Part shown: in pieces, positions 1 to 64,000 of the stretch | How the letters are laid out: each line of letters opens with the position of its first letter | Position numbering within the stretch: the stretch's first letter is position 1 | From: Synechococcus sp. Tobar12-5m-g | Lineage (GTDB): Bacteria > Cyanobacteriota > Cyanobacteriia > PCC-6307 > Cyanobiaceae | Direction of reading: 5' to 3' | Assembly: GCF_024345415.1 (NCBI RefSeq) | Contig: NZ_JAGQBB010000016.1 | Location: 1-64,000, forward strand | DNA: 64,000 nt | Program-made: the position numbers and the translations under genes | The notes under the pieces: generated by a model | Told to the model about the DNA's origin: nothing | The model's database searches: none | The model's input: the letters and a program-made list of their open reading frames with translations, nothing else

Positions 1-2
1 GC

Positions 3-1577
3 TCCGGGGTGGCGCCGGAGCGCGCGGGTACCTACGCCGGCTTGATCGAGAAGATCCCCTACCTCCAGGACCTGGGCATCACGGCGGTGGAGCTGCTGCC
101 GGTGTTCCAGTTCGATCGGCTCGATGCCCCCGTGGGTAGAACGAATTACTGGGGCTATTCACCGATCTCACTGTTTGCTCCTCACCGGGGCTACAGCTCC
201 CGCACCGATCCTCTCGGCCCGCTTGACGAGTTCCGGGACCTGGTCAAAGCCCTGCACAAAGCCGGCATCGAGGTGATTCTCGATGTGGTGTTCAACCACA
301 CCGCCGAAGGCGACCACCGCGGGCCCAGTTTCTGCTTCCGCGGCCTGGCGAATGAAGCCTATTACCTCCTGGAACGCGACGATCGAAGCCGCTATGCCAA
401 CTACAGCGGCACAGGCAACACGTTCAACGCCAACCACCCGATGGTGCGGCGCCTGATCCGCCACAGCCTCCGCCACTGGGTGAAGCACATGCACGTGGAT
501 GGGTTCCGCTTCGATCTGGCCTCCGTGCTGGCCCGCGACGAGGAAGGCAAACCCATGCCCCTCCCCCCTGTGCTCTGGGACATTGAGACCGATCCCCTCC
601 TCGCCGGCACCAAGCTGATCGCCGAGGCCTGGGATGCGGCTGGGCTGTATCAAGTGGGCAGCTTCATCGGCGACAGCTGGCAGGAATGGAACGGCCACTT
701 CCGCGATGACATCCGCCGCTTCCTGAAGGGTGATGCGGGCCAGGTGCCAAGGGCAGCCCTGCGGTTGCTGGGCAGCCCGGACATCTACGGCCATGAGGAA
801 CGGGAGGCGGAGCAGAGCGTGAATTTCATCACCTGCCACGACGGCTTCACCCTGGCCGATCTGGTGGCCTACAACGGCAAGCACAACCTCGCCAACGGCG
901 AGGACAACCGCGACGGTGCCGACGACAACGCCAGTTGGAACTGCGGCAGCGAAGGGCCGAGCAGCGACCCCCAGGTGCTGGCACTGCGCCAGCGGCAGAT
1001 CCGCAACGCCCTGACCCTGCTGCTGCTGGCGGTCGGTACCCCGATGCTCTCCATGGGTGACGAGGTGTGCCGCAGCCAGCAGGGGAACAACAACCCCTAC
1101 GGACAGGACAACGACATCAGCTGGTTCGACTGGACCCTGCTCGATCGCCACCTTGACATCCACCGCTTCGTGAAGGAGCTGATCGCCCACCGGATGCGGC
1201 GCGACATCGTGGTCAATCAGCGGCAGGTGAGCCTCAACGATCTGTTGCGGGAGAGCCAGATCGAATGGCATGGGGTGTCCCTCCACGAACCCGACTGGGG
1301 CGAATCCTCCCGGTCGCTGGCAGTAAGGATCACCAGTTACGACGGCAGCTTCCGACTGCACGTCATCGCCAATGCCTACTGGGAGGACCTGGATTTCGCC
1401 CTACCGGCAGCCGATGGGGGCAGCACCCCCTGGCGACGCTGGATCGACACTGCCCTGCCCACACCGGAGGACATCAGTGCCTGGAACATGGCGGCACCGG
1501 TCACCAGCACCCACTACCGGGTCGCGGCCCGCTCGGTGGTGGTGCTGTTCGTGCAGCTCGCCGGGACCTGGTTGTGA
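3..1577 (+). CDS. glgX: Glycogen debranching enzyme GlgX (isoamylase type), 5' end missing
   Basis: The frame is already open at the first bases, reading SGVAPERAGTYAGLIEK. The true start, with the CBM48 N-terminal domain, therefore lies upstream of the window, and the GTG at position 9 is internal. The GH13 barrel is intact: VIDVVFNH-like region I (VILDVVFNHT), DGFRFDLA with the nucleophile Asp, AEAWD with the acid/base Glu, and TCHDGFTLADL. The enzyme cleaves alpha-1,6 branches of glycogen that phosphorylase has trimmed. Its company here, glgP on the other side of a pyruvate-kinase-like gene, fits night-time glycogen use. Confidence 0.95.
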   Translation, partial: SGVAPERAGTYAGLIEKIPYLQDLGITAVELLPVFQFDRLDAPVGRTNYWGYSPISLFAPHRGYSSRTDPLGPLDEFRDLVKALHKAGIEVILDVVFNHTAEGDHRGPSFCFRGLANEAYYLLERDDRSRYANYSGTGNTFNANHPMVRRLIRHSLRHWVKHMHVDGFRFDLASVLARDEEGKPMPLPPVLWDIETDPLLAGTKLIAEAWDAAGLYQVGSFIGDSWQEWNGHFRDDIRRFLKGDAGQVPRAALRLLGSPDIYGHEEREAEQSVNFITCHDGFTLADLVAYNGKHNLANGEDNRDGADDNASWNCGSEGPSSDPQVLALRQRQIRNALTLLLLAVGTPMLSMGDEVCRSQQGNNNPYGQDNDISWFDWTLLDRHLDIHRFVKELIAHRMRRDIVVNQRQVSLNDLLRESQIEWHGVSLHEPDWGESSRSLAVRITSYDGSFRLHVIANAYWEDLDFALPAADGGSTPWRRWIDTALPTPEDISAWNMAAPVTSTHYRVAARSVVVLFVQLAGTWL

Positions 1578-1662
1578 ATGGCCCGAAAGGGGCTGTTGGA
1601 TACAGACTGGTGCTGACCGAATGCAGCCTTCACGGGCCGATCTCACGGTGTAGGCCAGGCCC

Positions 1663-3588
1663 ATGGTGAGCCCAGCAACACCCGATCCCACCCAGGCTCC
1701 CAGCGCTGGGGAGGAGGACGCCTGCCTCGAGAGAATCACGGGGCAGTTGATCGATCTCTGCCGATCGATGCAAAGCATGGAGATCAGCGATGGGCCTGTT
1801 CTTGAGGCCGTCGCAGCTGACTACAGGGTCAGCGCCCGTAACCTGCTGCACTACGTGGCCCTGCGGCAACACGACATCCGCCAGCTCCAGGACCAACTCG
1901 CAAGCCAGGGCTTGTCCTCCCTCGGGCGCTGCGAATCCAGCGTGATGGACAGCCTTCAGAAGGTGTTGGAGATCCTCAGGACCCGCAGCGGGCCAGAGGT
2001 GATTTCGCAACCCCTGCCAGCCGTTCCTCTCAACCATCGCTCCGGGAAGGAGCTGGTTGCGAACAATTGCGAGCGGCTGCTCGGCGCTCGCAGCTGCACA
2101 GCGGACTGCACGATCATGGTGACCTTGCCCATGGAAGCGGCAGACGACGACGAGCTGATCGAGCACCTGCTGAGGGCCGGGATGACCATCGCCCGCATCA
2201 ACTGTGCCCACGATGGCCAGGCGGTCTGGCTTCGGATGATCCACCAGCTTCGGCGGGCCGTCGCCAGCACGGGCCGCCCCTGTCGGATCGCCATGGATCT
2301 GGCCGGACCGAAACTCCGTACCGGCCCGATTCAGCCGGGTCCGCAGGTGGTGCACTGCAAACCACGGCGCGACAGCCTGGGGAGGCTGCTCTCACCGGCT
2401 CGAATTCTGCTGTCCCCCCATCTGGAGCCCACGACCCCCATGCCTGGGGTGGATGCTGTTGTGCCGATCACAGGGGATGGCTGGAGCGTTCTCGAAGCCG
2501 GTGATCGCCTCGCGATGATCGATGCCTCTGGGCGGCACAGGCAGCTTCGTGTGGAGCGCCAATCAGCCGAGGGAATCTGGGCGAACACGACCCAGAACTG
2601 CCACTTCACGCCTGGGTTGAAATTGGTGATGTGCGCTCGCTCCGGAGGCGGCAGCGATCGACACGAGGCGAATCGGTGCACAGTCACCATCGGAAGGATC
2701 CCTGCTCTGGAGGGAAGCCTGCTGCTGCACAAGGGTGATCAACTCCGAGTCGTGGCGCTGCCGGAACTTGGCCGGCCTGCGGGCTACACTGGAGAGGGAA
2801 AGCAACATCGTCACGCCGTCATCAGTTGCACACTGGCGGAGGTCTTCGCTGATGTGAAATGCGGCGATCGAATCTTCTTCGATGATGGCAGGATCGGCGG
2901 CCTGGTTACCGGGACACAGCCCACTGAACTGCTGGTGGAAATCACTGCGGCCAAGCAACAGGGCTCGCGGTTGCGGGCCGACAAAGGCATCAACCTTCCC
3001 GACAGCCCACTGAGCATCCCTGCGCTGACGGCCAGGGACATCGCTGATCTGGAGTTCATCGTCCAACACGCCGACATTCTCAACTTTTCCTTCGTGCATA
3101 GCAGCACTGATCTTCAAGCCCTTCAGGACCAGCTCACCAGGCTGGGCCATGCCGATCTGGCCGTGATCCTCAAGATCGAAACAAGACAGGCCTTCGATGA
3201 CCTGCCATCACTGTTGCTGGCCGCCATGCGCTCTCCAGCTCCACTGGGTGTGATGATCGCCCGCGGTGATCTGGCCATCGAGTGCGGCTGGGAGCGGCTG
3301 GCGGAGATTCAGGAAGAGATCCTGCGCCTCTGCGAAGCTGCCCATCTCCCCTGCATCTGGGCCACGCAGGTGCTGGAGGAACTGGCGCACGGTGGCATGC
3401 CGACCAGGGCAGAGATCTCCGATGCCGCGATGGGGGCAAGGGCGGAGGGCGTGATGCTGAACAAGGGGCCGAACATCACCGCCACGGTGCGGATGCTGCA
3501 CGACATCGTGATGCGGATGCAGTCGCATCAGCACAAGAACAGTTCTACGTTTCGCCGCTTGGAACTGGCGGCCCATCATCACTCTTAG
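1663..3588 (+). CDS. Pyruvate kinase-like protein with a long N-terminal extension
   Basis: 641 residues, against about 470-480 for classical pyruvate kinase. Residues 1-150 form a mostly helical extension (IRQLQDQLASQGLSSLGR) outside the usual fold. The barrel begins near TIMVTLP and RINCAHD. The catalytic Lys lies in VILKIET, metal ligands in MIARGDLAIE, then WATQVLEELA, PTRAEISDAAM and the MLNKGP end motif. A split, enlarged B domain lies between about residues 230 and 440. The usual C-terminal allosteric domain is missing: the protein stops soon after MLNKGP. Likely reaction: PEP plus ADP to pyruvate plus ATP. The odd architecture leaves substrate and regulation open. Its stop codon overlaps that of the convergent glgP by 4 bp. 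Confidence 0.8.
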   Translation: MVSPATPDPTQAPSAGEEDACLERITGQLIDLCRSMQSMEISDGPVLEAVAADYRVSARNLLHYVALRQHDIRQLQDQLASQGLSSLGRCESSVMDSLQKVLEILRTRSGPEVISQPLPAVPLNHRSGKELVANNCERLLGARSCTADCTIMVTLPMEAADDDELIEHLLRAGMTIARINCAHDGQAVWLRMIHQLRRAVASTGRPCRIAMDLAGPKLRTGPIQPGPQVVHCKPRRDSLGRLLSPARILLSPHLEPTTPMPGVDAVVPITGDGWSVLEAGDRLAMIDASGRHRQLRVERQSAEGIWANTTQNCHFTPGLKLVMCARSGGGSDRHEANRCTVTIGRIPALEGSLLLHKGDQLRVVALPELGRPAGYTGEGKQHRHAVISCTLAEVFADVKCGDRIFFDDGRIGGLVTGTQPTELLVEITAAKQQGSRLRADKGINLPDSPLSIPALTARDIADLEFIVQHADILNFSFVHSSTDLQALQDQLTRLGHADLAVILKIETRQAFDDLPSLLLAAMRSPAPLGVMIARGDLAIECGWERLAEIQEEILRLCEAAHLPCIWATQVLEELAHGGMPTRAEISDAAMGARAEGVMLNKGPNITATVRMLHDIVMRMQSHQHKNSSTFRRLELAAHHHS

Positions 3589-6146
3589 GCATCCTCTGAT
3601 TGATCCTTCGTCGAGATCCCATGGGTCATGGCGATGCTCAATGGTTTCACCTCCCAGATCATGCCTGAATACTCATTGATTGAGCGGTCGGAGGAGAAGA
3701 AGCCGCTGCGGGCAGTGTTGAGCAGGGACTTGCGGTTCCAGATGGCTCTTTGAGACCAGGTACGGCTGACGATACCTTGTGTACCGAGATAATCATTGAA
3801 GTCGGCAAGCACAAAGTAGGGGTCTGCATTGATTAGGCTCTGCACGATTGGCATGAATAGTTCGCCATCACCGTTGCTGAAGTGGCCATTCTCGATCAAG
3901 TCAATGGCCTCCTGGAGCAGCGGCATGGTGGCCAGCAGTTCCCACGGGTGGTAGTTGTCATGCAGCTGGGCAATCTGACTGGCAGTCTTGCCGAAAAGAA
4001 AGAAGTTCTCGGCACCGACCTGATCACGAATCTCTACATTAGCTCCATCGAGCGTGCCAATCGTCAGAGCTCCATTCATCATGAACTTCATGTTGCCGGT
4101 GCCAGAAGCCTCAAGTCCGGCCGTGGAGATCTGCTCAGAGAGATCAGCGGCCGGGTAGACCTTCTCGCCCAACTTGACATTGTAGTCGGCGAGGAACACA
4201 ACCTTCATCAGCCCCCGCACATCAGGATCTGTGTTGACCACCTTGGCAATACCGTTGATGAAGCGAATCATCAGCTTTGCCATCGAATATCCAGGCGCCG
4301 CCTTGCCCCCGAAAATAACAGTGCGAGGCACCATGCCATCGGTGGTGCCATTCTTGATGCGCAGGTACTGGGCGATCAGTTGGAAGGCATTGAGATGCTG
4401 ACGCTTGTACTCGTGGATCCGCTTCACCTGGATGTCGAAGAGGCTGCTGGGATCAACGACAAGGTTTGACTGCTGTTCGATGATGGCAGCCAGCCTCCGT
4501 TTGTTGGTCAGCTTGCAGGCCCCCCAGCGCTCCAGGAAGCTTTGGTCATCCTGGAAGGCTTCCAGCTGTCTTAGGGAATCGGGTCGGGCTGGCCAGTCGG
4601 CACCAATTGCCTGAGAGAGCAGATTGTTCAGCGGCGGATTCGCCAGTGCGACCCAGCGGCGGGGGGTGACACCATTGGTAACGTTGGTGAACTTGGTCGG
4701 CCATAGCTTGGCGAAATCAGGGAATAAATCCTTCTTGACCAGATCGCTGTGCAGGGCTGCTACACCGTTAACGTGATGGGCAGCGATGACAGCCAGGTTT
4801 GCCATCCGAACAGCACGCGGCCTCTCCTCTTCGATGATCGACAGGCGGCGAAGGATCCCATTGTCACCTGGCCAGTGCAAGCGAACTTGTTGGAGGAAAC
4901 GGCCGTTGATTTCATAGATCAGCTGCAGATGGCGTGGAAGCAGTGAGCCGAACAGATCCAGATCCCACCGCTCCAGCGCTTCAGGGAGCAGGGTGTGGTT
5001 GGTGAAGGCGATTGAGCGTGTGGTGATGTCCCAGGCCCCCTCCCAATCCAGATGGTGCTCGTCCACCAGCAGGCGCATCAGCTCTGCGACGGCGATGGCT
5101 GGATGGGTGTCGTTGAGCTGGATGGCCCAGTGGTCAGGAAAGTTCTGGAGTCCGATTCCACGATTGTCGATGTTGCGCAGCATGTCCTGCAGCGAACAGC
5201 TCACAAAGAAGACCTGCTGCTTTAGCCGTAGACGACGACCGGCATCGGTACCATCGTTAGGATAGAGGACTTTGGAGAGGGTCTCCGAGCTCACCTTCTG
5301 CTCCACGGCGCCGATATGGTCGCCGGAGTTGAAGGCATGGAAGTCGAAGGATTCCGAGGCCTCAGAGCGCCAAAGGCGCAGCCGGTCACAGGTATTCACC
5401 CGGTAACCGAGCACGGGGATGTCGTGGGGGATTCCGATGACAACCTCGCCTGGAAGCCAGCGCACCCGTTCGTGCCCATCATCGTCGTGATAAGTCTCGA
5501 TGCAGCCGCCGAAACCCACCTTGCAGCTCTTGTCGGGATGCACCAGCTCCCAGGGCCAGCCGCCCTTGAGCCACTTGTCAGTGATCTCAACTTGCCAGCC
5601 GTCCTTGATCAGCTGATCGAAGATGCCGAACTCGTAGCGGATGCCATATCCGGTGGCTGGGATTTCAAGCGAGGCGAGTGATTCGAGGAAGCAGGCGGCC
5701 AGGCGGCCGAGGCCACCATTGCCGAGGCCTGGTTCCTCCTCCTCAGCCAGGATCTCTTCAATGTCGGAGACCCCAAAGTGCTGCAGGGCCTCGGCCGCCT
5801 GCTGCTGAATTCCGAGCATCAGCAGGTTGTTGCCAAGTTGGGGTCCGATCAGGAACTCGGCAGAGAGATAGGCCACCGCCTTCGGCTGATGGTTCCTCAA
5901 GGCATCCTTGTAGGCCAGGTGGCGGGTCATCAATCGATCACGCACCGCGTAGCTCAGCGCCATGTAGAGGTCATGGTGGCTTGCGCCGATGGCGCGCCTC
6001 CCCAGGGTGAAGAACAGGTGCTCGGTGATCCCGGCCAGCAGGTCACTCGCCGTCAGGCCAGTGCGCTCAGAATCTCCGTAGCTTGAGGGCTCTGACAAGT
6101 TCTCGGGCTCAACTTTCGAGGGTTGGGCCAAGGTGCTGCCAGTCAT
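3585..6146 (-). CDS. glgP: Glycogen/alpha-glucan phosphorylase
   Basis: About 853 residues from the ATG at 6146 (MTGSTLAQPS). The frame stays open to an ATG at 6239, but that extra stretch has no family similarity. Hallmarks are LSAEFLIGPQLGNNLL, NGGLGRLAACFLES, the PLP-binding Lys in EASGTGNMKF, and GTLDGANVEI. It releases glucose-1-phosphate from glycogen ends in the cytoplasm using pyridoxal phosphate. It converges on the pyruvate-kinase-like gene, with stop codons overlapping. GC content is somewhat lower than in the neighbours. Length and motifs are normal for the family. Confidence 0.96.
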   Translation of the reverse strand: MTGSTLAQPSKVEPENLSEPSSYGDSERTGLTASDLLAGITEHLFFTLGRRAIGASHHDLYMALSYAVRDRLMTRHLAYKDALRNHQPKAVAYLSAEFLIGPQLGNNLLMLGIQQQAAEALQHFGVSDIEEILAEEEEPGLGNGGLGRLAACFLESLASLEIPATGYGIRYEFGIFDQLIKDGWQVEITDKWLKGGWPWELVHPDKSCKVGFGGCIETYHDDDGHERVRWLPGEVVIGIPHDIPVLGYRVNTCDRLRLWRSEASESFDFHAFNSGDHIGAVEQKVSSETLSKVLYPNDGTDAGRRLRLKQQVFFVSCSLQDMLRNIDNRGIGLQNFPDHWAIQLNDTHPAIAVAELMRLLVDEHHLDWEGAWDITTRSIAFTNHTLLPEALERWDLDLFGSLLPRHLQLIYEINGRFLQQVRLHWPGDNGILRRLSIIEEERPRAVRMANLAVIAAHHVNGVAALHSDLVKKDLFPDFAKLWPTKFTNVTNGVTPRRWVALANPPLNNLLSQAIGADWPARPDSLRQLEAFQDDQSFLERWGACKLTNKRRLAAIIEQQSNLVVDPSSLFDIQVKRIHEYKRQHLNAFQLIAQYLRIKNGTTDGMVPRTVIFGGKAAPGYSMAKLMIRFINGIAKVVNTDPDVRGLMKVVFLADYNVKLGEKVYPAADLSEQISTAGLEASGTGNMKFMMNGALTIGTLDGANVEIRDQVGAENFFLFGKTASQIAQLHDNYHPWELLATMPLLQEAIDLIENGHFSNGDGELFMPIVQSLINADPYFVLADFNDYLGTQGIVSRTWSQRAIWNRKSLLNTARSGFFSSDRSINEYSGMIWEVKPLSIAMTHGISTKDQSEDA

Positions 6147-6239
6147 GTCTGTAGGGAGCAGTAGAGCATCAAAGCCAAGCTGGCAAGAATCTGAGCAGCC
6201 GAGGTTAAGGGCCGAGAAGCATTGCCTGAACTGCAGCAT

Positions 6240-6901
6240 CTCTTAATACGAAGTATTTCAGGTCGTTGAGCGAAATGCCACATCGTGATCGCTCATTTCG
6301 CGCATCTATAGACAGATGCTTTGTGGTCTACCTGCAGATTATGAGCACATATCTAGCAAGTCGATGACACATTCTGTCCCTAAACAACGTGTCCAGCACG
6401 CGTTGAGAATGTTCTTGAGGATCTACCGGCGGATAGCGTCAACTATTGCGCCATGGCCCCGCAGAGGGGGATGTTGAACCTGGCGTGCAGCCCCGGTCGT
6501 CCATACCCGATGCCGTTTTCTCACCCCAGAGCGGGTCAGGTGTTGGGGGATCCTGAGTGTGGCACCGGACGGGATCAATGAGTGCGGTGATGAACCTGAG
6601 CGGCTGGGTCGCCTGACCGCATATTGGGAAGCCCAATAGATGGGCGCTCATTGATCCCGCTGTGCATGGCCAGACGCGCCGAAGCAAGGCCGTGCAGATC
6701 AATTGCTGCGGCCTGCTGTCTAACTCAAGGGTGTCAGCTGGATGATCGGAGGCTCATGTCATACTTGTGCGGAGATTGAGTCAAAGGGGGTCTGCCTACC
6801 TGCAATACGTCCATGCCCTGGCCTGTCAGTTGCTAACAGGATGTAGGTAAGACTTCCTAAAGAAGCAATCATTTACTCCTTATCCTGAGTATCAAGACCT
6901 G
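6240..6901. other. Long AT-richer intergenic region with inverted repeats
   Basis: No convincing gene is seen. A minus-strand frame at 6439-6702 is open but has no recognisable content. The region must hold the glgP promoter (left end) and probably that of the HD-domain gene (right end). Its centre contains a long stem structure, described separately at 6570-6659. Confidence 0.5.
6570..6659. repeat. Long-range inverted repeat enclosing a second hairpin
   Basis: Arms cgggatcaatgag (6570-6582) and ctcattgatcccg (6647-6659) are perfect 13-bp complements. The pairing extends by three more pairs, one of them G-U. Inside lies a second hairpin, tattggg-aag-cccaata, at 6622-6638. There is no T-tract, so it is not a simple terminator. 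It could be a structured RNA, a MITE-like remnant or a regulatory site. Confidence 0.6.
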
Positions 6902-7585
6902 ATGACTGCTGATCAATCCCTGCTTATCACAGCTCGCTACACTGATGCGCTGGGATGGGCTGCAGATTTACACCTTGATCAGCGACGGCAAGGCACGGAC
7001 GTTCCGTACATCTCCCACGTGATCGCCGTCAGTTCGCTGGTGTGGGAGGACGGCGGCAGCGAGAATCAGGCTATTGCAGCTCTCCTGCATGATGCTATCG
7101 AGGATGCCGGCCAGAATCATGCCTCAATCTCACTGCGTTTCGGGGTCGAGGTCGCTGACATCGTTTTTGACTGCACCGATCCAGGGAAGAATCAGGGTCC
7201 GAATAACAGTAGTAGCTGGCTTGGTTGTAAGCAGGCTTTCATTACCACCTTGGAGCATAAGCCGGAGTCTTCACTGCTGGTGGTGGCTGCTGACAAAGCT
7301 CATAATGCACGGGATCACCTATTCGATGGCCGACGAGACCCGACCTTTTGGCTGCGAACCCCAGCAGGACTACTGGGCTGGGTCTGGTACTTTCAGAAGA
7401 TTCATGAGTTGCTTGACAGTAGACTGCCTGGGAGTCGCTCAGTTGAACTGCTTGGCCTAGCAGTTCGAGACCTCATCTCCCTCCCGGAATTCGCGCTGCA
7501 GGTACCGGTTGGTATGGATCCAAGCGAGTGGGCATCGAAGGCTGAAGGGAACCTCGAAAAAGCCGTCGGACTGAGTCAGCATTGA
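6902..7585 (+). CDS. HD-domain hydrolase, SpoT/Mesh1-like (putative small alarmone hydrolase)
   Basis: 227 residues. His39, His63-Asp64 (ALLHDAIED) and a later Asp (AADKAHNARD) reproduce the HD metal-binding pattern of the hydrolase half of RelA/SpoT proteins. RRQGTDVPYISH matches the family's entry motif. No synthetase, TGS or ACT domain follows, so this is a stand-alone HD protein. By family it may remove the 3'-pyrophosphate of (p)ppGpp or a related metabolite; substrate unproven. It stands alone after a long intergenic stretch, has lower GC than average, and precedes a gene-poor accessory region. Confidence 0.75.
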   Translation: MTADQSLLITARYTDALGWAADLHLDQRRQGTDVPYISHVIAVSSLVWEDGGSENQAIAALLHDAIEDAGQNHASISLRFGVEVADIVFDCTDPGKNQGPNNSSSWLGCKQAFITTLEHKPESSLLVVAADKAHNARDHLFDGRRDPTFWLRTPAGLLGWVWYFQKIHELLDSRLPGSRSVELLGLAVRDLISLPEFALQVPVGMDPSEWASKAEGNLEKAVGLSQH

Positions 7586-8529
7586 TCGAACCTAAAGAAA
7601 TCTACTGCTTGTGTAAAATCTCCTTCTATTTTGCATCCATGAATTCAAGATAGGGGTGAATATCCCCCCAGTCGAATGATCGGGAAATCCGCGCTTCCTA
7701 TACTTTTATTGCAGGTCGCCAAGCTGCCGGGCCAGCTGTTGCAGCGGTTCTTCAGGGGGGAGTACGCACTGTGGTTCCGCTGACCGCGGTCCCCTCCCAT
7801 GTCCGGTGGTCAGAATCGGTGAACGCTCCGCTCAATTCTGGTCGCGGAGCCGTGGCGTCCGTGCCAAGCGGCAAAGCCATTATCCTGGCCGGGGAGATCA
7901 CATTTTGACAGATCTGTGCAGATCAAGGTCTGAGCTTGGAGGTGGCCAAGAGTGCAGCATGACCCGAGAACGGATCCCCGAACCGCGCTACCGACCGAGG
8001 GCGGCAGATGCAAAAGCAGATGCAGATGCAGAGGCCCGGAGCCGATCACGAAGGTGGTTCTCGGAAGGTTTCTCTCAGGAACACCACCGATGGCTCCAGT
8101 TCACCACTGCAACTCCGCAAGGCCGCTGTGCCGCTGAGACGAAAGCTGCTTCCACTTTGCTGTGTTTGAGAGTCGCATTCATGAGAAGGGTGCGCGCAGC
8201 CATCCATTGAGCGAGCAAGCACAGGAACGGAACAAGGTGCGATCTGAAGTGCGGGCAGGGGATGAGCATGCCTTTGGTCTCATCACAACCTGCATGCGCG
8301 GCAAGCTGACAAGGCGGATCGGCCTGGCAAGAACGAGTGCTTGGTGGGGACTGCAAAATCTGACTTACAACTTTGGGTTACCTGCACTGCAACGCAATAG
8401 CAGCGCTGGTTGTCTGATCATTCGTCAGGGTCACGTCAGCCCCGTGATGAAGTCATGGAAGCCATTCACATGGCAGAACTGCACGTGCAGAGAAATTCCT
8501 AGTGGTTTCACAAGGCTGTCTCGGGAATG
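7586..8529. other. Gene-poor accessory stretch with no supportable gene
   Basis: Frames are short and broken and none resembles a known family. A short plus-strand reading at about 7712-7783 (ending RGEYALWFR then stop) looks like the tail of a lost gene, but I cannot name it. Around 8010-8040 there is a low-complexity run of gcagat-type hexamers. Composition is uneven, as expected for decayed accessory DNA. Confidence 0.4.
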
Positions 8530-8860
8530 TCAATAATTCGAGGTGCCCTTCAGAACAATCAGGCCCAGCACCACGTGCTTGTACTCGGCCGCATCCATGT
8601 TGTTGCGCAGCTTGTCGGCCGTGAGCCAGAGCTTGGCCTCGAAGCCGAGGTTGCCGCTGCTGTTGCCAGCAGAGCTGGTTTTCGCCTTGCGGCCGGCCCG
8701 GGCCACGCACCACGATCCCCTTGGCCACCAGTTCCGCCTTCACGTCCTCGTAAACGGGCTGATCCCAGCCGAGCGCTTCCCGCAGGTCCGGGTTCCTGGC
8801 GGGGCTGCCGGCTGTTTCCAGGGCTTCGAGAAAATCGTTGAGCTGGTCCTGATCGGGCAT
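8530..8860 (-). pseudogene. hsdM: Remnant of type I restriction-modification methylase HsdM (N-terminal part)
   Basis: From the ATG at 8860 the frame reads MPDQDQLNDFLEALETAGSP, a winged-helix start seen ahead of some HsdM proteins. Around 8690-8705, after VVRGPGR, the reading shifts. In the shifted frame the DNA encodes LWLTADKLRNNMDAAEYKHV followed by VLGLIVLKG, the highly characteristic HsdM N-terminal helices. A stop follows at 8530-8532. The SAM-binding NPPF domain is entirely absent. The gene is therefore frameshifted and truncated. It is the last of three same-strand genes with two small proteins upstream. A matching hsdR tail lies at 47.4 kb. Confidence 0.85.
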
Positions 8861-8949
8861 CGATAGATCAGGTCAGGCGTCGCTGGAGGGAGTCTGCCTG
8901 GGGTGGGGACCGCTTGGGGTGTCTTGTCGCCACGCTGGGTGGCCAGCTA

Positions 8950-9330
8950 CTACCCCTCCCCCATCAACTGCCTCACCAGAGCAATCAACTCCTTCTTCGT
9001 AAACCTCTCCAAGGGGGGCGGTGGCGGGTTTACGCCGTGCCGTTCAAGAACCTTGGCCAGAGCGTCCTTTTGCAACTTGGAGTACCCCTTGATCCCATGC
9101 TCCTTGCACAGCCGCTTGAGGCTGGCCACAGACTGTTGAAGGAAACTCCCCCTGCCGAGCAGGGGTTTCGGGTCGTGCCCCGCCGCCGGCTGCGCATCCT
9201 GGAGGTCATAGAGGGCAGCACCGGTGCGCTGCAGATGGTCTGCCATCCGGCGGTACACCCGGGCGTCGGTACCGGCGAGTTCCCGGTTGGTCTGCTCCAG
9301 AAGATCGGCGATTGAGGGGCCTGCGCTCAT
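8950..9330 (-). CDS. Small SAP/Rho-N-like protein upstream of broken hsdM
   Basis: 126 residues, function unknown. The N-terminal half is helical (SIADLLEQTNRELAGTDARV). The C-terminal half has two SAP/Rho-N-like short-helix units, SVASLKRLCKEHGIKGYSKL and FTKKELIALVRQLM, separated by a proline run (NPPPPPLE). Such units commonly bind nucleic acid. Its ATG overlaps the stop of the upstream coiled-coil gene (ATGA), so the two are translationally coupled. It lies 89 bp upstream of the hsdM remnant and may have been an accessory to that system. Confidence 0.65.
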   Translation of the reverse strand: MSAGPSIADLLEQTNRELAGTDARVYRRMADHLQRTGAALYDLQDAQPAAGHDPKPLLGRGSFLQQSVASLKRLCKEHGIKGYSKLQKDALAKVLERHGVNPPPPPLERFTKKELIALVRQLMGEG

Positions 9331-9785
9331 CGTTCCCCAGGGAGGCTGGATGGGCTGGAGGGGTCCGTCGTCGCTTCGGCCGCCAAGGCAGCAGCCTTGG
9401 CCTTCACCGTGCGCCAGCGGGTGGCCTGCTCGATCAACCGCCGGAACATCTCCACCAGCCAGAAGCCGCTCTGGCGCTCGCTTTCATCAATCAGGCCCAC
9501 CATCGCATCGCCCGTTTCCTCCAGTTCGCGGATCACGGTGCCGAGCTTGGCGTTGAGGGCATGGAGCCGGGCCTTGGCCAGGGCCTCATCGGCCAGGTCG
9601 GCCTCCAACTCCACCAATTCCCGCCGCAGCTCAGCAATCACCACCCCCCGCTTGTCGCTCTGGGCCTTGAGCAGGCCCCTGGAACGGTTGGCCGACACCA
9701 GGGCCGCGCGGCAGCCCTGGTAGGTGTCCTGTAGCGCTTCAGGTTTTGGGGTCACCGGAAAATCGGTGGCCGAGCGGAGTGGCAT
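9327..9785 (-). CDS. Coiled-coil protein of unknown function
   Basis: 152 residues, rich in Ala, Leu, Glu and Arg. A long predicted coiled coil runs through about residues 25-90 (LRRELVELEADLADEALAKA). There is no recognisable catalytic motif, signal peptide or membrane segment. It is the first gene of a three-gene minus-strand set (coiled coil, SAP-like, hsdM remnant) and overlaps the next gene by 4 bp. The frame is clean, so it may still be expressed. The initiation codon could be any of the first few candidates. Confidence 0.6.
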   Translation of the reverse strand: MPLRSATDFPVTPKPEALQDTYQGCRAALVSANRSRGLLKAQSDKRGVVIAELRRELVELEADLADEALAKARLHALNAKLGTVIRELEETGDAMVGLIDESERQSGFWLVEMFRRLIEQATRWRTVKAKAAALAAEATTDPSSPSSLPGER

Positions 9786-9835
9786 CGGGAATCGAATGGC
9801 TGCCTACAGGATTACGGATCTTGGTCTGATCTGCC

Positions 9836-9970
9836 GTGGTTCAAGCCGGGGGGACGGTGGTGATGTCCGTCGACCCCTCCCAAAGCCTGAAGGAGACCAT
9901 GCATCTGCTCCGCTCTCCTGCCGTTGCCCTGCTGGAGCATGGCCTGGTCGATGGGGCTTTCAGGCCCTGA
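9836..9970 (+). pseudogene. Antitoxin-like tail (YefM/Phd family), probably a remnant
   Basis: A 44-codon frame from GTG at 9836 contains TVVMSVDPSQSLKETMHLLRSP. This resembles the VVLMS...SL.ETLYLLRSPA segment near the C-terminus of YefM-type antitoxins. The DNA-binding N-terminal half is missing, the text after RSPA does not follow the family, and no RelE/YoeB toxin follows. It is probably a decayed toxin-antitoxin fragment. Confidence 0.4.
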
Positions 9971-10019
9971 TCGGAGTGATCAGGTCGTAGGACACTGAAC
10001 TCTCCATCCATGGCTGCCC

Positions 10020-10169
10020 GTGCCCAACCCCAGCGGATCCTTCAAATCGGCGATTGTCGGCCTGCTCGTGGTGATCGGTTCGATCGGAAGCCTGGCACTG
10101 CTGGGTTGGTTCACTGTGGTGCTGCTCGACCTCAAGCATCTGAACACGTCCGGTTTCACGCTGCCGTAG
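10020..10169 (+). CDS. Small single-membrane-span protein
   Basis: 49 residues from a GTG. An in-frame stop at 9996-9998 bounds the frame upstream. Residues 8-31 (AIVGLLVVIGSIGSLALLGW and on) form one hydrophobic span, followed by a short polar tail ending in TLP. No clear Shine-Dalgarno sequence is visible. It lies upstream of gltS in the same direction. It is not one of the small photosystem or cytochrome b6f subunits I recognise. It may be a short membrane peptide or chance. Confidence 0.4.
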   Translation: MPNPSGSFKSAIVGLLVVIGSIGSLALLGWFTVVLLDLKHLNTSGFTLP

Positions 10170-10407
10170 CCGCAACCCAGTGGAGAGCTGCGCTCACCCC
10201 AGGAAGCCTGATCATGGCGTCCGATTGATCTCTGGGCTGGTCACGCTGAACCGCCTTCGTCGTAGGTGCGCAGGTGGGCAACGTTGGTGCTCATGGGGGT
10301 GAGCCCGGTGCTGAGAGCACTGCTCCCTGAAATCCGAGCACACTTTGTTCGCAGGGCGTTGGGGGCGGGGCAGCAAGACCTAACCTGCCTGTTGCACACG
10401 ATCCAGG

Positions 10408-11601
10408 ATGCAGATCGAAAGCTTCACCACCTTCAACATCGCCATCGTGGTGCTGGCGATCGGACGGTGGCTCAATCAGCGTGTGGCGATCCTTCGGGAC
10501 TTCAACATCCCCGAACCGGTGAGCAGCGGTCTGCTCGTCTGCCTGCTGCTGGCCGTGGTCCACAGCCTTACGGGGATCGAAATCGGCTTCAATCTGGCCA
10601 CCCGGGATTTCCTGCTTCTTTACTTCTTTGCCGCCATCGGGCTGAACGCCGACCTCAAAACCTTGGTGGCGGGAGGCCGTCCCCTGCTCGTGCTGGTGGT
10701 GGTCACCGTCGGTTACATGGTGCTCCAGAACCTGACCGGGGTGGGGGTCGCCAGCCTGCTCGGCCTCAATCCGCTGATCGGTCTGTTGGGGGGCTCGGTG
10801 TCCCTGCTGGGCGGGCACGGCACAACGATTGCCTGGGCACCACGGTTCGCCGCCGACCATGGCGTTGAGAATGCCCTGGAAATCGGCATCGCCTGTGCCA
10901 CCTTCGGATTGGTGCTGGCTTCGTTGATGGGAGGCCCGATTGCCCGCCTCCTGATTCGCGGCAACAAGCTCCAACCGGGTCGGGCAGCTAGGGAGACCGG
11001 TCAGGAGTCCACGGCACAGAAGGCCGAACCCATCAGCTATTTCAGCCTGCTTCGCACCCTGTTCTGGCTGAATGTCAGCCTGGCCCTTGGCGAAGGGCTC
11101 CATGAAGCGTTGCGGGCGGCGGGAAGGAATCTGCCGCTGTTCGTCTGTACTTTGTTTGCCGCCATCCTGCTCACCAACACGGTTCCTCGCCTGGGTCGCT
11201 TTCAATGGCCGGCCAGGAGCCGGTCGCTGGCGATCATCTCGGAGATTTCCCTGGGCATTTTCCTGACGATGTCGTTGATGAGCCTTCAGCTCTGGACGAT
11301 CGCCGAACTTGCCGGCCCGATCATCACCATCCTGGCGGCGCAGTTCGTGGTGGCGTTCCTGTTCGCCGTGTTCGTGATCTTCCGTGTGATGGGTCGTGAT
11401 TACGAAGCCGCCGTGATCTGCTCCGGTTTCGGCGGAATCTCGCTGGGTGCCACTCCCACAGCGATGGCCAACATGGCTGCCGTGGTCCAGACCTATGGCC
11501 CGGCCCACCGCGCCTTCATCATCGTGCCGCTTGTTTCGGGATTCTTCGTGGATATCAGCAATGCCCTGGTGATTCAACGCTTCCTGAACTGGCTGGGCTG
11601 A
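10408..11601 (+). CDS. gltS: Sodium/glutamate symporter GltS
   Basis: 397 residues with about ten hydrophobic segments in two repeated halves. The inner membrane protein imports glutamate with Na+. Family signatures include IPEPVSSGLL near residue 40, LLGGHGTTIAW near 135, and the second-half counterpart GGISLGATPTAMANM near 345. Length is normal for GltS. The next gene, gap, starts 61 bp downstream on the same strand. Confidence 0.93.
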   Translation: MQIESFTTFNIAIVVLAIGRWLNQRVAILRDFNIPEPVSSGLLVCLLLAVVHSLTGIEIGFNLATRDFLLLYFFAAIGLNADLKTLVAGGRPLLVLVVVTVGYMVLQNLTGVGVASLLGLNPLIGLLGGSVSLLGGHGTTIAWAPRFAADHGVENALEIGIACATFGLVLASLMGGPIARLLIRGNKLQPGRAARETGQESTAQKAEPISYFSLLRTLFWLNVSLALGEGLHEALRAAGRNLPLFVCTLFAAILLTNTVPRLGRFQWPARSRSLAIISEISLGIFLTMSLMSLQLWTIAELAGPIITILAAQFVVAFLFAVFVIFRVMGRDYEAAVICSGFGGISLGATPTAMANMAAVVQTYGPAHRAFIIVPLVSGFFVDISNALVIQRFLNWLG

Positions 11602-11629
11602 GCCGGGTTACTGCTAGATTGAAGAGTGA

Positions 11630-12661
<1,032 letters not shown>

Positions 12662-12678
12662 GCGTCGCGGCACCGCGT

Positions 12679-12924
12679 TCAATCCCAGTCGAACGTGAGC
12701 AGGCGTTGGCCGGGCAGAATCGCCTGAACCTCCTCCCGCAGGATCCTGATCACCTCAACGCTCGCATGCGGATGGCTTCGGATCCCGGCGACGATGTGGC
12801 GGATGTCGTCGGCCGTCAGGCCAGTTGTGCTGATTCGACGCTCATGCATGCGCGTGCGGAACTGCTCAAGCAGGGCCTGCTCCTCCTCCGTCAGGGGCTT
12901 GGCACCGGGATGGTCGATCTCCAT
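12679..12924 (-). CDS. Conserved hypothetical, about 81 residues
   Basis: Start chosen at ATG 12924 (MEIDHPGAKPLTEEEQALLE). The frame extends to 12990, but the added part is low-complexity. The protein is acidic to neutral and mainly helical, with RRISTTGLTADDIRHIVAGI and IRILREEVQAILPGQRLLTF. It has no membrane span and no known motif. It converges on gap with a 17-bp gap. Confidence 0.6.
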   Translation of the reverse strand: MEIDHPGAKPLTEEEQALLEQFRTRMHERRISTTGLTADDIRHIVAGIRSHPHASVEVIRILREEVQAILPGQRLLTFDWD

Positions 12925-13087
12925 GGGTGGGGGGCTGCAGCAACGTTCCACTCCAGCATGGGCCCAGGGAGCCCTTCTGCCCCCTATCAATCAAGGCATC
13001 CGGGGCGAAAGACTGGGAAGCGGCAACCAGCCCGTTGCAGGAAGGCCGCCCTGATCAACGAACGAAGCAACTTCGATGGAGTGCTCG

Positions 13088-13282
13088 ATGACCACCCTTC
13101 CCGCCGACGACCGGCTCGCCAGCCTGGAGGCCGCCGTGGCCGCCCTCACCGGACGGCTCGGGAGCGTCGAAGCCCAGGTTCATGAGCAAGGGAAGACCTT
13201 TGGCCTGGTATCAGATGTGGCCGTCTATGGCCCCCTGAGGGATCTTCTGGCCGCTCCAAGACCAGCGCCGATCACCGGATAG
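13088..13282 (+). CDS. Small coiled-coil protein, function unknown
   Basis: 64 residues from ATG 13088, which has a GGAG six bases upstream. Residues 6-38 form a short coiled coil (RLASLEAAVAALTGRLGSVE). The C-terminus overlaps the convergent small gene at 13225-13425 by 58 bp. One of the two may be a chance frame, or this one may be truncated. Confidence 0.4.
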   Translation: MTTLPADDRLASLEAAVAALTGRLGSVEAQVHEQGKTFGLVSDVAVYGPLRDLLAAPRPAPITG

Positions 13283-13425
13283 CGGCTGTACAGGCTGCGG
13301 TGAAGGGCGCTTTCGTAGCGGGGCCTGCCGGTGTCGGGCTGGCCGATGGAAGCCATGGTCCAGCCGAACAGGCCGCCAAGCAGCGCGCTCATCAGGGCGG
13401 CATAACCATCGAGACGCAGATTCAC
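13225..13425 (-). CDS. Small hydrophobic-centred protein, function unknown
   Basis: 66 residues from GTG 13425 (VNLRLDGYAALMSALLGG). One hydrophobic stretch (ALMSALLGGLFGWTMASIG) is followed by a basic tail. It begins within 4 bp of the end of the RND pump remnant and shares its strand, so it probably once followed the pump genes. Confidence 0.4.
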   Translation of the reverse strand: MNLRLDGYAALMSALLGGLFGWTMASIGQPDTGRPRYESALHRSLYSRYPVIGAGLGAARRSLRGP

Positions 13426-14325
13426 GGTGGGGAACCGGGGGCAACGGTTGGCTCCGTTGGTTCCCTCTGCAGGTGAGCGCGCTCCAAGCCCTTGATCACG
13501 ATGTACAGCACTGGCGCCACCACCAGACTGAGCACGGTGGCCACCAGATAGCCGCCGAAGCTCACCGTGCCGATCGACCAACGGCTGATGGCGCCTGCGC
13601 CGGAGGCCGTCATCAGCGAGATGTAGCCCACCAGGCCCGAGGCGGCGGTGATCACGATCGGCTGAAAACGGGCCTTGGCCGCGCCGATGGCCGCTTCGCT
13701 GAGGGACATGCCCAGCCGCAGGAATTCATTGGCCTGCTCCACGAACAGGATCGCATTCTTGGTTGCCATGCCGATCAGCATCAGCAAGCCCACCTGGGCA
13801 AAGATGTCGTTGATCGAGCACCTGCGGGGCGATCTCCTCCATCGCCAGCGACGCCTGGCCAGAGCTGTAACCGGGGGCGGGACCCCCCTGGATTTTGATC
13901 GCCTCGTAGACGTTGAAGTTGGTGATCGTGGGAGGCTCGAAGAAGGTCTCGATGTCCACCAGCTGCTGGAGGTTCACCAGGCTGCCGTTGCGGGATCGGA
14001 CGAAGAAGGAGGAGATGTCCTCCGGCCTGGTACGAAACGGACCATCGGCCTGCACATAGACCCGAAACTGCTTCTTGTCGAACAGGAAGTCGTTCACATA
14101 GGTACCTCCCATGTAGGCCTGCAGAGTGCCGAAAACATCGTTGATGTTCACATCGAACGACTTCACCTGATCCCTATCGACCCAGATCGTGAACTGCTCC
14201 ACTCCGGGCGTAAAAGTGGTGGTGACCCGCTGGAGCTCGGGCCGCTCCTGCGCGGCCGCCAGCACGGCATTGAGGTTCTTGAGCAGGGCTTCGGTGGGCA
14301 GCCCACCCCTGTTCTGCCGAGGAAC
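13422..14325 (-). pseudogene. Remnant of an RND-family efflux pump (AcrB/HAE1 type)
   Basis: Two pieces of one RND transporter. Piece one (about 14325-13820) matches the periplasmic porter and docking region: VDRDQVKSFDVNINDVFGTL, AYMGGTYVNDF and VYVQADGPFRTRPEDI. Piece two (about 13815-13422) matches the last membrane part: INDIFAQVGLLMLIGMATKN, AILFVEQANEF and QPIVITAASGL. At about 13815 the first frame runs into the second out of register. The membrane helices normally lying between them are deleted, and the N-terminal half of the pump is also gone. It is non-functional. Confidence 0.9.
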
Positions 14326-14399
14326 TGACCGACGTTGAGCTGCAAACGCTCCAGTTGCTTGCGAAACCGGCCTGCAAGGTTCTCGCGCCCTTAGCGATC

Positions 14400-14738
14400 C
14401 GGATCACCCTGCCAGGCCAGGTACAACCACAAGGTGCTCAGCATCATCAAGACCAAGTCGTAGACGGTTTGCACCCAGTAGGGCAGCAGCTAGATCAGGG
14501 TGGTACCGAGGGGGTAGGGCGGCTGATCGATCAGACATCTTTCCTGCACCTCCACGCAGTCACCCGACAAGCGCAACGGGCTCCAGGGATGGACTGGCAA
14601 GGTGAGCGCCCACGACCAGGGGTCGTAGAACAACGAGGCGATGATCAACAACCAGCCGGTGGTCAGAATCCACCGAACCAGATGCATCCGGGACTCTGAA
14701 ATCTGAACCGCCATCGGCCACCACAACCAGGAAGTCAC
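14400..14738 (-). pseudogene. Broken membrane-protein fragment(s)
   Basis: From about 14738 the reading includes QISESRMHLVRWILTTGWLL, IIASLFYDPWSWAL, then PYPLGTTLI and a stop at 14490. This resembles the start of a cyanobacterial membrane-protein family with one hydrophobic span. The same frame continues past the stop with PYWVQTVYDLVLMMLSTLWL and YLAWQGDPDR. It looks like two gene pieces joined by deletion, or one gene with a nonsense mutation. Family naming is uncertain; decay is clear. Confidence 0.55.
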
Positions 14739-14788
14739 CTTAACCGAGGGACTTACCTGACCCGGCTTGTGCTGGGCTCCGTTGATTC

Positions 14789-15325
14789 TCAGGCTTGAGC
14801 TCTCTGCCTGGGCCCCGGATCAAGGAGCGCTCCGCAGCGGCGCAGACCCTGCTGGCAATCGCCGGCCATCAGCAGGCCGGACCCCCCCCAGACCAGACGC
14901 AAGGCCAGATCGAGTGGCCCCGCCCCCACGGACCTCACCGGCTCGAATCCAAGCCGGTAGAAATAGCGCACCAGGCGCTGGTGTTGCCTCTCTTCATCGC
15001 GAATTGCCAGCAGCTGGGCATTGCGGCAGGGGGTTTCCTCCAGGCTCCAGGCGAAGGTGGCCGCCCAGATCAGCACACCAACCCGATGGGCCCCTTGCTG
15101 CACCCGCAGGGTGTCGAGGTGGAGGCCGGCGGGGGTGGGCAGGGCCCAGCCCTTCAGTTCCCCCAGCAGCTCCAGCGGCCGCCCCTTGGGGCAGCGGGCC
15201 ACAGCCACCTTCAAGCCCCAGACGCCGAGCCGCCGCCGCCTCTGGATCCGCAGCTGCAATCCCCGTTGCGCGGCACGCTGCTCCAGCTCCGCCAGGCTCC
15301 ACGACCCCATCCCAATCCCGTTCAC
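14789..15325 (-). CDS. Conserved cyanobacterial protein, GNAT-like
   Basis: About 172-178 residues (starts at MNGIGMG or at MGSWSLAELEQR, six codons on). The central part, RNAQLLAIRDEERQHQRLVR then YFYRLGFEPVR, resembles the core and C-terminal strand of GNAT acetyltransferases, but a clear acetyl-CoA-loop signature is not visible. The end LRLVWGGSGLLM looks conserved. It overlaps the end of the upstream GST-DUF952 gene by 4 bp, so the two are coupled. Function unknown. Confidence 0.65.
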   Translation of the reverse strand: MNGIGMGSWSLAELEQRAAQRGLQLRIQRRRRLGVWGLKVAVARCPKGRPLELLGELKGWALPTPAGLHLDTLRVQQGAHRVGVLIWAATFAWSLEETPCRNAQLLAIRDEERQHQRLVRYFYRLGFEPVRSVGAGPLDLALRLVWGGSGLLMAGDCQQGLRRCGALLDPGPRQRAQA

Positions 15326-16302
15326 GCCGGATAGGGCTCCACCCGAACCACCGCCTCCAGCGGCAAGGGTCCGTAGATGTGGGGGAATAGCTCGCCACTC
15401 TCCGGAGCCGGCTCCTGCTTCACGGTGGCCGTGAGCCGCTGCGGATCGATGGTGACCAGCCGCACGGGGCCGGCATCGGCATAGAAGCGCCGGTAGGTGG
15501 CGGCCACCTGGTGGGCACAGCTGGCGTGCACGAAGCCCACCTCCTCCAGGCTGCGGCCCCGGGTCGAGTGGCGGTATGCACCTGCGGCCAGGGCGGCCCG
15601 CCAGTCATCGGCCAAGGCGAGATGATACAGATAGCGGCTGGAGCGCCACCGCTCCTGGCGGGCCATCACCGCCGCCAGCTCCTCGCTGGCCAGGAAGCGG
15701 CCCAGCCAGCCCTGCAGGGCCCCCAGCACCGGTTCGGCGTCGAAGCCGGCCGAATCAGCCAGGCGGAACTGGCGCACGAACGGCAACAAGGCCAGATCGG
15801 CCAGGCACGGATGCGCCCCCAGCAGCCAGCCGCCCTGCCCGGTACGGGCCGCTGCTTCCAGCCGCCCGTTCCAGTCCTGAAGCACCGCCAGGGCAGCCTG
15901 CCGGTGCGCCGCTGCCTCGGCGCCTGGAAAGCGGCTGGCGTACTTGAAGCGATCGAGATGGACCTTGAAGCTGTCGTCGTTGGTGGCGATCAGGGCGTCG
16001 ATCTGAGCCATCTGGCTGGGTTGTCCACGGCGCAACAGGTCCTGAGGGTCGCTCTGCTCCAGGGCCCAGCGCATCACCTCCAGGCTCTGCTCGATCACCC
16101 GGCCAGGCCCATCATCCGGATCAGGAAGCGCCAGCACTGGCACGGTGCCCTTCGGTGATGCCTCCAACAGCTCCTCCGGCTTGGCCTGGAGGCTCACCTC
16201 CCGCACTTCCACCGCCACCCCGGCGGTCCGCAGAGCCAGCCGCGCCCGGATCGCGTACGGACACCGCCGGAAGCTCCAGAGAATGGGTAAGCCCGGGCTC
16301 AC
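15322..16302 (-). CDS. Glutathione S-transferase fused to DUF952
   Basis: 326 residues from GTG 16302. That start overlaps the upstream stop as GTGA. The frame runs further back, but only as a shadow of the upstream gene. Residues 1-215 are a GST: thioredoxin-fold SFRRCPYAIRARLALRTAGV, then VIEQSLEVMRWALEQSDP and an all-helical C-terminal half with GGWLLGAHPCLADLALLPFV. Residues 224-326 are DUF952: YHLALADDWRAALAAG, EVGFVHASCAHQV and ELFPHIYGPLPLEAVV. DUF952 is usually a separate protein of about 110 residues. No frameshift separates the domains. Likely a cytosolic glutathione-linked enzyme, substrate unknown. Confidence 0.88.
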   Translation of the reverse strand: MSPGLPILWSFRRCPYAIRARLALRTAGVAVEVREVSLQAKPEELLEASPKGTVPVLALPDPDDGPGRVIEQSLEVMRWALEQSDPQDLLRRGQPSQMAQIDALIATNDDSFKVHLDRFKYASRFPGAEAAAHRQAALAVLQDWNGRLEAAARTGQGGWLLGAHPCLADLALLPFVRQFRLADSAGFDAEPVLGALQGWLGRFLASEELAAVMARQERWRSSRYLYHLALADDWRAALAAGAYRHSTRGRSLEEVGFVHASCAHQVAATYRRFYADAGPVRLVTIDPQRLTATVKQEPAPESGELFPHIYGPLPLEAVVRVEPYPA

Positions 16303-16526
16303 TGCGCCGCCAGATGGCGCTGCAGGGACTCCTGCAGAACCTCCCGTTCGGCCGGATCCCCCACGACCGTGAGGGTGCCGCTCTCGGGCCACCAGTTGAG
16401 CCGCAGGTTCGTCTCCGCCCGGTCGCAGACGAACAGCTCGAACTGTCCCTTGTGCTCCCAGTGCCCGGAGCAGCCGAGGCTCTCGATCAGAACCTTGAGC
16501 TCGTCGAGGGTGCCCTGGAAGGTCAT
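16299..16526 (-). CDS. Small conserved protein (75 residues) coupled to GST-DUF952
   Basis: MTFQGTLDELKVLIESLGCS starts a compact alpha/beta protein. GHWEHKGQFELFVC and LRLNWWPESGTLTVVGD alternate strands. It resembles small conserved proteins common in marine Synechococcus, but no function is known to me. The stop codon overlaps the GTG of the GST gene, suggesting co-translation. Confidence 0.7.
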   Translation of the reverse strand: MTFQGTLDELKVLIESLGCSGHWEHKGQFELFVCDRAETNLRLNWWPESGTLTVVGDPAEREVLQESLQRHLAAQ

Positions 16527-16575
16527 GCCGACAGGTAGCGAGGTCGGCCAACTGTAGGGAGGCTCTCCAAGACGG

Positions 16576-18204
16576 TCAGGGGGCGCCTGGTCCTGGCGCA
16601 GCCTCGCGGCTGAAGCGATACCCCAGGTAGTCGAAGGACACCACCCGACCGCTTCGATCGGCCTGGAACGGCACCTCCACCGGCGAGGAGATCACCCCGG
16701 GCCAGAGCAGGTGAAAGGTTTCGCCGTTCCAGGGCGTGAGCGCCGCCCTGTAGCGGGCCGGACCCGCCAGCACCTCCAGGGCGCCGCCCTGCTCAGCGAT
16801 CGTCCAGCGGCCGAACAGGTCGTTGCTGAAGCTGCCGGCATAGGCCGCCAGGGGCCTGGCCGGTGGCTTGGGGTTGGCCGGGCGCGGAGCCACCGCCAGC
16901 AGCATCCCCTCCAGCTGCCGGGACCGGACCCGGATCTGCGGCTGCAGATCCGCCTCGCCAGGCCGGCCGAAGGCCTGCTGCAACAACGCCGCCCGCACCG
17001 CCTCCGGCAGGGCGGTGAGGTTGCGGTTGGCCAGGACCACCACGCCGAAGCGCTTCTGGGGCAACAGCAGCAACAGGGTGCGGACGCCATCGAGGGCACC
17101 ACCCTTCTCCAGCACCTTGAGGCCGTTGTAGTGGTACACCCCCCAGCCGGGGGAGTAGTCGAAGCCAGAGTTGGCATCGATCGGGGGAAACTCGGCGAAA
17201 CCCGGCTCCTCGGCGATCACCGGTTCAAACAGCTCCTTCACCGCCACCTCCGAGAGCACGCGCCGGCCATCGAGCTCGCCTCCCCGGGTCAGCAGGGCCA
17301 CGAAGCGGCTGAGGTCGCTGGCGCTGGAGGCGAAGCCCCCGGCGGCGATGAACAGGGCACTGAGGTTGGGGGGCACCACCTGCAGGCGGCCGTTCACCAC
17401 GGCGTGGGAACGGCTGACGTCCTCAAGGGCGCCAGGGCCGGCCCCGTCGCCGATCAGGGAGCGGGCGATACCCGTGCGGGTCATGGCCAGGGGCGTGAAA
17501 ATCAGGCTGCGGGCCAGCTCCGCAAAGGGCAGGCCGCCAGCCTTCGCCGCCAGCTCGCCGGCCAGGAAGAAGCCGATGTTGGAGTAGGCGGGCCGGTCGC
17601 GGAAAGACGTGGCGGGCTGCACGTAGCGAATCCGACGCAGGACGTCGACGCGGTTGTAGCCGAGGTGGTCGAAGAGATCGCCGAAGAAGGCGGGGAAACC
17701 GGCACGGTGGGTGAGCAGGTCGCGGGCGTTCACCCACCGGCCGGCATAGGCATCGGCGAGGCGGAACGCCGGCAGCAGCGCCACCATCGGCTGCTCCCAG
17801 CCGAGCCGCTTGCGCTCCACCAGGGCCGCCACCGTGGCGGCGGTGAAGGTCTTCGACACGCTCGCCAGCTGGAAGACCGTGTCGGCTGTCGTGGGGGCGC
17901 CCGTGGATTGATCCCGCACCCCGAAGCCCTCGGCCAGCACCACGCGACCGTCCTGCACCAGGGCCACGGCTGCGCCGGGAACGCCGTACTCCGCCAGGGC
18001 CCAGCGGCTGATCCGGCGGGCGGCGGCCGCATCGACGCCACTGCCAGGGGCATAGCCGGGCAGGCCGCCCTTGGCCTCGGCTTCCACCTCGACCCCCCGC
18101 ACGGTCTCAGCCGCGGCTGGCACCAAGGCCCCTGCGATGGCGACGGCAGCCAGCAGCAGGATGCCGACCGCCAGCCGGGCGGAACGGCCGGGGTGGCGAG
18201 CCAA
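16576..18204 (-). CDS. Secreted serine hydrolase of the beta-lactamase class C/penicillin-binding family
   Basis: About 542 residues from a TTG at 18204 with an AAAGG six bases upstream. The open frame continues to 18342, but that part overlaps the methyltransferase gene. A signal peptide (RLAVGILLLAAVAIAGALVP, then AAAE) suggests export. The catalytic SxxK is in LASVSKTFTA, the YxN tyrosine in RPAYSNIGFF, and the third box may be EKGGALDG. A C-terminal beta-rich domain follows (residues about 420-540). Such proteins act as peptidases or esterases in the periplasm; the substrate is unknown. It is the last gene of the minus-strand run that begins at lysA. Confidence 0.85.
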   Translation of the reverse strand: MARHPGRSARLAVGILLLAAVAIAGALVPAAAETVRGVEVEAEAKGGLPGYAPGSGVDAAAARRISRWALAEYGVPGAAVALVQDGRVVLAEGFGVRDQSTGAPTTADTVFQLASVSKTFTAATVAALVERKRLGWEQPMVALLPAFRLADAYAGRWVNARDLLTHRAGFPAFFGDLFDHLGYNRVDVLRRIRYVQPATSFRDRPAYSNIGFFLAGELAAKAGGLPFAELARSLIFTPLAMTRTGIARSLIGDGAGPGALEDVSRSHAVVNGRLQVVPPNLSALFIAAGGFASSASDLSRFVALLTRGGELDGRRVLSEVAVKELFEPVIAEEPGFAEFPPIDANSGFDYSPGWGVYHYNGLKVLEKGGALDGVRTLLLLLPQKRFGVVVLANRNLTALPEAVRAALLQQAFGRPGEADLQPQIRVRSRQLEGMLLAVAPRPANPKPPARPLAAYAGSFSNDLFGRWTIAEQGGALEVLAGPARYRAALTPWNGETFHLLWPGVISSPVEVPFQADRSGRVVSFDYLGYRFSREAAPGPGAP

Positions 18205-18280
18205 TGACCTTTCGGCAGCAATGTTGCAACAGTACGTGGAGAGAGCAGGGCGCCGTCCCCCAAGCCTGAACGGAAGCGCT

Positions 18281-19048
18281 TCAGCCCCGGGGCTTGAAGG
18301 CCCAAACCCGCAAACGCACGTAGTCGGCGATCCAGACTCCATCGGCTCGCTGCAGGGCAGGGCGCAGCACCTCGACCACCTCCTCGATCAGGGCCGGCCG
18401 CTGGTCGGCAGGCACGGCAAAGGTGTAGGTGTGGCCGAAGGTTTCGATCCAGGCCCCCACCGAGCCAGGCAGGGGGGTGGGCCGTGGAATCAGCTCGAGG
18501 CGCTCCACCGTGAAGCCAGCTGCCTCCAGCAGCGTGCGGTAGGTGTCGGGGCTCGGGAAATAGGTGTCGCTCTCCACCGCCAGGTCCCGCCTGGCAAGCG
18601 CAGCCTTGAGGGCACCATGGATGGCCGCCACATTGCCCTGCCCCCCGAGTTCGGCCACGAACCGCCCGCCCGGAACCAGGGCTCGGGCAACCCCCGCGAT
18701 CACGGCTTCAGGCGGCAGCATCCAGTGCAGGGCGGCGTTGGAGAACACAGCCTCGAAGCACGCCTCAAACGGCAGGGCCTGTCCCTCGATCTGGCGGGCA
18801 TCAAGCCCCAGGTCCCGGGCCGCCGCCACCATCGCCGCGCTGGCATCCACACCGATCACGGCACAGCCGTGCTCCTGGAGCCCCCGGGTGAGGGCCCCAT
18901 CGCCGCAACCCAGATCGAGGATCCGCTCGCCGGGCTGGGGATCGAGCCACGCCAACACCACACCGGCCAGATCAGAAACGAAGCGGGCATTGGCCGCATA
19001 GCTCTGAGCATTCCAGCTCTGGCTGCCGGCCTTTGGCTTGAGGCTCAT
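18281..19048 (-). CDS. Class I SAM-dependent methyltransferase
   Basis: 255 residues from ATG 19048, which overlaps the trhO stop as ATGA. Rossmann motif I is RILDLGCGDGALTRGL. Next come VIGVDASAAMVAAAR, a motif with the acidic ribose ligand, and FSNAALHWMLPP, as in trans-aconitate methyltransferase-like and ubiquinone-type enzymes. The substrate cannot be read from sequence. It is coupled to trhO and follows it in the operon. Confidence 0.88.
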   Translation of the reverse strand: MSLKPKAGSQSWNAQSYAANARFVSDLAGVVLAWLDPQPGERILDLGCGDGALTRGLQEHGCAVIGVDASAAMVAAARDLGLDARQIEGQALPFEACFEAVFSNAALHWMLPPEAVIAGVARALVPGGRFVAELGGQGNVAAIHGALKAALARRDLAVESDTYFPSPDTYRTLLEAAGFTVERLELIPRPTPLPGSVGAWIETFGHTYTFAVPADQRPALIEEVVEVLRPALQRADGVWIADYVRLRVWAFKPRG

Positions 19049-19989
19049 GGGGCCGTCACCCCACCCAGGTGGGTCCGGCCCCGCCCGCGGGCCAGGCCGA
19101 TCTGGCGCTGACGCTCGCGGAAGCGCTGGCGATCGGCGTCGGTGTAGCGGCCGATGCAGTGGTGACAGCTCACCCCTTCCTCGTGGCTGGCCAGCTGGCG
19201 ATCCGCCTTGGCAACCGGCAGCCCGCAGGCATGGCAGAGGCTGTGCTCGCCGGGCTCCAGCCGGTGGTTGAGAGCCACCCGCTGGTCGAAGACGAAACAC
19301 TCCCCCTGCCAACGGCTGGTGGCGGCAGGGATCTCCTCCAAGTAGCGAAGAATGCCCCCCTCCAGCTGGTTCACACCTTCGAATCCCTGCTGCAGGAGAT
19401 AGGCCGTGGCCTTTTCGCAACGGATGCCACCGGTGCAGAACAGGGCCAGGCGGCGGGGTTGGCGTTCGGCCACCAGGGGTCTGAGCTCCCGCTCAACCCA
19501 GGCTGGGAAATCACCGAAGCGCTCGGTGCCGGGATCGATGGCCCCCTCGAAGCTGCCCACCGCCACTTCGTAGCCATTGCGCGCATCGATCACCAGGGTG
19601 TCGGGATCGTCCACCAGGCCGTTCCATTCCACGGGCGGCACCCGGCGGCCGCCCCCATCAGCTGGGCGGACTGTGGGGCAGTCGAGCGTGACGATCTCCC
19701 GCTTCAGCCGCACCTTGAGGCGGTGGAAGCAGGGCTCTGAACTCCAGCTGGTCTTCACCGCCAGATCGGCCAGACCAGGCTGCCCCTGCAACCAGACCAG
19801 CAGATCCTCCACCCCCGCGGCCGGTCCGCAGACCGTGCCGTTGAGACCTTCCTCGGCCAGCAGCACGGTGCCGCTCAGCCCGCCGACCACCCCCCGGTCC
19901 CGGATCCCGCCCTGGAGGGCCTCGAGCCCGTCGAGGGCCACGAAGCGGTAGAAGGCCGCCACCCGAAAGGCTGCAGCCTCAGCGGCCAT
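19045..19989 (-). CDS. trhO: tRNA uridine(34) hydroxylase (rhodanese-domain protein)
   Basis: 314 residues. An N-terminal ferredoxin-like domain ([28 protein letters not shown]) precedes a rhodanese domain with the active-site loop [16 protein letters not shown]. The C-terminal part carries Cys pairs ([15 protein letters not shown]) that may bind metal. The family makes 5-hydroxyuridine at the wobble position of some tRNAs, using O2. It overlaps bioB by 11 bp upstream and the methyltransferase by 4 bp downstream, so it sits tightly inside an operon. Confidence 0.9.
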
Positions 19990-20983
19990 TCACCGGCTCC
20001 ACCTGCACTCCGGCCGCCGCCAGCAGCTCCCGGTCGGCCTCCACGTTGGGGTTGCCGGTGGTGAGCAGGGTGTCGCCGTAGAAAATCGAATCGGCCCCCG
20101 CCTGCAGGCAGAGGATCTGGGCCTCCCGGCTGAGCTGCTGGCGGCCGGCACTCAGGCGCACCCGGCTGAACGGCATCAGGATGCGGGCGCTGGCCACCAT
20201 CCGCACCAGCTCCAGCGGATCCAGCGGCGCCTGCTGCTCCAGCGGGGTGCCCTCCACCGCCACCAGGCCATTGATCGGCACGCTCTCGGGGTGGGGATCC
20301 AGGTTGGCAAGCACCTGCAACAACCCTGCCCGGTCGGCGAGGCTTTCGCCCAGGCCGATGATGCCGCCGCTGCAGACCGCCAGGCCGGCCCGGCGCACCC
20401 GCGCCAGGGTTTCGAGCCGCTCCTGGTAACTGCGGGTGCTGATGATCCGCCCGTAGTACTCGGGGCTGGTGTCCAGGTTGTGGTTATAGGCGGTCAGCCC
20501 CGCTGCGGCCAGCCGGTCGGCCTGGCCGTCGGTGAGCATGCCGGCGGTGACGCAGGCCTCCAGGCCCAGCTCCCGCACCCCCCGCACCATGGCGAGCATG
20601 GCCTCAAAGGGGGCGCCATCGCGGATGTCGCGCCAGGCCCAGCCCATGCAGAAGCGGTGGGCACCAGCCTCTTTGGCCGCCCGGGCCCGCTCCAGCACTA
20701 GAGCCACCACCAGCTCCGGCCGGCCCGCCACATCGGCGCTGTGGTGCATCGACTGGGGGCAGTAGGCGCAGTCCTCCTCGCAGCCGCCCGTTTTCACGCT
20801 CAGCAGCGAGGCAAGCTGCACCCGGTAGCCTGGGTTGGCAACGCGGTGCACCTGCTGGGCCCGCCAGAGCAGCTCCAGCAGGGGGAGCTCCAGCAGCTCT
20901 TGAATCTCATCCCTGCTCCAGTCATGGCGTGGGGAGACCGGCATGGCCGTGGCGCTGCTGGGGAGGGCGGAAGGGGCGATCAC
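19979..20983 (-). CDS. bioB: Biotin synthase
   Basis: 334 residues. The radical-SAM cluster Cys are in [41 protein letters not shown] and the late [13 protein letters not shown] are standard BioB motifs. It inserts sulfur into dethiobiotin to give biotin. It lies between uppS and trhO on the same strand, in an order that looks like a housekeeping operon. The start could also be the later [12 protein letters not shown]. Confidence 0.97.
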
Positions 20984-21022
20984 AACGGGAACGGGAAAAA
21001 CACAGGGAACAAGGCGACCAGA

Positions 21023-21817
21023 TCAAGCCTCGACGGGCTCGACGCCACCGAAGCGCCGCTGGCGGTTCTGATAATCCAGCAGGGCCCGCACCAGGGCCGC
21101 TTCGTCGAAATCCGGCCAGAGCACATCGGTGATGTGGATCTCTGCATAGGCCAGTTGCCACAGCAGAAAGTTGCTGATCCGGTATTCACCGCTGGTGCGG
21201 ATCAACAGATCGGGATCCACCTCCCCCGCGGTCTGGAGCTGGGCGGCGAAGGCCGCTTCGTCGATCGCCTCCGGATCCAGGGTTCCTGTGGCCACCTGGG
21301 CGGCCAGCTGCCGCGCCGCCTGCACCAGCTCCCGCCGACCGCCGTAGTTGGTGCAGACGTTGAAGTGGATGCCGGTGTTGGCGGCGGTGCGGGCCGTTGC
21401 GGCTTCGATCAGCCGCTGCAGCCCGGCCGGCAGCTGCTCCAGATCGCCAAGAAAACGGATGCGCACCTGCTCGCGCTCCAGGGCCTCCAGCTCCCGCGCC
21501 AGCACCCGCTCGAACAGGGTCATCAGGAAGCTCACCTCCTCCCCGGGCCGGTTCCAGTTTTCGGTGGAGAAGGCATAGGTGGTGAGGGCGCCGATGCCCC
21601 AGTCGCTGCAGAGGCGCAGGGTGCGCTTCAACGCCTCCACCCCTTCCCGATGCCCCATCACCCGAGGCAGATTCCGCTGTTTGGCCCAGCGGCCGTTGCC
21701 GTCCATGATCACCGCCACGTGGGCGGGCAGGCGGGCGGGGTCCAGCAGCTCCGGCAGGGGGGCCAACGGTTGCCGAGACGCCTGGATCAGGTCGGTGGTC
21801 GCCAGGGAGCGACTCAT
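21023..21817 (-). CDS. uppS: Isoprenyl transferase (undecaprenyl diphosphate synthase type)
   Basis: 264 residues. The catalytic Asp sits in [20 protein letters not shown], followed by [36 protein letters not shown] and [18 protein letters not shown]. It condenses isopentenyl units on FPP to make the lipid carrier for cell wall and glycan assembly. ATGA overlap with cdaA couples the two genes. Confidence 0.96.
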
Positions 21818-22677
21818 GCGCGGGATTCGGGCGTGTCCTGGGTCACGTTACGCCCCGTGGGAAGCGACACCACAGAACCGTGGCCTGGCTTGGCGGGTGG
21901 TTTCGGCGTGGGCAGGGCGAGGGCCGCGCTGAGCAGCTCGCGCAGGCGGCTGCTGGTGATCGGCCTCTCCAGCCTCCCCTGACGGGCCAGCGAAAGGGTT
22001 CCGGTCTCCTCGGAGACCACGATGCAAAGGCAGCGGTCGAATCGCTCGGTGATCCCCATGGCGGCCAGGTGACGGGTGCCGTAGCGGGCGATGCCCTGGC
22101 GCGACAGGGGCAGGATCACGCCGGCCGAAAGGATCCGGTTGCCCTTCACCAACAGCGCCCCGTCGTGCAGGGGGGTGTCGGCCGCAAACAGATTGAGCAG
22201 CAGGTCCACGGAGAGCAGGGCGTCGAGCTCGATGCCGGGGTTGAGGAAGTCCTCCGGGCGAAGATCACTGCCAATGTCCAGCAGGATCAGCGCCCCTCGA
22301 CGGCTTTTGGAGAGGAGCCCGGCAGCTTCGGTCAGCAACGCCACGGAACCGGAGAGCCCCTGATCCTCCTTCTGGCTACCCAGCAGGACATCGAGGCGGC
22401 CCGTGCCGAGCAGCTCCATCAGCCGGCGCAGTTCCCCCTGCCAGAGAATCGCCAAGGCGAGGCTGCAACCCAGAACCACGGCTTCGAGCAGACGGGTGGT
22501 GAGCGGCAAGTTGGCGAATCGCTGCACCACCCAAACCAGGGCGACCAGGAACAGCCACCCCCGCAACAGCCAAAGGGTGCGGGGCTCCCGGACCCGGGCC
22601 AGCAGCAACACGCCAAGAGCCGAAGCGAACAGCAGGTCCAGAACCAGGCGGATGTCCAGGAACCCAGGCCAGATCAC
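21814..22677 (-). CDS. cdaA: Diadenylate cyclase (c-di-AMP synthase)
   Basis: 287 residues. Three N-terminal membrane segments (about residues 10-90) anchor a DisA_N catalytic domain. The key motifs are [11 protein letters not shown] (DGA) and [13 protein letters not shown], the RHR-type ATP-binding motif in which the second Arg is Leu. It makes c-di-AMP from two ATP, which in cyanobacteria affects osmotic and night survival. It follows lysA after 26 bp and overlaps uppS. Confidence 0.93.
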
Positions 22678-22703
22678 AACAGCGCTTCAAGAGGTGGCTG
22701 GGT

Positions 22704-24119
22704 TCAGGGTACCGGCGTGAACCGTCCCGGTAAAAGGTCGTAGCGCAGCAGTTCCTCCGGCCGCTCCCGGCGCTGCACCAGTTCGGCCTCGCCGCCCTGG
22801 ACCAGAACCGTTGCCGGCCGCGGGATGCGGTTGTAGTTGGATGCCATCGAGGCGTTGTAGGCGCCGGTGGCGAAGACGGCGATCACATCACCGCTGTGGC
22901 TGGCCGGCAAAGGCAGGTCATGGAGCAGCACATCGCCGGATTCGCAGTGCTTGCCGGCGATGGTCACCGTTTCGGTGGGAGCCGCGGTGGGCTGGTCCGC
23001 CAGCACCGCCGTGTACTGGGACTGATAGGTGATCGGCCGGGGGTTGTCGCTCATGCCGCCATCGACGGAGAGATAGGTGTGCAGGCCAGGGATCTGCTTG
23101 CGGCTGCCGATCGCGTAGAGGGTGAGGCCGGCGGTGGCCACCAGGGAGCGCCCCGGTTCACAAAGAAGCCTGGGCAGCGCCAGGCCCCGCTGCCGGCAGG
23201 AGGCCACCACCGCCTCAGCCACCCCCTGGACCCAGTCCTGAATGGAGGGGGGATCATCACTGACCACGTAACGGATGCCGAGGCCACCGCCCACATTGAG
23301 GTCGGTGCAGGGGTGGCCGAGCGAGCGGGCCAAGCCCAGGGCATCGGCCATCACGCCAGCGAGGTCGCGGTGGGGCTGGAGCTCGAAGACCTGGGAGCCG
23401 ATGTGGGCGTGGAGGCCATCGAGCCTGGCCCAGGGGCAGCTGGCCAGCCTCCGCAGCGCCGGCTCCAGTTGGTCGGGACCGAAGCCGAACTTGCTGTCGA
23501 GGTGGCCGGTGCGGATGTACTCATGGGTGTGGCACTCGATGCCCGGGGTAAAGCGCAGCATCAGCCGCACCGGTGCTCCGCTGGCCGGAGCCACCTCAGC
23601 CAGCAGCTCCAGGTCGTGTTCGTTGTCCACCACCACGGTCACGCCCCGCTCCACCGCCAGGGCGAGCTCGTCGCGCGATTTGTTGTTGCCATGCAGGACG
23701 ATTCGACCGGCGGGCATGCCGCCCTGCAGCGCTGTGAGCAGTTCGCCGGTGGACACAGCATCGAGACCCAGGCCCTCGGAGGCGACCAGGGCGCTCAGCA
23801 TCAGACTGCTGTTGGCCTTGGAGGCGTAAAGCGCCAGGGCCGGGCCGGGGTAGTGGGCGGAGAGGGCCTCCCGGTAGGCCCGGCAGCTGGCCCGCAGGGT
23901 GTCCTCGTCGAGGACATACAACGGTGTGCCGTAGCTGCGGGCCAACTCGCTCAGCCCGCACCCTCCCACCTCCAGGCGCCCCAGGGGGTCGAGCCGGGTG
24001 GACAGGGGTGTCAGATTGCGGTTGGGGCTGTGCGGATCCTGGTTCGCCTCCAGCAAAGGGGCGAGGGCCGGATCGGCGCGGATCCCATCGGGGGCGCTGG
24101 CCACACGGAAGGTCGTCAT
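22704..24119 (-). CDS. lysA: Diaminopimelate decarboxylase
   Basis: About 471 residues from ATG 24119 (MTTFRVASAPDG); an upstream in-frame ATG at 24200 lies inside the divergent rimI start. PLP Lys is in LALYASKANSSLML. HGNNKSRDEL, GGGLGIRYV, the CESGDVLL motif and FATGAYNASMASNYN are all in place. It makes lysine from meso-diaminopimelate. First gene of the minus-strand run through cdaA, uppS, bioB and trhO; divergent from rimI. Confidence 0.96.
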   Translation of the reverse strand: MTTFRVASAPDGIRADPALAPLLEANQDPHSPNRNLTPLSTRLDPLGRLEVGGCGLSELARSYGTPLYVLDEDTLRASCRAYREALSAHYPGPALALYASKANSSLMLSALVASEGLGLDAVSTGELLTALQGGMPAGRIVLHGNNKSRDELALAVERGVTVVVDNEHDLELLAEVAPASGAPVRLMLRFTPGIECHTHEYIRTGHLDSKFGFGPDQLEPALRRLASCPWARLDGLHAHIGSQVFELQPHRDLAGVMADALGLARSLGHPCTDLNVGGGLGIRYVVSDDPPSIQDWVQGVAEAVVASCRQRGLALPRLLCEPGRSLVATAGLTLYAIGSRKQIPGLHTYLSVDGGMSDNPRPITYQSQYTAVLADQPTAAPTETVTIAGKHCESGDVLLHDLPLPASHSGDVIAVFATGAYNASMASNYNRIPRPATVLVQGGEAELVQRRERPEELLRYDLLPGRFTPVP

Positions 24120-24198
24120 TGTGTTGAACCGAAGCCCTGGGGAGCCAATCGTAAAGATGGGGGTGCATTCCGCTGCTGGGGCTGCGGATCGGGGCTGC

Positions 24199-24684
24199 AT
24201 GGAGGCACTCGGGCCGCGGCGGCTGTCGATCGACGATCTGGCCTCCTGCTGTGACCTCGATCGGCTGGCCCTCGGTGGTCTCTGGACCCCGCTTCAGTGG
24301 AGGCGTGAGCTGGAGGACCCGGACCGCCTCTGCCTGGGCCTCAGTCAGGGCCCCCGTCAGGGCCCCCGTCAGGGCGAGGTCCTGGAGGCCCTGGCCACCG
24401 GCTCAGTGATCCACGACGAACTCCATGTGTCTGTCGTGGCGGTGCATCCCGAGCGGCAGCGCCTGGGCCTGGGCCGGCGGGTGCTGGAGGCCCTGGTTTG
24501 GCAAGCCCACCTCCTGGGCTGCAGGCGGGCCACCCTGGAAGTGGCCGAGGCCAACAGGGCAGCCCTCAGCCTCTACGCCTCCCTGGGCTTCCGCACCGCT
24601 GGGCGGCGTCGCAGTTACTACCGCAATGGCGACGATGCTCTGATCCAATGGGCACCGTTGGGCCCCGGGCTGGACGCCGGCTGA
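24199..24684 (+). CDS. rimI: Ribosomal-protein-S18-alanine N-acetyltransferase-like GNAT protein
   Basis: 161 residues from ATG 24199. The acetyl-CoA loop is VHPERQRLGLGRRVLEALVW, followed by ATLEVAEANRAALSLYASLG and FRTAGRRRSYY, the RimI pattern. A short tandem repeat (period 12, from 24344) adds QGPRQGPRQG in a loop before the core. It is divergent from lysA, with start codons about 80 bp apart. Confidence 0.88.
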   Translation: MEALGPRRLSIDDLASCCDLDRLALGGLWTPLQWRRELEDPDRLCLGLSQGPRQGPRQGEVLEALATGSVIHDELHVSVVAVHPERQRLGLGRRVLEALVWQAHLLGCRRATLEVAEANRAALSLYASLGFRTAGRRRSYYRNGDDALIQWAPLGPGLDAG

Positions 24685-24896
24685 TCGGATCCAGCAACCC
24701 GCCGAGGCCGGTGGATTCGGAAGGTTCGGATTGCCGCCCTATCTTGATACGGAAGGCCGCAAAGATCAGGCTCGACATGTATCAATAGGCACCCGCCAAC
24801 CCCCTGTATTCGCAATGGATTTCCCCGTTGTGCCCGGGGATTCTCCATCACCCTCCCAGCCCTGATAAGTTGGGAGCACTTGCACAGGCACCGCCC
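24685..24896. promoter_or_regulatory. clpC upstream region with an inverted repeat
   Basis: The 212-bp gap holds an imperfect inverted repeat, cctatcttgatac (24738-24750) and gtatcaatagg (24779-24789), differing by one looped-out base. It could be a terminator-like structure for rimI or a regulator site for clpC. No T-tract follows. The actual promoter was not identified. Confidence 0.35.
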
Positions 24897-27452
24897 ATGT
24901 TCGAGCGGTTCACCGAGAAGGCCATCAAGGTCATCATGCTGGCCCAGGAAGAGGCCCGCCGGCTCGGCCACAATTTTGTTGGCACCGAGCAGATTCTGCT
25001 GGGCCTGATCGGCGAGGGCACCGGAGTCGCCGCCAAGGTGCTCAAGTCGATGGGGGTCAACCTCAAGGATGCCCGCGTCGAGGTGGAGAAGATCATCGGG
25101 CGCGGCTCCGGCTTCGTGGCGGTGGAAATTCCCTTCACTCCCCGCGCCAAGCGGGTGCTGGAGCTGTCCCTGGAGGAGGCCCGGCAACTCGGACACAACT
25201 ACATCGGCACCGAGCATCTGCTGCTGGGCCTGATCCGTGAAGGCGAAGGTGTCGCCGCCCGGGTGCTCGAAAACCTCGGCGTCGACCTGGCCAAGGTGCG
25301 CACCCAGGTGATCCGCATGCTGGGCGAAACGGCCGAAGTGGCCGCCGGCAGCGGCAGCAAGGGTTCCACCAAGACCCCCACCCTCGACGAGTTCGGCAGC
25401 AACCTCACCCAGCTCGCCGCCGAGGGAAAACTCGACCCGGTGGTGGGCCGCCAGAACGAGATCGAACGGGTGGTGCAGATCCTGGGTCGCCGCACCAAGA
25501 ACAACCCGGTGCTGATCGGCGAGCCCGGCGTCGGCAAAACCGCGATCGCCGAGGGCCTGGCCCAGCGCATCACCCAGGGGGAAATCCCCGACATTCTCGA
25601 GGACAAACGGGTCCTCACCCTCGACATCGGCCTGCTGGTGGCCGGCACCAAGTACCGAGGCGAATTCGAGGAACGCCTCAAGAAGATCATGGAGGAGATC
25701 CGCAGCGCCGGCAACGTGATCCTGGTGATCGACGAGGTGCACACCTTGATCGGAGCCGGAGCCGCCGAGGGTGCGATCGATGCCGCCAACATCCTCAAGC
25801 CTGCCCTGGCCCGCGGCGAGCTGCAATGCATCGGCGCCACCACCCTGGATGAGTACCGCAAGCACATCGAGCGGGATGCCGCCCTGGAGCGCCGCTTCCA
25901 GCCGGTGATGGTGGGCGAGCCCACTGTTCTCGACACGATCGAGATCCTGCGGGGACTGCGGGAACGCTATGAGCAGCACCACCGCCTGCGCATCAGCGAC
26001 GAAGCCCTGGTGGCCGCCGCCACCCTCGGCGATCGCTACATCAGTGATCGCTTCCTGCCCGACAAGGCCATCGACCTGGTCGACGAGGCGGGCAGCCGGG
26101 TGCGGCTGATGAATTCCAAGCTGCCACCTGCCGCCAAGGAACTCGACAAGCAGCTCCGAGGTGTTCAGAAACAGAAGGAAGACTCCGTACGCCAGCAGGA
26201 TTTCGGCAAGGCCGGTGAATTGCGCGACAAGGAGGTGGAGCTGCGGGAGCAGATTCGCCTGATTCTCCAGAACCGCCGCGAGGAGGAACCCTCCAACAAC
26301 ACGGCTGAGAGCACCGTGCCGGACAGTGCCGGAGCGCTTGAACTGCCCCTGGCCGGCGCCGGCAACGAACGCAGCCCCGTGGTCACCGAGGAAGACATCG
26401 CCCAGATCGTCGCCTCCTGGACCGGGGTGCCAGTGCAGAAGCTCACCGAGAGCGAATCGGTGAAGCTGCTGAACATGGAGGAAACCCTCCACCAACGCCT
26501 GATCGGCCAGGACGAGGCGGTCAAGGCCGTGTCCAAGGCGATTCGCCGGGCCAGGGTCGGCCTGCAGAATCCCAATCGACCGATTGCCAGTTTCATCTTC
26601 TCCGGCCCCACCGGCGTCGGCAAGACGGAACTCACTAAATCCCTCGCCGCCTATTTCTTCGGCAGCGAAGACGCCATGATCCGGCTCGACATGTCGGAGT
26701 TCATGGAGCGGCACACCGTCAGCAAACTGATCGGATCGCCTCCCGGCTATGTGGGCTTCAACGAAGGCGGCCAGCTCACCGAAGCCGTGCGTCGGCGCCC
26801 CTACACCGTGGTGCTGTTCGATGAAATCGAGAAGGCCCACCCGGACGTGTTCAACCTGCTGCTCCAGCTCCTCGAAGACGGTCGCCTGACCGACTCCAAG
26901 GGCCGCACGGTCGACTTCAAGAACACCCTGATCATCATGACCTCGAACATCGGTTCGAAGGTGATCGAGAAAGGGGGTGGAGGCCTTGGTTTTGAGTTCT
27001 CCGGTGCCGCCGCCGAAGAAACCCAGTACAACCGCATCCGTTCGTTGGTCAACGAGGAGTTGAAGCAGTACTTCCGCCCCGAGTTCCTCAACCGTCTCGA
27101 TGAGATCATCGTCTTCCGGCAACTCAGCCGGGATGAGGTCAAGCAGATTGCCGAAATCATGCTGCGGGAGGTGTTCAGTCGCATCCGCGAGAAGGGCATC
27201 GAACTTTCGGTCACCGAAGCCTTCAAGGAACGGCTTGTCGAGGAGGGCTACAACCCCAGCTACGGGGCCCGCCCCCTGCGCCGTGCCGTGATGCGCCTGC
27301 TCGAAGACAGCTTGGCCGAAGAGTTCCTCTCCGGCCGAATCAAGGACGGCGATTCGGCCGTCGTCGATATCGACGAGGACAAGAAGGTGGTGATTCGCTC
27401 CAGCATCGAATCCATCACCCCCGAACCTGCCCTTGCCGGCGCCAGCGCCTGA
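24897..27452 (+). CDS. clpC: ATP-dependent Clp protease ATP-binding subunit ClpC
   Basis: 851 residues from ATG 24897 ([20 protein letters not shown]). Two Clp_N repeats ([10 protein letters not shown] and [10 protein letters not shown]) come first. AAA-1 has Walker [15 protein letters not shown] and Walker [16 protein letters not shown]-type linker ([20 protein letters not shown]) is followed by AAA-2 with [10 protein letters not shown]. It unfolds substrates for ClpP and is the standard chaperone of cyanobacteria and plastids. The open frame extends upstream to 24828 without family similarity. Confidence 0.98.
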
Positions 27453-27481
27453 TCCCCCTCCCGCCCTTCCTTAACCCTCTT

Positions 27482-27537
27482 TCTTGGCGGCCACGTTTTT
27501 AGGCGGCCAGTTTTAGACGGCCACTCTTAGACGGCAT
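27482..27537. repeat. Short degenerate tandem repeat downstream of clpC
   Basis: Three to four copies of a roughly 14-17 base unit of the form (g/a)cggcca..tttag follow each other (ggcggccacgtttttag, gcggccagttttag, acggccactcttag, acggc). Spacing shrinks from copy to copy. Function unknown. Confidence 0.45.
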
Positions 27538-27610
27538 GGAAAGGGCGGCTGTCACACGTTCAGGACATCTGCAACACGCTTCCATGGGTCGGGTTCCTTA
27601 GACTGACTTC

Positions 27611-27763
27611 ATGGAACATAGCGATCAGAGCAAAACGGCGTCGAGTGATGGAGAAGGAGTCTTGATCGATCCGCCCACTCTTTCAATCCCCCCCATCGAC
27701 GAGCCTTGGGCCTCCGGTCAACGAAAGCGTTATCTCGCTTCGCTGCCACGGCCCCAACGTTGA
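27611..27763 (+). CDS. Possible 50-residue protein
   Basis: An ATG-started frame reads MEHSDQSKTASSDGEGVLID, then PPTLSIPPIDEPWASG and a basic end. It has no membrane span and no recognised motif, and no clear ribosome binding site. It is listed because the frame is clean and the composition is protein-like; it may be chance. Confidence 0.25.
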   Translation: MEHSDQSKTASSDGEGVLIDPPTLSIPPIDEPWASGQRKRYLASLPRPQR

Positions 27764-27792
27764 ACCCATGCCCGTCGGTGGAGGTTTCACCC

Positions 27793-28090
27793 ATGACGAT
27801 CAATCGCCCGGAGGTGTTGTTGGGCAGCCTGGCTAACGGGCTCACCCTGGCGGCAGGTCCGCTCTCAGCCGCCACTCTGCCCATACCAGAGACGGATCTG
27901 ACCGCAGGTTTCGTAACGATTCCGGTTGGGTAACGCCCGATTCCTGCCTATCGCCCCAGGCCCAGTTCGGGCCAGCGGTGGCCGGTGGTGTTGGTGGTGC
28001 AGGAGATCTTCGGGGTGCACACCCACATTCAGGATGTCTGCCGCCGGCTGGCCGTCCATCGGTTGCTGTTGCTGAAGCTGTGCGCCATAG
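27793..28090 (+). pseudogene. Remnant of a dienelactone hydrolase-family gene (N-terminal part)
   Basis: ATG 27793 opens MTINRPEVLLGSLANGLTLA, ending TAGFVTIPVG and a stop at 27931. In a shifted frame the DNA continues with LPAYR-like sequence and then [20 protein letters not shown], a clear dienelactone hydrolase N-terminal signature with the VQE(I/A)FG strand. The reading ends at 28088-28090, well before the catalytic Cys and His. The gene is frameshifted and truncated. Confidence 0.75.
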
Positions 28091-28130
28091 GGTGAGCGGC
28101 TGATCCAAACCCTTGCGACCGGCTACCGGA

Positions 28131-29834
28131 ATGGCTGCTCCTGAACGTCCGTCCCGCCCCATCTTTGGCGCCGTTCCTTCCCGAGGAGGATGGCGGCGCC
28201 AACTGATCGCCCTGCTGTTGGGGCTGGGGATTCTGGCGGCGATCGGAGCACCCTTCGTTGCGAACGAATCTGCAAGCGCTCAGGCCAAATTCGGCTGCAG
28301 CGCCAAGCCGGAATGGATCACGATCGGCGGTCGCCGCGTCGCCGAGGTGCGCGGCGGGCCCGGGGTCCAGAGCGCCGGAACGGTGGCGGAGCGGGCGACG
28401 GACAAGCTGGCCAAGCTCGCCAACGATTACAGCTTTCATCCGCAGGCCTTCGTTCTGCGCGAAGACCCGCCCTACACGATCATCGGCGTCGAGCATCAAG
28501 GGGTGTTCAGCCAGGGAATGGCGATCGATGATCGAACCGCCGCCTGTTTCGGCAAGAGCCGCCAGGCTCTGGCGGCCGATTACCGCGACAGCTTTCAGCG
28601 CGGCATCCTTCGCTTTCGGGACGAGAACTCCCTGGCCTCCTGGCTCCGGGGCACGGCCCTGGCCCTGCTCGTTCTCGGCATCTACATCCTCTGGTTGCGG
28701 TTTCAGCTGGGCCTGAACCGATCGATCAAGGGCTGGCTGATCAGCAGGACCAACGAGCGACGGCTCGGGCTGAGGCTTGGCGGAAGCAAGGTGCTCGATT
28801 CCACCCAGGTGGCGGCGGTGCTCCAGGTGGCGCGGCAGGTCCTGCAATGGGCCCTGCTCCTGCTGGTCAGCTACTTGCTGATCCCCCTGCTGCTGGGCTT
28901 CTTCCCGCCCACCCAGGCGATCGCCGCGGGTTTGCGGGGCCAGGTTCTGGGCCTGGTCGGGCGCCTGATCGGTGGCTTGATCGGCGCCATTCCCAACCTG
29001 TTGTCGATCGCGGTGATCCTGATGATCACCCTGCTGACGATCCGGGCCAGCCACGCCTGGTTCAAGGCCCTCGACCGGGGAAGCTTGCGGTTCCCGGGGT
29101 TCTACGCGGAGTGGGCCCTGCCCACCTCGAGGCTGGTTTCGATCTTCATCACCCTGATCGGCCTGGCGGTGGCCTTTCCCTACCTGCCTGGATCGGACAG
29201 CAAGGCGTTCCAGGGGGCGGGCCTGCTGCTGGGGCTTCTGGCCGCCCTGGGCTCCAGCGCCGTGGCCACCAACATCATCAGTGGCTTGATGCTGATCTAC
29301 ACCCGCGCCTACAAGGAAGGTGACCGGGTGGAGATCAACGGGATTGTGGGCGTGGTCCAGGACCGGGCCCTGCTCGTCACCCGGTTGCAAACCCCCCGCA
29401 ACGAGTTGGTCAGCATCCCCAACGCCACGGTGATCGGCGCCTCCGTCGTGAACTACAGCTTCTCCAGGCGGGAGATCCAGCAGCCGGTGGCCCTGGCCAC
29501 AACGATCACGATCGGCTACGAGGTTCCCTGGCGCCAGGTCCATGGCCTGATGCTTAAGGCAGCGAGCAGCATCGAGGGGGCATCCAATGAGCTCAGGCCC
29601 TATGTGCTGCAGACCTCCCTCAACGACTTTCACATCAGCTACGAGCTGACCGTGTTCATTCGTGACGCGGACAGCTACCGCCAGTGCCTCTCCGCCCTCC
29701 TGGCTGCCCTGCAGGACCAGTTCGCCGCCGCCGATGTGGAGATCCTCTCACCCGGCTATCACGCCATTCGCAATGGCAATCGCAGCACCGTGCCCAAGCC
29801 CGACCAGGAGGCAGGGTCTGCTGGAACGGGCTGA
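28131..29834 (+). CDS. Mechanosensitive ion channel, MscS family, with periplasmic N-terminal domain
   Basis: 567 residues from ATG 28131. A signal or first membrane segment (residues 18-38) leads into a soluble region (about 45-175). Several membrane helices follow, and the MscS pore and beta domain is at about residues 360-450. The conserved stretches are LLAALGSSAVATNIISGLML, GDRVEINGIVGVV and the PNATVIG-type strand in LVSIPNATVIGASVVNYS. Such channels open under membrane tension and release solutes. It is larger than E. coli MscS (286 residues), as many cyanobacterial homologues are. Confidence 0.9.
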   Translation: MAAPERPSRPIFGAVPSRGGWRRQLIALLLGLGILAAIGAPFVANESASAQAKFGCSAKPEWITIGGRRVAEVRGGPGVQSAGTVAERATDKLAKLANDYSFHPQAFVLREDPPYTIIGVEHQGVFSQGMAIDDRTAACFGKSRQALAADYRDSFQRGILRFRDENSLASWLRGTALALLVLGIYILWLRFQLGLNRSIKGWLISRTNERRLGLRLGGSKVLDSTQVAAVLQVARQVLQWALLLLVSYLLIPLLLGFFPPTQAIAAGLRGQVLGLVGRLIGGLIGAIPNLLSIAVILMITLLTIRASHAWFKALDRGSLRFPGFYAEWALPTSRLVSIFITLIGLAVAFPYLPGSDSKAFQGAGLLLGLLAALGSSAVATNIISGLMLIYTRAYKEGDRVEINGIVGVVQDRALLVTRLQTPRNELVSIPNATVIGASVVNYSFSRREIQQPVALATTITIGYEVPWRQVHGLMLKAASSIEGASNELRPYVLQTSLNDFHISYELTVFIRDADSYRQCLSALLAALQDQFAAADVEILSPGYHAIRNGNRSTVPKPDQEAGSAGTG

Positions 29835-29905
29835 AGATCGACGACGGCGTCATGGCTGCCGTGGGGGCAGCCTCTGGGCGAGGATGGCCTACTCCGGCTG
29901 AAAGC

Positions 29906-30295
29906 ATGGCGCGTTTGATGGTGGTCTTGAAGCCCAAGGGGACCACGTCCGGGGAGGAGCTGATTCCACGCCTGCTGCCGACCCTCGCCCTGCTCGACAC
30001 CGAGATCGACCATCAGGGCAAACTTCACCTCAGCGGGCTGCTGCGGGTCCCCCCCCAGGGATTGGCCGTGCAGCTGTTTGCCGATGTGCAGCCCCAGGCC
30101 GATGGCCCGGAACTCGATGTGGTGCTGATGAGCGCGGAAGCGATGACCCGAGGAGCCCCCCAGACCCACCAGGCCCTTCTCAGCCTGATCGCGCTCCTGC
30201 CCGAGCACGCCGCTGATCTGGAACTCACCTTCCGCTCCGACCGAGACGGCCCGCTGCCGCGCAGGGAGCGGACGCCGCTGCAGGCCAGGAGTTGA
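29906..30295 (+). CDS. Conserved hypothetical protein
   Basis: 129 residues from ATG 29906 (MARLMVVLKPKGTTSGEELI); an earlier in-frame ATG at 29852 is possible. It has an alpha/beta pattern with ELDVVLMSAEAMTRGAPQTH and a charged C-terminus. No known motif, signal peptide or membrane span. It is followed 10 bp later by rdgB, probably as an operon. Confidence 0.6.
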   Translation: MARLMVVLKPKGTTSGEELIPRLLPTLALLDTEIDHQGKLHLSGLLRVPPQGLAVQLFADVQPQADGPELDVVLMSAEAMTRGAPQTHQALLSLIALLPEHAADLELTFRSDRDGPLPRRERTPLQARS

Positions 30296-30305
30296 GAGCA
30301 GGACC

Positions 30306-30899
30306 TTGGCACAGGGTCAGGAGCTGGTGATTGCCAGCGGCAATCCGCACAAGATCGAGGAGCTCACCACGATGCTCGACGCCGTGGAGCTCACGGTGCT
30401 GGCCCAGCCCGATGGGTTGGAGATTGAGGAAAGCGGCGCCAGCTTCGCCGAGAATGCCCGGTTGAAGGCCGAAACCGTGGCGAAGCTCACCGGTCGCTGG
30501 ACCCTGGCCGACGACTCGGGGCTGGCCGTGGATGCCCTGGGAGGCGCCCCGGGGGTGTTCTCGGCCCGCTATGCCGCCACCGATGCCGAGCGGATCGCCA
30601 GGCTGCTGGCTGAACTGGGCGACCACCCCTACCGCAGCGCCGCCTTCCATTCCGCCCTGGCCCTGGCCGATCCCGGCGGCCACACCGTGCTGGAAGCGGA
30701 GGGGATCTGCCGTGGCGAGATCCTGAGAGAACCAGTGAAAGGCATCAGAAGCTATGGCTACAACACGCTCCTTCATGTGCGGGAGGCGGGTTGTACCGTC
30801 GCCGAGATGACCGACCACCAATGGGGGAAGTTCGGCAGCCGTGCCAAGGCCGCCCGGCAGCTCGCCCCGGGTCTGCGGGCCCTGCTGGGGGTGGGGTAG
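30306..30899 (+). CDS. rdgB: Non-canonical purine NTP pyrophosphatase (XTP/dITP)
   Basis: 197 residues from a TTG start with AGGA just upstream. The HAM1 signatures are VIASGNPHKIEEL, ENARLKAETVAKLT, LADDSGLAVDALGGAPGVFS and GYNTLLHV. The protein hydrolyses dITP/XTP and keeps them out of DNA. It is convergent with csoS1D, 37 bp away. RdgB next to CsoS1D is also seen beside alpha-carboxysome operons in Prochlorococcus. Confidence 0.94.
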   Translation: MAQGQELVIASGNPHKIEELTTMLDAVELTVLAQPDGLEIEESGASFAENARLKAETVAKLTGRWTLADDSGLAVDALGGAPGVFSARYAATDAERIARLLAELGDHPYRSAAFHSALALADPGGHTVLEAEGICRGEILREPVKGIRSYGYNTLLHVREAGCTVAEMTDHQWGKFGSRAKAARQLAPGLRALLGVG

Positions 30900-30936
30900 G
30901 GGCGCATTCCCCTGGATCGCAGCCTGCGGCCAACCC

Positions 30937-31674
30937 CTAACGACGGTTGATGATCTCGATCGCCCGCATCGCCGCCCCCGCCGCCTCGTCGATGTCCCCC
31001 TCGCGGCCGGCAAGGGTGAGGCGCCCGTAGGCCCCCACCGCCTTCACGTCCACCACGGTGATGTTCGACGATTTCTCCGCCTCGTTGGCGGCGATCAGCA
31101 CGTAGCCGGCGGGTTCGGTTTCGAGGATGAACATGCTCATGCCGGCCTGGATCATCGAGCCGCGCCGGTTCTGGCGGTTGATCAGCACGGCATGGTCGGG
31201 GGTGATGGCGCGAATGATCTCCGACCAGGTGACCTCGCAGTGGCCGCGCCGCTCCACCGTGGTGCCCATCGCATCCATCACGGCCTGGCCGGAGAGCAGC
31301 ACGCTGCTCTGGTCGCGGTGATAGAGCGCCAGCGATCCGAAGGCGCGCTCCACCACCTTCTGGCCGAGCCGCACCGTGCTGGCCTTGAGGGCGATATCGG
31401 TGAGGCGGTGCACCGCCATGCCCGGAGCCACCTCCAGCCAGAGGCAGGCATCGCCGGGGATCGGCAGGAAGCCCTGGGACACCGTGCCCATGTAGGCCGC
31501 CAGCTGGGGCTGGAGCGAATCGAGGAACACGTAGGCCCGCAGCTCGATGTCCGCTCCCAGCTGGATGGAGGAACTGTGGCTGCCGGTCAGGGGTGTGGGC
31601 CTGGATCGAGGATTGGCGTTCTGCGGACGGGGATCAACCGGAAATCGAGGATCAAACCGTGGCGAACGGGGCAT
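30937..31674 (-). CDS. csoS1D: Carboxysome shell protein CsoS1D (tandem BMC domain)
   Basis: 245 residues. After a Pro/Arg-rich N-terminal arm (residues 1-35) come two fused bacterial-microcompartment domains. The first starts at [20 protein letters not shown]. The second carries [38 protein letters not shown] and [10 protein letters not shown]. This is the CsoS1D shell trimer, whose stacked rings form a gated pore in alpha-carboxysomes. The rest of the cso operon (csoS1, rbcLS, csoS2) is not in this window. Confidence 0.92.
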
Positions 31675-31865
31675 CGTGCCAGACCTGCGGGACCGGGGAG
31701 CGTCTTGGCCTGCAAGCGCAGGACTGTTCCCCAGGGACTGGGATTTCGAGGAATTGAGCGGATCCTACCGTTCGACACTGACCGGCCATCAGCGTCGACG
31801 GGGTGCCCCTTGCGGCAGCGGGCTGAGCCGATACCTTTCGGCTCAGAAGCCCTGCCATTGCCGCC

Positions 31866-32330
31866 GTGGTCTCGAAACGCAGCAGCCCCGCCACCGCGGC
31901 CCAGGCCGTTCCCACCCAGGCGGGCGAACAATCTTTCTCCGACTGGATCGCCGGCGCCATCGACCAGGGCGTCAAACCGGAGCAGGCCCTGGCTGTGGTG
32001 GGGCTGGGTCTGATGAGGGGCATGGGGGGCTCCGACTACGGACTGCCGCTGTTCGATCCCGAATCGAGCCCCCAGGACGGGCCGCTTCTGGTTCAGGGGA
32101 TCAAGGCACGGCTGGAAGCCATTGCCCTGGCGATCGAAACCGGCGCCCCGCTCAGCACCCAGGAGGTCAGTCTTCTGATCGGCGCCCGGCCGGGCAACGC
32201 CAAGGTGAGGAGGGCCGGGGTGGTGGCCGAGCGGATCGGCCGCAATGTCTGGCAGCTGCGGCGCTCCCGCGGCGAGGACCGGGAGGCCGCCAGCACGGGG
32301 TTCAGCGAAGGGTTCCGCCGGCGCCTCTGA
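31866..32330 (+). CDS. Conserved hypothetical protein
   Basis: 154 residues from GTG 31866 (MVSKRSSPATAAQAVPTQAG). After a flexible N-terminus it has ALAVVGLGLMRGMGGSDYGL, GIKARLEAIALAIETGAPLS and a basic region reading TQEVSLLIGARPGNAKVRRA. That last part could form a helix-turn-helix. The tail is Arg-rich. Possible DNA-binding protein; not recognised. Divergent from csoS1D. Confidence 0.6.
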   Translation: MVSKRSSPATAAQAVPTQAGEQSFSDWIAGAIDQGVKPEQALAVVGLGLMRGMGGSDYGLPLFDPESSPQDGPLLVQGIKARLEAIALAIETGAPLSTQEVSLLIGARPGNAKVRRAGVVAERIGRNVWQLRRSRGEDREAASTGFSEGFRRRL

Positions 32331-32489
32331 TCCCCGGACTGCCGCCCCGCTCTGACCGAGTGTTGCGATTGTGTGCCGCCTGGGGCGGCAGCCGCTCCAG
32401 CGGCGCTATCAAGGACCTACCGGCGCGCCCTCCACACCGTCGGCCCAGAGCACAGGCAGACAGCTTCGACCGGCGTCCCTGCGCTCCGG
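32331..32489 (+). ncRNA. Candidate small RNA or long 3' end ahead of a strong terminator
   Basis: About 160 bases without a clean gene separate the preceding stop codon from a strong terminator. The stretch is rich in self-complementary GC runs (gccgcctggggcggc and ccgctccagcgg near 32375-32405). It could be a short RNA ending at the terminator or simply the 3' UTR of the upstream gene. It does not match SRP, 6S, tmRNA or RNase P RNA. Confidence 0.25.
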
Positions 32490-32520
32490 AAAAGCCCCCG
32501 TCAGCCGCACGGGGGCTTTT
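32490..32520 (+). terminator. Rho-independent terminator
   Basis: A perfect 12-bp stem, aaaagcccccgt (32490-32501) and acgggggctttt (32509-32520), with the 7-base loop cagccgc, ends in a T run. The flanking A and T runs make it workable in both directions. It closes the transcript of the gene at 31866-32330, or of a small RNA, and insulates the VOC gene 24 bp on. Confidence 0.88.
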
Positions 32521-32544
32521 CTGTATCACTGCGACCCTGCCACC

Positions 32545-32997
32545 ATGGCGTCCCCCGCACTGTTTCACCTGTCCTTTCCCGTCTCTGACCTGGAGGCCAC
32601 GGAACGCTGGTACGTCGATGGGCTCGGCTGCCTGAGGGGGCGGCGCAGCCAAGAGGCGATGGTGCTCGGGCTCGGCGGCCATCAGTTGGTGGCCCATCTG
32701 GAGCGGGATCCGGGGCCAATCCAGCGGGGCCTCTATCCCCGCCACTTCGGCCTGGTGTTCACCGAGCCGGCGGATTTCGAGGCGATCGAGCAACGGGCGA
32801 AGCAGCAGGAGCTCCGCTTTGGCGTGGCCTGCCGGCTTCGCTATCCGGATTCCCCGCTGGAGCACCGCAGTTTCTTTCTGATCGATCCCTCCGCCAACTG
32901 GCTGGAGTTCAAGCACTACCGCCATCCCGAAGCGGTGCTCGGCCTTGGAGAGCTGACCCTGGTAGGGGAGCGCACCGATCCCTCCCTCCTGCCGTGA
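32545..32997 (+). CDS. VOC (glyoxalase/dioxygenase fold) protein
   Basis: 150 residues from ATG 32545. Two beta-alpha-beta-beta-beta units are visible. The first starts FHLSFPVSDLEATERWYVDG, with a His as possible metal ligand. The second starts YPRHFGLVFTEPADFEAIEQ and ends in FFLIDPSANWLEFKHY, where Glu would be the last ligand. Cyanobacterial relatives are annotated as glyoxalase-like dioxygenases; the substrate is unknown. Its TGA overlaps the next ATG by one base. Confidence 0.87.
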   Translation: MASPALFHLSFPVSDLEATERWYVDGLGCLRGRRSQEAMVLGLGGHQLVAHLERDPGPIQRGLYPRHFGLVFTEPADFEAIEQRAKQQELRFGVACRLRYPDSPLEHRSFFLIDPSANWLEFKHYRHPEAVLGLGELTLVGERTDPSLLP

Positions 32998-33467
32998 TGC
33001 CAGATCTGATCGAGCGGCTCCAGCTCACACCGCACCCAGAGGGGGGGTTCTACCGGGAACGGCATCGCTCGACGCTGATCGTGCGGCGGGCCGATGGCCT
33101 GGAGCGCTCGGCCTTCACGTTGATCGACTTCCTGCTGCCCGCCGGAGTGATGAGCCGCTGGCACCGGCTGGGCGGGGCGGAGGAGAGCTGGCACCATGCC
33201 GCCGGTGCCCCCCTGGAGCTGTGGAGCCGGCACCCCGATGGTGGCGAGGCCCTGGCGATGCGGCTGGGTCCCCTGGATCCGGCCGTTCCGGAGCAGTATC
33301 CCGTCCAGGTGATCCCCCCCAACTGGTGGCAAGCGGCGCGCAGCCTGGGCGCCTGGACCCTGGTGAACTGTTGCGTGGCCCCCGGTTTCGACTTCGCCGA
33401 CTTCACCTGCGAGGACGACCAGGGCGACGCTCAGAACGACGACGCTCAGAACAGGGTGTTGCTGTAG
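32997..33467 (+). CDS. Cupin superfamily protein (DUF985)
   Basis: 156 residues. LQLTPHPEGGFYRERHRS is the DUF985 start, and ESWHHAAGAPLELW and VIPPNWWQAARSL belong to the cupin barrel. An Asp-rich tail contains a 15-base repeat (33426-33452) that duplicates DAQN(D). The tail overlaps the convergent DUF2808 gene by 22 bp. Coupled to the VOC gene upstream. Likely metal-dependent; function unknown. Confidence 0.87.
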   Translation: MPDLIERLQLTPHPEGGFYRERHRSTLIVRRADGLERSAFTLIDFLLPAGVMSRWHRLGGAEESWHHAAGAPLELWSRHPDGGEALAMRLGPLDPAVPEQYPVQVIPPNWWQAARSLGAWTLVNCCVAPGFDFADFTCEDDQGDAQNDDAQNRVLL

Positions 33468-34048
33468 ATCGAGAGCCGGGCGAAACCCACCTGCCCACCG
33501 ACGGGGTTGGGGCCGGCTGGATAGGCCCGCACCGCAAACAGGGTGATCCCCGACTGGGCTGGGTTGTTGTAGGGCTTGAGCACCACTGTGACCGTCTGGC
33601 CAGGACCAGGCGGCGCCTCGAAGCGGATGCTGAACAGGCGGCGCTGCTGGTCGAAGCTGGTTTCGATCGGCAGGCTGGCTCCCTCCCGGCGAGGCTCGCC
33701 GAGGAAGGCGCGGGTGCGGCCCTCATCGAAGGGGAAGGTCCAGTCCACCCCGCTGGTCTGCTGAATCTCCACCCGCCCCAGATCCGCCCCGGCCTGCTCG
33801 GGCATCTCAATCGTGAAGTAGTACTCCGCACCGTTGTCCATCACGGTGGTGTAATAGTTGCGGAACGTGAGTTTCCAGGGGGGCGTCTGGAAGACGGTCA
33901 TGCCGCGCAGCTCAAGGGCACGCAGCGGCTGCAGCGATTGCAACGCCGGCACCAGCAGAGCAAGGGCGGTGATCAGGCCCAGGCTCCGGAGGCCGGTGAA
34001 CCGCCTGGTGCGGTGGGGGTTGGCGGACTGGCTCATCGGCTGGGGCAT
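33446..34048 (-). CDS. Secreted DUF2808 protein
   Basis: 200 residues from ATG 34048, which overlaps the upstream stop (TAATG). The signal peptide (GLRSLGLITALALLVPALQS) ends near the ALEL site. The domain reads TPPWKLTFRNYYTTVMDNGA and YYFTIEMPEQAGADLGRVEI, then VTVVLKPYNNP and GITLFAVRAYPAG, the DUF2808 core, a cyanobacterial family of exported proteins with unknown role. Convergent overlap with the cupin gene. Confidence 0.87.
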   Translation of the reverse strand: MPQPMSQSANPHRTRRFTGLRSLGLITALALLVPALQSLQPLRALELRGMTVFQTPPWKLTFRNYYTTVMDNGAEYYFTIEMPEQAGADLGRVEIQQTSGVDWTFPFDEGRTRAFLGEPRREGASLPIETSFDQQRRLFSIRFEAPPGPGQTVTVVLKPYNNPAQSGITLFAVRAYPAGPNPVGGQVGFARLSIYSNTLF

Positions 34049-35352
34049 TACGGTGGATTTGTCTGGGGGCTCGACGATCCCACGGCCCGTTGAAACGGGC
34101 GGGGGTCTTGGTCGCGGCGATGGTGATTCGGCAGGGGAATCGGTTCCCCACCAGCCTGGCGCCCCATGGCCTGAACCTCCATAGCCTGACTTCCGGTTGC
34201 CTGATCCGCCGCCGTCTGGGTCAAGGCCTGGCGCAGGGCCCTGGCCGCCTGCAGCGACATGTCGCGCGGAACGCTGATGCGATCCCGCAGGTACAGGAGC
34301 CCAAGGGCGGAGCCTGGCGGCGGCTGGCAGGGCCAGCCCTCGATCAAACGGGTCAGGGCGCAACGCAGGGCCAGGCCGAAGCGCTCGGGCGGCACGGGAT
34401 TCACGGCCTGAATCGCATCGCGGTGCCTGAGCACCCGCCGCAGGGCCTCCGCCGCGGCGCCCGCAACGGCGGGCTGGGAGGTTTCCGGATCCAGCGGTTC
34501 CTCCAGGGGCCACGGGCCCTGATCGACCCGCTGGCGGCAGGCCAGCTGGCGCGGCGAGCCACTCGCGAAGCAGCCCCCCATCTGGGGAGGAAGATCATGG
34601 GCGTGGGTGTGGAAGTCGCCCTGGGTTCCCAGGTAGGTGGATCGCCCCTCCATCGCCGTGAACCAGGCGGCGATGGAGGGATGGCGCTCCTTGAGCCCAT
34701 AGCCCTTGTAGTAGTAGAGGCTGGCGTTCATTCGCTCGATGTACGGGGTGAAGACCAGATCGGCCGTGCTGAATTCCGCCAGGAAGAAGGGGCCGGGCGT
34801 GGCCTGCAGGGCCTGATCCACCATCGCCGCCACCCGGTCGAAGGCCCTCTCGGCGGCAGCTTCCTCCCGCTCCGAACGGCGGGGCACGCACAACCACTGG
34901 CACCAGGCCCGGAACAGGGTGCGCTCCAGCTGGCGCAACGGCAGCACCCGCGGATCCTCCATGGCCGCGCCGAGGGGCCCGAAGGCCGATTCGAGGGCCA
35001 ACAGGATGTCGTCGCTCTCGGTGATCAGGCGGCCATCGAGGTCCAAGGCGGGCAGCATGCCGGAGGGCACCAGACGCTTGAACCAGGGCTCCTTCTCGCC
35101 GTAGCAGACCATCGTGACCTTGCGGATCCGGTAGGGGATTCGCTTTTCCTCCAGCCACAGCCACACCTTCTGGCAGTAGGGACACCAGGCATGGTGATCC
35201 CGGAACAGGGTGACCCGCAGGTCAGATTCGCCCTGGCCGAAGAGCCGTAGCGTGGCCTGGGCATTGGTGGGACCAGTGACCCGGTCGGGCTCGGGCGAAG
35301 CCAGTGCCTCCAGCCCCTGCCAGCTGAGCGGTTCGATGGGAGCTGTGGACAC
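34048..35352 (-). CDS. Large glutathione S-transferase-like protein
   Basis: 434 residues. The thioredoxin-fold N-terminal domain has [20 protein letters not shown] (a CPYC pair) and [21 protein letters not shown] helical GST C-terminal domain ([20 protein letters not shown]) follows to about residue 235. The final ~190 residues are an Arg/Ala-rich helical extension with a repetitive Gln-Ala tail not typical of GSTs. Probably a glutathione-dependent oxidoreductase or transferase. Coupled to the downstream DUF2808 gene. Confidence 0.85.
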
Positions 35353-35608
35353 GTTGGCGGGGCCAAAAGAGCGCCTTTGAGGCTAGGGAACCTGCCTGCC
35401 GCCGCCGCTGGCGAGCCCGATCTTCAGCGATGCAATGGAAAAGGAAGATATCCTTAAGAAGTACAGCGCCTCTGCAGCTTTTGCCTGGCTCGCCATAAAG
35501 TATCAAAATTGATCGATATTGATCATACCGTGAGGAGAAGGCTCTGAACCGTAGAAATCTGAGATTAGATATTCCAATCGCTCCATGGCTCGAAGGAAAA
35601 AGCAAAGC
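35353..35608. promoter_or_regulatory. AT-rich divergent promoter region with repeated attgatc motifs
   Basis: Between the GST-like gene (minus) and the LysR-like gene (plus) the sequence becomes AT-rich. Around 35506-35526 it contains aaattgatcgatattgatca, two direct copies of attgatc ten bases apart overlapping near-palindromes of gatc. This spacing suits an operator for the adjacent regulator. No assignment of -35/-10 boxes is firm. Confidence 0.4.
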
Positions 35609-36481
35609 ATGGAGAAGCGCATCGACAGTCGGCTCGTGATGCGTTGGTTGCCACTGTACGAACTTTGCCTCTATTCAGGCAGCTGCAACCGAGCCGCCGG
35701 CTCCTGCGATTTTTCCCAGGCCACCTTGAACCGAGCCCACCGCGCCATTGTGGAGCTGCTTGAGGAGGCCGAGGACAAGAAGCTTCGCGATCTGCTGCCA
35801 ACCCTTCGCCTCACCGCCCAGAAGCTGAGAACGGCTGAGGGCTTCTGCCGGATCGAGGTTGATCCTTTCCTACCTGTCACCACCAACGGCGGCGATCTGC
35901 GGATCGAGCGCTGGCTGCGCCACAAGGCCGATCTCTCCACCAGCCTGCAGCTGCTCGGTGAGCGAATATCCGATGTGTTCGTTGGATCACTCTACGAACT
36001 GGAGCTGGAGCGCAGCAGGAAGCTGCTCCATTTTCAGGGCAAGCCGCTGGTGGCTGAAGCCCTGATCCGCACCCCCCTCTGGCGTGTCGGGCCGAAGCCG
36101 AGGGGGGCAATCGGCCACCACCGGGAGCCGATCCTGACGCTGCATCAACGGCTTCAGCATCCAAGGTTGATCAGCCGGCTCAAGACTCTCGGCTATCGGA
36201 TTGAAACCACGGCTCGGGAGCGCCGAGAGATCGATGGGCCCGAAACCGCAGAGGTGATCAGCCATCTGCAGCTGAATCATCAGCCGATCCCGGATCAGTT
36301 CAGCCTGCTGGATACCACCCCCATCGACCATGACGTGATCGGCATTGTCTACAGCGCCAGTTATGCGGAAGAGCAGCCCTATTTCAAGGGCTTGATGTCG
36401 CAACTGACCCGGCAGTTGCGACAGGGTCTTCAGGCGGAAACAGAGTTGGCCAACAGAACGGTGATGGCAAAAATGGTGTAA
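35609..36481 (+). CDS. Divergent LysR-like transcriptional regulator
   Basis: 290 residues from ATG 35609, preceded by AAGGA at good spacing; an ATG at 35585 is also open. The N-terminal part, LPLYELCLYSGSCNRAAGSC then DFSQATLNRAHRAIVELLEE, follows the LysR winged-helix spacing (F..v...gS...AA....sQ...sr.i..LE) although most identities are lost. A helical linker follows, then an effector-like domain of alternating strands (DVFVGSLYELELERSRKLLH). Cys are unusually frequent in the HTH. The AT-rich flank and lower GC suggest acquisition. Not confirmable as LysR without structure prediction. Confidence 0.55.
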   Translation: MEKRIDSRLVMRWLPLYELCLYSGSCNRAAGSCDFSQATLNRAHRAIVELLEEAEDKKLRDLLPTLRLTAQKLRTAEGFCRIEVDPFLPVTTNGGDLRIERWLRHKADLSTSLQLLGERISDVFVGSLYELELERSRKLLHFQGKPLVAEALIRTPLWRVGPKPRGAIGHHREPILTLHQRLQHPRLISRLKTLGYRIETTARERREIDGPETAEVISHLQLNHQPIPDQFSLLDTTPIDHDVIGIVYSASYAEEQPYFKGLMSQLTRQLRQGLQAETELANRTVMAKMV

Positions 36482-36524
36482 TGGAGAGGGGATCGGCCAT
36501 TCTGGATCCAGCCGTTGACCCCCC

Positions 36525-37913
36525 ATGACCCCAACGCTCTCCGCCGCGGTGGAGGCCTTCGACCTGGTGGTGATCGGTGCTGGATCGGGGGGGCTGGCAG
36601 CCGCCAAACGCGCCGCCTCCCACGGCGCCCGGGTGGCCATCGTCGAAGGCGACCGGGTCGGCGGCACCTGCGTGATCCGCGGCTGTGTCCCCAAGAAACT
36701 GCTGGTCTACGGATCCACCTACCGGCACCTGCTCGAAGACGCCGCCAGCTACGGCTGGTCGATCGGCTCCCCCCACTGTGATCCGGCCCGCCTGCTGGCC
36801 CAGGTGCGCTCCGAGGTGGACCGGCTCAACCAACTGCATCTCGGTTTCCTCGACGCGGCGGGAGTGGAACTGGTGCGGGGCTGGGGGCGGTTCCTGGATC
36901 CCCATCACCTCCAGGTCACCACCACCGACCCGGCGCCGCCACGGGTCCTGCGGGGCGAGCGCCTGTTGATTGCCGTGGGCGGGCGGCCCCAGCGGCCCGA
37001 TCTTCCCGGCGCCGAGCTGGCCTGGGTGAGCGACGACCTTTTCCTGCTCGAAACCCTGCCCGAGCGGGTGGTGATCGTGGGGGCGGGCTTCATCGCCTGC
37101 GAATTCGCCGGGATCCTCAACGGTCTCGGCGTGGGGGTCACCCAGCTGGTGCGCGGCGACCACCTGCTGCGGGGCTTCGACCGGGAGCTCTCCGAGACTG
37201 TCCGCGAAGCCATGGAAGCCGACGGAATCGAGATCCGCTTCTGCCACAGCCCAGCCGCGATCAGCGGCAAGGCCGGCGCACTGGTGCTGACCAGCCAAAG
37301 CGGCGATGCCCTGCCCTGCGGCGGTGTGCTGCTGGCAACGGGCCGCAAGCCCTGGCTCACCCCGCTCAACCTGGAGGCCGCCGGGGTGGCGATCGAGCAG
37401 GAGAGAATTCCGGTGGATGCCGATCAATGCACCAACATCCCCCACATCTACGCCGTGGGAGATGTCACCGATCGGATCAATCTCACCCCCGTCGCCGTGG
37501 ATGAGGGGCGCGCCTTCGCCGATACGGTCTATGGCCAGCAGCCACGCCAGGTGGATCATGGCCTGATCGCCAGCGCCGTGTTCAGCCAGCCGGAGCTGGC
37601 CACGGTGGGGCTGAGCGAGGAGGCTGCGGTGGAACGGCTCGGCCGTGAAGCCATCCGCGTGCATCGCGCCCGCTTCCGGGCGATGAGCCAGGCCCTGCCG
37701 CAACGCGGTCCCCGTTGTCTGCTCAAGCTGGTGGTGGAGCAGGCCACCGGCAAGGTGCTGGGTTGTCACATGGTGGGGGACCATGCTGCCGAGATCATTC
37801 AGATGGCGGCGATCGCCATCGGCATGGGGGCCACCAAGGCCGATTTCGATCGCACCATGGCGCTGCACCCCACCGTGGCCGAGGAATTTGTGACCATGCC
37901 GGACAATCCTTGA
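36525..37913 (+). CDS. gor: Glutathione-disulfide reductase
   Basis: 462 residues. FAD-binding VVIGAGSGGLAAAKRAA, the redox-active pair GGTCVIRGCVPKKLLVYG, NAD(P)-binding VVIVGAGFIACEFAGILNGL, FAD site IYAVGDVTDRINLTPVA, and the dimer-interface HPTVAEEF with the catalytic His. It recycles GSSG with NADPH in the cytoplasm. It complements the two GST-type proteins in this window and the zwf-opcA NADPH source at 51-53 kb. Confidence 0.95.
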   Translation: MTPTLSAAVEAFDLVVIGAGSGGLAAAKRAASHGARVAIVEGDRVGGTCVIRGCVPKKLLVYGSTYRHLLEDAASYGWSIGSPHCDPARLLAQVRSEVDRLNQLHLGFLDAAGVELVRGWGRFLDPHHLQVTTTDPAPPRVLRGERLLIAVGGRPQRPDLPGAELAWVSDDLFLLETLPERVVIVGAGFIACEFAGILNGLGVGVTQLVRGDHLLRGFDRELSETVREAMEADGIEIRFCHSPAAISGKAGALVLTSQSGDALPCGGVLLATGRKPWLTPLNLEAAGVAIEQERIPVDADQCTNIPHIYAVGDVTDRINLTPVAVDEGRAFADTVYGQQPRQVDHGLIASAVFSQPELATVGLSEEAAVERLGREAIRVHRARFRAMSQALPQRGPRCLLKLVVEQATGKVLGCHMVGDHAAEIIQMAAIAIGMGATKADFDRTMALHPTVAEEFVTMPDNP

Positions 37914-38010
37914 GATCTCCTAAAGAGGGGAAAACCAAGAAAAAGCTGATCAAATGTTGACTAGGATTTGATGGTAAGGGCTCACATCCTGAGCCGGATC
38001 GGGATCTTCC

Positions 38011-38469
38011 TTGAAACCAGCGCTCCTCCTGATCGGCCTCGAAGCGGAGCCTCAATGCCAAATGCTTCCCTTTCTGGAGGCAGCTGGCTGGCTGGTTCAT
38101 GGGCCCAGCGATGGGCTCCAGGCCCTGGACCTGGCCCGGGAGCGGCAGCCCTGCCTGATCCTGATTCAGTCGAGCCCAGCACCGATGCCCAACGGACTCG
38201 GAATCTGCCAGGACCTGCGGGCCGACCGACGGACCACCGCCATCCCCATCCTGATCGTCTCCACCCTCGGAGCCATGGCCGACCGCCTGGACGGCTTCCG
38301 GGCCGGGGCGGATGCCTACCTCCCCACCCCCTGCGATTTCGAGGAGCTCTTCGTACGACTCAAGGCCCTGCTGCCCGATCGCGGCGCGGGTCGCTCGATG
38401 CCCGGATCCACCGCCTGGGAAGGGACCTCGCTGGGGGAGTTGGCTGCCCGAAGCAAGAGCACCCGGTGA
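38011..38469 (+). CDS. Receiver-like protein lacking the phospho-acceptor Asp
   Basis: 152 residues from TTG 38011. It has the CheY-like fold pattern (ALLLIGLEAEPQCQMLPFLE, ADRLDGFRAGADAYLPTPCD). Where the phosphorylated Asp should stand, in LILIQSSPAPMPNG, there is Ser. The conserved Lys is Thr (LPTP). The acidic pair is reduced to Glu residues. It has no output domain. Probably a phosphorylation-independent pseudo-receiver. It follows gor and converges with hemN. Confidence 0.75.
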   Translation: MKPALLLIGLEAEPQCQMLPFLEAAGWLVHGPSDGLQALDLARERQPCLILIQSSPAPMPNGLGICQDLRADRRTTAIPILIVSTLGAMADRLDGFRAGADAYLPTPCDFEELFVRLKALLPDRGAGRSMPGSTAWEGTSLGELAARSKSTR

Positions 38470-38541
38470 CGAACGGAGCTCCGAGGCTCCTGCCCTTGCC
38501 GAGAAATTGGGCGCTCAGCAACGGTTCTACTGTGACGACGC

Positions 38542-39921
38542 TCAGACAAGCCTTGAGCCGCTCGCCTGAAGCCGCTGGTCAGGATCGAACACGGCGGCGA
38601 TCGAACGGATCAACCAGCGGCCGGGTTCGGTCACCTCGAGCCGCTGGTCGGCCAGGCGCACCAGACCATCCCGCTCCATCGCCTCCAGGGCACGCCATTC
38701 GGGCTTGAACCTGATGCGGGCTGAAAGGGGAAGGCCCAGCTCGGGGTCAGCAAAGTCCACGGCGAAACGACACATCAACCGCTGGATGATGCGGCGGCGC
38801 AGCAGCACATCGGGATCGCGCACCACCAGCCCGCGCTCCACCGGCAGCTCGCCGGCTTCGAGGGCGGCCCCATAGGCCTTGAGGGTCCGCTGATTCTGGC
38901 TGAACAGGGCGGGGAACTGGCTGATCGCCGTGACGCCGATCGCCAGCAGATCCAGCTCACCACCGGTGGTGTAACCCTGGAAATTGCGGTGCAGCCGGCC
39001 TTCCCGGGCCGCCACCGCCAGGCTGTCTCCCGCCAGGGCGAAATGGTCCATGCCGATCGCGTCGTAGCCGTCGCCGGTGAAGGCGTTGTAGGCGGCCTGC
39101 AACATCTGCACCCGCTCCCGCTGGCTGGGCAGATCGTCGGCGGCGATCTTGCGCTGCAGGGGCAGCTGCTGGGGCAGGTAGGCGAAGCTGAACAGGGACA
39201 CCCGATCGGGCCGCAGCTCCTCCACCAGGGCGATCGTGGTGGCAAAGCGCTCCGGGGTCTGCAGCGGCAGGCCGCAGATCAGATCCACGTTCACACTCTC
39301 GAAGCCCGCCTCCCGCATCCAGCCCATCGCCCGCTGCAGCTGGTCGGCCGGCACGATCCGGTTCACCGCCGCCTGCACCTCAGGGTCGGCGTCCTGGATG
39401 CCGAAGCTGATCCGGTTGAAGCCCAGCCGGCACAGCCCCAGCACCTCCTGGCGACTGAGAAACTCCGGGTTCACCTCGATCGAGGCTTCCAGATCGGGGG
39501 CCAGGTCGAAATGGCGCTCGATCAAGACCCAGAGCTCGGCCTGCTCCGCGATGCTCAGGTAGTTGGGGGTGCCGCCTCCCCAGTGCAGTTGGCCAAGGCG
39601 ACGGCGCTGGCCGGAGGAGTGCCGGATCAGCTCCAGCTCCATGCCCAGGGCCCGAAGATAGGGTTCCACCACCTTCGATCCGGCCTGGGTGGTGATCCGG
39701 TTGCAGCCGCAGTACCAGCAGGCATGGCGGCAGAAGGGGAGGTGCACGTAGAGGGAGAGAGCCTCTGCGGAGGGCCGGGCCAGCTCGGCCGCCAGGTCGG
39801 CGGCACCCACAGCGGGGTGAAAACTGGCGGCGGTGGGGTAGCTGGTGTAGCGGGGGACGGGCTTGTCGTACTTGAGCAGCAGCTGCAGTGGATCAAGGCG
39901 CGCGGGTGCGGTGGCGGGCAT
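38542..39921 (-). CDS. hemN: Oxygen-independent coproporphyrinogen III oxidase
   Basis: 459 residues. The radical-SAM cluster is in FCRHACWYCGCNRITT (CxxxCxxC plus the fourth Cys). GGGTPNYLS, EVNPEFLSRQEV, FGIQDADPEVQAAVNR and NVDLICGLPLQTPERF are HemN signatures. It decarboxylates coproporphyrinogen III without O2, replacing HemF when oxygen is low. It lies 62 bp downstream of ho on the same strand; the pair forms the left arm of the low-oxygen island. Confidence 0.97.
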   Translation of the reverse strand: MPATAPARLDPLQLLLKYDKPVPRYTSYPTAASFHPAVGAADLAAELARPSAEALSLYVHLPFCRHACWYCGCNRITTQAGSKVVEPYLRALGMELELIRHSSGQRRRLGQLHWGGGTPNYLSIAEQAELWVLIERHFDLAPDLEASIEVNPEFLSRQEVLGLCRLGFNRISFGIQDADPEVQAAVNRIVPADQLQRAMGWMREAGFESVNVDLICGLPLQTPERFATTIALVEELRPDRVSLFSFAYLPQQLPLQRKIAADDLPSQRERVQMLQAAYNAFTGDGYDAIGMDHFALAGDSLAVAAREGRLHRNFQGYTTGGELDLLAIGVTAISQFPALFSQNQRTLKAYGAALEAGELPVERGLVVRDPDVLLRRRIIQRLMCRFAVDFADPELGLPLSARIRFKPEWRALEAMERDGLVRLADQRLEVTEPGRWLIRSIAAVFDPDQRLQASGSRLV

Positions 39922-39983
39922 GGAGACCGAAGATTGGGGGTGGACGAGCTGGGAGCTGGAGGGGATTCAGGGACTGGGGGATG

Positions 39984-40697
39984 TCAGGAGCCAGCCGGTG
40001 CGTCCAGTTCGCCCAGTTCTCCCAGCAGCCGCTGGGTATCGCCGAAGGCGAGCACGGCTTCATCGAGCAGCTCGGCCTCTTCCGCCTCACTTAGTTCAAG
40101 CTGCTCGAAGGCGTTGTGCAGGGCGGCCTTGAGCACGGGAATCGGCCGATCGAACGCCCAGAAGCGCACCGCCGGCAGTCCGTGGGCGGCCAGGATCGCG
40201 TTGGCCTGCTCCGCCAGCTGCTGGCCGCCGGAGAGGTCGCCGCCGTAGCGCACATAAACGTGGGCCAGGAAGCGATGCGGGGCCTGCTGGGCCAGGGTGC
40301 CGAGGTGCTCGAGCCAGATGGCCGCGGCGGCGGAGGGCGGCGTGGCCGGGGCCACCGCCAGGGCGGCCGTGTCGGCGGCCAGGCCAGCGCTGCGGGCCAG
40401 ATCCGCCCAGGGGAGATCGGCGGCGCCGAGGGCGGCGGCCAGCTCGGGGCCCCGCTCTTCAATCAGGGCGTAGCCCGGCCCAAGGGCACGGATCAGGGCC
40501 GCCAGCTGCAGCGGGCTGGCCTGGCCATCGAGCAGGGAGCGCGAGAAGGCCATGCCTTCGGCGGCGTGGTGGGCGGCACCAATGCGGGCATGCAGGCGGC
40601 GCACCCGCGGGCCGAAACCCTTTCGGGCGTCCGTGTCGGCGGGGAGGGCATGGTCTGAGATCGGAGCGGGAAGGGGCGAGGGGAGCGTGGTGATCAT
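39984..40697 (-). CDS. ho2: Heme oxygenase (HO2-like, low-oxygen cluster)
   Basis: 237 residues from ATG 40697 (MITTLPSPLPAP). The proximal haem His is in IGAAHHAAEGMAFSRSLLDG, and the distal helix motif is YVRYGGDLSGGQQLAEQA. It opens haem to biliverdin for phycobilins and iron release. The HO2 label rests on context (upstream of hemN, near acsF and a D1'); the sequence alone gives only heme oxygenase. It is Ala-rich and divergent from the gene at 40811. Confidence 0.92.
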   Translation of the reverse strand: MITTLPSPLPAPISDHALPADTDARKGFGPRVRRLHARIGAAHHAAEGMAFSRSLLDGQASPLQLAALIRALGPGYALIEERGPELAAALGAADLPWADLARSAGLAADTAALAVAPATPPSAAAAIWLEHLGTLAQQAPHRFLAHVYVRYGGDLSGGQQLAEQANAILAAHGLPAVRFWAFDRPIPVLKAALHNAFEQLELSEAEEAELLDEAVLAFGDTQRLLGELGELDAPAGS

Positions 40698-40810
40698 GGC
40701 GAAGGCGACCGGAGGCGAAGGGACTCGAGTGGAATCAAGCATTTCAATGGTATCGCGCTACCGTTATTCCGTTGTTTCATCGTTGCGGTTTTGTTGCAAC
40801 GTCCCTGCCC
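40698..40810. promoter_or_regulatory. Divergent promoter region of ho/hemN and the gene at 40811
   Basis: It holds two small inverted repeats: ggta-tcgcgc-tacc (40749-40762) and cgttgc-ggttttgtt-gcaacg (about 40781-40801). The stretch tattccg...atcgttg recurs, with different spacing, upstream of psbA at about 46038-46053. This may be a shared low-oxygen control signal. Confidence 0.35.
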
Positions 40811-41164
40811 ATGGCTTCCGCCCCCTTTGTCCCGTCCTCTGCGCCCCGCTGCCTGCATCTGCTGCTGGCAGCCTCGGGCCAGCTCAGCGCCGATGGCCAG
40901 CTGCGGGAACTGATCGCCGAGCGGCGTGATCGCCGCGGCACCGATGTGGAGCTCTGGTACTTGCCACCGGCGGCGCTCGCCCGGGTACTGCCGGATGGAG
41001 CACCGGGCCAGGAAGGGGTGGTGGCTGGAGATCCGGCGGTGATCACCTGGCTGCAGCTGCGTTTCGGGGGCATGGTGAGCATTGCCCTGCTGGATCCACA
41101 ACGGCTCCATGCCCAGGCCGACGGCCTGCCCCCCCGGGCACCGCTGCCGGCGCTGGCGCTCTAA
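40811..41164 (+). CDS. Hypothetical protein in the low-oxygen island
   Basis: 117 residues from ATG 40811. CLHLLLAASGQLSADGQLRE is followed by RRGTDVELWYLPPAALARVL and ITWLQLRFGGMVSIALLDPQ. It looks like a small alpha/beta protein without signal peptide or membrane span. I do not recognise the family. Its position, divergent from ho, suggests shared control. Confidence 0.6.
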   Translation: MASAPFVPSSAPRCLHLLLAASGQLSADGQLRELIAERRDRRGTDVELWYLPPAALARVLPDGAPGQEGVVAGDPAVITWLQLRFGGMVSIALLDPQRLHAQADGLPPRAPLPALAL

Positions 41165-41336
41165 AGGCCGCCAGGCGGCGGGGGCGTCAGGGCCGCCGCA
41201 CCGTTGTGTCCGGGACGACAGCCGGGACCCCTTGAGCCCTCGAAAGTTCTTTTCTCTGCTGGGATCAGCGAGCGGACCTCGTCGATCGCCACACCCCCCC
41301 TCTTTGCCCATCCCCTGAGCCCCAGAGCGTCACCCC

Positions 41337-41612
41337 ATGACCATCAGCCCTCTCCTGGGCCCCCGCCATGGGGTTCTGATCAATCGGCTCCGCCGCTGTC
41401 TTGATGGCATCGGCCCGCGCCATGCCGCCGTGGCCCGCCTGCTGGTGCGGCTGATCCCCGCCCGCTGCCCCTTCGAGCGCGACGTGGTGATCGCCGGTCG
41501 CAAACTGCTGCACATCCCGCCGCTGTGCAGGATTAACCCTCTGTTCGACGAGCTGATGGCGCTCCGCTTCCGCGCCCTCTGCCGCCTGGAGGCCCGGCGG
41601 CCAATCTCCTAG
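41337..41612 (+). CDS. Mo-dependent nitrogenase C-terminal-domain protein
   Basis: 91 residues. LVRLIPARCPFERDVVIAGR, LLHIPPLCRINPLFDEL and ALRFRALCRLE match the Mo-nitro_C family, named from cyanobacterial proteins near nitrogenase genes. Three Cys are well placed for a metal or cofactor. No nif gene is in the window, so a nitrogenase role is not implied. It converges on the ADO-like gene, overlapping by 4 bp. Confidence 0.8.
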   Translation: MTISPLLGPRHGVLINRLRRCLDGIGPRHAAVARLLVRLIPARCPFERDVVIAGRKLLHIPPLCRINPLFDELMALRFRALCRLEARRPIS

Positions 41613-42034
41613 CCCCGGTCGGCCTCATCGGCCAGCACCGTCGCCGTGATCGGCGCAGCATGGGCATCGGCCACCGGTAGATAGCAGCGGTAGGCGGCCA
41701 CGGCGAAGCTTTCCACGATCAGGCACTGGATCACCAGCGCCCCAACCGGGTCTGCGGCGCTGAGCGCCTCATTGAAGAGCCCGTGCAGCGGCGCGAACAG
41801 CCGGCTCGCCAGGGGCAGATCGGGGCGAATGGCCAGCTGGCGGCCGCAGCCCACGAAATCCACGGCGTGGCCGCCTTCCATCGCCGCCAGGCGCCAAAGC
41901 TCGTCGCCATCTTCAGGCACCAATTTCGCCAGCTTTCGGAAGTGGCGGTCGGCCAGCCCCTCGCCCACGATCGCGAGGCCGTTGATCCGTGCGTAGGCGT
42001 CGCGGTAGGCGGGGGTGAGCTCAGGAACGGGCAT
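41609..42034 (-). CDS. Truncated aldehyde-deformylating-oxygenase-like diiron protein
   Basis: 141 residues, against about 230 for ADO. YRDAYARINGLAIVGEG, AMEGGHAVDFVGCGRQL, VIQCLIVESFAVAAY and YLPVADAHAAPITATVLADE follow cyanobacterial ADO closely. Putative iron ligands Glu25, Glu53, His56, Glu108 and Glu137 remain. The protein stops at ADEADRG, so the last ligand His of the second ExxH and about 90 C-terminal residues are missing. ADO makes alkanes from fatty aldehydes; this one may be inactive or have another role. It starts 8 bp after the glycosyltransferase stop. Confidence 0.75.
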   Translation of the reverse strand: MPVPELTPAYRDAYARINGLAIVGEGLADRHFRKLAKLVPEDGDELWRLAAMEGGHAVDFVGCGRQLAIRPDLPLASRLFAPLHGLFNEALSAADPVGALVIQCLIVESFAVAAYRCYLPVADAHAAPITATVLADEADRG

Positions 42035-42041
42035 GGGGACC

Positions 42042-42785
42042 TCAGGTGATGGAAACGGGAACAGGATTGGCAACAGCAGGAACCGGCTCCAGCCGCAACG
42101 GCTCGTTCATGGCGGCGCGGGCCGCCAGCCAGCGGTCTGAGGCGGGCATGGTCTGGCAGTCGTCGAACCAGGGGCCGCCGAGGGTGTAATGCAGGATCTT
42201 CGGGGCGGCCGGCAGCGGCTGCACCCCCACCAGCACGTTCCATTCCGGCGGCAGCGCGCCGATCTGCTCGTCCGCCAGCCAGTGGAACTGGTGCAGCTCC
42301 AGGCCCGAGGCGGTGTTGACGAACTCCGGCGTGAGCGCCGCGCAGCGCTCGCAGTTAAACAGCATCACCGACGACCAGTTCTTGCGGCCGTAGGGCGTCT
42401 GGGGCATGCCCTGGAACTTCAGACCCTCCTCGCAGGCGTGCTGGTGCTTGACCACCTGCACCGCAAAGCGGTCGTCGCGCAGGGCCCAGAGCTCGGCGAG
42501 ATCCGCCAGGCACAGCATGTCGGCGTCGATGAACAGGGCCCAGCCCTCGTAGCCCGCCAACCAGGGCACCAGGAAGCGGCTGAAAGAGAAATCGGTGCTC
42601 TGGCGCGCATCGCGCTCCCGCTGGTACACGCCTGCCAGCTGATCGAGCCGCACCTGGCCGATCAGCAGCGGCAGGCTGGAGCGGGCCTGAAACGAATCGG
42701 CGAGCACGTTCACCGCCACCCGCTCCCGCGGGTCGTAGCCGACGAACACGCGTGGCATCTCAAGGCCATCGGGCGCGCTGCTCAT
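42042..42785 (-). CDS. GT8-like glycosyltransferase
   Basis: 247 residues from ATG 42785, overlapping the acsF stop (ATGA). RVFVGYDPRERVAVNVLADS begins the nucleotide-sugar-binding fold. The DxD motif is in WALFIDADMLCLADLAEL. SSVMLFNCERC and the late ILHYTLGGPWFDDC resemble GT8-type enzymes. Acceptor and sugar are unknown. It is unusual inside a chlorophyll-synthesis operon. Confidence 0.82.
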   Translation of the reverse strand: MSSAPDGLEMPRVFVGYDPRERVAVNVLADSFQARSSLPLLIGQVRLDQLAGVYQRERDARQSTDFSFSRFLVPWLAGYEGWALFIDADMLCLADLAELWALRDDRFAVQVVKHQHACEEGLKFQGMPQTPYGRKNWSSVMLFNCERCAALTPEFVNTASGLELHQFHWLADEQIGALPPEWNVLVGVQPLPAAPKILHYTLGGPWFDDCQTMPASDRWLAARAAMNEPLRLEPVPAVANPVPVSIT

Positions 42786-43831
42786 CCGCCCTCCGCCGGC
42801 ACCATGGGTTGGCAGAACTGGCGGAGCAGCAAAGCAGCGAAACGAAGCTTCAGCCCCAGCAGCCGCAGCAGCGAGGCTCCTTCCGCCTTGGCCGCCTGCC
42901 ACTCCTGGAAGCAGGCCACCAGCCGGTCACGCAGCGCAAGGAAGTGGCTGTTCTCCAGGTTGAACACCCAGGGGAAGGCCCGGCGGGCGGTGCGGTTGGT
43001 GTTGCGCATCACTTCGGCGTCAAAGCGGTGGGGATCCATTCCCAGGATCCGGTAGAAATCCCCCCGCTCACACACGGTGAGGCTGTGGGTGAGAAACACC
43101 GACCAGAGGAAGAAGCGGCTGAGCAACTTGCCGCGCATACCCTGCTTCAGGGCGGGCCAGCAGCGAATCAGCAGATTGAAGATGTCGCCGTGGCGGTTCT
43201 CGTCCTGGCACCAGGGCTCGAAGAAATCGAACAGCGGCGCGAAGGCATTGTCGGGGTGGGCCTTGAGGTGCCGGTCGATGAGGATGTACCGCCAGTAGCC
43301 GATCTTCTCGGACAGAAACACCGAATACAGCACCCAGCTGAGCGGGAACCAGGTGATCGGCCGCTTCGTACTCAGTTTCGGCAGATCGAGCTCGATCCCT
43401 TCCGCCACCAGCGCCCGGTTGAGGAAACCTGCATGGCGGGCCTCATCACGGGCCATCAACTGGAACAGCCGACCCAGCTCCGTCCGGTCGGCCTGGAACA
43501 AACGGCGGGAGAGCTCCTTGAACAGCAGAAAACCGGAGAATTCCGACACACAGGAGCGCACCAGGTAACTCTCGTAGGCCGTCTTCTCCTCCAGGCTCAG
43601 GTCGCGGAGGCGATCGAGCGGGGCCTTGCGGTCGAAGTGGTCGCGGTTGTGGTCGGCCTCCATCTCGGCGAGCATCGCCTCGAAGGCCGGCCGTTGCGGC
43701 TCCAGATCGGTGCGGGCGGCCTTCTCGATTTCGGTGGTGTAAAAGCGGGGCGTCAGCAGGTCTTCCCGCAGGTGAGGCGCGGCGGTGGGAGCGGAGCCGG
43801 CATTGACGGCGGAGGTGGTGGTGACAGTCAT
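42782..43831 (-). CDS. acsF: Mg-protoporphyrin IX monomethyl ester oxidative cyclase (AcsF/ChlA, second form)
   Basis: 349 residues from ATG 43831, overlapping the hemerythrin stop. LLTPRFYTTEIEKAA, EMEADHNRDHF, and the diiron motifs LMARDEARHAGFLNRALV and WCQDENRHGDIFNLLI are those of AcsF. It forms the fifth ring of chlorophyll using O2. Its company with hemerythrin, hemN and ho suggests the low-oxygen paralogue (ChlAII); a primary copy is probably elsewhere. Confidence 0.95.
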   Translation of the reverse strand: MTVTTTSAVNAGSAPTAAPHLREDLLTPRFYTTEIEKAARTDLEPQRPAFEAMLAEMEADHNRDHFDRKAPLDRLRDLSLEEKTAYESYLVRSCVSEFSGFLLFKELSRRLFQADRTELGRLFQLMARDEARHAGFLNRALVAEGIELDLPKLSTKRPITWFPLSWVLYSVFLSEKIGYWRYILIDRHLKAHPDNAFAPLFDFFEPWCQDENRHGDIFNLLIRCWPALKQGMRGKLLSRFFLWSVFLTHSLTVCERGDFYRILGMDPHRFDAEVMRNTNRTARRAFPWVFNLENSHFLALRDRLVACFQEWQAAKAEGASLLRLLGLKLRFAALLLRQFCQPMVPAEGG

Positions 43832-44307
43832 CGGTGAACCTTCATGGAAGGGGTGGTGGCTGAAGCGGCACAGGCGTAGGCGATGGCATCGGCGCTGTGG
43901 CGGTGGTGATTGAACCAGGCCTGCAGGTCCATCAGCCACTGGAGCCGGGCTGTGTGGTGCTGGCCGTCCCGCTGCCAGTCCTCGGTGACGTCACGAGCCA
44001 CCTGGCGATGGGAGGCCCCATGGCTGTCGCAGAGGCTTCCCCAGCGGGCCAGCCAGCGCTCCTCAAGCCGCAGATGCAGGATCAGCAGCCGCAGCAACCG
44101 GGCGCAGCTGGCCTGCTCAGTGGCGAATTCGGCGGGGCCGAGGTCCTTCTCGTGACGGCAATGGCATTCGATCGCCTGCGCCAGCAGGCCCTCAAGCCGG
44201 TCATGCTGCTGCTCCAGCAGGTTCCGTTGGTCGGGCCAACGCCGCGGCCAGGGAATGGCCGAGGCGCTTGGGTGCGGCGCAGGCGGCGTCAGGAGCAGGG
44301 CAGGCAT
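43828..44307 (-). CDS. Hemerythrin-like O2-binding protein
   Basis: 159 residues. The putative diiron ligands fit the hemerythrin spacing: His35 (LEQQHDRLEGLL), His78 and Glu82 (LILHLRLEERW), His96 and His100 (CDSHGASHRQV), and His135 and Asp140 (WFNHHRHSADAIAY). It would bind O2 or scavenge or sense it. It is the first gene of an operon in which every junction through the glycosyltransferase overlaps as ATGA. I infer it could supply O2 to AcsF or signal O2 level; neither is shown. Confidence 0.8.
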   Translation of the reverse strand: MPALLLTPPAPHPSASAIPWPRRWPDQRNLLEQQHDRLEGLLAQAIECHCRHEKDLGPAEFATEQASCARLLRLLILHLRLEERWLARWGSLCDSHGASHRQVARDVTEDWQRDGQHHTARLQWLMDLQAWFNHHRHSADAIAYACAASATTPSMKVHR

Positions 44308-44521
44308 GTCTCATCGACATAACGACAGTGTGATAGTACATGCATTGCATCACATGATCTCTTCTGGGCTTGGTCTTGTCAGCCTGGCCCCAGTCATGGC
44401 TTGAGGCTCGTGATCACCAAGCCACCGTGATACTGCGTTATCACGGTGGCTTGGTGCCAGGCTGGCGACGAAGGGGCTAAAGTCCGAACGTTGCTTCGTT
44501 GATTCCGTTCGCTCCGTGCCG
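44308..44521. promoter_or_regulatory. Divergent control region between hemerythrin operon and arsR
   Basis: It contains a perfect palindrome (44415-44456) and a 26-base interrupted palindrome, tgtgat-N14-atcaca (44329-44354), 22 bases upstream of the hemerythrin start. The region is AT-richer than the genes. Both elements are likely regulator sites for the island. Promoter boxes were not assigned with confidence. Confidence 0.6.
44415..44456. repeat. Perfect 18-bp-arm palindrome, candidate ArsR operator
   Basis: Left arm caccaagccaccgtgata and right arm tatcacggtggcttggtg are exact complements around the 6-base spacer ctgcgt. The core tgata-N6-tatca has the size of ArsR/MarR operators. No T run follows on either strand, which argues against a terminator. 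It lies 66 bp upstream of the arsR start. Confidence 0.8.
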
Positions 44522-44827
44522 ATGGAGGCCCTCGCCGACTACTTCAAGGTCTTCTCCGAGCCCAACCGCTTGGCTGTTCTGGACGCCCTGCGCGGCGGCG
44601 CCCTCAACGTCACCGCCGTGGTGGAACGGACCGGCCTGAGCCAGGCGCTTGTCTCCAAGCACCTCAAGTTGCTCACGATCGCCGGGGTGGTGAGGCGGCG
44701 ACCCGAGGGCAGCCTGGTGTTCTACGAGGTGATCGACAAGAACGTGTTCAGGCTGATCCAGCAGGCCGACAAGCTGCTGCTGGCTACCCGGCGCCAGCAG
44801 CTCGATGCCCTGGTTGCCATCCTCTGA
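44522..44827 (+). CDS. ArsR-family transcriptional regulator, cysteine-free
   Basis: 101 residues from ATG 44522 (MEALADYFKVFSEPNRLAVL). The winged helix reads NVTAVVERTGLSQALVSKHL, then KLLTIAGVVRRRPEGSLVFY. There is no Cys at all, so the classic metal site (ELCVCDL) is absent. The signal must be sensed in another way or through a partner. It is followed at once by the pentapeptide-repeat gene and faces the hemerythrin operon; it probably controls the island. In Synechocystis the comparable cluster is controlled by a MarR-type protein (ChlR). Confidence 0.88.
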   Translation: MEALADYFKVFSEPNRLAVLDALRGGALNVTAVVERTGLSQALVSKHLKLLTIAGVVRRRPEGSLVFYEVIDKNVFRLIQQADKLLLATRRQQLDALVAIL

Positions 44828-45469
44828 GTGCCCCCGGTTTCTCTCGCCGAGCTGCGACAGGCCCTGGCGTCGGGAGAGCGTTCCTTTCCCGCGCTTTGGC
44901 TCCACGGGATCGATGGCGGTGATCTGGATCTGGCCGACTGCGACCTCAGCGGCAGCTCGTTCCAGGAATCCCGCTTCGGCCACGCCAACCTCAGCGGTGC
45001 CCTGCTGGCGGGCTGCCGCTTTCAGCGTTCCCTGATCTGGGGCGCGGATCTCTCCGGGGTGCGGGCCGCCGGTTCGTTCTGGCATGAGGCCGATCTCTCA
45101 GGCTGCCGGCTGCAGCAGGCCGACTTCCGTCGGGCGCTGCTGCACCGCTGCTGCCTGCGGGGCGTGGTGGCCGCCGGCAGCCACTGGCAGGAGGCCCGCC
45201 TGGTGGAAGCCGATTTCCGCTCCGGCCTCGACCAGCTCACTGACTTGGGCGGAGCCGATTTCAGCGGCGCCGATCTGAGCTTCGCCAGCCTCGGCGGCAC
45301 CCAGATGCACGGGGCCCAGCTTCGCGGGGCCTGCCTCTACGGGGCCGACCTGCGCCAGGCCGATCTTCGCCAGGCCGACCTGCGTGGCTGCGACCTGCGC
45401 GACACCCAACTCGATGGGGCCGTGCTGGACGGGGCCTTGTTGGGAGGGGCCCGGCTCGATTCCGCTTAG
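44828..45469 (+). CDS. Pentapeptide-repeat protein
   Basis: 213 residues from GTG 44828, directly after the arsR stop. A(D/N)LxG-type repeats run from about residue 30 to the end (DLDLADCDLSGSSFQESRFG, GADLRQADLRQADLRGCDLR). They form a right-handed beta-helix. No signal peptide or extra domain. Function unknown; such proteins can act as scaffolds or DNA mimics. Same transcript as arsR; its stop overlaps that of the convergent DUF3122 gene. Confidence 0.88.
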   Translation: MPPVSLAELRQALASGERSFPALWLHGIDGGDLDLADCDLSGSSFQESRFGHANLSGALLAGCRFQRSLIWGADLSGVRAAGSFWHEADLSGCRLQQADFRRALLHRCCLRGVVAAGSHWQEARLVEADFRSGLDQLTDLGGADFSGADLSFASLGGTQMHGAQLRGACLYGADLRQADLRQADLRGCDLRDTQLDGAVLDGALLGGARLDSA

Positions 45470-45975
45470 CCCTCCCCTGCGGTGCTGATGGCGGCCACAA
45501 TCTCCGGTGACAGCATCAGATCCCGATCCGGGGCGTCTTGTAGGGGGATGGAAATCCTCAGGGGAAGGGCGTTGCTGGGCCTGGGCACCAGGCCGGCAAG
45601 ATCGAACTGAGCCGAGCCAGCGGGGATGGCCGCTTCCCCGGCGGGCACCTGCTCCTCGCTGCGATTGGCGAGTTGCCAGTGGGCTCCCGTGGTCCCTTGG
45701 ACCTCCATCGGGCGTTGATGGTCCAGCCGCTGATCCAGGCCCAGGGCGTTGAGGCGCAGGCGCCAGCCTGGCTCAAAATCCGGGTCGGGCTGCTCGAACA
45801 GGCTGATTGCCCAGCGCTCACCGCTGGTGTCCGCCTGCGACCAGCGCTGGATTGGGGCTGCTGCCTGGGCCGGTGCCGGTGCCAACAGGGCAAGGCCGGA
45901 GAGGGTGAGCAGGGAGGCGAACAGGCCGGCCAGCACGCGGACCTGCCAACGACGATGGGCGGAGTCTTTTGCCAT
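45466..45975 (-). CDS. Exported DUF3122 protein
   Basis: 169 residues. The signal peptide (VLAGLFASLLTLSGLALLAP, then APAQA) is followed by a beta-rich domain: RWSQADTSGERWAISLFEQP, WRLRLNALGLDQ, RPMEVQGTTGAHWQLAN. This fits DUF3122, a cyanobacterial/plastid family of lumenal or periplasmic proteins. It is divergent from psbA, sharing a 164-bp control region. A photosystem-linked role is a guess. Confidence 0.78.
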   Translation of the reverse strand: MAKDSAHRRWQVRVLAGLFASLLTLSGLALLAPAPAQAAAPIQRWSQADTSGERWAISLFEQPDPDFEPGWRLRLNALGLDQRLDHQRPMEVQGTTGAHWQLANRSEEQVPAGEAAIPAGSAQFDLAGLVPRPSNALPLRISIPLQDAPDRDLMLSPEIVAAISTAGEG

Positions 45976-46139
45976 GGGATCGTGCAGCCAAAACTAAGGC
46001 AATACCACTCATAGCAACGCTCCGGCTTTATGCAGGTATTCCGGTATCGTTGTAGAGGGGAAGGAGGTAGTTCTGCCCCGGCTGAATGCTCCGCCGGGTC
46101 AACCCACCACCGAGCCCAACGTCCCATGCCCTCCTCACC
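45976..46139. promoter_or_regulatory. psbA upstream region and leader
   Basis: It contains aatacc (about 46000) and ggtatt (46034-46039) as a spaced inverted pair, and ggtatcgttg following. A strong Shine-Dalgarno-like aaggaggt (46061-46068) precedes an in-frame ATG at 46086 by 17 bases and lies 72 bases from the true psbA ATG. It may be part of an RNA control element rather than the working ribosome site. Confidence 0.4.
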
Positions 46140-47219
46140 ATGACGACAACCACCGTCAGCCGTTCCCGGGGCAACCCATGGAACAGCTTCAAGGACTGGG
46201 TGACCAGCACCGACAACCGCCTCTACGTGGGCTGGTTCGGCGTGCTGATGATCCCCACCCTGCTGACCGCCACCGTCTGCTTCCTGATTGCCTTCGTGGG
46301 CGCTCCCCCCGTCGACATCGACGGCATCCGCGAGCCCGTCTCAGGCGGCCTGCTCTACGGCAACAACATCATCACCGCCGCGGTAGTGCCGAGCTCCAAC
46401 GCCATCGGCCTGCACTTCTACCCGATCTGGGCTGCCTCCAGCCTCGATGAGTGGCTCTACAACGGCGGCCCCTACCAGCTGATCATCTTCCACTTCCTGA
46501 TCGGCATCTTCTGCTGGATGGGCCGGGAGTGGGAACTGAGCTATCGCCTGGGGATGCGCCCCTGGATCGCCGTGGCCTATTCCGCTCCGGTGGCTGCCGC
46601 CACCGCCGTGCTGCTGGTCTATTCCGTGGGGCAGGGCTCCTTCTCCGACGGCATGCCGCTGGGGATCTCCGGCACCTTCAACTTCATGCTGGTGCTCCAG
46701 GCAGAGCACAACGTGCTGATGCACCCCTTCCACATGCTCGGGGTGGCCGGGGTGTTCGGTGGCGCCCTGTTCGCCGCCATGCACGGGTCGCTCGTCACCA
46801 GTTCGCTGGTGCGGGAGAGCACCGAAACCGAATCTCTCAACAGGGGCTACAAGTTCGGCCAAGAGGAAGAGACCTACAACATCGTGGCCGCCCACGGCTA
46901 CTTCGGTCGTCTGATCTTCCAGTACGCCAGCTTCAACAACAGCCGCAGCCTTCACTTTCTGCTGGCCGCCTGGCCCGTGGTTGGTATCTGGTTCGCCTCC
47001 CTGGCGGTGGCCAGCTTCTCGTTCAACCTCAACGGACTGAATTTCAACCACTCGGTGATGGATCACCAGGGCCGGGTGATCAACACCTGGGCTGATGTGC
47101 TCAACCGCGGCGGCCTGGGCATCGAGGCGATGCACGAGCGCAACGTGCACAACTTCCCGCTCGATCTGGCGGCAGTTGAGCTGACTCCTGTGGCGCTCAG
47201 TGCGCCGGCGATCGGTTAG
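46140..47219 (+). CDS. psbA: Photosystem II D1, microaerobic D1' form
   Basis: 359 residues from ATG 46140 ([14 protein letters not shown]). Numbering matches standard D1 without gaps. All three residues that mark low-oxygen D1' are present: Ala80 (usually Gly), Leu158 (usually Phe) and Ala286 (usually Thr). Other differences are Ser162 for Pro, Glu130 (high-light type) and Val336 for Ala. Tyr161, His190, Asp170, Glu189, His332, Glu333, Asp342 and Ala344 are kept, so water oxidation should be possible, unlike rogue D1. The tail after Ala344 would be cut by CtpA. An upstream in-frame ATG (46086) would add 18 unusual residues. Confidence 0.96.
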
Positions 47220-47285
47220 TGGGCCTTTGACTCCCATCCAGCCGCTTCAGCGTTGACGACGGCAACCCGCCGCCTGCCGCCCCAG

Positions 47286-47315
47286 GGGCCCGGAGTGATC
47301 CGGGCCCTTTCCCTT
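47286..47315 (+). terminator. psbA terminator
   Basis: The stem gggcccgga (47286-47294) and tccgggccc (47299-47307) has a gtga loop and is followed by tttccctttctt. It lies 67 bp after the psbA stop. Confidence 0.88.
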
Positions 47316-47409
47316 TCTTGAAGAACCAGGAACCTTCGCAAGCTTCATGACGTGCTCAGGCTGAGGCCCTCCAAGCGCCTGTTGCCGAAGGTGCCCTGAA
47401 GGCGGTTAG

Positions 47410-47840
47410 GTGCGCGGCCTCCAACACAAGAACCGGGCCGCTGAACTTCTGGAGAAACTGCTCAAAGATGAACGCAAGGTGTGCTCCAGGTGCAACCGCT
47501 CGCAGAGCCAGATCTTCAGCGAAACGCTCAGTCAAACTCTCAACGCATACCACAACCACGCCATCTTCACGATGCAGGTGATCGAGCTGATCAATCAGCC
47601 CAATGACCTCGATGCCGCAAGGAGAAGAAAAGCGTGACGATTGACCGGACTCTGCGCGAATGCGCCCGCGCCACTATCCCCACAATGGTGAAACGCATCC
47701 TCAGCACATCTGGCTCCCCGTCCGATCTGCAGAAAGAAGCTGTGAAAACCATTCTGGTCCAGGCGTCGATGTTCTTTGCAGAGTGGGTGGAGCTCCCTCA
47801 AGCCAGCCGCAACCCCTCGATTCCCTGCCAGGCCAGATAG
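47410..47840 (+). pseudogene. hsdR: Remnant of type I restriction enzyme HsdR (C-terminal part)
   Basis: The first piece (47410-47637) reads AAELLEKLLKDERKVCSRCN, SQIFSETLSQTLNAYHNHAI and MQVIELINQ, the helical HsdR C-terminal region. The second piece, in another frame from 47634, reads MTIDRTLRECARATIPTMVK and RILSTSGSPSDLQKEAVKTI, matching the last part (VTIDW..RE..RA.....VKRIL...G.P.D.Q..A....L.QA). About 50 residues between them are deleted. The helicase and nuclease domains are absent. Non-functional. Confidence 0.85.
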
Positions 47841-48484
47841 GCCGCCAACGCCAGACTCAGACCACCCACCACAAGTTCGCCGTTGGCGTAAAGGGCATCC
47901 TTGCCCCGCTGCAGCAAGGGCAGAACCTGGCTGCGGCCCAGGGCCACCGCCAGGAAGGGCACCAACAACAGCAGGCTGGCCGCCAGGGTGAAGCCGCCTG
48001 CCAGCAGCAGCTCCTGGCTGCGGTTCAGGTCGGCGGCCAGCAGGGCGGAGGCCCCCTTGGCCAGCAGGAACAGGTCGTCGGGGCTGATCACCTCGATCGC
48101 CGAGCTGGCGCCGATCAGCAGGGGCAGGGGCAGGGCGCAGAACCGATCCAGCTGGCGGACCCAGCCGGCCGGTTCGCTGCGGGCCTCCTTGGTGGGCAGC
48201 AGATCCCGGATCCCCAGGGCCAGCAAGGCGCCAGCGCCCATCAGGTCCAGGCCGGTGCGGTGGCTGCTGCCCTGCTCCATGCTCAGCAGCAGACCATGGC
48301 CCACGGTCAGCAGCAGGGCCACCATCACGGCGATCGTCACCATCCAGCTCAGCACGAAGAGGCCGCCGCGCCGCAAGGGGTCGGGGCCGAGCAGGAGCAG
48401 CAGCAGCAGGCCGATGTGGATTGGGCTGAGGCTGATGCCGCTGCCGTAGGCGATCAGCTCGGTCCAGAGAATGGGGTCGCCCAT
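47798..48484 (-). CDS. GAP-family (Sap, DUF2910-like) membrane protein
   Basis: 228 residues with about six hydrophobic segments. GSGISLSPIHIGLLLLLLLG, FVLSWMVTIAVMVALLLTVG and IEVISPDDLFLLAKGASALL show the two-half arrangement (SP.. and SPDD repeats) of the LysE-like GAP/Sap family of small exporters. Substrate unknown. It overlaps the start of the histidine phosphatase's stop by one base. Confidence 0.78.
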   Translation of the reverse strand: MGDPILWTELIAYGSGISLSPIHIGLLLLLLLGPDPLRRGGLFVLSWMVTIAVMVALLLTVGHGLLLSMEQGSSHRTGLDLMGAGALLALGIRDLLPTKEARSEPAGWVRQLDRFCALPLPLLIGASSAIEVISPDDLFLLAKGASALLAADLNRSQELLLAGGFTLAASLLLLVPFLAVALGRSQVLPLLQRGKDALYANGELVVGGLSLALAAYLAWQGIEGLRLA

Positions 48485-49149
48485 CAGGCTGTCGCACCGG
48501 TCGGGGGCTTACCGGTCGGGGCCTGCCAGCTCGGGGCATTCCAGCGCAGGATGACGCGCCGCTCCCGCTCGTGGCCCAGCACGCTGACGGTGCCGGTGTT
48601 AAGGGCCAGCAGGCTGCCACTCCCGCCCCCCAGCCCCAGCCAGGTGGCGCCCAGGGCCCGCAGGATGTGGCCGTGGGCGAAAAGGGCCACCCGGTGCGGC
48701 CCCTCCGCCTCGCCAGAGATGGTCGCCGCGGACTGCAGCAGAGCCATCGCCTGCTCGATCACCCGCTGGCAGCGGTGCTCCACCTGCTGAACACTTTCGC
48801 CGCCCACACAACCATGGGTCCAGACGGTCCACCCCGGGACATCCTGGCGGATCTCCGGGGTGGTCAGGCCCTCATAGGCGCCGTAATCCCATTCCCGCAG
48901 GTCCTCGCAGAGGAGGGCGCCGGAAGCCAATCCCGCCAGTTCACAGGTGTGTCGAGCCCGTTGGAGCGGGCTGCAGAGTACCGCCGCGAAGGGGAGCGCC
49001 GTCAGCAGGGGCGCCAGGGCCCTCGCCTCCGCCTCCCCTTCCGGCAGGAGGGCCAGGTCGGTGTTGCCGGTGTGGCGGCCGTCGCGGGCCCAGGCGGTGG
49101 CGCCGTGGCGCAGCAACCAGAGTTCCGGGGCTGGATTCGTGGACGTCAC
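48484..49149 (-). CDS. Histidine phosphatase family protein
   Basis: 221 residues. The phosphoryl-accepting His is in LWLLRHGATAWARDGRHTGN. CSPLQRARHTCELAGL, LREWDYGAYEGLT and the second His in FAHGHILRALGATWLGL complete the site. Similar to small phosphoglycerate-mutase-like phosphatases. Its position between cobB and the GAP-family gene gives no strong clue; an alpha-ribazole phosphatase (CobC-like) role is possible given cobB, but unproven. Confidence 0.88.
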   Translation of the reverse strand: MTSTNPAPELWLLRHGATAWARDGRHTGNTDLALLPEGEAEARALAPLLTALPFAAVLCSPLQRARHTCELAGLASGALLCEDLREWDYGAYEGLTTPEIRQDVPGWTVWTHGCVGGESVQQVEHRCQRVIEQAMALLQSAATISGEAEGPHRVALFAHGHILRALGATWLGLGGGSGSLLALNTGTVSVLGHERERRVILRWNAPSWQAPTGKPPTGATA

Positions 49150-49185
49150 GGTTCGAGGGGAGCGGTTACGGGTTGGATTGAACCA

Positions 49186-50625
49186 TCAAACGGCGGCGGC
49201 GCCCGCCAGGGGGCGCGCCAAGGCGGCCGCATCGCGCAGGCGATGGCAGATCTGTGGACAGCCAGCCCAGTGCAGGTGCAGCCAGGTGGCATGCAGGGTC
49301 GGCCCGGCCCAGCCTTCCGGCCGGGTGGGCCAGCCCCAGCCTTCGAGCTGCCAGAGCGGTTCGCCGCACTCCAATCCGAACGGTTTCGGCTCCAGTGGTT
49401 CCAGTTCCCAGCGGTGAAACTCATGGCCGCAGAGGGCCTCCCCCCGGCGCACCACCAACCCGTCGGTCAGGGGCGAGGCCTGGCGGTAGCCCAGCTGTAG
49501 GGCACCCCGCCGCGCCGAGAAGGGCAGCAATCCCGCCATGGGATACGGCACCCCGCCGGGATCCACCAGCTGCTCTCCCAGCAGCAGCAGCCCGCCGCAT
49601 TCGGCGTAGATCGGCAGGCCCGCGGCGGCGGCACGGCCCAGGTCCGCCAGGCTGCGGGCGCTGGCGGCCAGCCCGGCCGCATGCAATTCCGGGAAGCCCC
49701 CGGGCAGGATCACCCCCTGGCTGCCAGGAGGCAGCGGTTCATCGGCCAGGGGCTGCCAGGGCCGCACCACCACACCGAGACCCTCCAGCAACTCACTGGC
49801 CTCGGGGTAGCGGAAGTGGAAGGCCGCGTCGCTGGCGATCGCCAGGGTGACCGGCGCGGGCAGCCCCGCCGCTGCCCCCTGGACCGGCCTGGCCTGGCCC
49901 CGCTCCAGGCACCAACGGATCGGATCGGTGCTGCCGGCTGGCGGCGAAGCCGGTGGAGCCAGCAGCGGCAACAGCCGATCGAGGGCGAGATGGCGCTCGG
50001 CCAGGGCGGCCCACTCCCCCAGGCTGCGCTCAAGATCAGCGAGCTCGTGGGCAGGCAGTAGGCCCAGGTGCCGCGACGGCAGCTCCAGGCACGGGTGACG
50101 CGGCAGCATCCCCAGCAGCGGCATGGCGATGGCGGCCAAAGCTTCGCTGAGCAGGGCCTGATGCCGCTCGGTCCTCACCCCGTTCAAGACCACGCCGGCG
50201 AAGGCCAGGCCGGGTTGGTGATCCCGGAACCCCCGCACCAGGGCCGCCACCGAACCGGCCTGACGGCTGGCCTCCACCACCAGGACCACGGGCAGCTCGA
50301 GCAGCTGGGCCAGCTCGGCCGAGCTGCCCTCCAGGCCGGGCCCGCGGCCGTCAAACAGGCCCATCACCCCTTCCACCAGGCAGTGGTCGGCCCGCCCCCC
50401 CCACCATGGGAAGCTCCGCCCCACCCAGCCCTTTCCGCAGAGCAGGGTGTCCAGGTTGCGGCAGGGCTGGCCGCTGACCCGGCTCAGCAGCTGGGGGTCG
50501 AGGTAGTCCGGCCCCACCTTGAAGGTCTGGATCGTCTCGCCCCGCTGGCGCACCAGGGCCGCCAGGCAGAGGCTGAGCAGGGTCTTGCCGCTGCCGCTGC
50601 AGGGGGCCGCAATCAAACAGGCCAT
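49186..50625 (-). CDS. cobB: Cobyrinic acid a,c-diamide synthase
   Basis: 479 residues from ATG 50625 (MACLIAAPCSGSGKTLLSLC). An N-terminal dethiobiotin-synthase-like ATPase has P-loop APCSGSGKT, VGPDYLDP and EGVMGLFDG. The C-terminal type I glutamine amidotransferase has IYAECGGLLLLG with the nucleophile Cys and GHEFHRWELE with the His. It amidates two carboxylates on the way to (pseudo)cobalamin. 25 bp downstream of opcA. Confidence 0.95.
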   Translation of the reverse strand: MACLIAAPCSGSGKTLLSLCLAALVRQRGETIQTFKVGPDYLDPQLLSRVSGQPCRNLDTLLCGKGWVGRSFPWWGGRADHCLVEGVMGLFDGRGPGLEGSSAELAQLLELPVVLVVEASRQAGSVAALVRGFRDHQPGLAFAGVVLNGVRTERHQALLSEALAAIAMPLLGMLPRHPCLELPSRHLGLLPAHELADLERSLGEWAALAERHLALDRLLPLLAPPASPPAGSTDPIRWCLERGQARPVQGAAAGLPAPVTLAIASDAAFHFRYPEASELLEGLGVVVRPWQPLADEPLPPGSQGVILPGGFPELHAAGLAASARSLADLGRAAAAGLPIYAECGGLLLLGEQLVDPGGVPYPMAGLLPFSARRGALQLGYRQASPLTDGLVVRRGEALCGHEFHRWELEPLEPKPFGLECGEPLWQLEGWGWPTRPEGWAGPTLHATWLHLHWAGCPQICHRLRDAAALARPLAGAAAV

Positions 50626-50650
50626 GGCGGCGCGCCCCTTGCGAACCCTT

Positions 50651-51952
50651 TCAGTGCGGCAGCAGCTTGGCCGCCACGGGGGCGGCGGCGGCAAGCAAGG
50701 GGTTGGTGGAATCGTGGCCGCCGCTGAGCAGGCGGGCCATCTCCATCTCCTCGCTCTCATTGGAGAGGCTCACCACTTCCTCGGCCAGCTCCATCGTGGC
50801 CACCCCCCCGGCCTCCAACCGCATGCAGCCGCCCGATTCGGAGCAGAGGATCACGCACAGGGGTTTCCGTCCTTCCGGGCAACAGATCAGCCGCAGCCCC
50901 ACCAGGGCGCCGGGATGGCTCTTTGGAACTCCCACCGGCACCGACATCAGCCGGAACTGAACGATCTGGCCGTCATTGCGCTGGAACTCCGCGCCGATCC
51001 CGGCTTCGGTTCCGTTGGCCGGGATGCGGTAGCTGCTCAGCAGGTGCCAGCCGAGCCGGTCGGCGATCCAGGCCGCCAGCAGGAGTCCCTGCACCGGGTG
51101 ATCACCTTCCACATCGATGTCCAGTTGAACCACATGGGTGAGGGCATCGCGCCGGCCGGGTGGATCGAACACCATCGCCAGGGATTCGGTCCAGGTGCGC
51201 TGGCGCAACCAGTTGAGGTCATTGACCGCCTGGCCGGCGGCGATCCGCTCCACCAGCACATCGAGGCAGCGGCGCGGATCGCCGATCGAGCTGTCCAGCA
51301 CCAGCCGCCGCGACGGCAGGGCCAGGGCTTCAAGCAGGTTGGGGGACTCATCCAGGGAGCCGTTCCACCACACCCAGCAGGGCAGGTCGTCAGCCACCAG
51401 GGGGTTGACCATGCCGAGACCCTGCTCGATCGCGCCCTTGCCCCCCCGCAACACCACCACATCGCCGCAGGCCGGTGCACTGCCGCTGCGCTCCTCCGGC
51501 AGCGGGCAGTAGGCGGCCACCAGCGTTTCGAGGGGGTGGTCGTCGCGCAGGGTGGGGGCCAGGGTGATCAGCCGGCGCGGACGATGGGCGCTGATCGCCT
51601 GGTCCACGAACTGGCCGCGCAGATCCTCGGCGGTGTGGCTACCCGGTTGCTGCCCCAGGGCCCAGGCCAGCTCGGGGGCCATCGGGGACGTGCAGGGCGG
51701 CAGGCCGCAGTCGGCGGTGACCGCGCGGGCCACCTCGAAGAGCTGCTCATTGAGCAGGCCGCTGATCGGGCCGTCGATGTGGCCGGTGCGGATCAGCTGC
51801 TGCTGCAGCCAGGAAGGCTCCCACACCACCAGGGTGAAGGTGGAAGCACCGGTCGAAGCCTCCAGATCCTTCTCCCAGAGGCGATCCAGATAGCCGGACA
51901 CCTCGTTGGGGGAGAGGGCGAGGGGAGCCTGAAGGGTGAGCTGGGGGGACAT
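50651..51952 (-). CDS. opcA: Glucose-6-phosphate dehydrogenase assembly protein OpcA
   Basis: 433 residues. Recognised by EVARAVTADCGLPPCTSPMA and PLETLVAAYCPLPEER, then LPCWVWWNGSLDES and RVVLDSS-like LVLDSSIGDPRRCLD. OpcA activates cyanobacterial G6PDH allosterically and redox-dependently, mainly in the dark. zwf lies 61 bp upstream on the same strand, the usual order. Confidence 0.95.
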   Translation of the reverse strand: MSPQLTLQAPLALSPNEVSGYLDRLWEKDLEASTGASTFTLVVWEPSWLQQQLIRTGHIDGPISGLLNEQLFEVARAVTADCGLPPCTSPMAPELAWALGQQPGSHTAEDLRGQFVDQAISAHRPRRLITLAPTLRDDHPLETLVAAYCPLPEERSGSAPACGDVVVLRGGKGAIEQGLGMVNPLVADDLPCWVWWNGSLDESPNLLEALALPSRRLVLDSSIGDPRRCLDVLVERIAAGQAVNDLNWLRQRTWTESLAMVFDPPGRRDALTHVVQLDIDVEGDHPVQGLLLAAWIADRLGWHLLSSYRIPANGTEAGIGAEFQRNDGQIVQFRLMSVPVGVPKSHPGALVGLRLICCPEGRKPLCVILCSESGGCMRLEAGGVATMELAEEVVSLSNESEEMEMARLLSGGHDSTNPLLAAAAPVAAKLLPH

Positions 51953-52013
51953 CGGGGCGGGCGCGGGATAGGTCGGCGGGCAGGGGTTCGAAGCGGAGCC
52001 GGGGAGCCGGGCC

Positions 52014-53537
52014 CTAGGGCCGGCGCCACATCAGGTCGTCGCTGGCCAGAAGGCTGTCGGAGGCGCCGGGCCCCCAGGTGCTGGCTTCATACGGATGGAC
52101 CGGCAACTGCCAGGGGCTGTCCTCGATCAGCTCCAGCAACGGCGTGTACAGCCGCCAGGCGGCCTCCACCTCATCAGCCCGGGTGTAGAGGGTGGGGTCC
52201 CCCAGCATGGCGTCCGCCAGCAGGCGAACGTAGCCCTCATCCGACGGTTCCCCGAAGGATTCGTCGTAGGAGAAATGCATGTCCACGGGGCGGCTGCGCA
52301 TGCCAGATCCCGGCGCCTTGACCTCGAACACAAAGCCCGCCCCCTCATCGGGCTGGATGCGCAGGATCAGCTGGTTGGCGGTGGGGCTGCCGCCGGCGGC
52401 ATCGAAGAGGTGCACCGGCGCCTCACGAAAGGTGAGCACCACCTCGGAGAGCCGTTTGGGCAGCCGCTTGCCGGTGCGCAGGTAGAAGGGCACCCCCTGC
52501 CACCGCCAGTTGTCGATGAAAAGCTTCATCGCCACATAGGTTTCCGTGGTGCTGTTCGGGTTCACCCCTGGCTCCTCGCGGTAGCCCCGCAGGGGATCAT
52601 TGGCGCTGCCGCCGGCCGCGTACTGGCCGCGCACGCAGCATTTCCACGGCTCGTCCTCATTGGCCAGCCGGGCCGCCTGCAGCACCTTGGCCTTCTCGTT
52701 GCGGATCGCTTCGGGATCGAAGCGGCCGGGCGCCTCCATCGTGGTGAGGGCCAGCATCTGGGTGAGGTGGTTCTGCACCATGTCCCGCAGGGCGCCGGAG
52801 CTCTCGTAGTAGCCGGCCCGCTCCTCCACCCCCACCGTTTCAGCGGCGGTGATCTGCACGCTGGAGATGAAGTTGCGGTTCCAGATCGGCTCGAAGATCG
52901 TGTTAGCGAAGCGCAGCACAAGAATGTTCTGGACCGTTTCCTTGCCCAGGTAGTGGTCGATCCGGAAGACCTGGTTCTCCTGGGCGCAGGCCTGGACGAT
53001 CCGATTGAGCTGCTCGGCGCTGCCGTAATCGCGGCCGAAGGGCTTCTCGATCACCACCCGGCTGCGCTTTGGATCGCTCAGCAGGCCAGCGTCGGCCAGG
53101 GCGCGGCAGCCGCTGCCATAGAAATCCGGTGACACCGAGAGATAGAAGGTGCGGTTAGCCCGGGTGGCCCGCAACCGGTCGATGGCCTCCAGCCGATGGG
53201 CCAGCCGCACCAGGTGTTCGCTCTGCTGAAGATCGACCGGTTCGTAGAACAGCCCGCTGGCGAACTGCTCCCAGGCGGTGGGATGGTCGCGGATCACAGG
53301 CGCCAGGGCCGCCGCCATCTTGGCGCGGAACTCATCGTCGCTCCAGGGGCGGCGGGCGCAACCGAGGATCGCGAACTCGCTGGGCAGCCGCCGCTGGCGG
53401 AACAGCTCGAACAGGGCGGGGACCAGCTTCCGGTGGGTGAGATCCCCGCTGGCCCCGAAGATCACCAGGCACTGGGGCGAGATCACCCGTTCCTGGCGCA
53501 GCCCGACCCTCAGCGGATTCGTCAGGGTGGCGGTCAT
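52014..53537 (-). CDS. zwf: Glucose-6-phosphate 1-dehydrogenase
   Basis: 507 residues. NADP-binding IFGASGDLTHRKLVPALFEL, catalytic FRIDHYLGKETVQNILVLRF, EKPFGRDYGSA and late KRLPKRLSEVVLTFR. First step of the oxidative pentose phosphate pathway, the main NADPH source in darkness. Operon with opcA; petH follows upstream on the same strand, linking NADPH production and use. Confidence 0.97.
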   Translation of the reverse strand: MTATLTNPLRVGLRQERVISPQCLVIFGASGDLTHRKLVPALFELFRQRRLPSEFAILGCARRPWSDDEFRAKMAAALAPVIRDHPTAWEQFASGLFYEPVDLQQSEHLVRLAHRLEAIDRLRATRANRTFYLSVSPDFYGSGCRALADAGLLSDPKRSRVVIEKPFGRDYGSAEQLNRIVQACAQENQVFRIDHYLGKETVQNILVLRFANTIFEPIWNRNFISSVQITAAETVGVEERAGYYESSGALRDMVQNHLTQMLALTTMEAPGRFDPEAIRNEKAKVLQAARLANEDEPWKCCVRGQYAAGGSANDPLRGYREEPGVNPNSTTETYVAMKLFIDNWRWQGVPFYLRTGKRLPKRLSEVVLTFREAPVHLFDAAGGSPTANQLILRIQPDEGAGFVFEVKAPGSGMRSRPVDMHFSYDESFGEPSDEGYVRLLADAMLGDPTLYTRADEVEAAWRLYTPLLELIEDSPWQLPVHPYEASTWGPGASDSLLASDDLMWRRP

Positions 53538-53653
53538 GGGACGAAGCAGCGATCGGGCTCAGCTAACCAGAGAAGCCGGGAACCCCCCGACTCCGGTGTG
53601 CGTGCTTCGGCTATGTGGTGGTTTCGGCAAAAAGTCGGCCCCGCCAATGGGGC

Positions 53654-54913
<1,260 letters not shown>

Positions 54914-54942
54914 TTAGGTTGGGATGCTGACATCGGGGTGTC

Positions 54943-55569
54943 GTGGCCCTCACCCTGCTTTCCCTGAATCCTGCGGTTCCCCATTTGGCGCACCCTTCAG
55001 CCCTTGACATCGCTCCGCATGCAGGCGTCGCCCAGGGGCTTGAGGCCTGTGCCCTCGACACGATTCAGCAGGACATGGAGCGGCTGCCCCAGGGGGCGCG
55101 TCGGCTCGCCGTTCAGTTGCGCCTGGAGCTGGACCACGATCTGATCTGGACGGTGATCACGGATTACGAAAATCTCAGCTGTTTCATCCCCAACCTCGCC
55201 TCCTCGCGCCTGCTCTGGCGCCGCGGCAGGCAGGTGGGACTCGAGCAGGTGGGGTGTCAGCAGTTCTGCGGGCTTCGCTTCAGTGCCCGCGTCGAACTGG
55301 AGCTGGTGGAGCAGCGGGAGGACGGGGTTCTGCGCTTCCGGATGACCCAGGGGGATTTCCGTCGCTTCGAGGGGGCCTGGACGGTCAGCCGGGATCCGAT
55401 GGGGGCACGGCTGCTCTACGAGCTCACCGTGCAGGGACGGCCCGGCATGCCGATCGGCCTGATCGAGCAACGCCTCCGCGAGGATCTCGCCGCCAACTTG
55501 CGTGCCGTGCAGCAGGAAGCGCTGCAGCGCTTCAGCAGGCAACGAGCCGATCGGACGGAGGCCGGATGA
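54943..55569 (+). CDS. SRPBCC/START-like cyclase-dehydrase family protein
   Basis: 208 residues from GTG 54943. The helix-grip fold is seen in RRLAVQLRLELDHDLIWTVI, TDYENLSCFIPNLASSRLL, and FEGAWTVSRDPMGARLLYEL. The end is helical. Such proteins bind hydrophobic ligands; the cyanobacterial family has no fixed role. The first 45 residues are variable. Divergent from petH. Confidence 0.85.
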   Translation: MALTLLSLNPAVPHLAHPSALDIAPHAGVAQGLEACALDTIQQDMERLPQGARRLAVQLRLELDHDLIWTVITDYENLSCFIPNLASSRLLWRRGRQVGLEQVGCQQFCGLRFSARVELELVEQREDGVLRFRMTQGDFRRFEGAWTVSRDPMGARLLYELTVQGRPGMPIGLIEQRLREDLAANLRAVQQEALQRFSRQRADRTEAG

Positions 55570-55807
55570 GTGAAACTTCGGATCCAGGCTCAACCCACGG
55601 GATCCAGCCCTGGATTCAAGGAGCAACGAAGATTGAATCGACCAAATAACAATCTCCAGCCGGTTTCATGCCATGGAGCAGGATTAACTGAGCGGGGCTT
55701 CAAGCAAACAAGACCTGGCAGAAGATTCAGGACAAGTGATTGAAGCGAAGCCTTCTGATGAACGATCCATCAACAACCTTGAACGCAGGAGAGCTTCATC
55801 ATTTGCA

Positions 55808-55880
55808 TACCCCCAAGGGGATTCGAACCCCTGTCGCCTCCGTGAAAGGGAGGTGTCCTAGGCCTCTAGACGATGGGGGC
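55808..55880 (-). tRNA. trnE: tRNA-Glu (anticodon TTC)
   Basis: 73 bases on the minus strand. The acceptor stem gcccccat pairs with tggggg-type sequence at the 3' end. The anticodon loop is ctttcac with TTC, and the T-loop ggttcgaatcc is standard. CCA is not encoded. Charged tRNA-Glu also feeds 5-aminolevulinate synthesis for haem and chlorophyll. Confidence 0.96.
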
Positions 55881-55952
55881 GAGGCCACGGGGCACAGCGT
55901 TGGAAGCCAGGCGAACCGATAGGTGGAAGCTACGGTTCAGAGAGGCCCTTCG

Positions 55953-57119
55953 TCAAGGAGGGTTCTGGCCCGGCGCATGCTGGCCGCTCCACATCGGCAC
56001 GGTGAAATGGAAGCAGGCCCCCTCGCCGGGCTGCGACACCACCCAGATCCTGCCACCGTGGACCTCGGCAATCCGGCGGCACACCGATAGGCCAACCCCG
56101 AACCCCGATGTGGTGCCGGAGGTCTGGGGAAGCCGAACGGAATCCAGAAAGATTCGCTCCTGTTCAGCCCTGGGGATGCCCGGGCCGCTATCGCAGACGC
56201 TCACCTGAACCCATTGGGCGGTGCGGTGCAGCATCGAGAGCTCCACCCGGCCGCCATCGGGGGTGAACTTCAGGGCATTTTCCAACAGGTTGAGCATCAC
56301 CTGGTGCATGCGCCGGTGATCAGCGAACACATTCGGCAGATCAGCGGGAATGTCGGCCAGAATCTCCAGATCCCTGCCCAGCCAGAGTTTCTCCAGCTCC
56401 AGCAGCGCCTCGGCCGCCACCGAGCCCAGGTCGAGCCGCTGGGGGTTGAACAGGGCCTCCCAACGCGTCGTTCCCACCTCGAGCAGGTCCTGGGAGAGAT
56501 GCTCGATGTCGCCGAGGCGGCGGTCGAGCACATCGCGGCAGCGGTTGGCGCCGATATGACCCAGCTGCAGGCTCTGGAGGGCGAGCTTGGCCGCCGTCAG
56601 GGGGGTGCGCAACTCATGGGCCACCATCCGCAGCAAACGCTCCTGAACCCCCAGGCGCTCGATCAGGGTGTCGTTTTCCTGGCGCAGCACCAGCAACTGG
56701 TCTTCGAGCTGGAGCTCCCGCTGGCTGCGGCTGCCATCACTTTCCGCCGGCCGCAGGCTCATGCCCAGGCCACTGACCACCTCCAGCTGCTGCCAACGCG
56801 GCAACCAGCCCTTCAGCTGCTCCAGGATCGTGGTGCCGGCGAAAACCTGTCTCGGGTCCGGCAGCAGCTTGACCAGGGCGGGGGTGGCCACCAGGCGATA
56901 GAGCTCCAGCAGTTCGGGGCGTTGGGCCGGATCAGCGACCTGGAGGCTCACCTCGAAGCCGTAATCGGAGCTTTCGAGGAACCGGAACACCGCCTGCAGG
57001 TCGGGAGAAGCCAGATGGTGAGGTGCCGCCACCACCAGGAGGGACAGAACCCGCCTGGGGGAGGGGAGGGCGACCTCCGGGGCAGTGCTGGTGAGGCTGG
57101 ACTCCCCCTTGGCGGGCAC
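55953..57119 (-). CDS. sasA: Circadian clock histidine kinase SasA
   Basis: 388 residues from GTG 57119; longer starts would overlap the divergent gene. The N-terminal KaiB-like thioredoxin-fold domain ([40 protein letters not shown]) binds KaiC. A coiled-coil linker follows. The kinase has the phospho-His in [18 protein letters not shown], the N box [14 protein letters not shown], and G boxes DSGPGIP and [12 protein letters not shown]. It relays KaiC state to RpaA. Start site is an inference. Confidence 0.92.
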
Positions 57120-57238
57120 CCTGTCACGAAACCGAAACGTGGCAACCAGACTATGGGAAGGGACGGCTGAAGCAGCCTGGCCCGATTGATGATCGGCCAG
57201 CGATGGTTCAGCATGGGGCCTGATGAATCCGTTCCCCC

Positions 57239-57658
57239 TTGCGCCTCCTGCCCCGCTGGAGCCACCGCCTGCTGGTGGCATCCCTGTTGATCGTTCCGTT
57301 CTCCCTGTTGGCTGCCGAGGCCCAGGCCGCCCCGGCCACGGAGGCCGAGATGTCCCTCTACACCCGCATTGCGGCCGTCAACGTCTGCATTGCCCGCGGT
57401 GCGTCCGTGGAGTTCGACAAAGCCGTGGGGATCGCCGGTGAGACCATCGCCCAGGTGATTCAGGGTGTCCATGGTGGCTTGATCAAGCAGGTGGGCACCA
57501 AGCCACTCACGATTGAGGAACTGCGGCGCGGGTCGGTTAACTCGGCGGTGATCGGCGCCGTTGAGATCTGCCCGAAGCAGGTTCCCCCCGATGTGGTGAA
57601 GAAGGTGGAGGACGCCATCAAGAAGCAGGGAGGCGCTACCAAGCCTCCGGCGAAGTAA
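57239..57658 (+). CDS. Small exported protein, often annotated cAMP phosphodiesterase
   Basis: 139 residues from TTG 57239. The signal peptide ([20 protein letters not shown], then AAPA) precedes a short domain: [20 protein letters not shown] and [20 protein letters not shown] with two Cys that may form a disulfide. Cyanobacterial homologues carry a cAMP phosphodiesterase label without a visible catalytic motif, so I would not rely on it. Periplasmic or lumenal. Confidence 0.7.
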
Positions 57659-57771
57659 CCCAGCCCGCCCGCTTCAGCGCGAGCCCGGAGTCGCATTCAG
57701 ACGCAAACGAGGGCCTGCCTGGTTGCGGCTTGTTCAGATCTGGCGGCTTTGCTGATGGCATCCCTTAGGGG

Positions 57772-58269
57772 ATGTCCATCGCCACTGTCGCCATGCTGTT
57801 CGCCCATTCGCTCCGTCCCCAATCCCCGGCAACCCTGGCCGCCGGCCTGGTGGGTTTGGCCATCGCCATCCCCGCTGCCGCCATGGCCCAGCCTTACTAC
57901 GGTTCCAGCCCCATCCCGGTTCAAGTGCAGACCATGGAACAGCAGGTTGTGGGATATCGCCAGGTGCCCGTTTACGGCCAGGTGCCTGTCGTTCGGACCC
58001 AGTACGTTCAGCCTCCCGCCTACCAGGACTTCCCGAACCAGCCCATCGCCACCCCCCGCTACCAGCCAGCCCCCAGCACCTGGGAGGAGGCCCAGGCCCT
58101 GCAGCGCCGCTGCTCGATCGGTCGCCTGGTCGGCGGGGTCATGGGCGGTGGCATCGGCTACGCCGCCTCCCGCCAGGACGGCCGCAGCTGGGCCGTTCCG
58201 CTCGGAGCCTTGCTCGGCTCCCAGGTGGGCTGCAATGCCGGCCAGGGCCGCGACCCCCTGCCCTGGTGA
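57772..58269 (+). CDS. Exported glycine-zipper protein
   Basis: 165 residues. A signal region (LAAGLVGLAIAIPAAAMAQP) is followed by a Tyr/Gln/Pro/Val-rich low-complexity middle (YRQVPVYGQVPVVRTQYVQP). A glycine-zipper-like end (GRLVGGVMGGGIGYAASRQD, LGALLGSQVGC) is typical of small outer-envelope proteins. Function unknown. Confidence 0.7.
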   Translation: MSIATVAMLFAHSLRPQSPATLAAGLVGLAIAIPAAAMAQPYYGSSPIPVQVQTMEQQVVGYRQVPVYGQVPVVRTQYVQPPAYQDFPNQPIATPRYQPAPSTWEEAQALQRRCSIGRLVGGVMGGGIGYAASRQDGRSWAVPLGALLGSQVGCNAGQGRDPLPW

Positions 58270-58314
58270 CGCGCTGGGGGGCCAGGATCAGGCACCCGCT
58301 CCCCCCTGGCCCCC

Positions 58315-60987
58315 ATGGCCGTGCCCCCCCGCAACGTCGTGCGACTGGCCGATTACCGGCCGTTCCCGTACCAGCTCGATCGCACCGACCTGACCGTGCG
58401 GTTGTTCCACGACCACGCCCAGGTGGAGGCCGCCCTCTCCTGGTCTCCGGGCAAGGGCATCGCCACCTCCACCGGTTCGGGAACGCCGGAACCCCTGGAG
58501 TTGCGTGGTGTCGACCTCGAACTGCTCGAGCTGGCGATCGATGGGGAGCCGCTCGCCGCGGACGCCTACCGGCAGGAAGGCGACCGTCTCTGGATCCAGG
58601 CACCGCCGCCAGGGCCCTTTGTGATGACCAGCCTGGTGCGGATCCAGCCGCAGACCAACACCACCCTGGAGGGGCTCTATGCCAGCGGTGGGATGTTCAC
58701 CACCCAGTGCGAAGCGGAGGGCTTCCGGCGGATCAGCTTCCATCCCGACCGGCCGGACCTGCTCAGCCGCTTCCAGGTTCGCATCGAGGCCGACCAGGCC
58801 AGCTGCCCGGTGCTGCTCTCCAACGGCAACTGCCTCGAGCGCGGACCCCTGCCGGACGGCCGCCACTACGCCATCTGGGATGACCCCTTCCCCAAGCCGA
58901 GTTACCTCTTCGCGCTGGTGGCCGGCCGGCTGGAGGAGGTGACAGGCAGCTTCACCACCGCTTCCGGCCGCCCGGTGCTGCTCCGCCTGCACGTGGAGCC
59001 GGGCGATCGCCCCTACACCGCCCACGCCATGGAATCCCTGAAGCGCTCGATGGCTTGGGACGAGCGGGTGTATGGGCTGGAGTACGACCTCGATGAGTTC
59101 AACATCGTGGCAGTGCGCCATTTCAATATGGGCGCAATGGAGAACAAAAGCCTCAACATCTTCAACTCAAAGCTGGTGCTGGCCGATGCCGTCACCGCCA
59201 CCGACGGTGAGCTCGAGCGGATCGAGAGTGTGATTGCCCATGAGTATTTCCACAACTGGACCGGCAACCGCATCACCTGCCGAGACTGGTTTCAGCTCTC
59301 CCTGAAAGAGGGCCTCACCGTGTTCAGGGATCAGTGCTTCACAGCTGATCTCCATTCCGCCGCCCTCAAGCGCATCGAGGATGTTTCGATGCTGCGCAAC
59401 ACCCAGTTCCGCGAAGATGCAGGACCAACCGCCCATTCCGTGCAGCCGGATCACTATCAGGCAATCGACAACTTCTACACCACCACCATCTACGAGAAGG
59501 GGGCGGAGCTGATCCGCATGCTCCACACCCTGCTGGGCCAGCCCACCTTCATGGCGGGCATGGCGCTCTACGTGCGTCGCCACGACGGCACCGCCGCCAC
59601 CTGCGAGGACTTCGTGCAGGCGATGGAGGAGGCGGCTACCGAGGCCTGGCGAGCCGGCGATTCCGGGGCCGTTCGCTTCGATTTTGACCACTTCCGGCGC
59701 TGGTACCACCAGGCCGGCACCCCGGTGCTCCAAGTGGAGCGCCATTGGGATGGCACCGCCGGGGTGCTGGACCTGGTCGTGCGGCAGCGGACGCCGCCCA
59801 CCCCTGGCCAGCCGCTCAAGCAGCCCTTGGTGATCCCGCTGGCCCTAGGCTTGCTGAATGCCGCCGGAGAGGAGCTCCCCCTCGGAGAGCAGGGGATGCT
59901 GGTGATCGACCAGCCGGAGCAGCGGATCCGCTTCGAGGGGTTGCCCCCGGCGGCTGAACCGCCTGCCCTCTCGCTGCTGCGGGGCTTTTCCGCCCCGGTG
60001 CAGGTGGAGATCAGCCGCTCACGCCGCGAACTGCTCCTGCTGTTCGCCGGCGATCCGGATCCCTTCGCCCGCTGGGATGCCGGCCAGGCCCTGCTGCGCC
60101 AGGCGGTGCTGGAGCGGGCCGGCGGCACGGCCGATGCCGAGCTCGAAGCCGGCCTGGTCAGCTCCTTTGCGCGCATCCTCGAGGACCTTGAGCTGCCCGA
60201 TGCCAGCCGTGCCTGCCTGATGGCCCTGCCGGGGATCGCCGAACTGGAGCAGGCGATGGCCGAACCCGATCCCCCCAGGCTCTACGCCTCTTTAGCGGGG
60301 CTGCAGCAGCACTTTGGCCAGGCCCTGGCCACCCCCCTGCAGCGGGCGCTGGAGCGTTGCAGGGCCCAGTGGGAGCGGCCCTGGCCGGCGGGCAATGGCG
60401 AGCGAATGCTCACGGCCACAGCCTGGTGCTGGCGGGCGGCGGCCGGTGATCGCCCCGTGATGGCGGCCGCGGCAGCCGCGGTGGCGGGGCCTTCGATGAC
60501 CCTGGCCCGCGCCGGGTTGCGGGCCTTGCAGCCGTTCCAAACAACCGAGCGAGCCACGGCGATGGCCTCCTTCCACGACCGCTGGCGGGAGAAGCCGGTG
60601 ATCCTGGATGCCTGGTTCGCCCTGGAGGCCAGCGCGCCGTTCGGCGATGGTCTGGAGCGGGTGCGGGGCCTGCTGCGCCATCCCCGCTTCGATCCCGCCG
60701 CCCCCAATTCGATCCGGGCCGTGCTGGGGGGCCTGGCCGGCAATGCCCCCGTGTTCCATGCGATCGATGGAGCGGGCTACCGGTTCATGGCCGATCAGAT
60801 CGCGGAGCTGGATGGCCGCAATCCGATCACGGCCTCCCGCCTGGCCAAGCTGTTCAGCCGATGGCAGAGCTACGGGCCGGTTCGGGGCGAGCGGATGCAC
60901 GAGGCCGCCCTGCAACTCGCGGCGGCTGATCTCTCCCCCAACACCCGGGAGGTGGTGGATCAGTGCCTCGGCTTGGAGCGGGGGTAG
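58315..60987 (+). CDS. pepN: Aminopeptidase N (M1 family)
   Basis: 890 residues. Exopeptidase motif GAMENKSLNIFNSK, zinc site HEYFHNWTGNRITC (HExxH) followed by the third ligand Glu in LSLKEGLTVFRDQCF, and the Tyr in TTIYEKGAELIRML. Length and C-terminal superhelix fit E. coli-type PepN. It removes N-terminal residues from peptides in the cytoplasm. It converges on the GHL10 gene with a 28-bp overlap. Confidence 0.97.
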   Translation: MAVPPRNVVRLADYRPFPYQLDRTDLTVRLFHDHAQVEAALSWSPGKGIATSTGSGTPEPLELRGVDLELLELAIDGEPLAADAYRQEGDRLWIQAPPPGPFVMTSLVRIQPQTNTTLEGLYASGGMFTTQCEAEGFRRISFHPDRPDLLSRFQVRIEADQASCPVLLSNGNCLERGPLPDGRHYAIWDDPFPKPSYLFALVAGRLEEVTGSFTTASGRPVLLRLHVEPGDRPYTAHAMESLKRSMAWDERVYGLEYDLDEFNIVAVRHFNMGAMENKSLNIFNSKLVLADAVTATDGELERIESVIAHEYFHNWTGNRITCRDWFQLSLKEGLTVFRDQCFTADLHSAALKRIEDVSMLRNTQFREDAGPTAHSVQPDHYQAIDNFYTTTIYEKGAELIRMLHTLLGQPTFMAGMALYVRRHDGTAATCEDFVQAMEEAATEAWRAGDSGAVRFDFDHFRRWYHQAGTPVLQVERHWDGTAGVLDLVVRQRTPPTPGQPLKQPLVIPLALGLLNAAGEELPLGEQGMLVIDQPEQRIRFEGLPPAAEPPALSLLRGFSAPVQVEISRSRRELLLLFAGDPDPFARWDAGQALLRQAVLERAGGTADAELEAGLVSSFARILEDLELPDASRACLMALPGIAELEQAMAEPDPPRLYASLAGLQQHFGQALATPLQRALERCRAQWERPWPAGNGERMLTATAWCWRAAAGDRPVMAAAAAAVAGPSMTLARAGLRALQPFQTTERATAMASFHDRWREKPVILDAWFALEASAPFGDGLERVRGLLRHPRFDPAAPNSIRAVLGGLAGNAPVFHAIDGAGYRFMADQIAELDGRNPITASRLAKLFSRWQSYGPVRGERMHEAALQLAAADLSPNTREVVDQCLGLERG

Positions 60988-62156
60988 GGGTCCGGGAAGG
61001 TGGCGTCGTGCAGGCTGCGGAATGCGGCTTGGCGGGCGGCGGCTCCTTCCGGCCCGGCGTAGAGCCCCCAGAGACCTTCCCAGTAGAAATAGATCACGCC
61101 CAGTCCCGCTTCGGCCACCAGCTTCACTTTCTGGCTCAGCACCGGCATCGGGGTGGTGCGGCCACCGAAGCCCGCCAGCAGGCCGATCTGGACCGGCATC
61201 CCCCAGCGGCGCGCCTTGACCAGAGCCGATTGCCGGAGGTCCTTGGCGAAGCCAGGCACGGAATAGGCGTAGTTCTGCACCACCAGTTCATCCACCAGCT
61301 GGCCGAGGGCCCAGATTTCCCAGTCCTGCAGCCAGTGGTTGTAGGCGAAACGGAAAGGGCCCGGCGAGAGGCTGATCACCGCGGCGCTCTGGGATCGCTT
61401 CATTTCGCTGCGCAGATCCCGCAGCAGGTCGGTGAGCCGGTGACGACGCCAGCTCATCCATTCCCGGTTGGTGTAATCCTTCGGCGGTTCGCGGCCGGTG
61501 TCGTTGCGGAACAGGGTGCTGGTGTAGGGGTCGTAACCCAGTTCCACCGGCCAGGCGAAGTGATCATCCAGCTGGATGCCATCCACGCCGCAGCGCCGCA
61601 CGATCTCGCCGATCAGGCCGATGAAGCGGGCCCGCACGCCTGGATGGGCCGGGTTCAGCCACACCCGCAGGTCCTTGAGCGGCGATGTCTTGAGGTTGGC
61701 CCCATGCATGGCATAGAGCGTGCTGCCATCGCTGCGTTGCAGCAGCCAGTCCGGGTTGCGCCGCACCACCTCCGCATCGGCGGGTTCCATCAGTCCGTAT
61801 TCGAACCAGGGGATCACCTTCATGCCGCGGCGGTGGGCGGAACGGGTGAGGTGACAGATCGGATCGAGGGCGGGATCGGCCTTCTGCAGGGCAGGCTCGA
61901 TCGGCGCGAAGCGGCTGCGGTGGAAGGTGGCACCCCGGCTCCACACATTGGGGTACAGGGTGTTGAAGCCAGCGTCGGCCAGCTCGTCGACGGCCCTCTC
62001 CAGCCGGCGGCGGTCGTAATAGAGGGGGCTGGGGCTGTTGGTCAGCCACACCCCCACCCGCTCACTGGCGGCCAGGGCGGGGCGGGCGCCGAGGCCTTGC
62101 AGCGCGGCGGTCATCAGGGTCGTGAGCAGGGCAGGGAGGGCTCGCTTGAGCCGCAC
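60960..62156 (-). CDS. Exported glycoside-hydrolase-like protein (GHL10/DUF187)
   Basis: 398 residues. Signal peptide (LPALLTTLMTAALQGLGARP, then ALA), then a TIM barrel: VGVWLTNSPSPLYYDRRRLE, GFNTLYPNVWSRGATFHRS, KVIPWFEYGLM, DGIQLDDHFAWPVELGYDPY with the likely acidic residues, and VVQNYAYSVPGFAKDLR. The family is thought to act on polysaccharide, perhaps of the cell envelope. Confidence 0.92.
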   Translation of the reverse strand: MRLKRALPALLTTLMTAALQGLGARPALAASERVGVWLTNSPSPLYYDRRRLERAVDELADAGFNTLYPNVWSRGATFHRSRFAPIEPALQKADPALDPICHLTRSAHRRGMKVIPWFEYGLMEPADAEVVRRNPDWLLQRSDGSTLYAMHGANLKTSPLKDLRVWLNPAHPGVRARFIGLIGEIVRRCGVDGIQLDDHFAWPVELGYDPYTSTLFRNDTGREPPKDYTNREWMSWRRHRLTDLLRDLRSEMKRSQSAAVISLSPGPFRFAYNHWLQDWEIWALGQLVDELVVQNYAYSVPGFAKDLRQSALVKARRWGMPVQIGLLAGFGGRTTPMPVLSQKVKLVAEAGLGVIYFYWEGLWGLYAGPEGAAARQAAFRSLHDATFPDPYPRSKPRH

Positions 62157-62227
62157 CTTGAGCGGGAAGGCGTTGATGGTGAAGGGAGTGATCTGGGCCG
62201 GAGCGTATCCGGTTAGCGGCGCTGGCG

Positions 62228-63223
62228 CTAACGGAACATCGAGCTTACGGAGCTCTCTTCATGGATGCGCCAGATCGCCTCGCCCAGCATGTTCGCCACC
62301 GAGAGCACCTGGAGCTGGGGGAAGGCGCTCTCGGTGGAGATCGGGATGCTGTTGGTGACCAGCACCTCCTCGAACAGGCCCGGCTCGGCCAGCCGCTCGA
62401 AGGCCGGCGGCGAGAACACCGGGTGGGTGGCGCAGGCCAGCACCCGACTGGCGCCCCGATCCCGCAGCAGCCGGGCCCCCTGGCAGATCGTTCCGCCGGT
62501 GTCGATCATGTCGTCGATCAGGATCGCGGTCTTGCCTGCCACATCGCCGATCACGGTGAGGCTTTCGGCCACGTTGTGTCCGGAGCGCCGCTTGTCGATG
62601 ATCGCCAGGGGGGCGTCGCTCATCTGCTTGGCGAAGGCCCGGGCCCGGGCCACCCCCCCCACATCCGGCGACACCACCACCACCTCGCCGAGATCACGGG
62701 TGCGCAGGTAATCCACCAGCACAGGCGAGCCGTAGATGTGGTCGCAGGGAATGTCGAAGTAGCCCTGGATCTGGGAGGAGTGCAGGTCCATGGCCAGCAC
62801 CCGATCGACGCCGGATTTCACCAGCAGGTTGGCGACCAGCTTGGCGGTGATCGATTCGCGGCCCGCGGTCTTGCGGTCGGCGCGGGCGTAGCCGTAGTAG
62901 GGGATCACGGCGGTGATCTGGCGGGCCGAGGCACGGCGGCAGGCATCCACCATGATCAGCAGCTCCATCAGGTGATCGTTCACCGGAGCGCAGGTGGGCT
63001 GGATCAGGAAGACATCGCAGCCACGGATCGATTCCTGGATCTGGATGTAGAGCTCCCCATCGGCGAAGCGCTTGATCACCCGCGGGCCGTCGGGCACGCC
63101 CAGGTAGGCGCCGATCTCCTGGGCCAGGGCCGGATTGGAGGTGCCGCTGAACAGCCGCAGACGCCGTGTTTCATGGAGAGCCTGGCCCTGCTCCACCTGG
63201 TCAGCGGTCAAGAAACTGCTCAC
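62228..63223 (-). CDS. prs: Ribose-phosphate pyrophosphokinase
   Basis: 331 residues. RLRLFSGTSNPALAQEIGAY, VIPYYGYARADRK, MDLHSSQIQGYFDIP, VVVSPDVGGVARARAFA and the PRPP loop AILIDDMIDTGGTICQGA. It makes PRPP for nucleotides, His and Trp. About the first 20 residues are a variable extension. Confidence 0.97.
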   Translation of the reverse strand: MSSFLTADQVEQGQALHETRRLRLFSGTSNPALAQEIGAYLGVPDGPRVIKRFADGELYIQIQESIRGCDVFLIQPTCAPVNDHLMELLIMVDACRRASARQITAVIPYYGYARADRKTAGRESITAKLVANLLVKSGVDRVLAMDLHSSQIQGYFDIPCDHIYGSPVLVDYLRTRDLGEVVVVSPDVGGVARARAFAKQMSDAPLAIIDKRRSGHNVAESLTVIGDVAGKTAILIDDMIDTGGTICQGARLLRDRGASRVLACATHPVFSPPAFERLAEPGLFEEVLVTNSIPISTESAFPQLQVLSVANMLGEAIWRIHEESSVSSMFR

Positions 63224-63292
63224 GGCGGGGGCGATGGAGCACGGCTGGGACCTGATGGTAGAAGCCAGGGGCCACTAGAACATCAAAAAACG

Positions 63293-63826
63293 ATGGAGTT
63301 CGCTGCCGGGTTGGCGCCTCAGCTGGTGGTGGCAAGCGCGGGTGGCGAACCCGCCAGCACCCTCGCCGCCAGCCGACGGCTCGCCGCCCTGCTGGCTCTG
63401 CCGCTGGTGCCCTGGCCGGAAACCGGCACCGCCACCTCCCGCCTGGCGGCCCAGGCCGGGCGAGGTGGCCCCTGGCTGGCGCCCCTGCTTGAGGACCCGG
63501 GGCGCTGGCTTGAAGCCGACGGCCGCTGGGCCGATCTGCTCGGCGCCTGGCGACAGCCCACCGTTCTGTTGGTCGAGGAGGCGGTGGTGGATGGGGGGGC
63601 AGCGGCCGCCTACAGCGCCCTGCTGACGGCGAGCAGGGCGCCCCTGGTGGGCCTCGTGCAGTGGGGCGGATCGTGGAATTGGCAGGCCCGGAGCCGCGAG
63701 GGGCTCGCCTGGCTGGGTGCCCTGTCGGGCCTCACCGAACCGACCGCAGGTTCCAGCCAGGAGGAGCAGGAGCTGGCCTTGGCGCGGGCACTGATGCTGT
63801 GCTGGGAGCAGCTGGTGAATGACTGA
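63293..63826 (+). CDS. Conserved hypothetical protein
   Basis: 177 residues from ATG 63293 (MEFAAGLAPQLVVASAGGEP). Rossmann-like alternation (LLALPLVPWPETG, TVLLVEEAVVDGGAAAAYSA, APLVGLVQWGGSW) but no nucleotide-binding motif. No signal peptide. Divergent from prs, 69 bp apart. Not recognised. Confidence 0.65.
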   Translation: MEFAAGLAPQLVVASAGGEPASTLAASRRLAALLALPLVPWPETGTATSRLAAQAGRGGPWLAPLLEDPGRWLEADGRWADLLGAWRQPTVLLVEEAVVDGGAAAAYSALLTASRAPLVGLVQWGGSWNWQARSREGLAWLGALSGLTEPTAGSSQEEQELALARALMLCWEQLVND

Positions 63827-63841
63827 AGGACCAGGGCCGCT

Positions 63842-64000
63842 TCAGTCACGGGGCCAGAGGGGCATCGAAGCCGTCGCCTGGAGTTGGCGCAACGGCTGAT
63901 TCGGCTTGGTGGGCGGAGACAGGGGCAGTTGATCGAAGCGAATCGAGCCGGGCTTCTGCATCGCCACGGTCAGCAGGCTCAGGGCTTCCCCCTTGGACAG
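63842..64000 (-). CDS. C-terminal 52 residues of a gene running out of the window
   Basis: The reading is open to the window edge: LSKGEALSLLTVAMQKPGSI, then RFDQLPLSPPTKPNQPL and an end in MPLWPRD before the stop at 63842-63844. Too little to name. It converges on the hypothetical gene at 63293-63826 with 15 bp between. Confidence 0.6.
   Translation of the reverse strand: MSKGEALSLLTVAMQKPGSIRFDQLPLSPPTKPNQPLRQLQATASMPLWPRD

Follow-up and report, generated by a model that had tools for sequence, protein, structure and literature searches.

The stretch of Synechococcus DNA analyzed here (64 kb, the window) carries hemN, ho, a second acsF and a D1' psbA close together among unexpected neighbors, which raises the question of whether these genes act as one oxygen-response unit, which neighbors belong to it and what controls it. 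The initial annotation read the locus as a single low-oxygen module that swaps both tetrapyrrole enzymes and the photosystem II core, and the genes it named were all recovered at or near where it had placed them (Table 1). The analysis confirms the island and shows a conserved core. As that reading had required, the core genes are linked in related genomes, and a motif shared by the promoter gaps further backs a single module.

Table 1 Features of the island. Ranks of motif sites are among the matches in the 64-kb window; no window, ho or psbA sites went into the first PWM, and the site set of PWM2 includes the same 18-mer as the ho gap site, from a relative, and no psbA site.
Feature	Position	Strand	Evidence or remark
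hemN, O2-independent coproporphyrinogen III oxidase	38542..39921	-	TIGR00538 482.8 bits, cut-off 324.95
ho, second heme oxygenase	39984..40742	-	PF01126 2.8e-21
Operator-like motif, ho-hemN/Ycf54-like gap	40750..40767	+	first PWM 16.8 (2nd); PWM2 24.8 (best)
Ycf54-like protein (proposed name Ycf54-II)	40811..41164	+	profile, PDB, fold, linkage
Mo-nitro_C domain protein, peripheral	41337..41612	+	PF06967 1.1e-27
3'-deleted copy of second ADO-like gene	41609..42073	-	profile covered only to position 134 of 218
GT8-like glycosyltransferase, peripheral	42042..42785	-	PF01501 24.6 bits, cut-off 24.3; start at 42785 inferred, open frame extends to 42902
acsFII, O2-dependent Mg-protoporphyrin monomethyl ester cyclase, second isoform	42782..43831	-	TIGR02029 357.6, NF010172 435.8 bits; start at 43831 inferred, open frame extends to 43939
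Hemerythrin-like protein	43828..44307	-	seven expected ligand positions; Pfam 17.9 bits, gathering score 25.3
Operator-like motif before hemerythrin-acsFII	44319..44336	-	first PWM 21.2 (best); PWM2 22.2 (2nd)
Perfect 18-bp inverted repeat, arms 6 nt apart, TATCACGG at arm ends	44415..44456	.	arsR/hemerythrin gap
ArsR/SmtB-type protein without cysteine, candidate regulator	44516..44827	+	NF033788 72.6 bits, cut-off 55
Pentapeptide-repeat protein, directly after arsR	44828..45469	+	PF00805 5.8e-37
DUF3122 protein, divergent from psbA, peripheral	45466..45975	-	PF11320 1.6e-11
Operator-like motif before psbA (D1')	46036..46053	+	PWM2 19.0 (3rd); first PWM 7.8 (only 9th)
psbA, D1' (low-O2-type D1)	46140..47219	+	TIGR01151 712.8 bits; A80, L158, A286; open frame begins at 46086

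Each of hemN, ho, acsFII and D1' psbA has an aerobic counterpart elsewhere in the same genome (G000), namely hemF (PF01218, contig C7), another heme oxygenase match (contig C46, 30% identical to the island protein), a second acsF (contig C4, 43% identical to AcsFII) and another psbA (79%). AcsFII, the second heme oxygenase and HemN are linked, with these counterparts elsewhere, in the manner of a chlAII-ho2-hemN cluster. Both AcsF cut-offs (TIGR02029 and NF010172) are exceeded by AcsFII, and AcsF-I sequences form a separate clade in the tree (support 1.0). The stop codon of the hemerythrin-like gene overlaps the acsFII start (ATGA). Its product scores below the Pfam gathering score, and seven positions, which we take to be the diiron ligands, are kept in all eight aligned family hemerythrin sequences and in L104, from another family. 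On these grounds a role of hemerythrin as an O2-binding partner is plausible.

Other genes that had been drawn into the module fall outside its core. The ADO-like protein, previously counted among the added genes, scores 132 bits against a cut-off of 222.65 and falls short of a full-length protein with all diiron ligands; a full-length ADO of this genome lies on contig C34. Since the second ADO-like gene is full-length in the five relatives read (and internally deleted in L040) and 3'-deleted here, it is not a working partner in this genome. Mo-nitro_C, GT8 and DUF3122 were found in only 5, 8 and 3, respectively, of the 31 named non-Prochlorococcus loci, and nothing in the analysis points to the envelope changes that had been proposed. 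The earlier reading is supported for the low-oxygen core and not for these additions.

Between the named genes lies an ORF, divergent from ho, that was overlooked in the first reading. It is the most informative gene of the island. A Pfam search at E 0.01 returned no match for it, including PF10674 (Ycf54), which matches only contig C11 in this genome. Homology to Ycf54 was found by profile comparison using hhalign (probability 95.7, E 9.6e-9), and the first five matches in an hmmsearch of PDB sequences were all Ycf54 (2.7e-6 to 1.3e-3; the next at 0.23). The profile of the Ycf54-like family (A1) in turn picks up canonical Ycf54 loci, as weak second-ranking matches, in this genome the PF10674 locus on C11. 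An AlphaFold 2 model (pLDDT 87.1) predicts a Ycf54 fold, with the first six Foldseek matches all being Ycf54 (probability 1.00, TM 0.48-0.62, E 8.1e-4 to 3.3e-3). Ycf54 is described as serving the O2-dependent cyclase as its auxiliary subunit (PMC5317394, PMC7319587, PMC13297055), and the Ycf54-like protein is the predicted auxiliary subunit of AcsFII. Seven conserved Ycf54 residues were mapped by hand onto 13 Ycf54-like sequences: the A9, E22, E26 and R82 positions are invariant, and the full set is not kept, with F13 in 0, D39 in 3 and F40 in 4 of the 13. As D39 and F40 are reported to be required for AcsF interaction (PMC5317394), the Glu and Leu at these positions in the window copy count against its reading as an AcsFII partner.

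Gene distribution, compiled by hand for 61 family genomes, argues for the partnership. Of the 40 genomes with AcsFII, 36 have the Ycf54-like gene, and of the 21 lacking AcsFII none does, although these genomes are related and p-values would overstate the significance. PF10674 is found in 24/24 AcsF-I genomes, and the Ycf54-like gene in none of the ten with AcsF-I only. That the genes are neighbors merely inherited together, with the Ycf54-like protein serving both cyclases or doing something else, appears quite improbable. Such an explanation would accommodate the four AcsFII genomes lacking the gene (G008, G026, G038 and G056; acsFII is only in pieces in G026), where AcsFII may accordingly use ordinary Ycf54, and the report that a single Synechocystis Ycf54 was pulled down with both cyclase isoforms (PMC7319587). 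It sits poorly with the absence of any genome holding the Ycf54-like gene without AcsFII, and with the AcsFII-only genomes, all 26 of which keep this gene while 25 have no PF10674 match (the exception, G005, has a partial one). It also fails to anticipate the Prochlorococcus-type loci, in which the Ycf54-like gene and acsFII lie on opposite strands, 449-675 bp apart, in 47 of 48 cases (the 48th shows no acsF) and no island-type ho or hemN is seen alongside. Elsewhere, ho and the Ycf54-like gene are on opposite strands in all 30 named loci holding both. We infer from these patterns that AcsFII and the Ycf54-like protein form a complex.

An 18-bp partial dyad occurs in all three divergent gaps of the island (hemerythrin-acsFII/arsR, ho-hemN/ycf54-like and psbA/DUF3122). 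Four matches with at most one mismatch are present in the window, versus 0.05 expected, and three of these are in island gaps; the whole genome has eight matches, of which only two are perfect, both in the island, compared with four for a reversed-pattern control. The inverted repeat in the arsR/hemerythrin gap supplies the next-best PWM2 matches of the window (14.5 and 13.2). In relatives, the motif is again seen upstream of acsFII and ho and, less strongly, of D1' psbA, but not of ordinary psbA. All 17 test arsR-acsF gaps score 20.0-33.6 with PWM2, most of these gaps (169-714 bp) exceeding the 170-bp controls in length. The controls, 560 random segments, have their 95th percentile at 4.0; of the 27 ho gaps tested, 22 lie above this value and five below it. 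PWM2 scores of ten D1' upstream regions range from 5.8 to 19.4, whereas none of 20 ordinary psbA upstream regions exceeds 6.1; L075 and L079 score no higher than the best ordinary region. Using the first PWM, only five of the ten D1' regions surpass the best ordinary one, and with a symmetric PWM the two groups could not be told apart. The shared motif ties the three gaps together, even where ho-hemN or D1' psbA sits elsewhere.

The island psbA encodes Ala80, Leu158 and Ala286 with intact Mn-cluster ligands, as do all ten aligned D1'-like genes, whereas the 12 ordinary D1 rows, all from relatives, have Gly, Phe and Thr at these positions; the genome's own ordinary D1 is absent from this alignment, and of its three residues only Gly80 and Thr286 were read, separately. 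We take Ala80 and Leu158 to be D1' markers. Ala286 is described for T. elongatus PsbA2 (PMC9709244). Among the genomes tested, a D1' gene (at least 87% identity) is carried by 10 of the 14 that have both AcsF types and by none of the 12 others. Any psbA (at least 60% identity) lies within 5 of 31 named loci, one being a fragment, and D1' psbA adjoins the tetrapyrrole genes here and in G003.

ArsR, which the initial annotation had included in the O2-response module, is plausible as its regulator. The island protein belongs to the ArsR/SmtB winged-helix family (NF033788 above cut-off) and has no Cys, hence not the cysteine site of metal/thiol sensors of this family; Cys is also absent from ArsR of 21/21 named loci and 9/10 other relatives, in the matched spans. 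The pentapeptide gene follows within 300 bp in all 21 named loci with arsR.

Two other explanations of the motif were considered. It could be bound by another regulator, either a ChlR/HxlR relative or a global one, with ArsR and the pentapeptide protein sensing, e.g., sulfide or metal. ArsR is indeed unlinked to the module in G002, G040 and G056 (no motif site was seen before acsFII of the latter, L046) and no ArsR turned up in G001 (80% complete), which nevertheless has the motif; in other cyanobacteria ArsR genes adjoin sqr, itself often near low-O2 psbA types (PMC5061849). We nevertheless regard this as unlikely, because 13 of the 14 family genomes that have both AcsF types carry ArsR, all 17 arsR-acsF gaps tested reach motif scores of at least 20, and these scores are mostly low in Prochlorococcus-type loci (median 3.3 in 45 acsF upstream regions), where ArsR is not seen in 46 of 48. 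With ArsR in only two of these 48 loci and so low a median, the Ycf54-like protein is not tied to the switch there. HxlR-type genes do exist in the family, the best match among 21 genomes being 46% identical (43% in G000), compared with 72-82% for those beside AcsFII in G061, G076 and G085. No close ChlR-like gene was found in the 21 genomes, using a query called ChlR-like from its position only, and the strict ChlR box (TTMCC-N3/4-GGWAA) is absent from the window but equally from the nine outside-family loci scanned, so that its absence does not discriminate. Alternatively, the motif could be a conserved promoter element, i.e., an unusual -10 region of similarly expressed genes, as its position near the hemerythrin start codon in several loci and its -10-like right half (by reading) might suggest. 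This is very improbable, given that an 18-bp partial dyad exceeds the length of a -10 box and that scores are low in 20 ordinary psbA upstream regions.

We therefore favor, with a probability of roughly 0.7, a module by which picocyanobacteria of the Cyanobium/Synechococcus type respond to oxygen limitation. Falling O2 would switch on three divergent promoters together through one common operator, supplying O2-independent HemN, a second heme oxygenase, a D1' photosystem II core and a second cyclase composed of AcsFII and its own Ycf54-like subunit, with a hemerythrin, possibly handling O2, translated just before AcsFII. The cysteine-free ArsR would most likely bind the operator, acting with the downstream pentapeptide-repeat protein and replacing the ChlR of other cyanobacteria. 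Induction at low O2 is suggested by analogy with Acaryochloris, where acsFII, ho, hemN and one psbA are reported to be raised under microoxic conditions (PMC5295598). A broader, tentative scenario is that the two-subunit AcsFII/Ycf54-like cyclase began as a low-O2 spare and is now the sole cyclase in many Prochlorococcus lineages, the spare being run by a new O2 switch of cysteine-free ArsR and an acidic, DNA-mimic-like pentapeptide-repeat partner.

As described, the ChlR-controlled clusters chlAII-ho2-hemN of Synechocystis 6803 and acsFII-ho2-hemN-desF of Synechococcus 7002 (PMC4500134) share with the island the same three low-O2 tetrapyrrole enzymes and aerobic counterparts elsewhere. Unlike them, the island also contains a Ycf54-like gene and a hemerythrin, consists of separate divergent units, has ArsR and a pentapeptide protein with another promoter motif and no close ChlR-like gene found, and in some genomes includes D1' psbA; psbA1 (D1') has been named as a possible ChlR target in Synechocystis (PMC4500134). 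The island D1' resembles low-O2 group 3 D1', e.g., T. elongatus PsbA2, in Ala286 and Mn ligands (PMC9709244, PMC5061849) but adjoins tetrapyrrole genes and shares their promoter motif. RexT, the ArsR-type redox repressor of Anabaena, is of the same family, but is described with vicinal cysteines and a different motif, ATTCG-N15-CGAAT (PMC13421787). For brackish Synechococcus BS55D and BS56D from the anoxic Black Sea, hemF and hemN are both reported, as is BchE beside the O2-dependent cyclase, in a passage that does not mention AcsFII, Ycf54, D1' or ArsR (PMC6776005). In the accessible parts of the open-access literature searched, neither a second Ycf54-like gene nor regulation of the cluster by ArsR was found to be described. 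Published Ycf54 alignments include Prochlorococcus MED4 (PMC7319587) and another strain (PMC5317394), which could be of either Ycf54 type.

The Ycf54-like protein resembles Ycf54 in profile, predicted fold, association with an AcsF gene and four invariant residues, but is beyond the reach of the Pfam model and goes with AcsFII, not AcsF-I. Ycf54 has been described as ubiquitous in oxygenic phototrophs (PMC7319587); in contrast, nearly all AcsFII-only genomes have only the divergent relative. A review names cyanobacteria with low-O2 enzymes but without ChlR and supposes another mechanism (PMC4500134). ArsR and its motif provide a concrete candidate, at least in picocyanobacteria, and a cysteine-free ArsR switch, if true, could answer how ChlR-less cyanobacteria control these genes.

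All genes that the initial annotation had listed for the low-O2 gene cluster at 38542-47219 (the island) were present in this 8.7-kb stretch, and aerobic counterparts of the four swap-in genes lie outside the island in the 2.95 Mb genome. The island psbA is of the D1' type, as Ala80, Leu158 and Ala286, a residue set that we in part take to mark D1', occurred in 10/10 such genes aligned, with the Mn-cluster ligands kept; Gly, Phe and Thr stood at the same positions in 12/12 ordinary D1 rows from relatives. The gene is followed by a fragment matching T1RH-like_C (3.1e-15), which covers the C-terminal end of one family of type I restriction enzymes; the fragment is probably a remnant. In the island of genome G001, the last 63 psbA codons remain beside DUF3122 and a complete D1' gene is found on another contig.

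Location of features in the window, on other contigs of the same genome (C) and in loci of compared genomes (L)
Feature	Location	Relation
Glutathione-reductase-like gene	window 36525-37913	near island
Ycf54-like ORF	window 40811-41164 (+)	
T1RH-like_C match	window 47410-47637	directly 3' of psbA
AcsF-I	C4	43% identity to island AcsFII
Ordinary D1	C19	79% identity to island psbA
Second heme oxygenase match	C46	30% identity to island ho
hemF	C7	aerobic counterpart of hemN
Canonical Ycf54	C11	
Complete ADO	C34	
psbA remnant, G001	L036 14125-14313	
Two AcsFII and two Ycf54-like genes, G005	L045 2403-7461	
acsFII pieces, G026	L049 near 9753-10379; L114 near 9631-10124	
HxlR-type gene, acsFII, pentapeptide gene and ArsR, G066	L105 8807-13116	
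Two motif-like dyads	L106 9292-9317	directly before ArsR gene

One island ORF, overlooked in the initial annotation, returned no match in a Pfam search. When 13 of its relatives were aligned (A1) and compared by hhalign with 10 aligned canonical Ycf54 sequences (PF10674), the match had a probability of 95.7 and an E-value of 9.6e-9, and when PDB sequences were searched with A1 the top five matches were Ycf54 (2.7e-6 to 1.3e-3), the next standing at 0.23. Using the AlphaFold2 model of the protein (pLDDT 87.1, pTM 0.77), the top six Foldseek matches were likewise Ycf54 structures (probability 1.00, TM 0.48-0.62, rmsd 3.1-6.9), one with E <0.001 and the others up to 3.3e-3. Seven Ycf54 residues (A9, F13, E22, E26, D39, F40 and R82) were studied in PMC5317394. 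After mapping by hand, the equivalents of A9, E22, E26 and R82 were invariant in 13/13 Ycf54-like sequences; F13 was kept in 0/13, D39 in 3/13 and F40 in 4/13. Because the Pfam model and part of this residue test failed, the protein is named Ycf54-like and not a Ycf54 member. Among 99 genomes searched with A1, strong matches (E <1e-15) were obtained in 36, by construction for those genomes that supplied rows of A1, and weak matches (~1e-9 to 1e-4) fell at canonical Ycf54 loci in many.

The two Ycf54 types were compared with the two cyclase types across 61 family genomes, in which AcsFII was defined by at least 58% identity to the window protein and AcsF-I by 39-47%. AcsFII occurred together with the Ycf54-like gene in 36 genomes and without it in four (G008, G026, G038 and G056), and the Ycf54-like gene occurred without AcsFII in none of the 61. 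The gene was present in 26/26 AcsFII-only genomes, one of which (G005) has a partial PF10674 match, and in 0/10 AcsF-I-only genomes. PF10674 accompanied AcsF-I in 24/24 cases and was found without it in two further genomes (G005 and G025). The Fisher value (1e-12) is only a guide, since the genomes are related. Neither cyclase type was detected in eleven genomes, ten of them 53-84% complete and the other (G029, 99%) holding just a short AcsF piece. Some low-light Prochlorococcus with ChlAII and no ChlAI are already tabulated in PMC4500134. In a midpoint-rooted FastTree of 56 AcsF sequences (one duplicated), Prochlorococcus-type AcsF grouped with island AcsFII in a clade of 30 sequences (support 1.0). 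AcsF-I formed another clade (support 1.0), placed within the AcsFII from other families; support for the family group as a whole (32 sequences) was 0.44, so the deep order is tentative. A single G005 contig carries two AcsFII genes and two Ycf54-like genes, one closer to the island type and one closer to the Prochlorococcus type. In G026, acsFII lies in distant pieces, one preceded by a perfect copy of the promoter motif described below and another adjoined by arsR, as if a rearrangement had broken inside the gene.

Conservation of the neighbourhood was assessed in a named scan whose best 80 of 105 loci comprised 48 Prochlorococcus-type loci, one mixed case (L151) and 31 non-Prochlorococcus loci (Cyanobium, Synechococcus, Vulcanococcus, Aphanothece and further cyanobacteria). 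Under set identity limits, and with contig ends cutting some of the 31 loci, the Ycf54-like gene, which was the query, was counted in 31/31, ho in 30, hemN in 29, acsFII and ADO-like in 25 each, arsR and pentapeptide in 18 each, hemerythrin in 13 and the glutathione-reductase-like gene in 11. The latter is often near arsR-pentapeptide, also in L040, L042 and L044. Mo-nitro_C (5), GT8 (8) and DUF3122 (3), which had been read as interleaved parts of the module, are ruled out as core parts by this distribution, and psbA was dropped as a general part (at least 60% identity in 5/31, one a fragment). Among the same best 80 of 105 loci, ho and the Ycf54-like gene lay on opposite strands in 30/30, and the pentapeptide gene stood 3' of arsR in 21/21 arsR-bearing loci. 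In nine AcsFII loci from other families (L054, L055 and L104-L110), ArsR was found in three (L104, L105 and L106; 46-53%) and a pentapeptide gene near acsFII in four (the same three and L109). A search of these nine with the window hemerythrin gave no match, and reading identified a hemerythrin directly before acsFII in L104.

The hemerythrin stop codon overlaps the acsF start, and the seven ligand positions are present in L104 and in all eight aligned family sequences; the protein could be an O2 sensor, or a store or donor of O2 or iron for the diiron cyclase. The truncated ADO-like protein had been proposed as a working part of the module. The window copy is 3'-deleted, just before the last metal ligand; the five relatives read have a full-length gene, and the missing part is in no frame after the window stop, which also removed the idea of a new short protein. 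An assembly error may underlie the truncation. In L040 (G008), the ADO-like remnant has an internal deletion.

A similar 18-bp partial dyad occurs in all three divergent gaps of the island (hemerythrin-acsFII/arsR, ho-hemN/ycf54-like and psbA/DUF3122). The pattern TATYNCGNTNNCGTTRT, drawn from these gap sites themselves, gave four window matches with at most one mismatch, three of them in the gaps, against 0.05 expected from shuffles. Eight matches were found in the whole genome, the sole two perfect ones in the island, against four for the reversed pattern; ORFs read around the five other matches showed no evident related genes. As the pattern derives from the same sites, further tests were made. 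A first PWM was built from nine hemerythrin/acsF gaps of relatives, leaving out the window, ho and psbA sites and the differently spaced L044 site; L120, L121 and L131 (training genomes) were omitted from the test set and L151 from both groups. Among the best 80 of 105 loci, it scored 20.0-33.6 in 17/17 arsR-acsF gaps of other named loci, most of them longer than the 170-bp control segments, and a median of 3.3 in 45 Prochlorococcus-type acsF upstream regions, whose maximum (16.2) came from one of two ArsR-bearing loci. Scores above 4.0 were reached in 22/27 ho gaps, 4.0 being the 95th percentile for a set of random 170-bp segments (n = 560); the random maximum of 33.6 presumably reflects a segment covering a site. 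The window ho gap ranked second with this PWM, which is the fair test for it because PWM2 holds the same word from a relative. Unlinked ho genes of G008 and G026 also have a motif upstream.

The psbA site ranked only ninth in the window with the first PWM, which placed 5/10 D1' regions above the highest-scoring ordinary psbA region. PWM2, built from acsF and ho sites after the D1' sites had been seen by eye but containing none of them, leaves out low-scoring words and those with a final TC, and includes four words equal to training-locus sites. Its top three window matches were the three divergent gaps, and it scored 5.8-19.4 in 10 D1' upstream regions, of which 8 reached at least 8.0, the 95th percentile for random 200-mers; none of 20 ordinary psbA regions scored above 6.1. 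Of the ten D1' genes, eight are on a different contig from acsFII or distant from it; those of the window and G003 are inside the island, and the G040 gene is ~5 kb from arsR. A symmetric PWM was too weak, with its two best window matches outside the island and overlapping scores for D1' and ordinary psbA regions.

ArsR is the candidate regulator, found in 13/14 genomes with both cyclases and also in G005, G032, G046 and G052. Cysteine is absent from the window protein, from 21/21 named loci (best 80 of 105) and from 9/10 other relatives, which makes a conventional metal or thiol site unlikely. In L106, from a cyanobacterium of another family, two overlapping dyads (scores 18.3 and 15.9) precede the ArsR gene, suggesting self-regulation. 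All 11 pentapeptide protein spans are acidic, with a net charge of -7 to -11 in ten and -1 in one. Some pentapeptide proteins act as DNA mimics, and we would guess at an analogy.

The ChlR regulator of other cyanobacteria was sought with the HxlR-type gene that neighbours acsFII in G066, ChlR-like by position only, and 21 family genomes held no close relative (at most 46%); matches of 72-82% lie beside AcsFII in G061, G076 and G085. The strict ChlR box was absent from the window and equally from nine outside-family loci, and is thus uninformative. The HxlR-type gene of G066 is perhaps ChlR-like, and that locus may hold both regulators. Overall, the island probably represents a new form of a known low-O2 enzyme set: it brings its own predicted Ycf54-like subunit, includes a hemerythrin and D1' psbA, and is linked through a shared motif to probable ArsR control.
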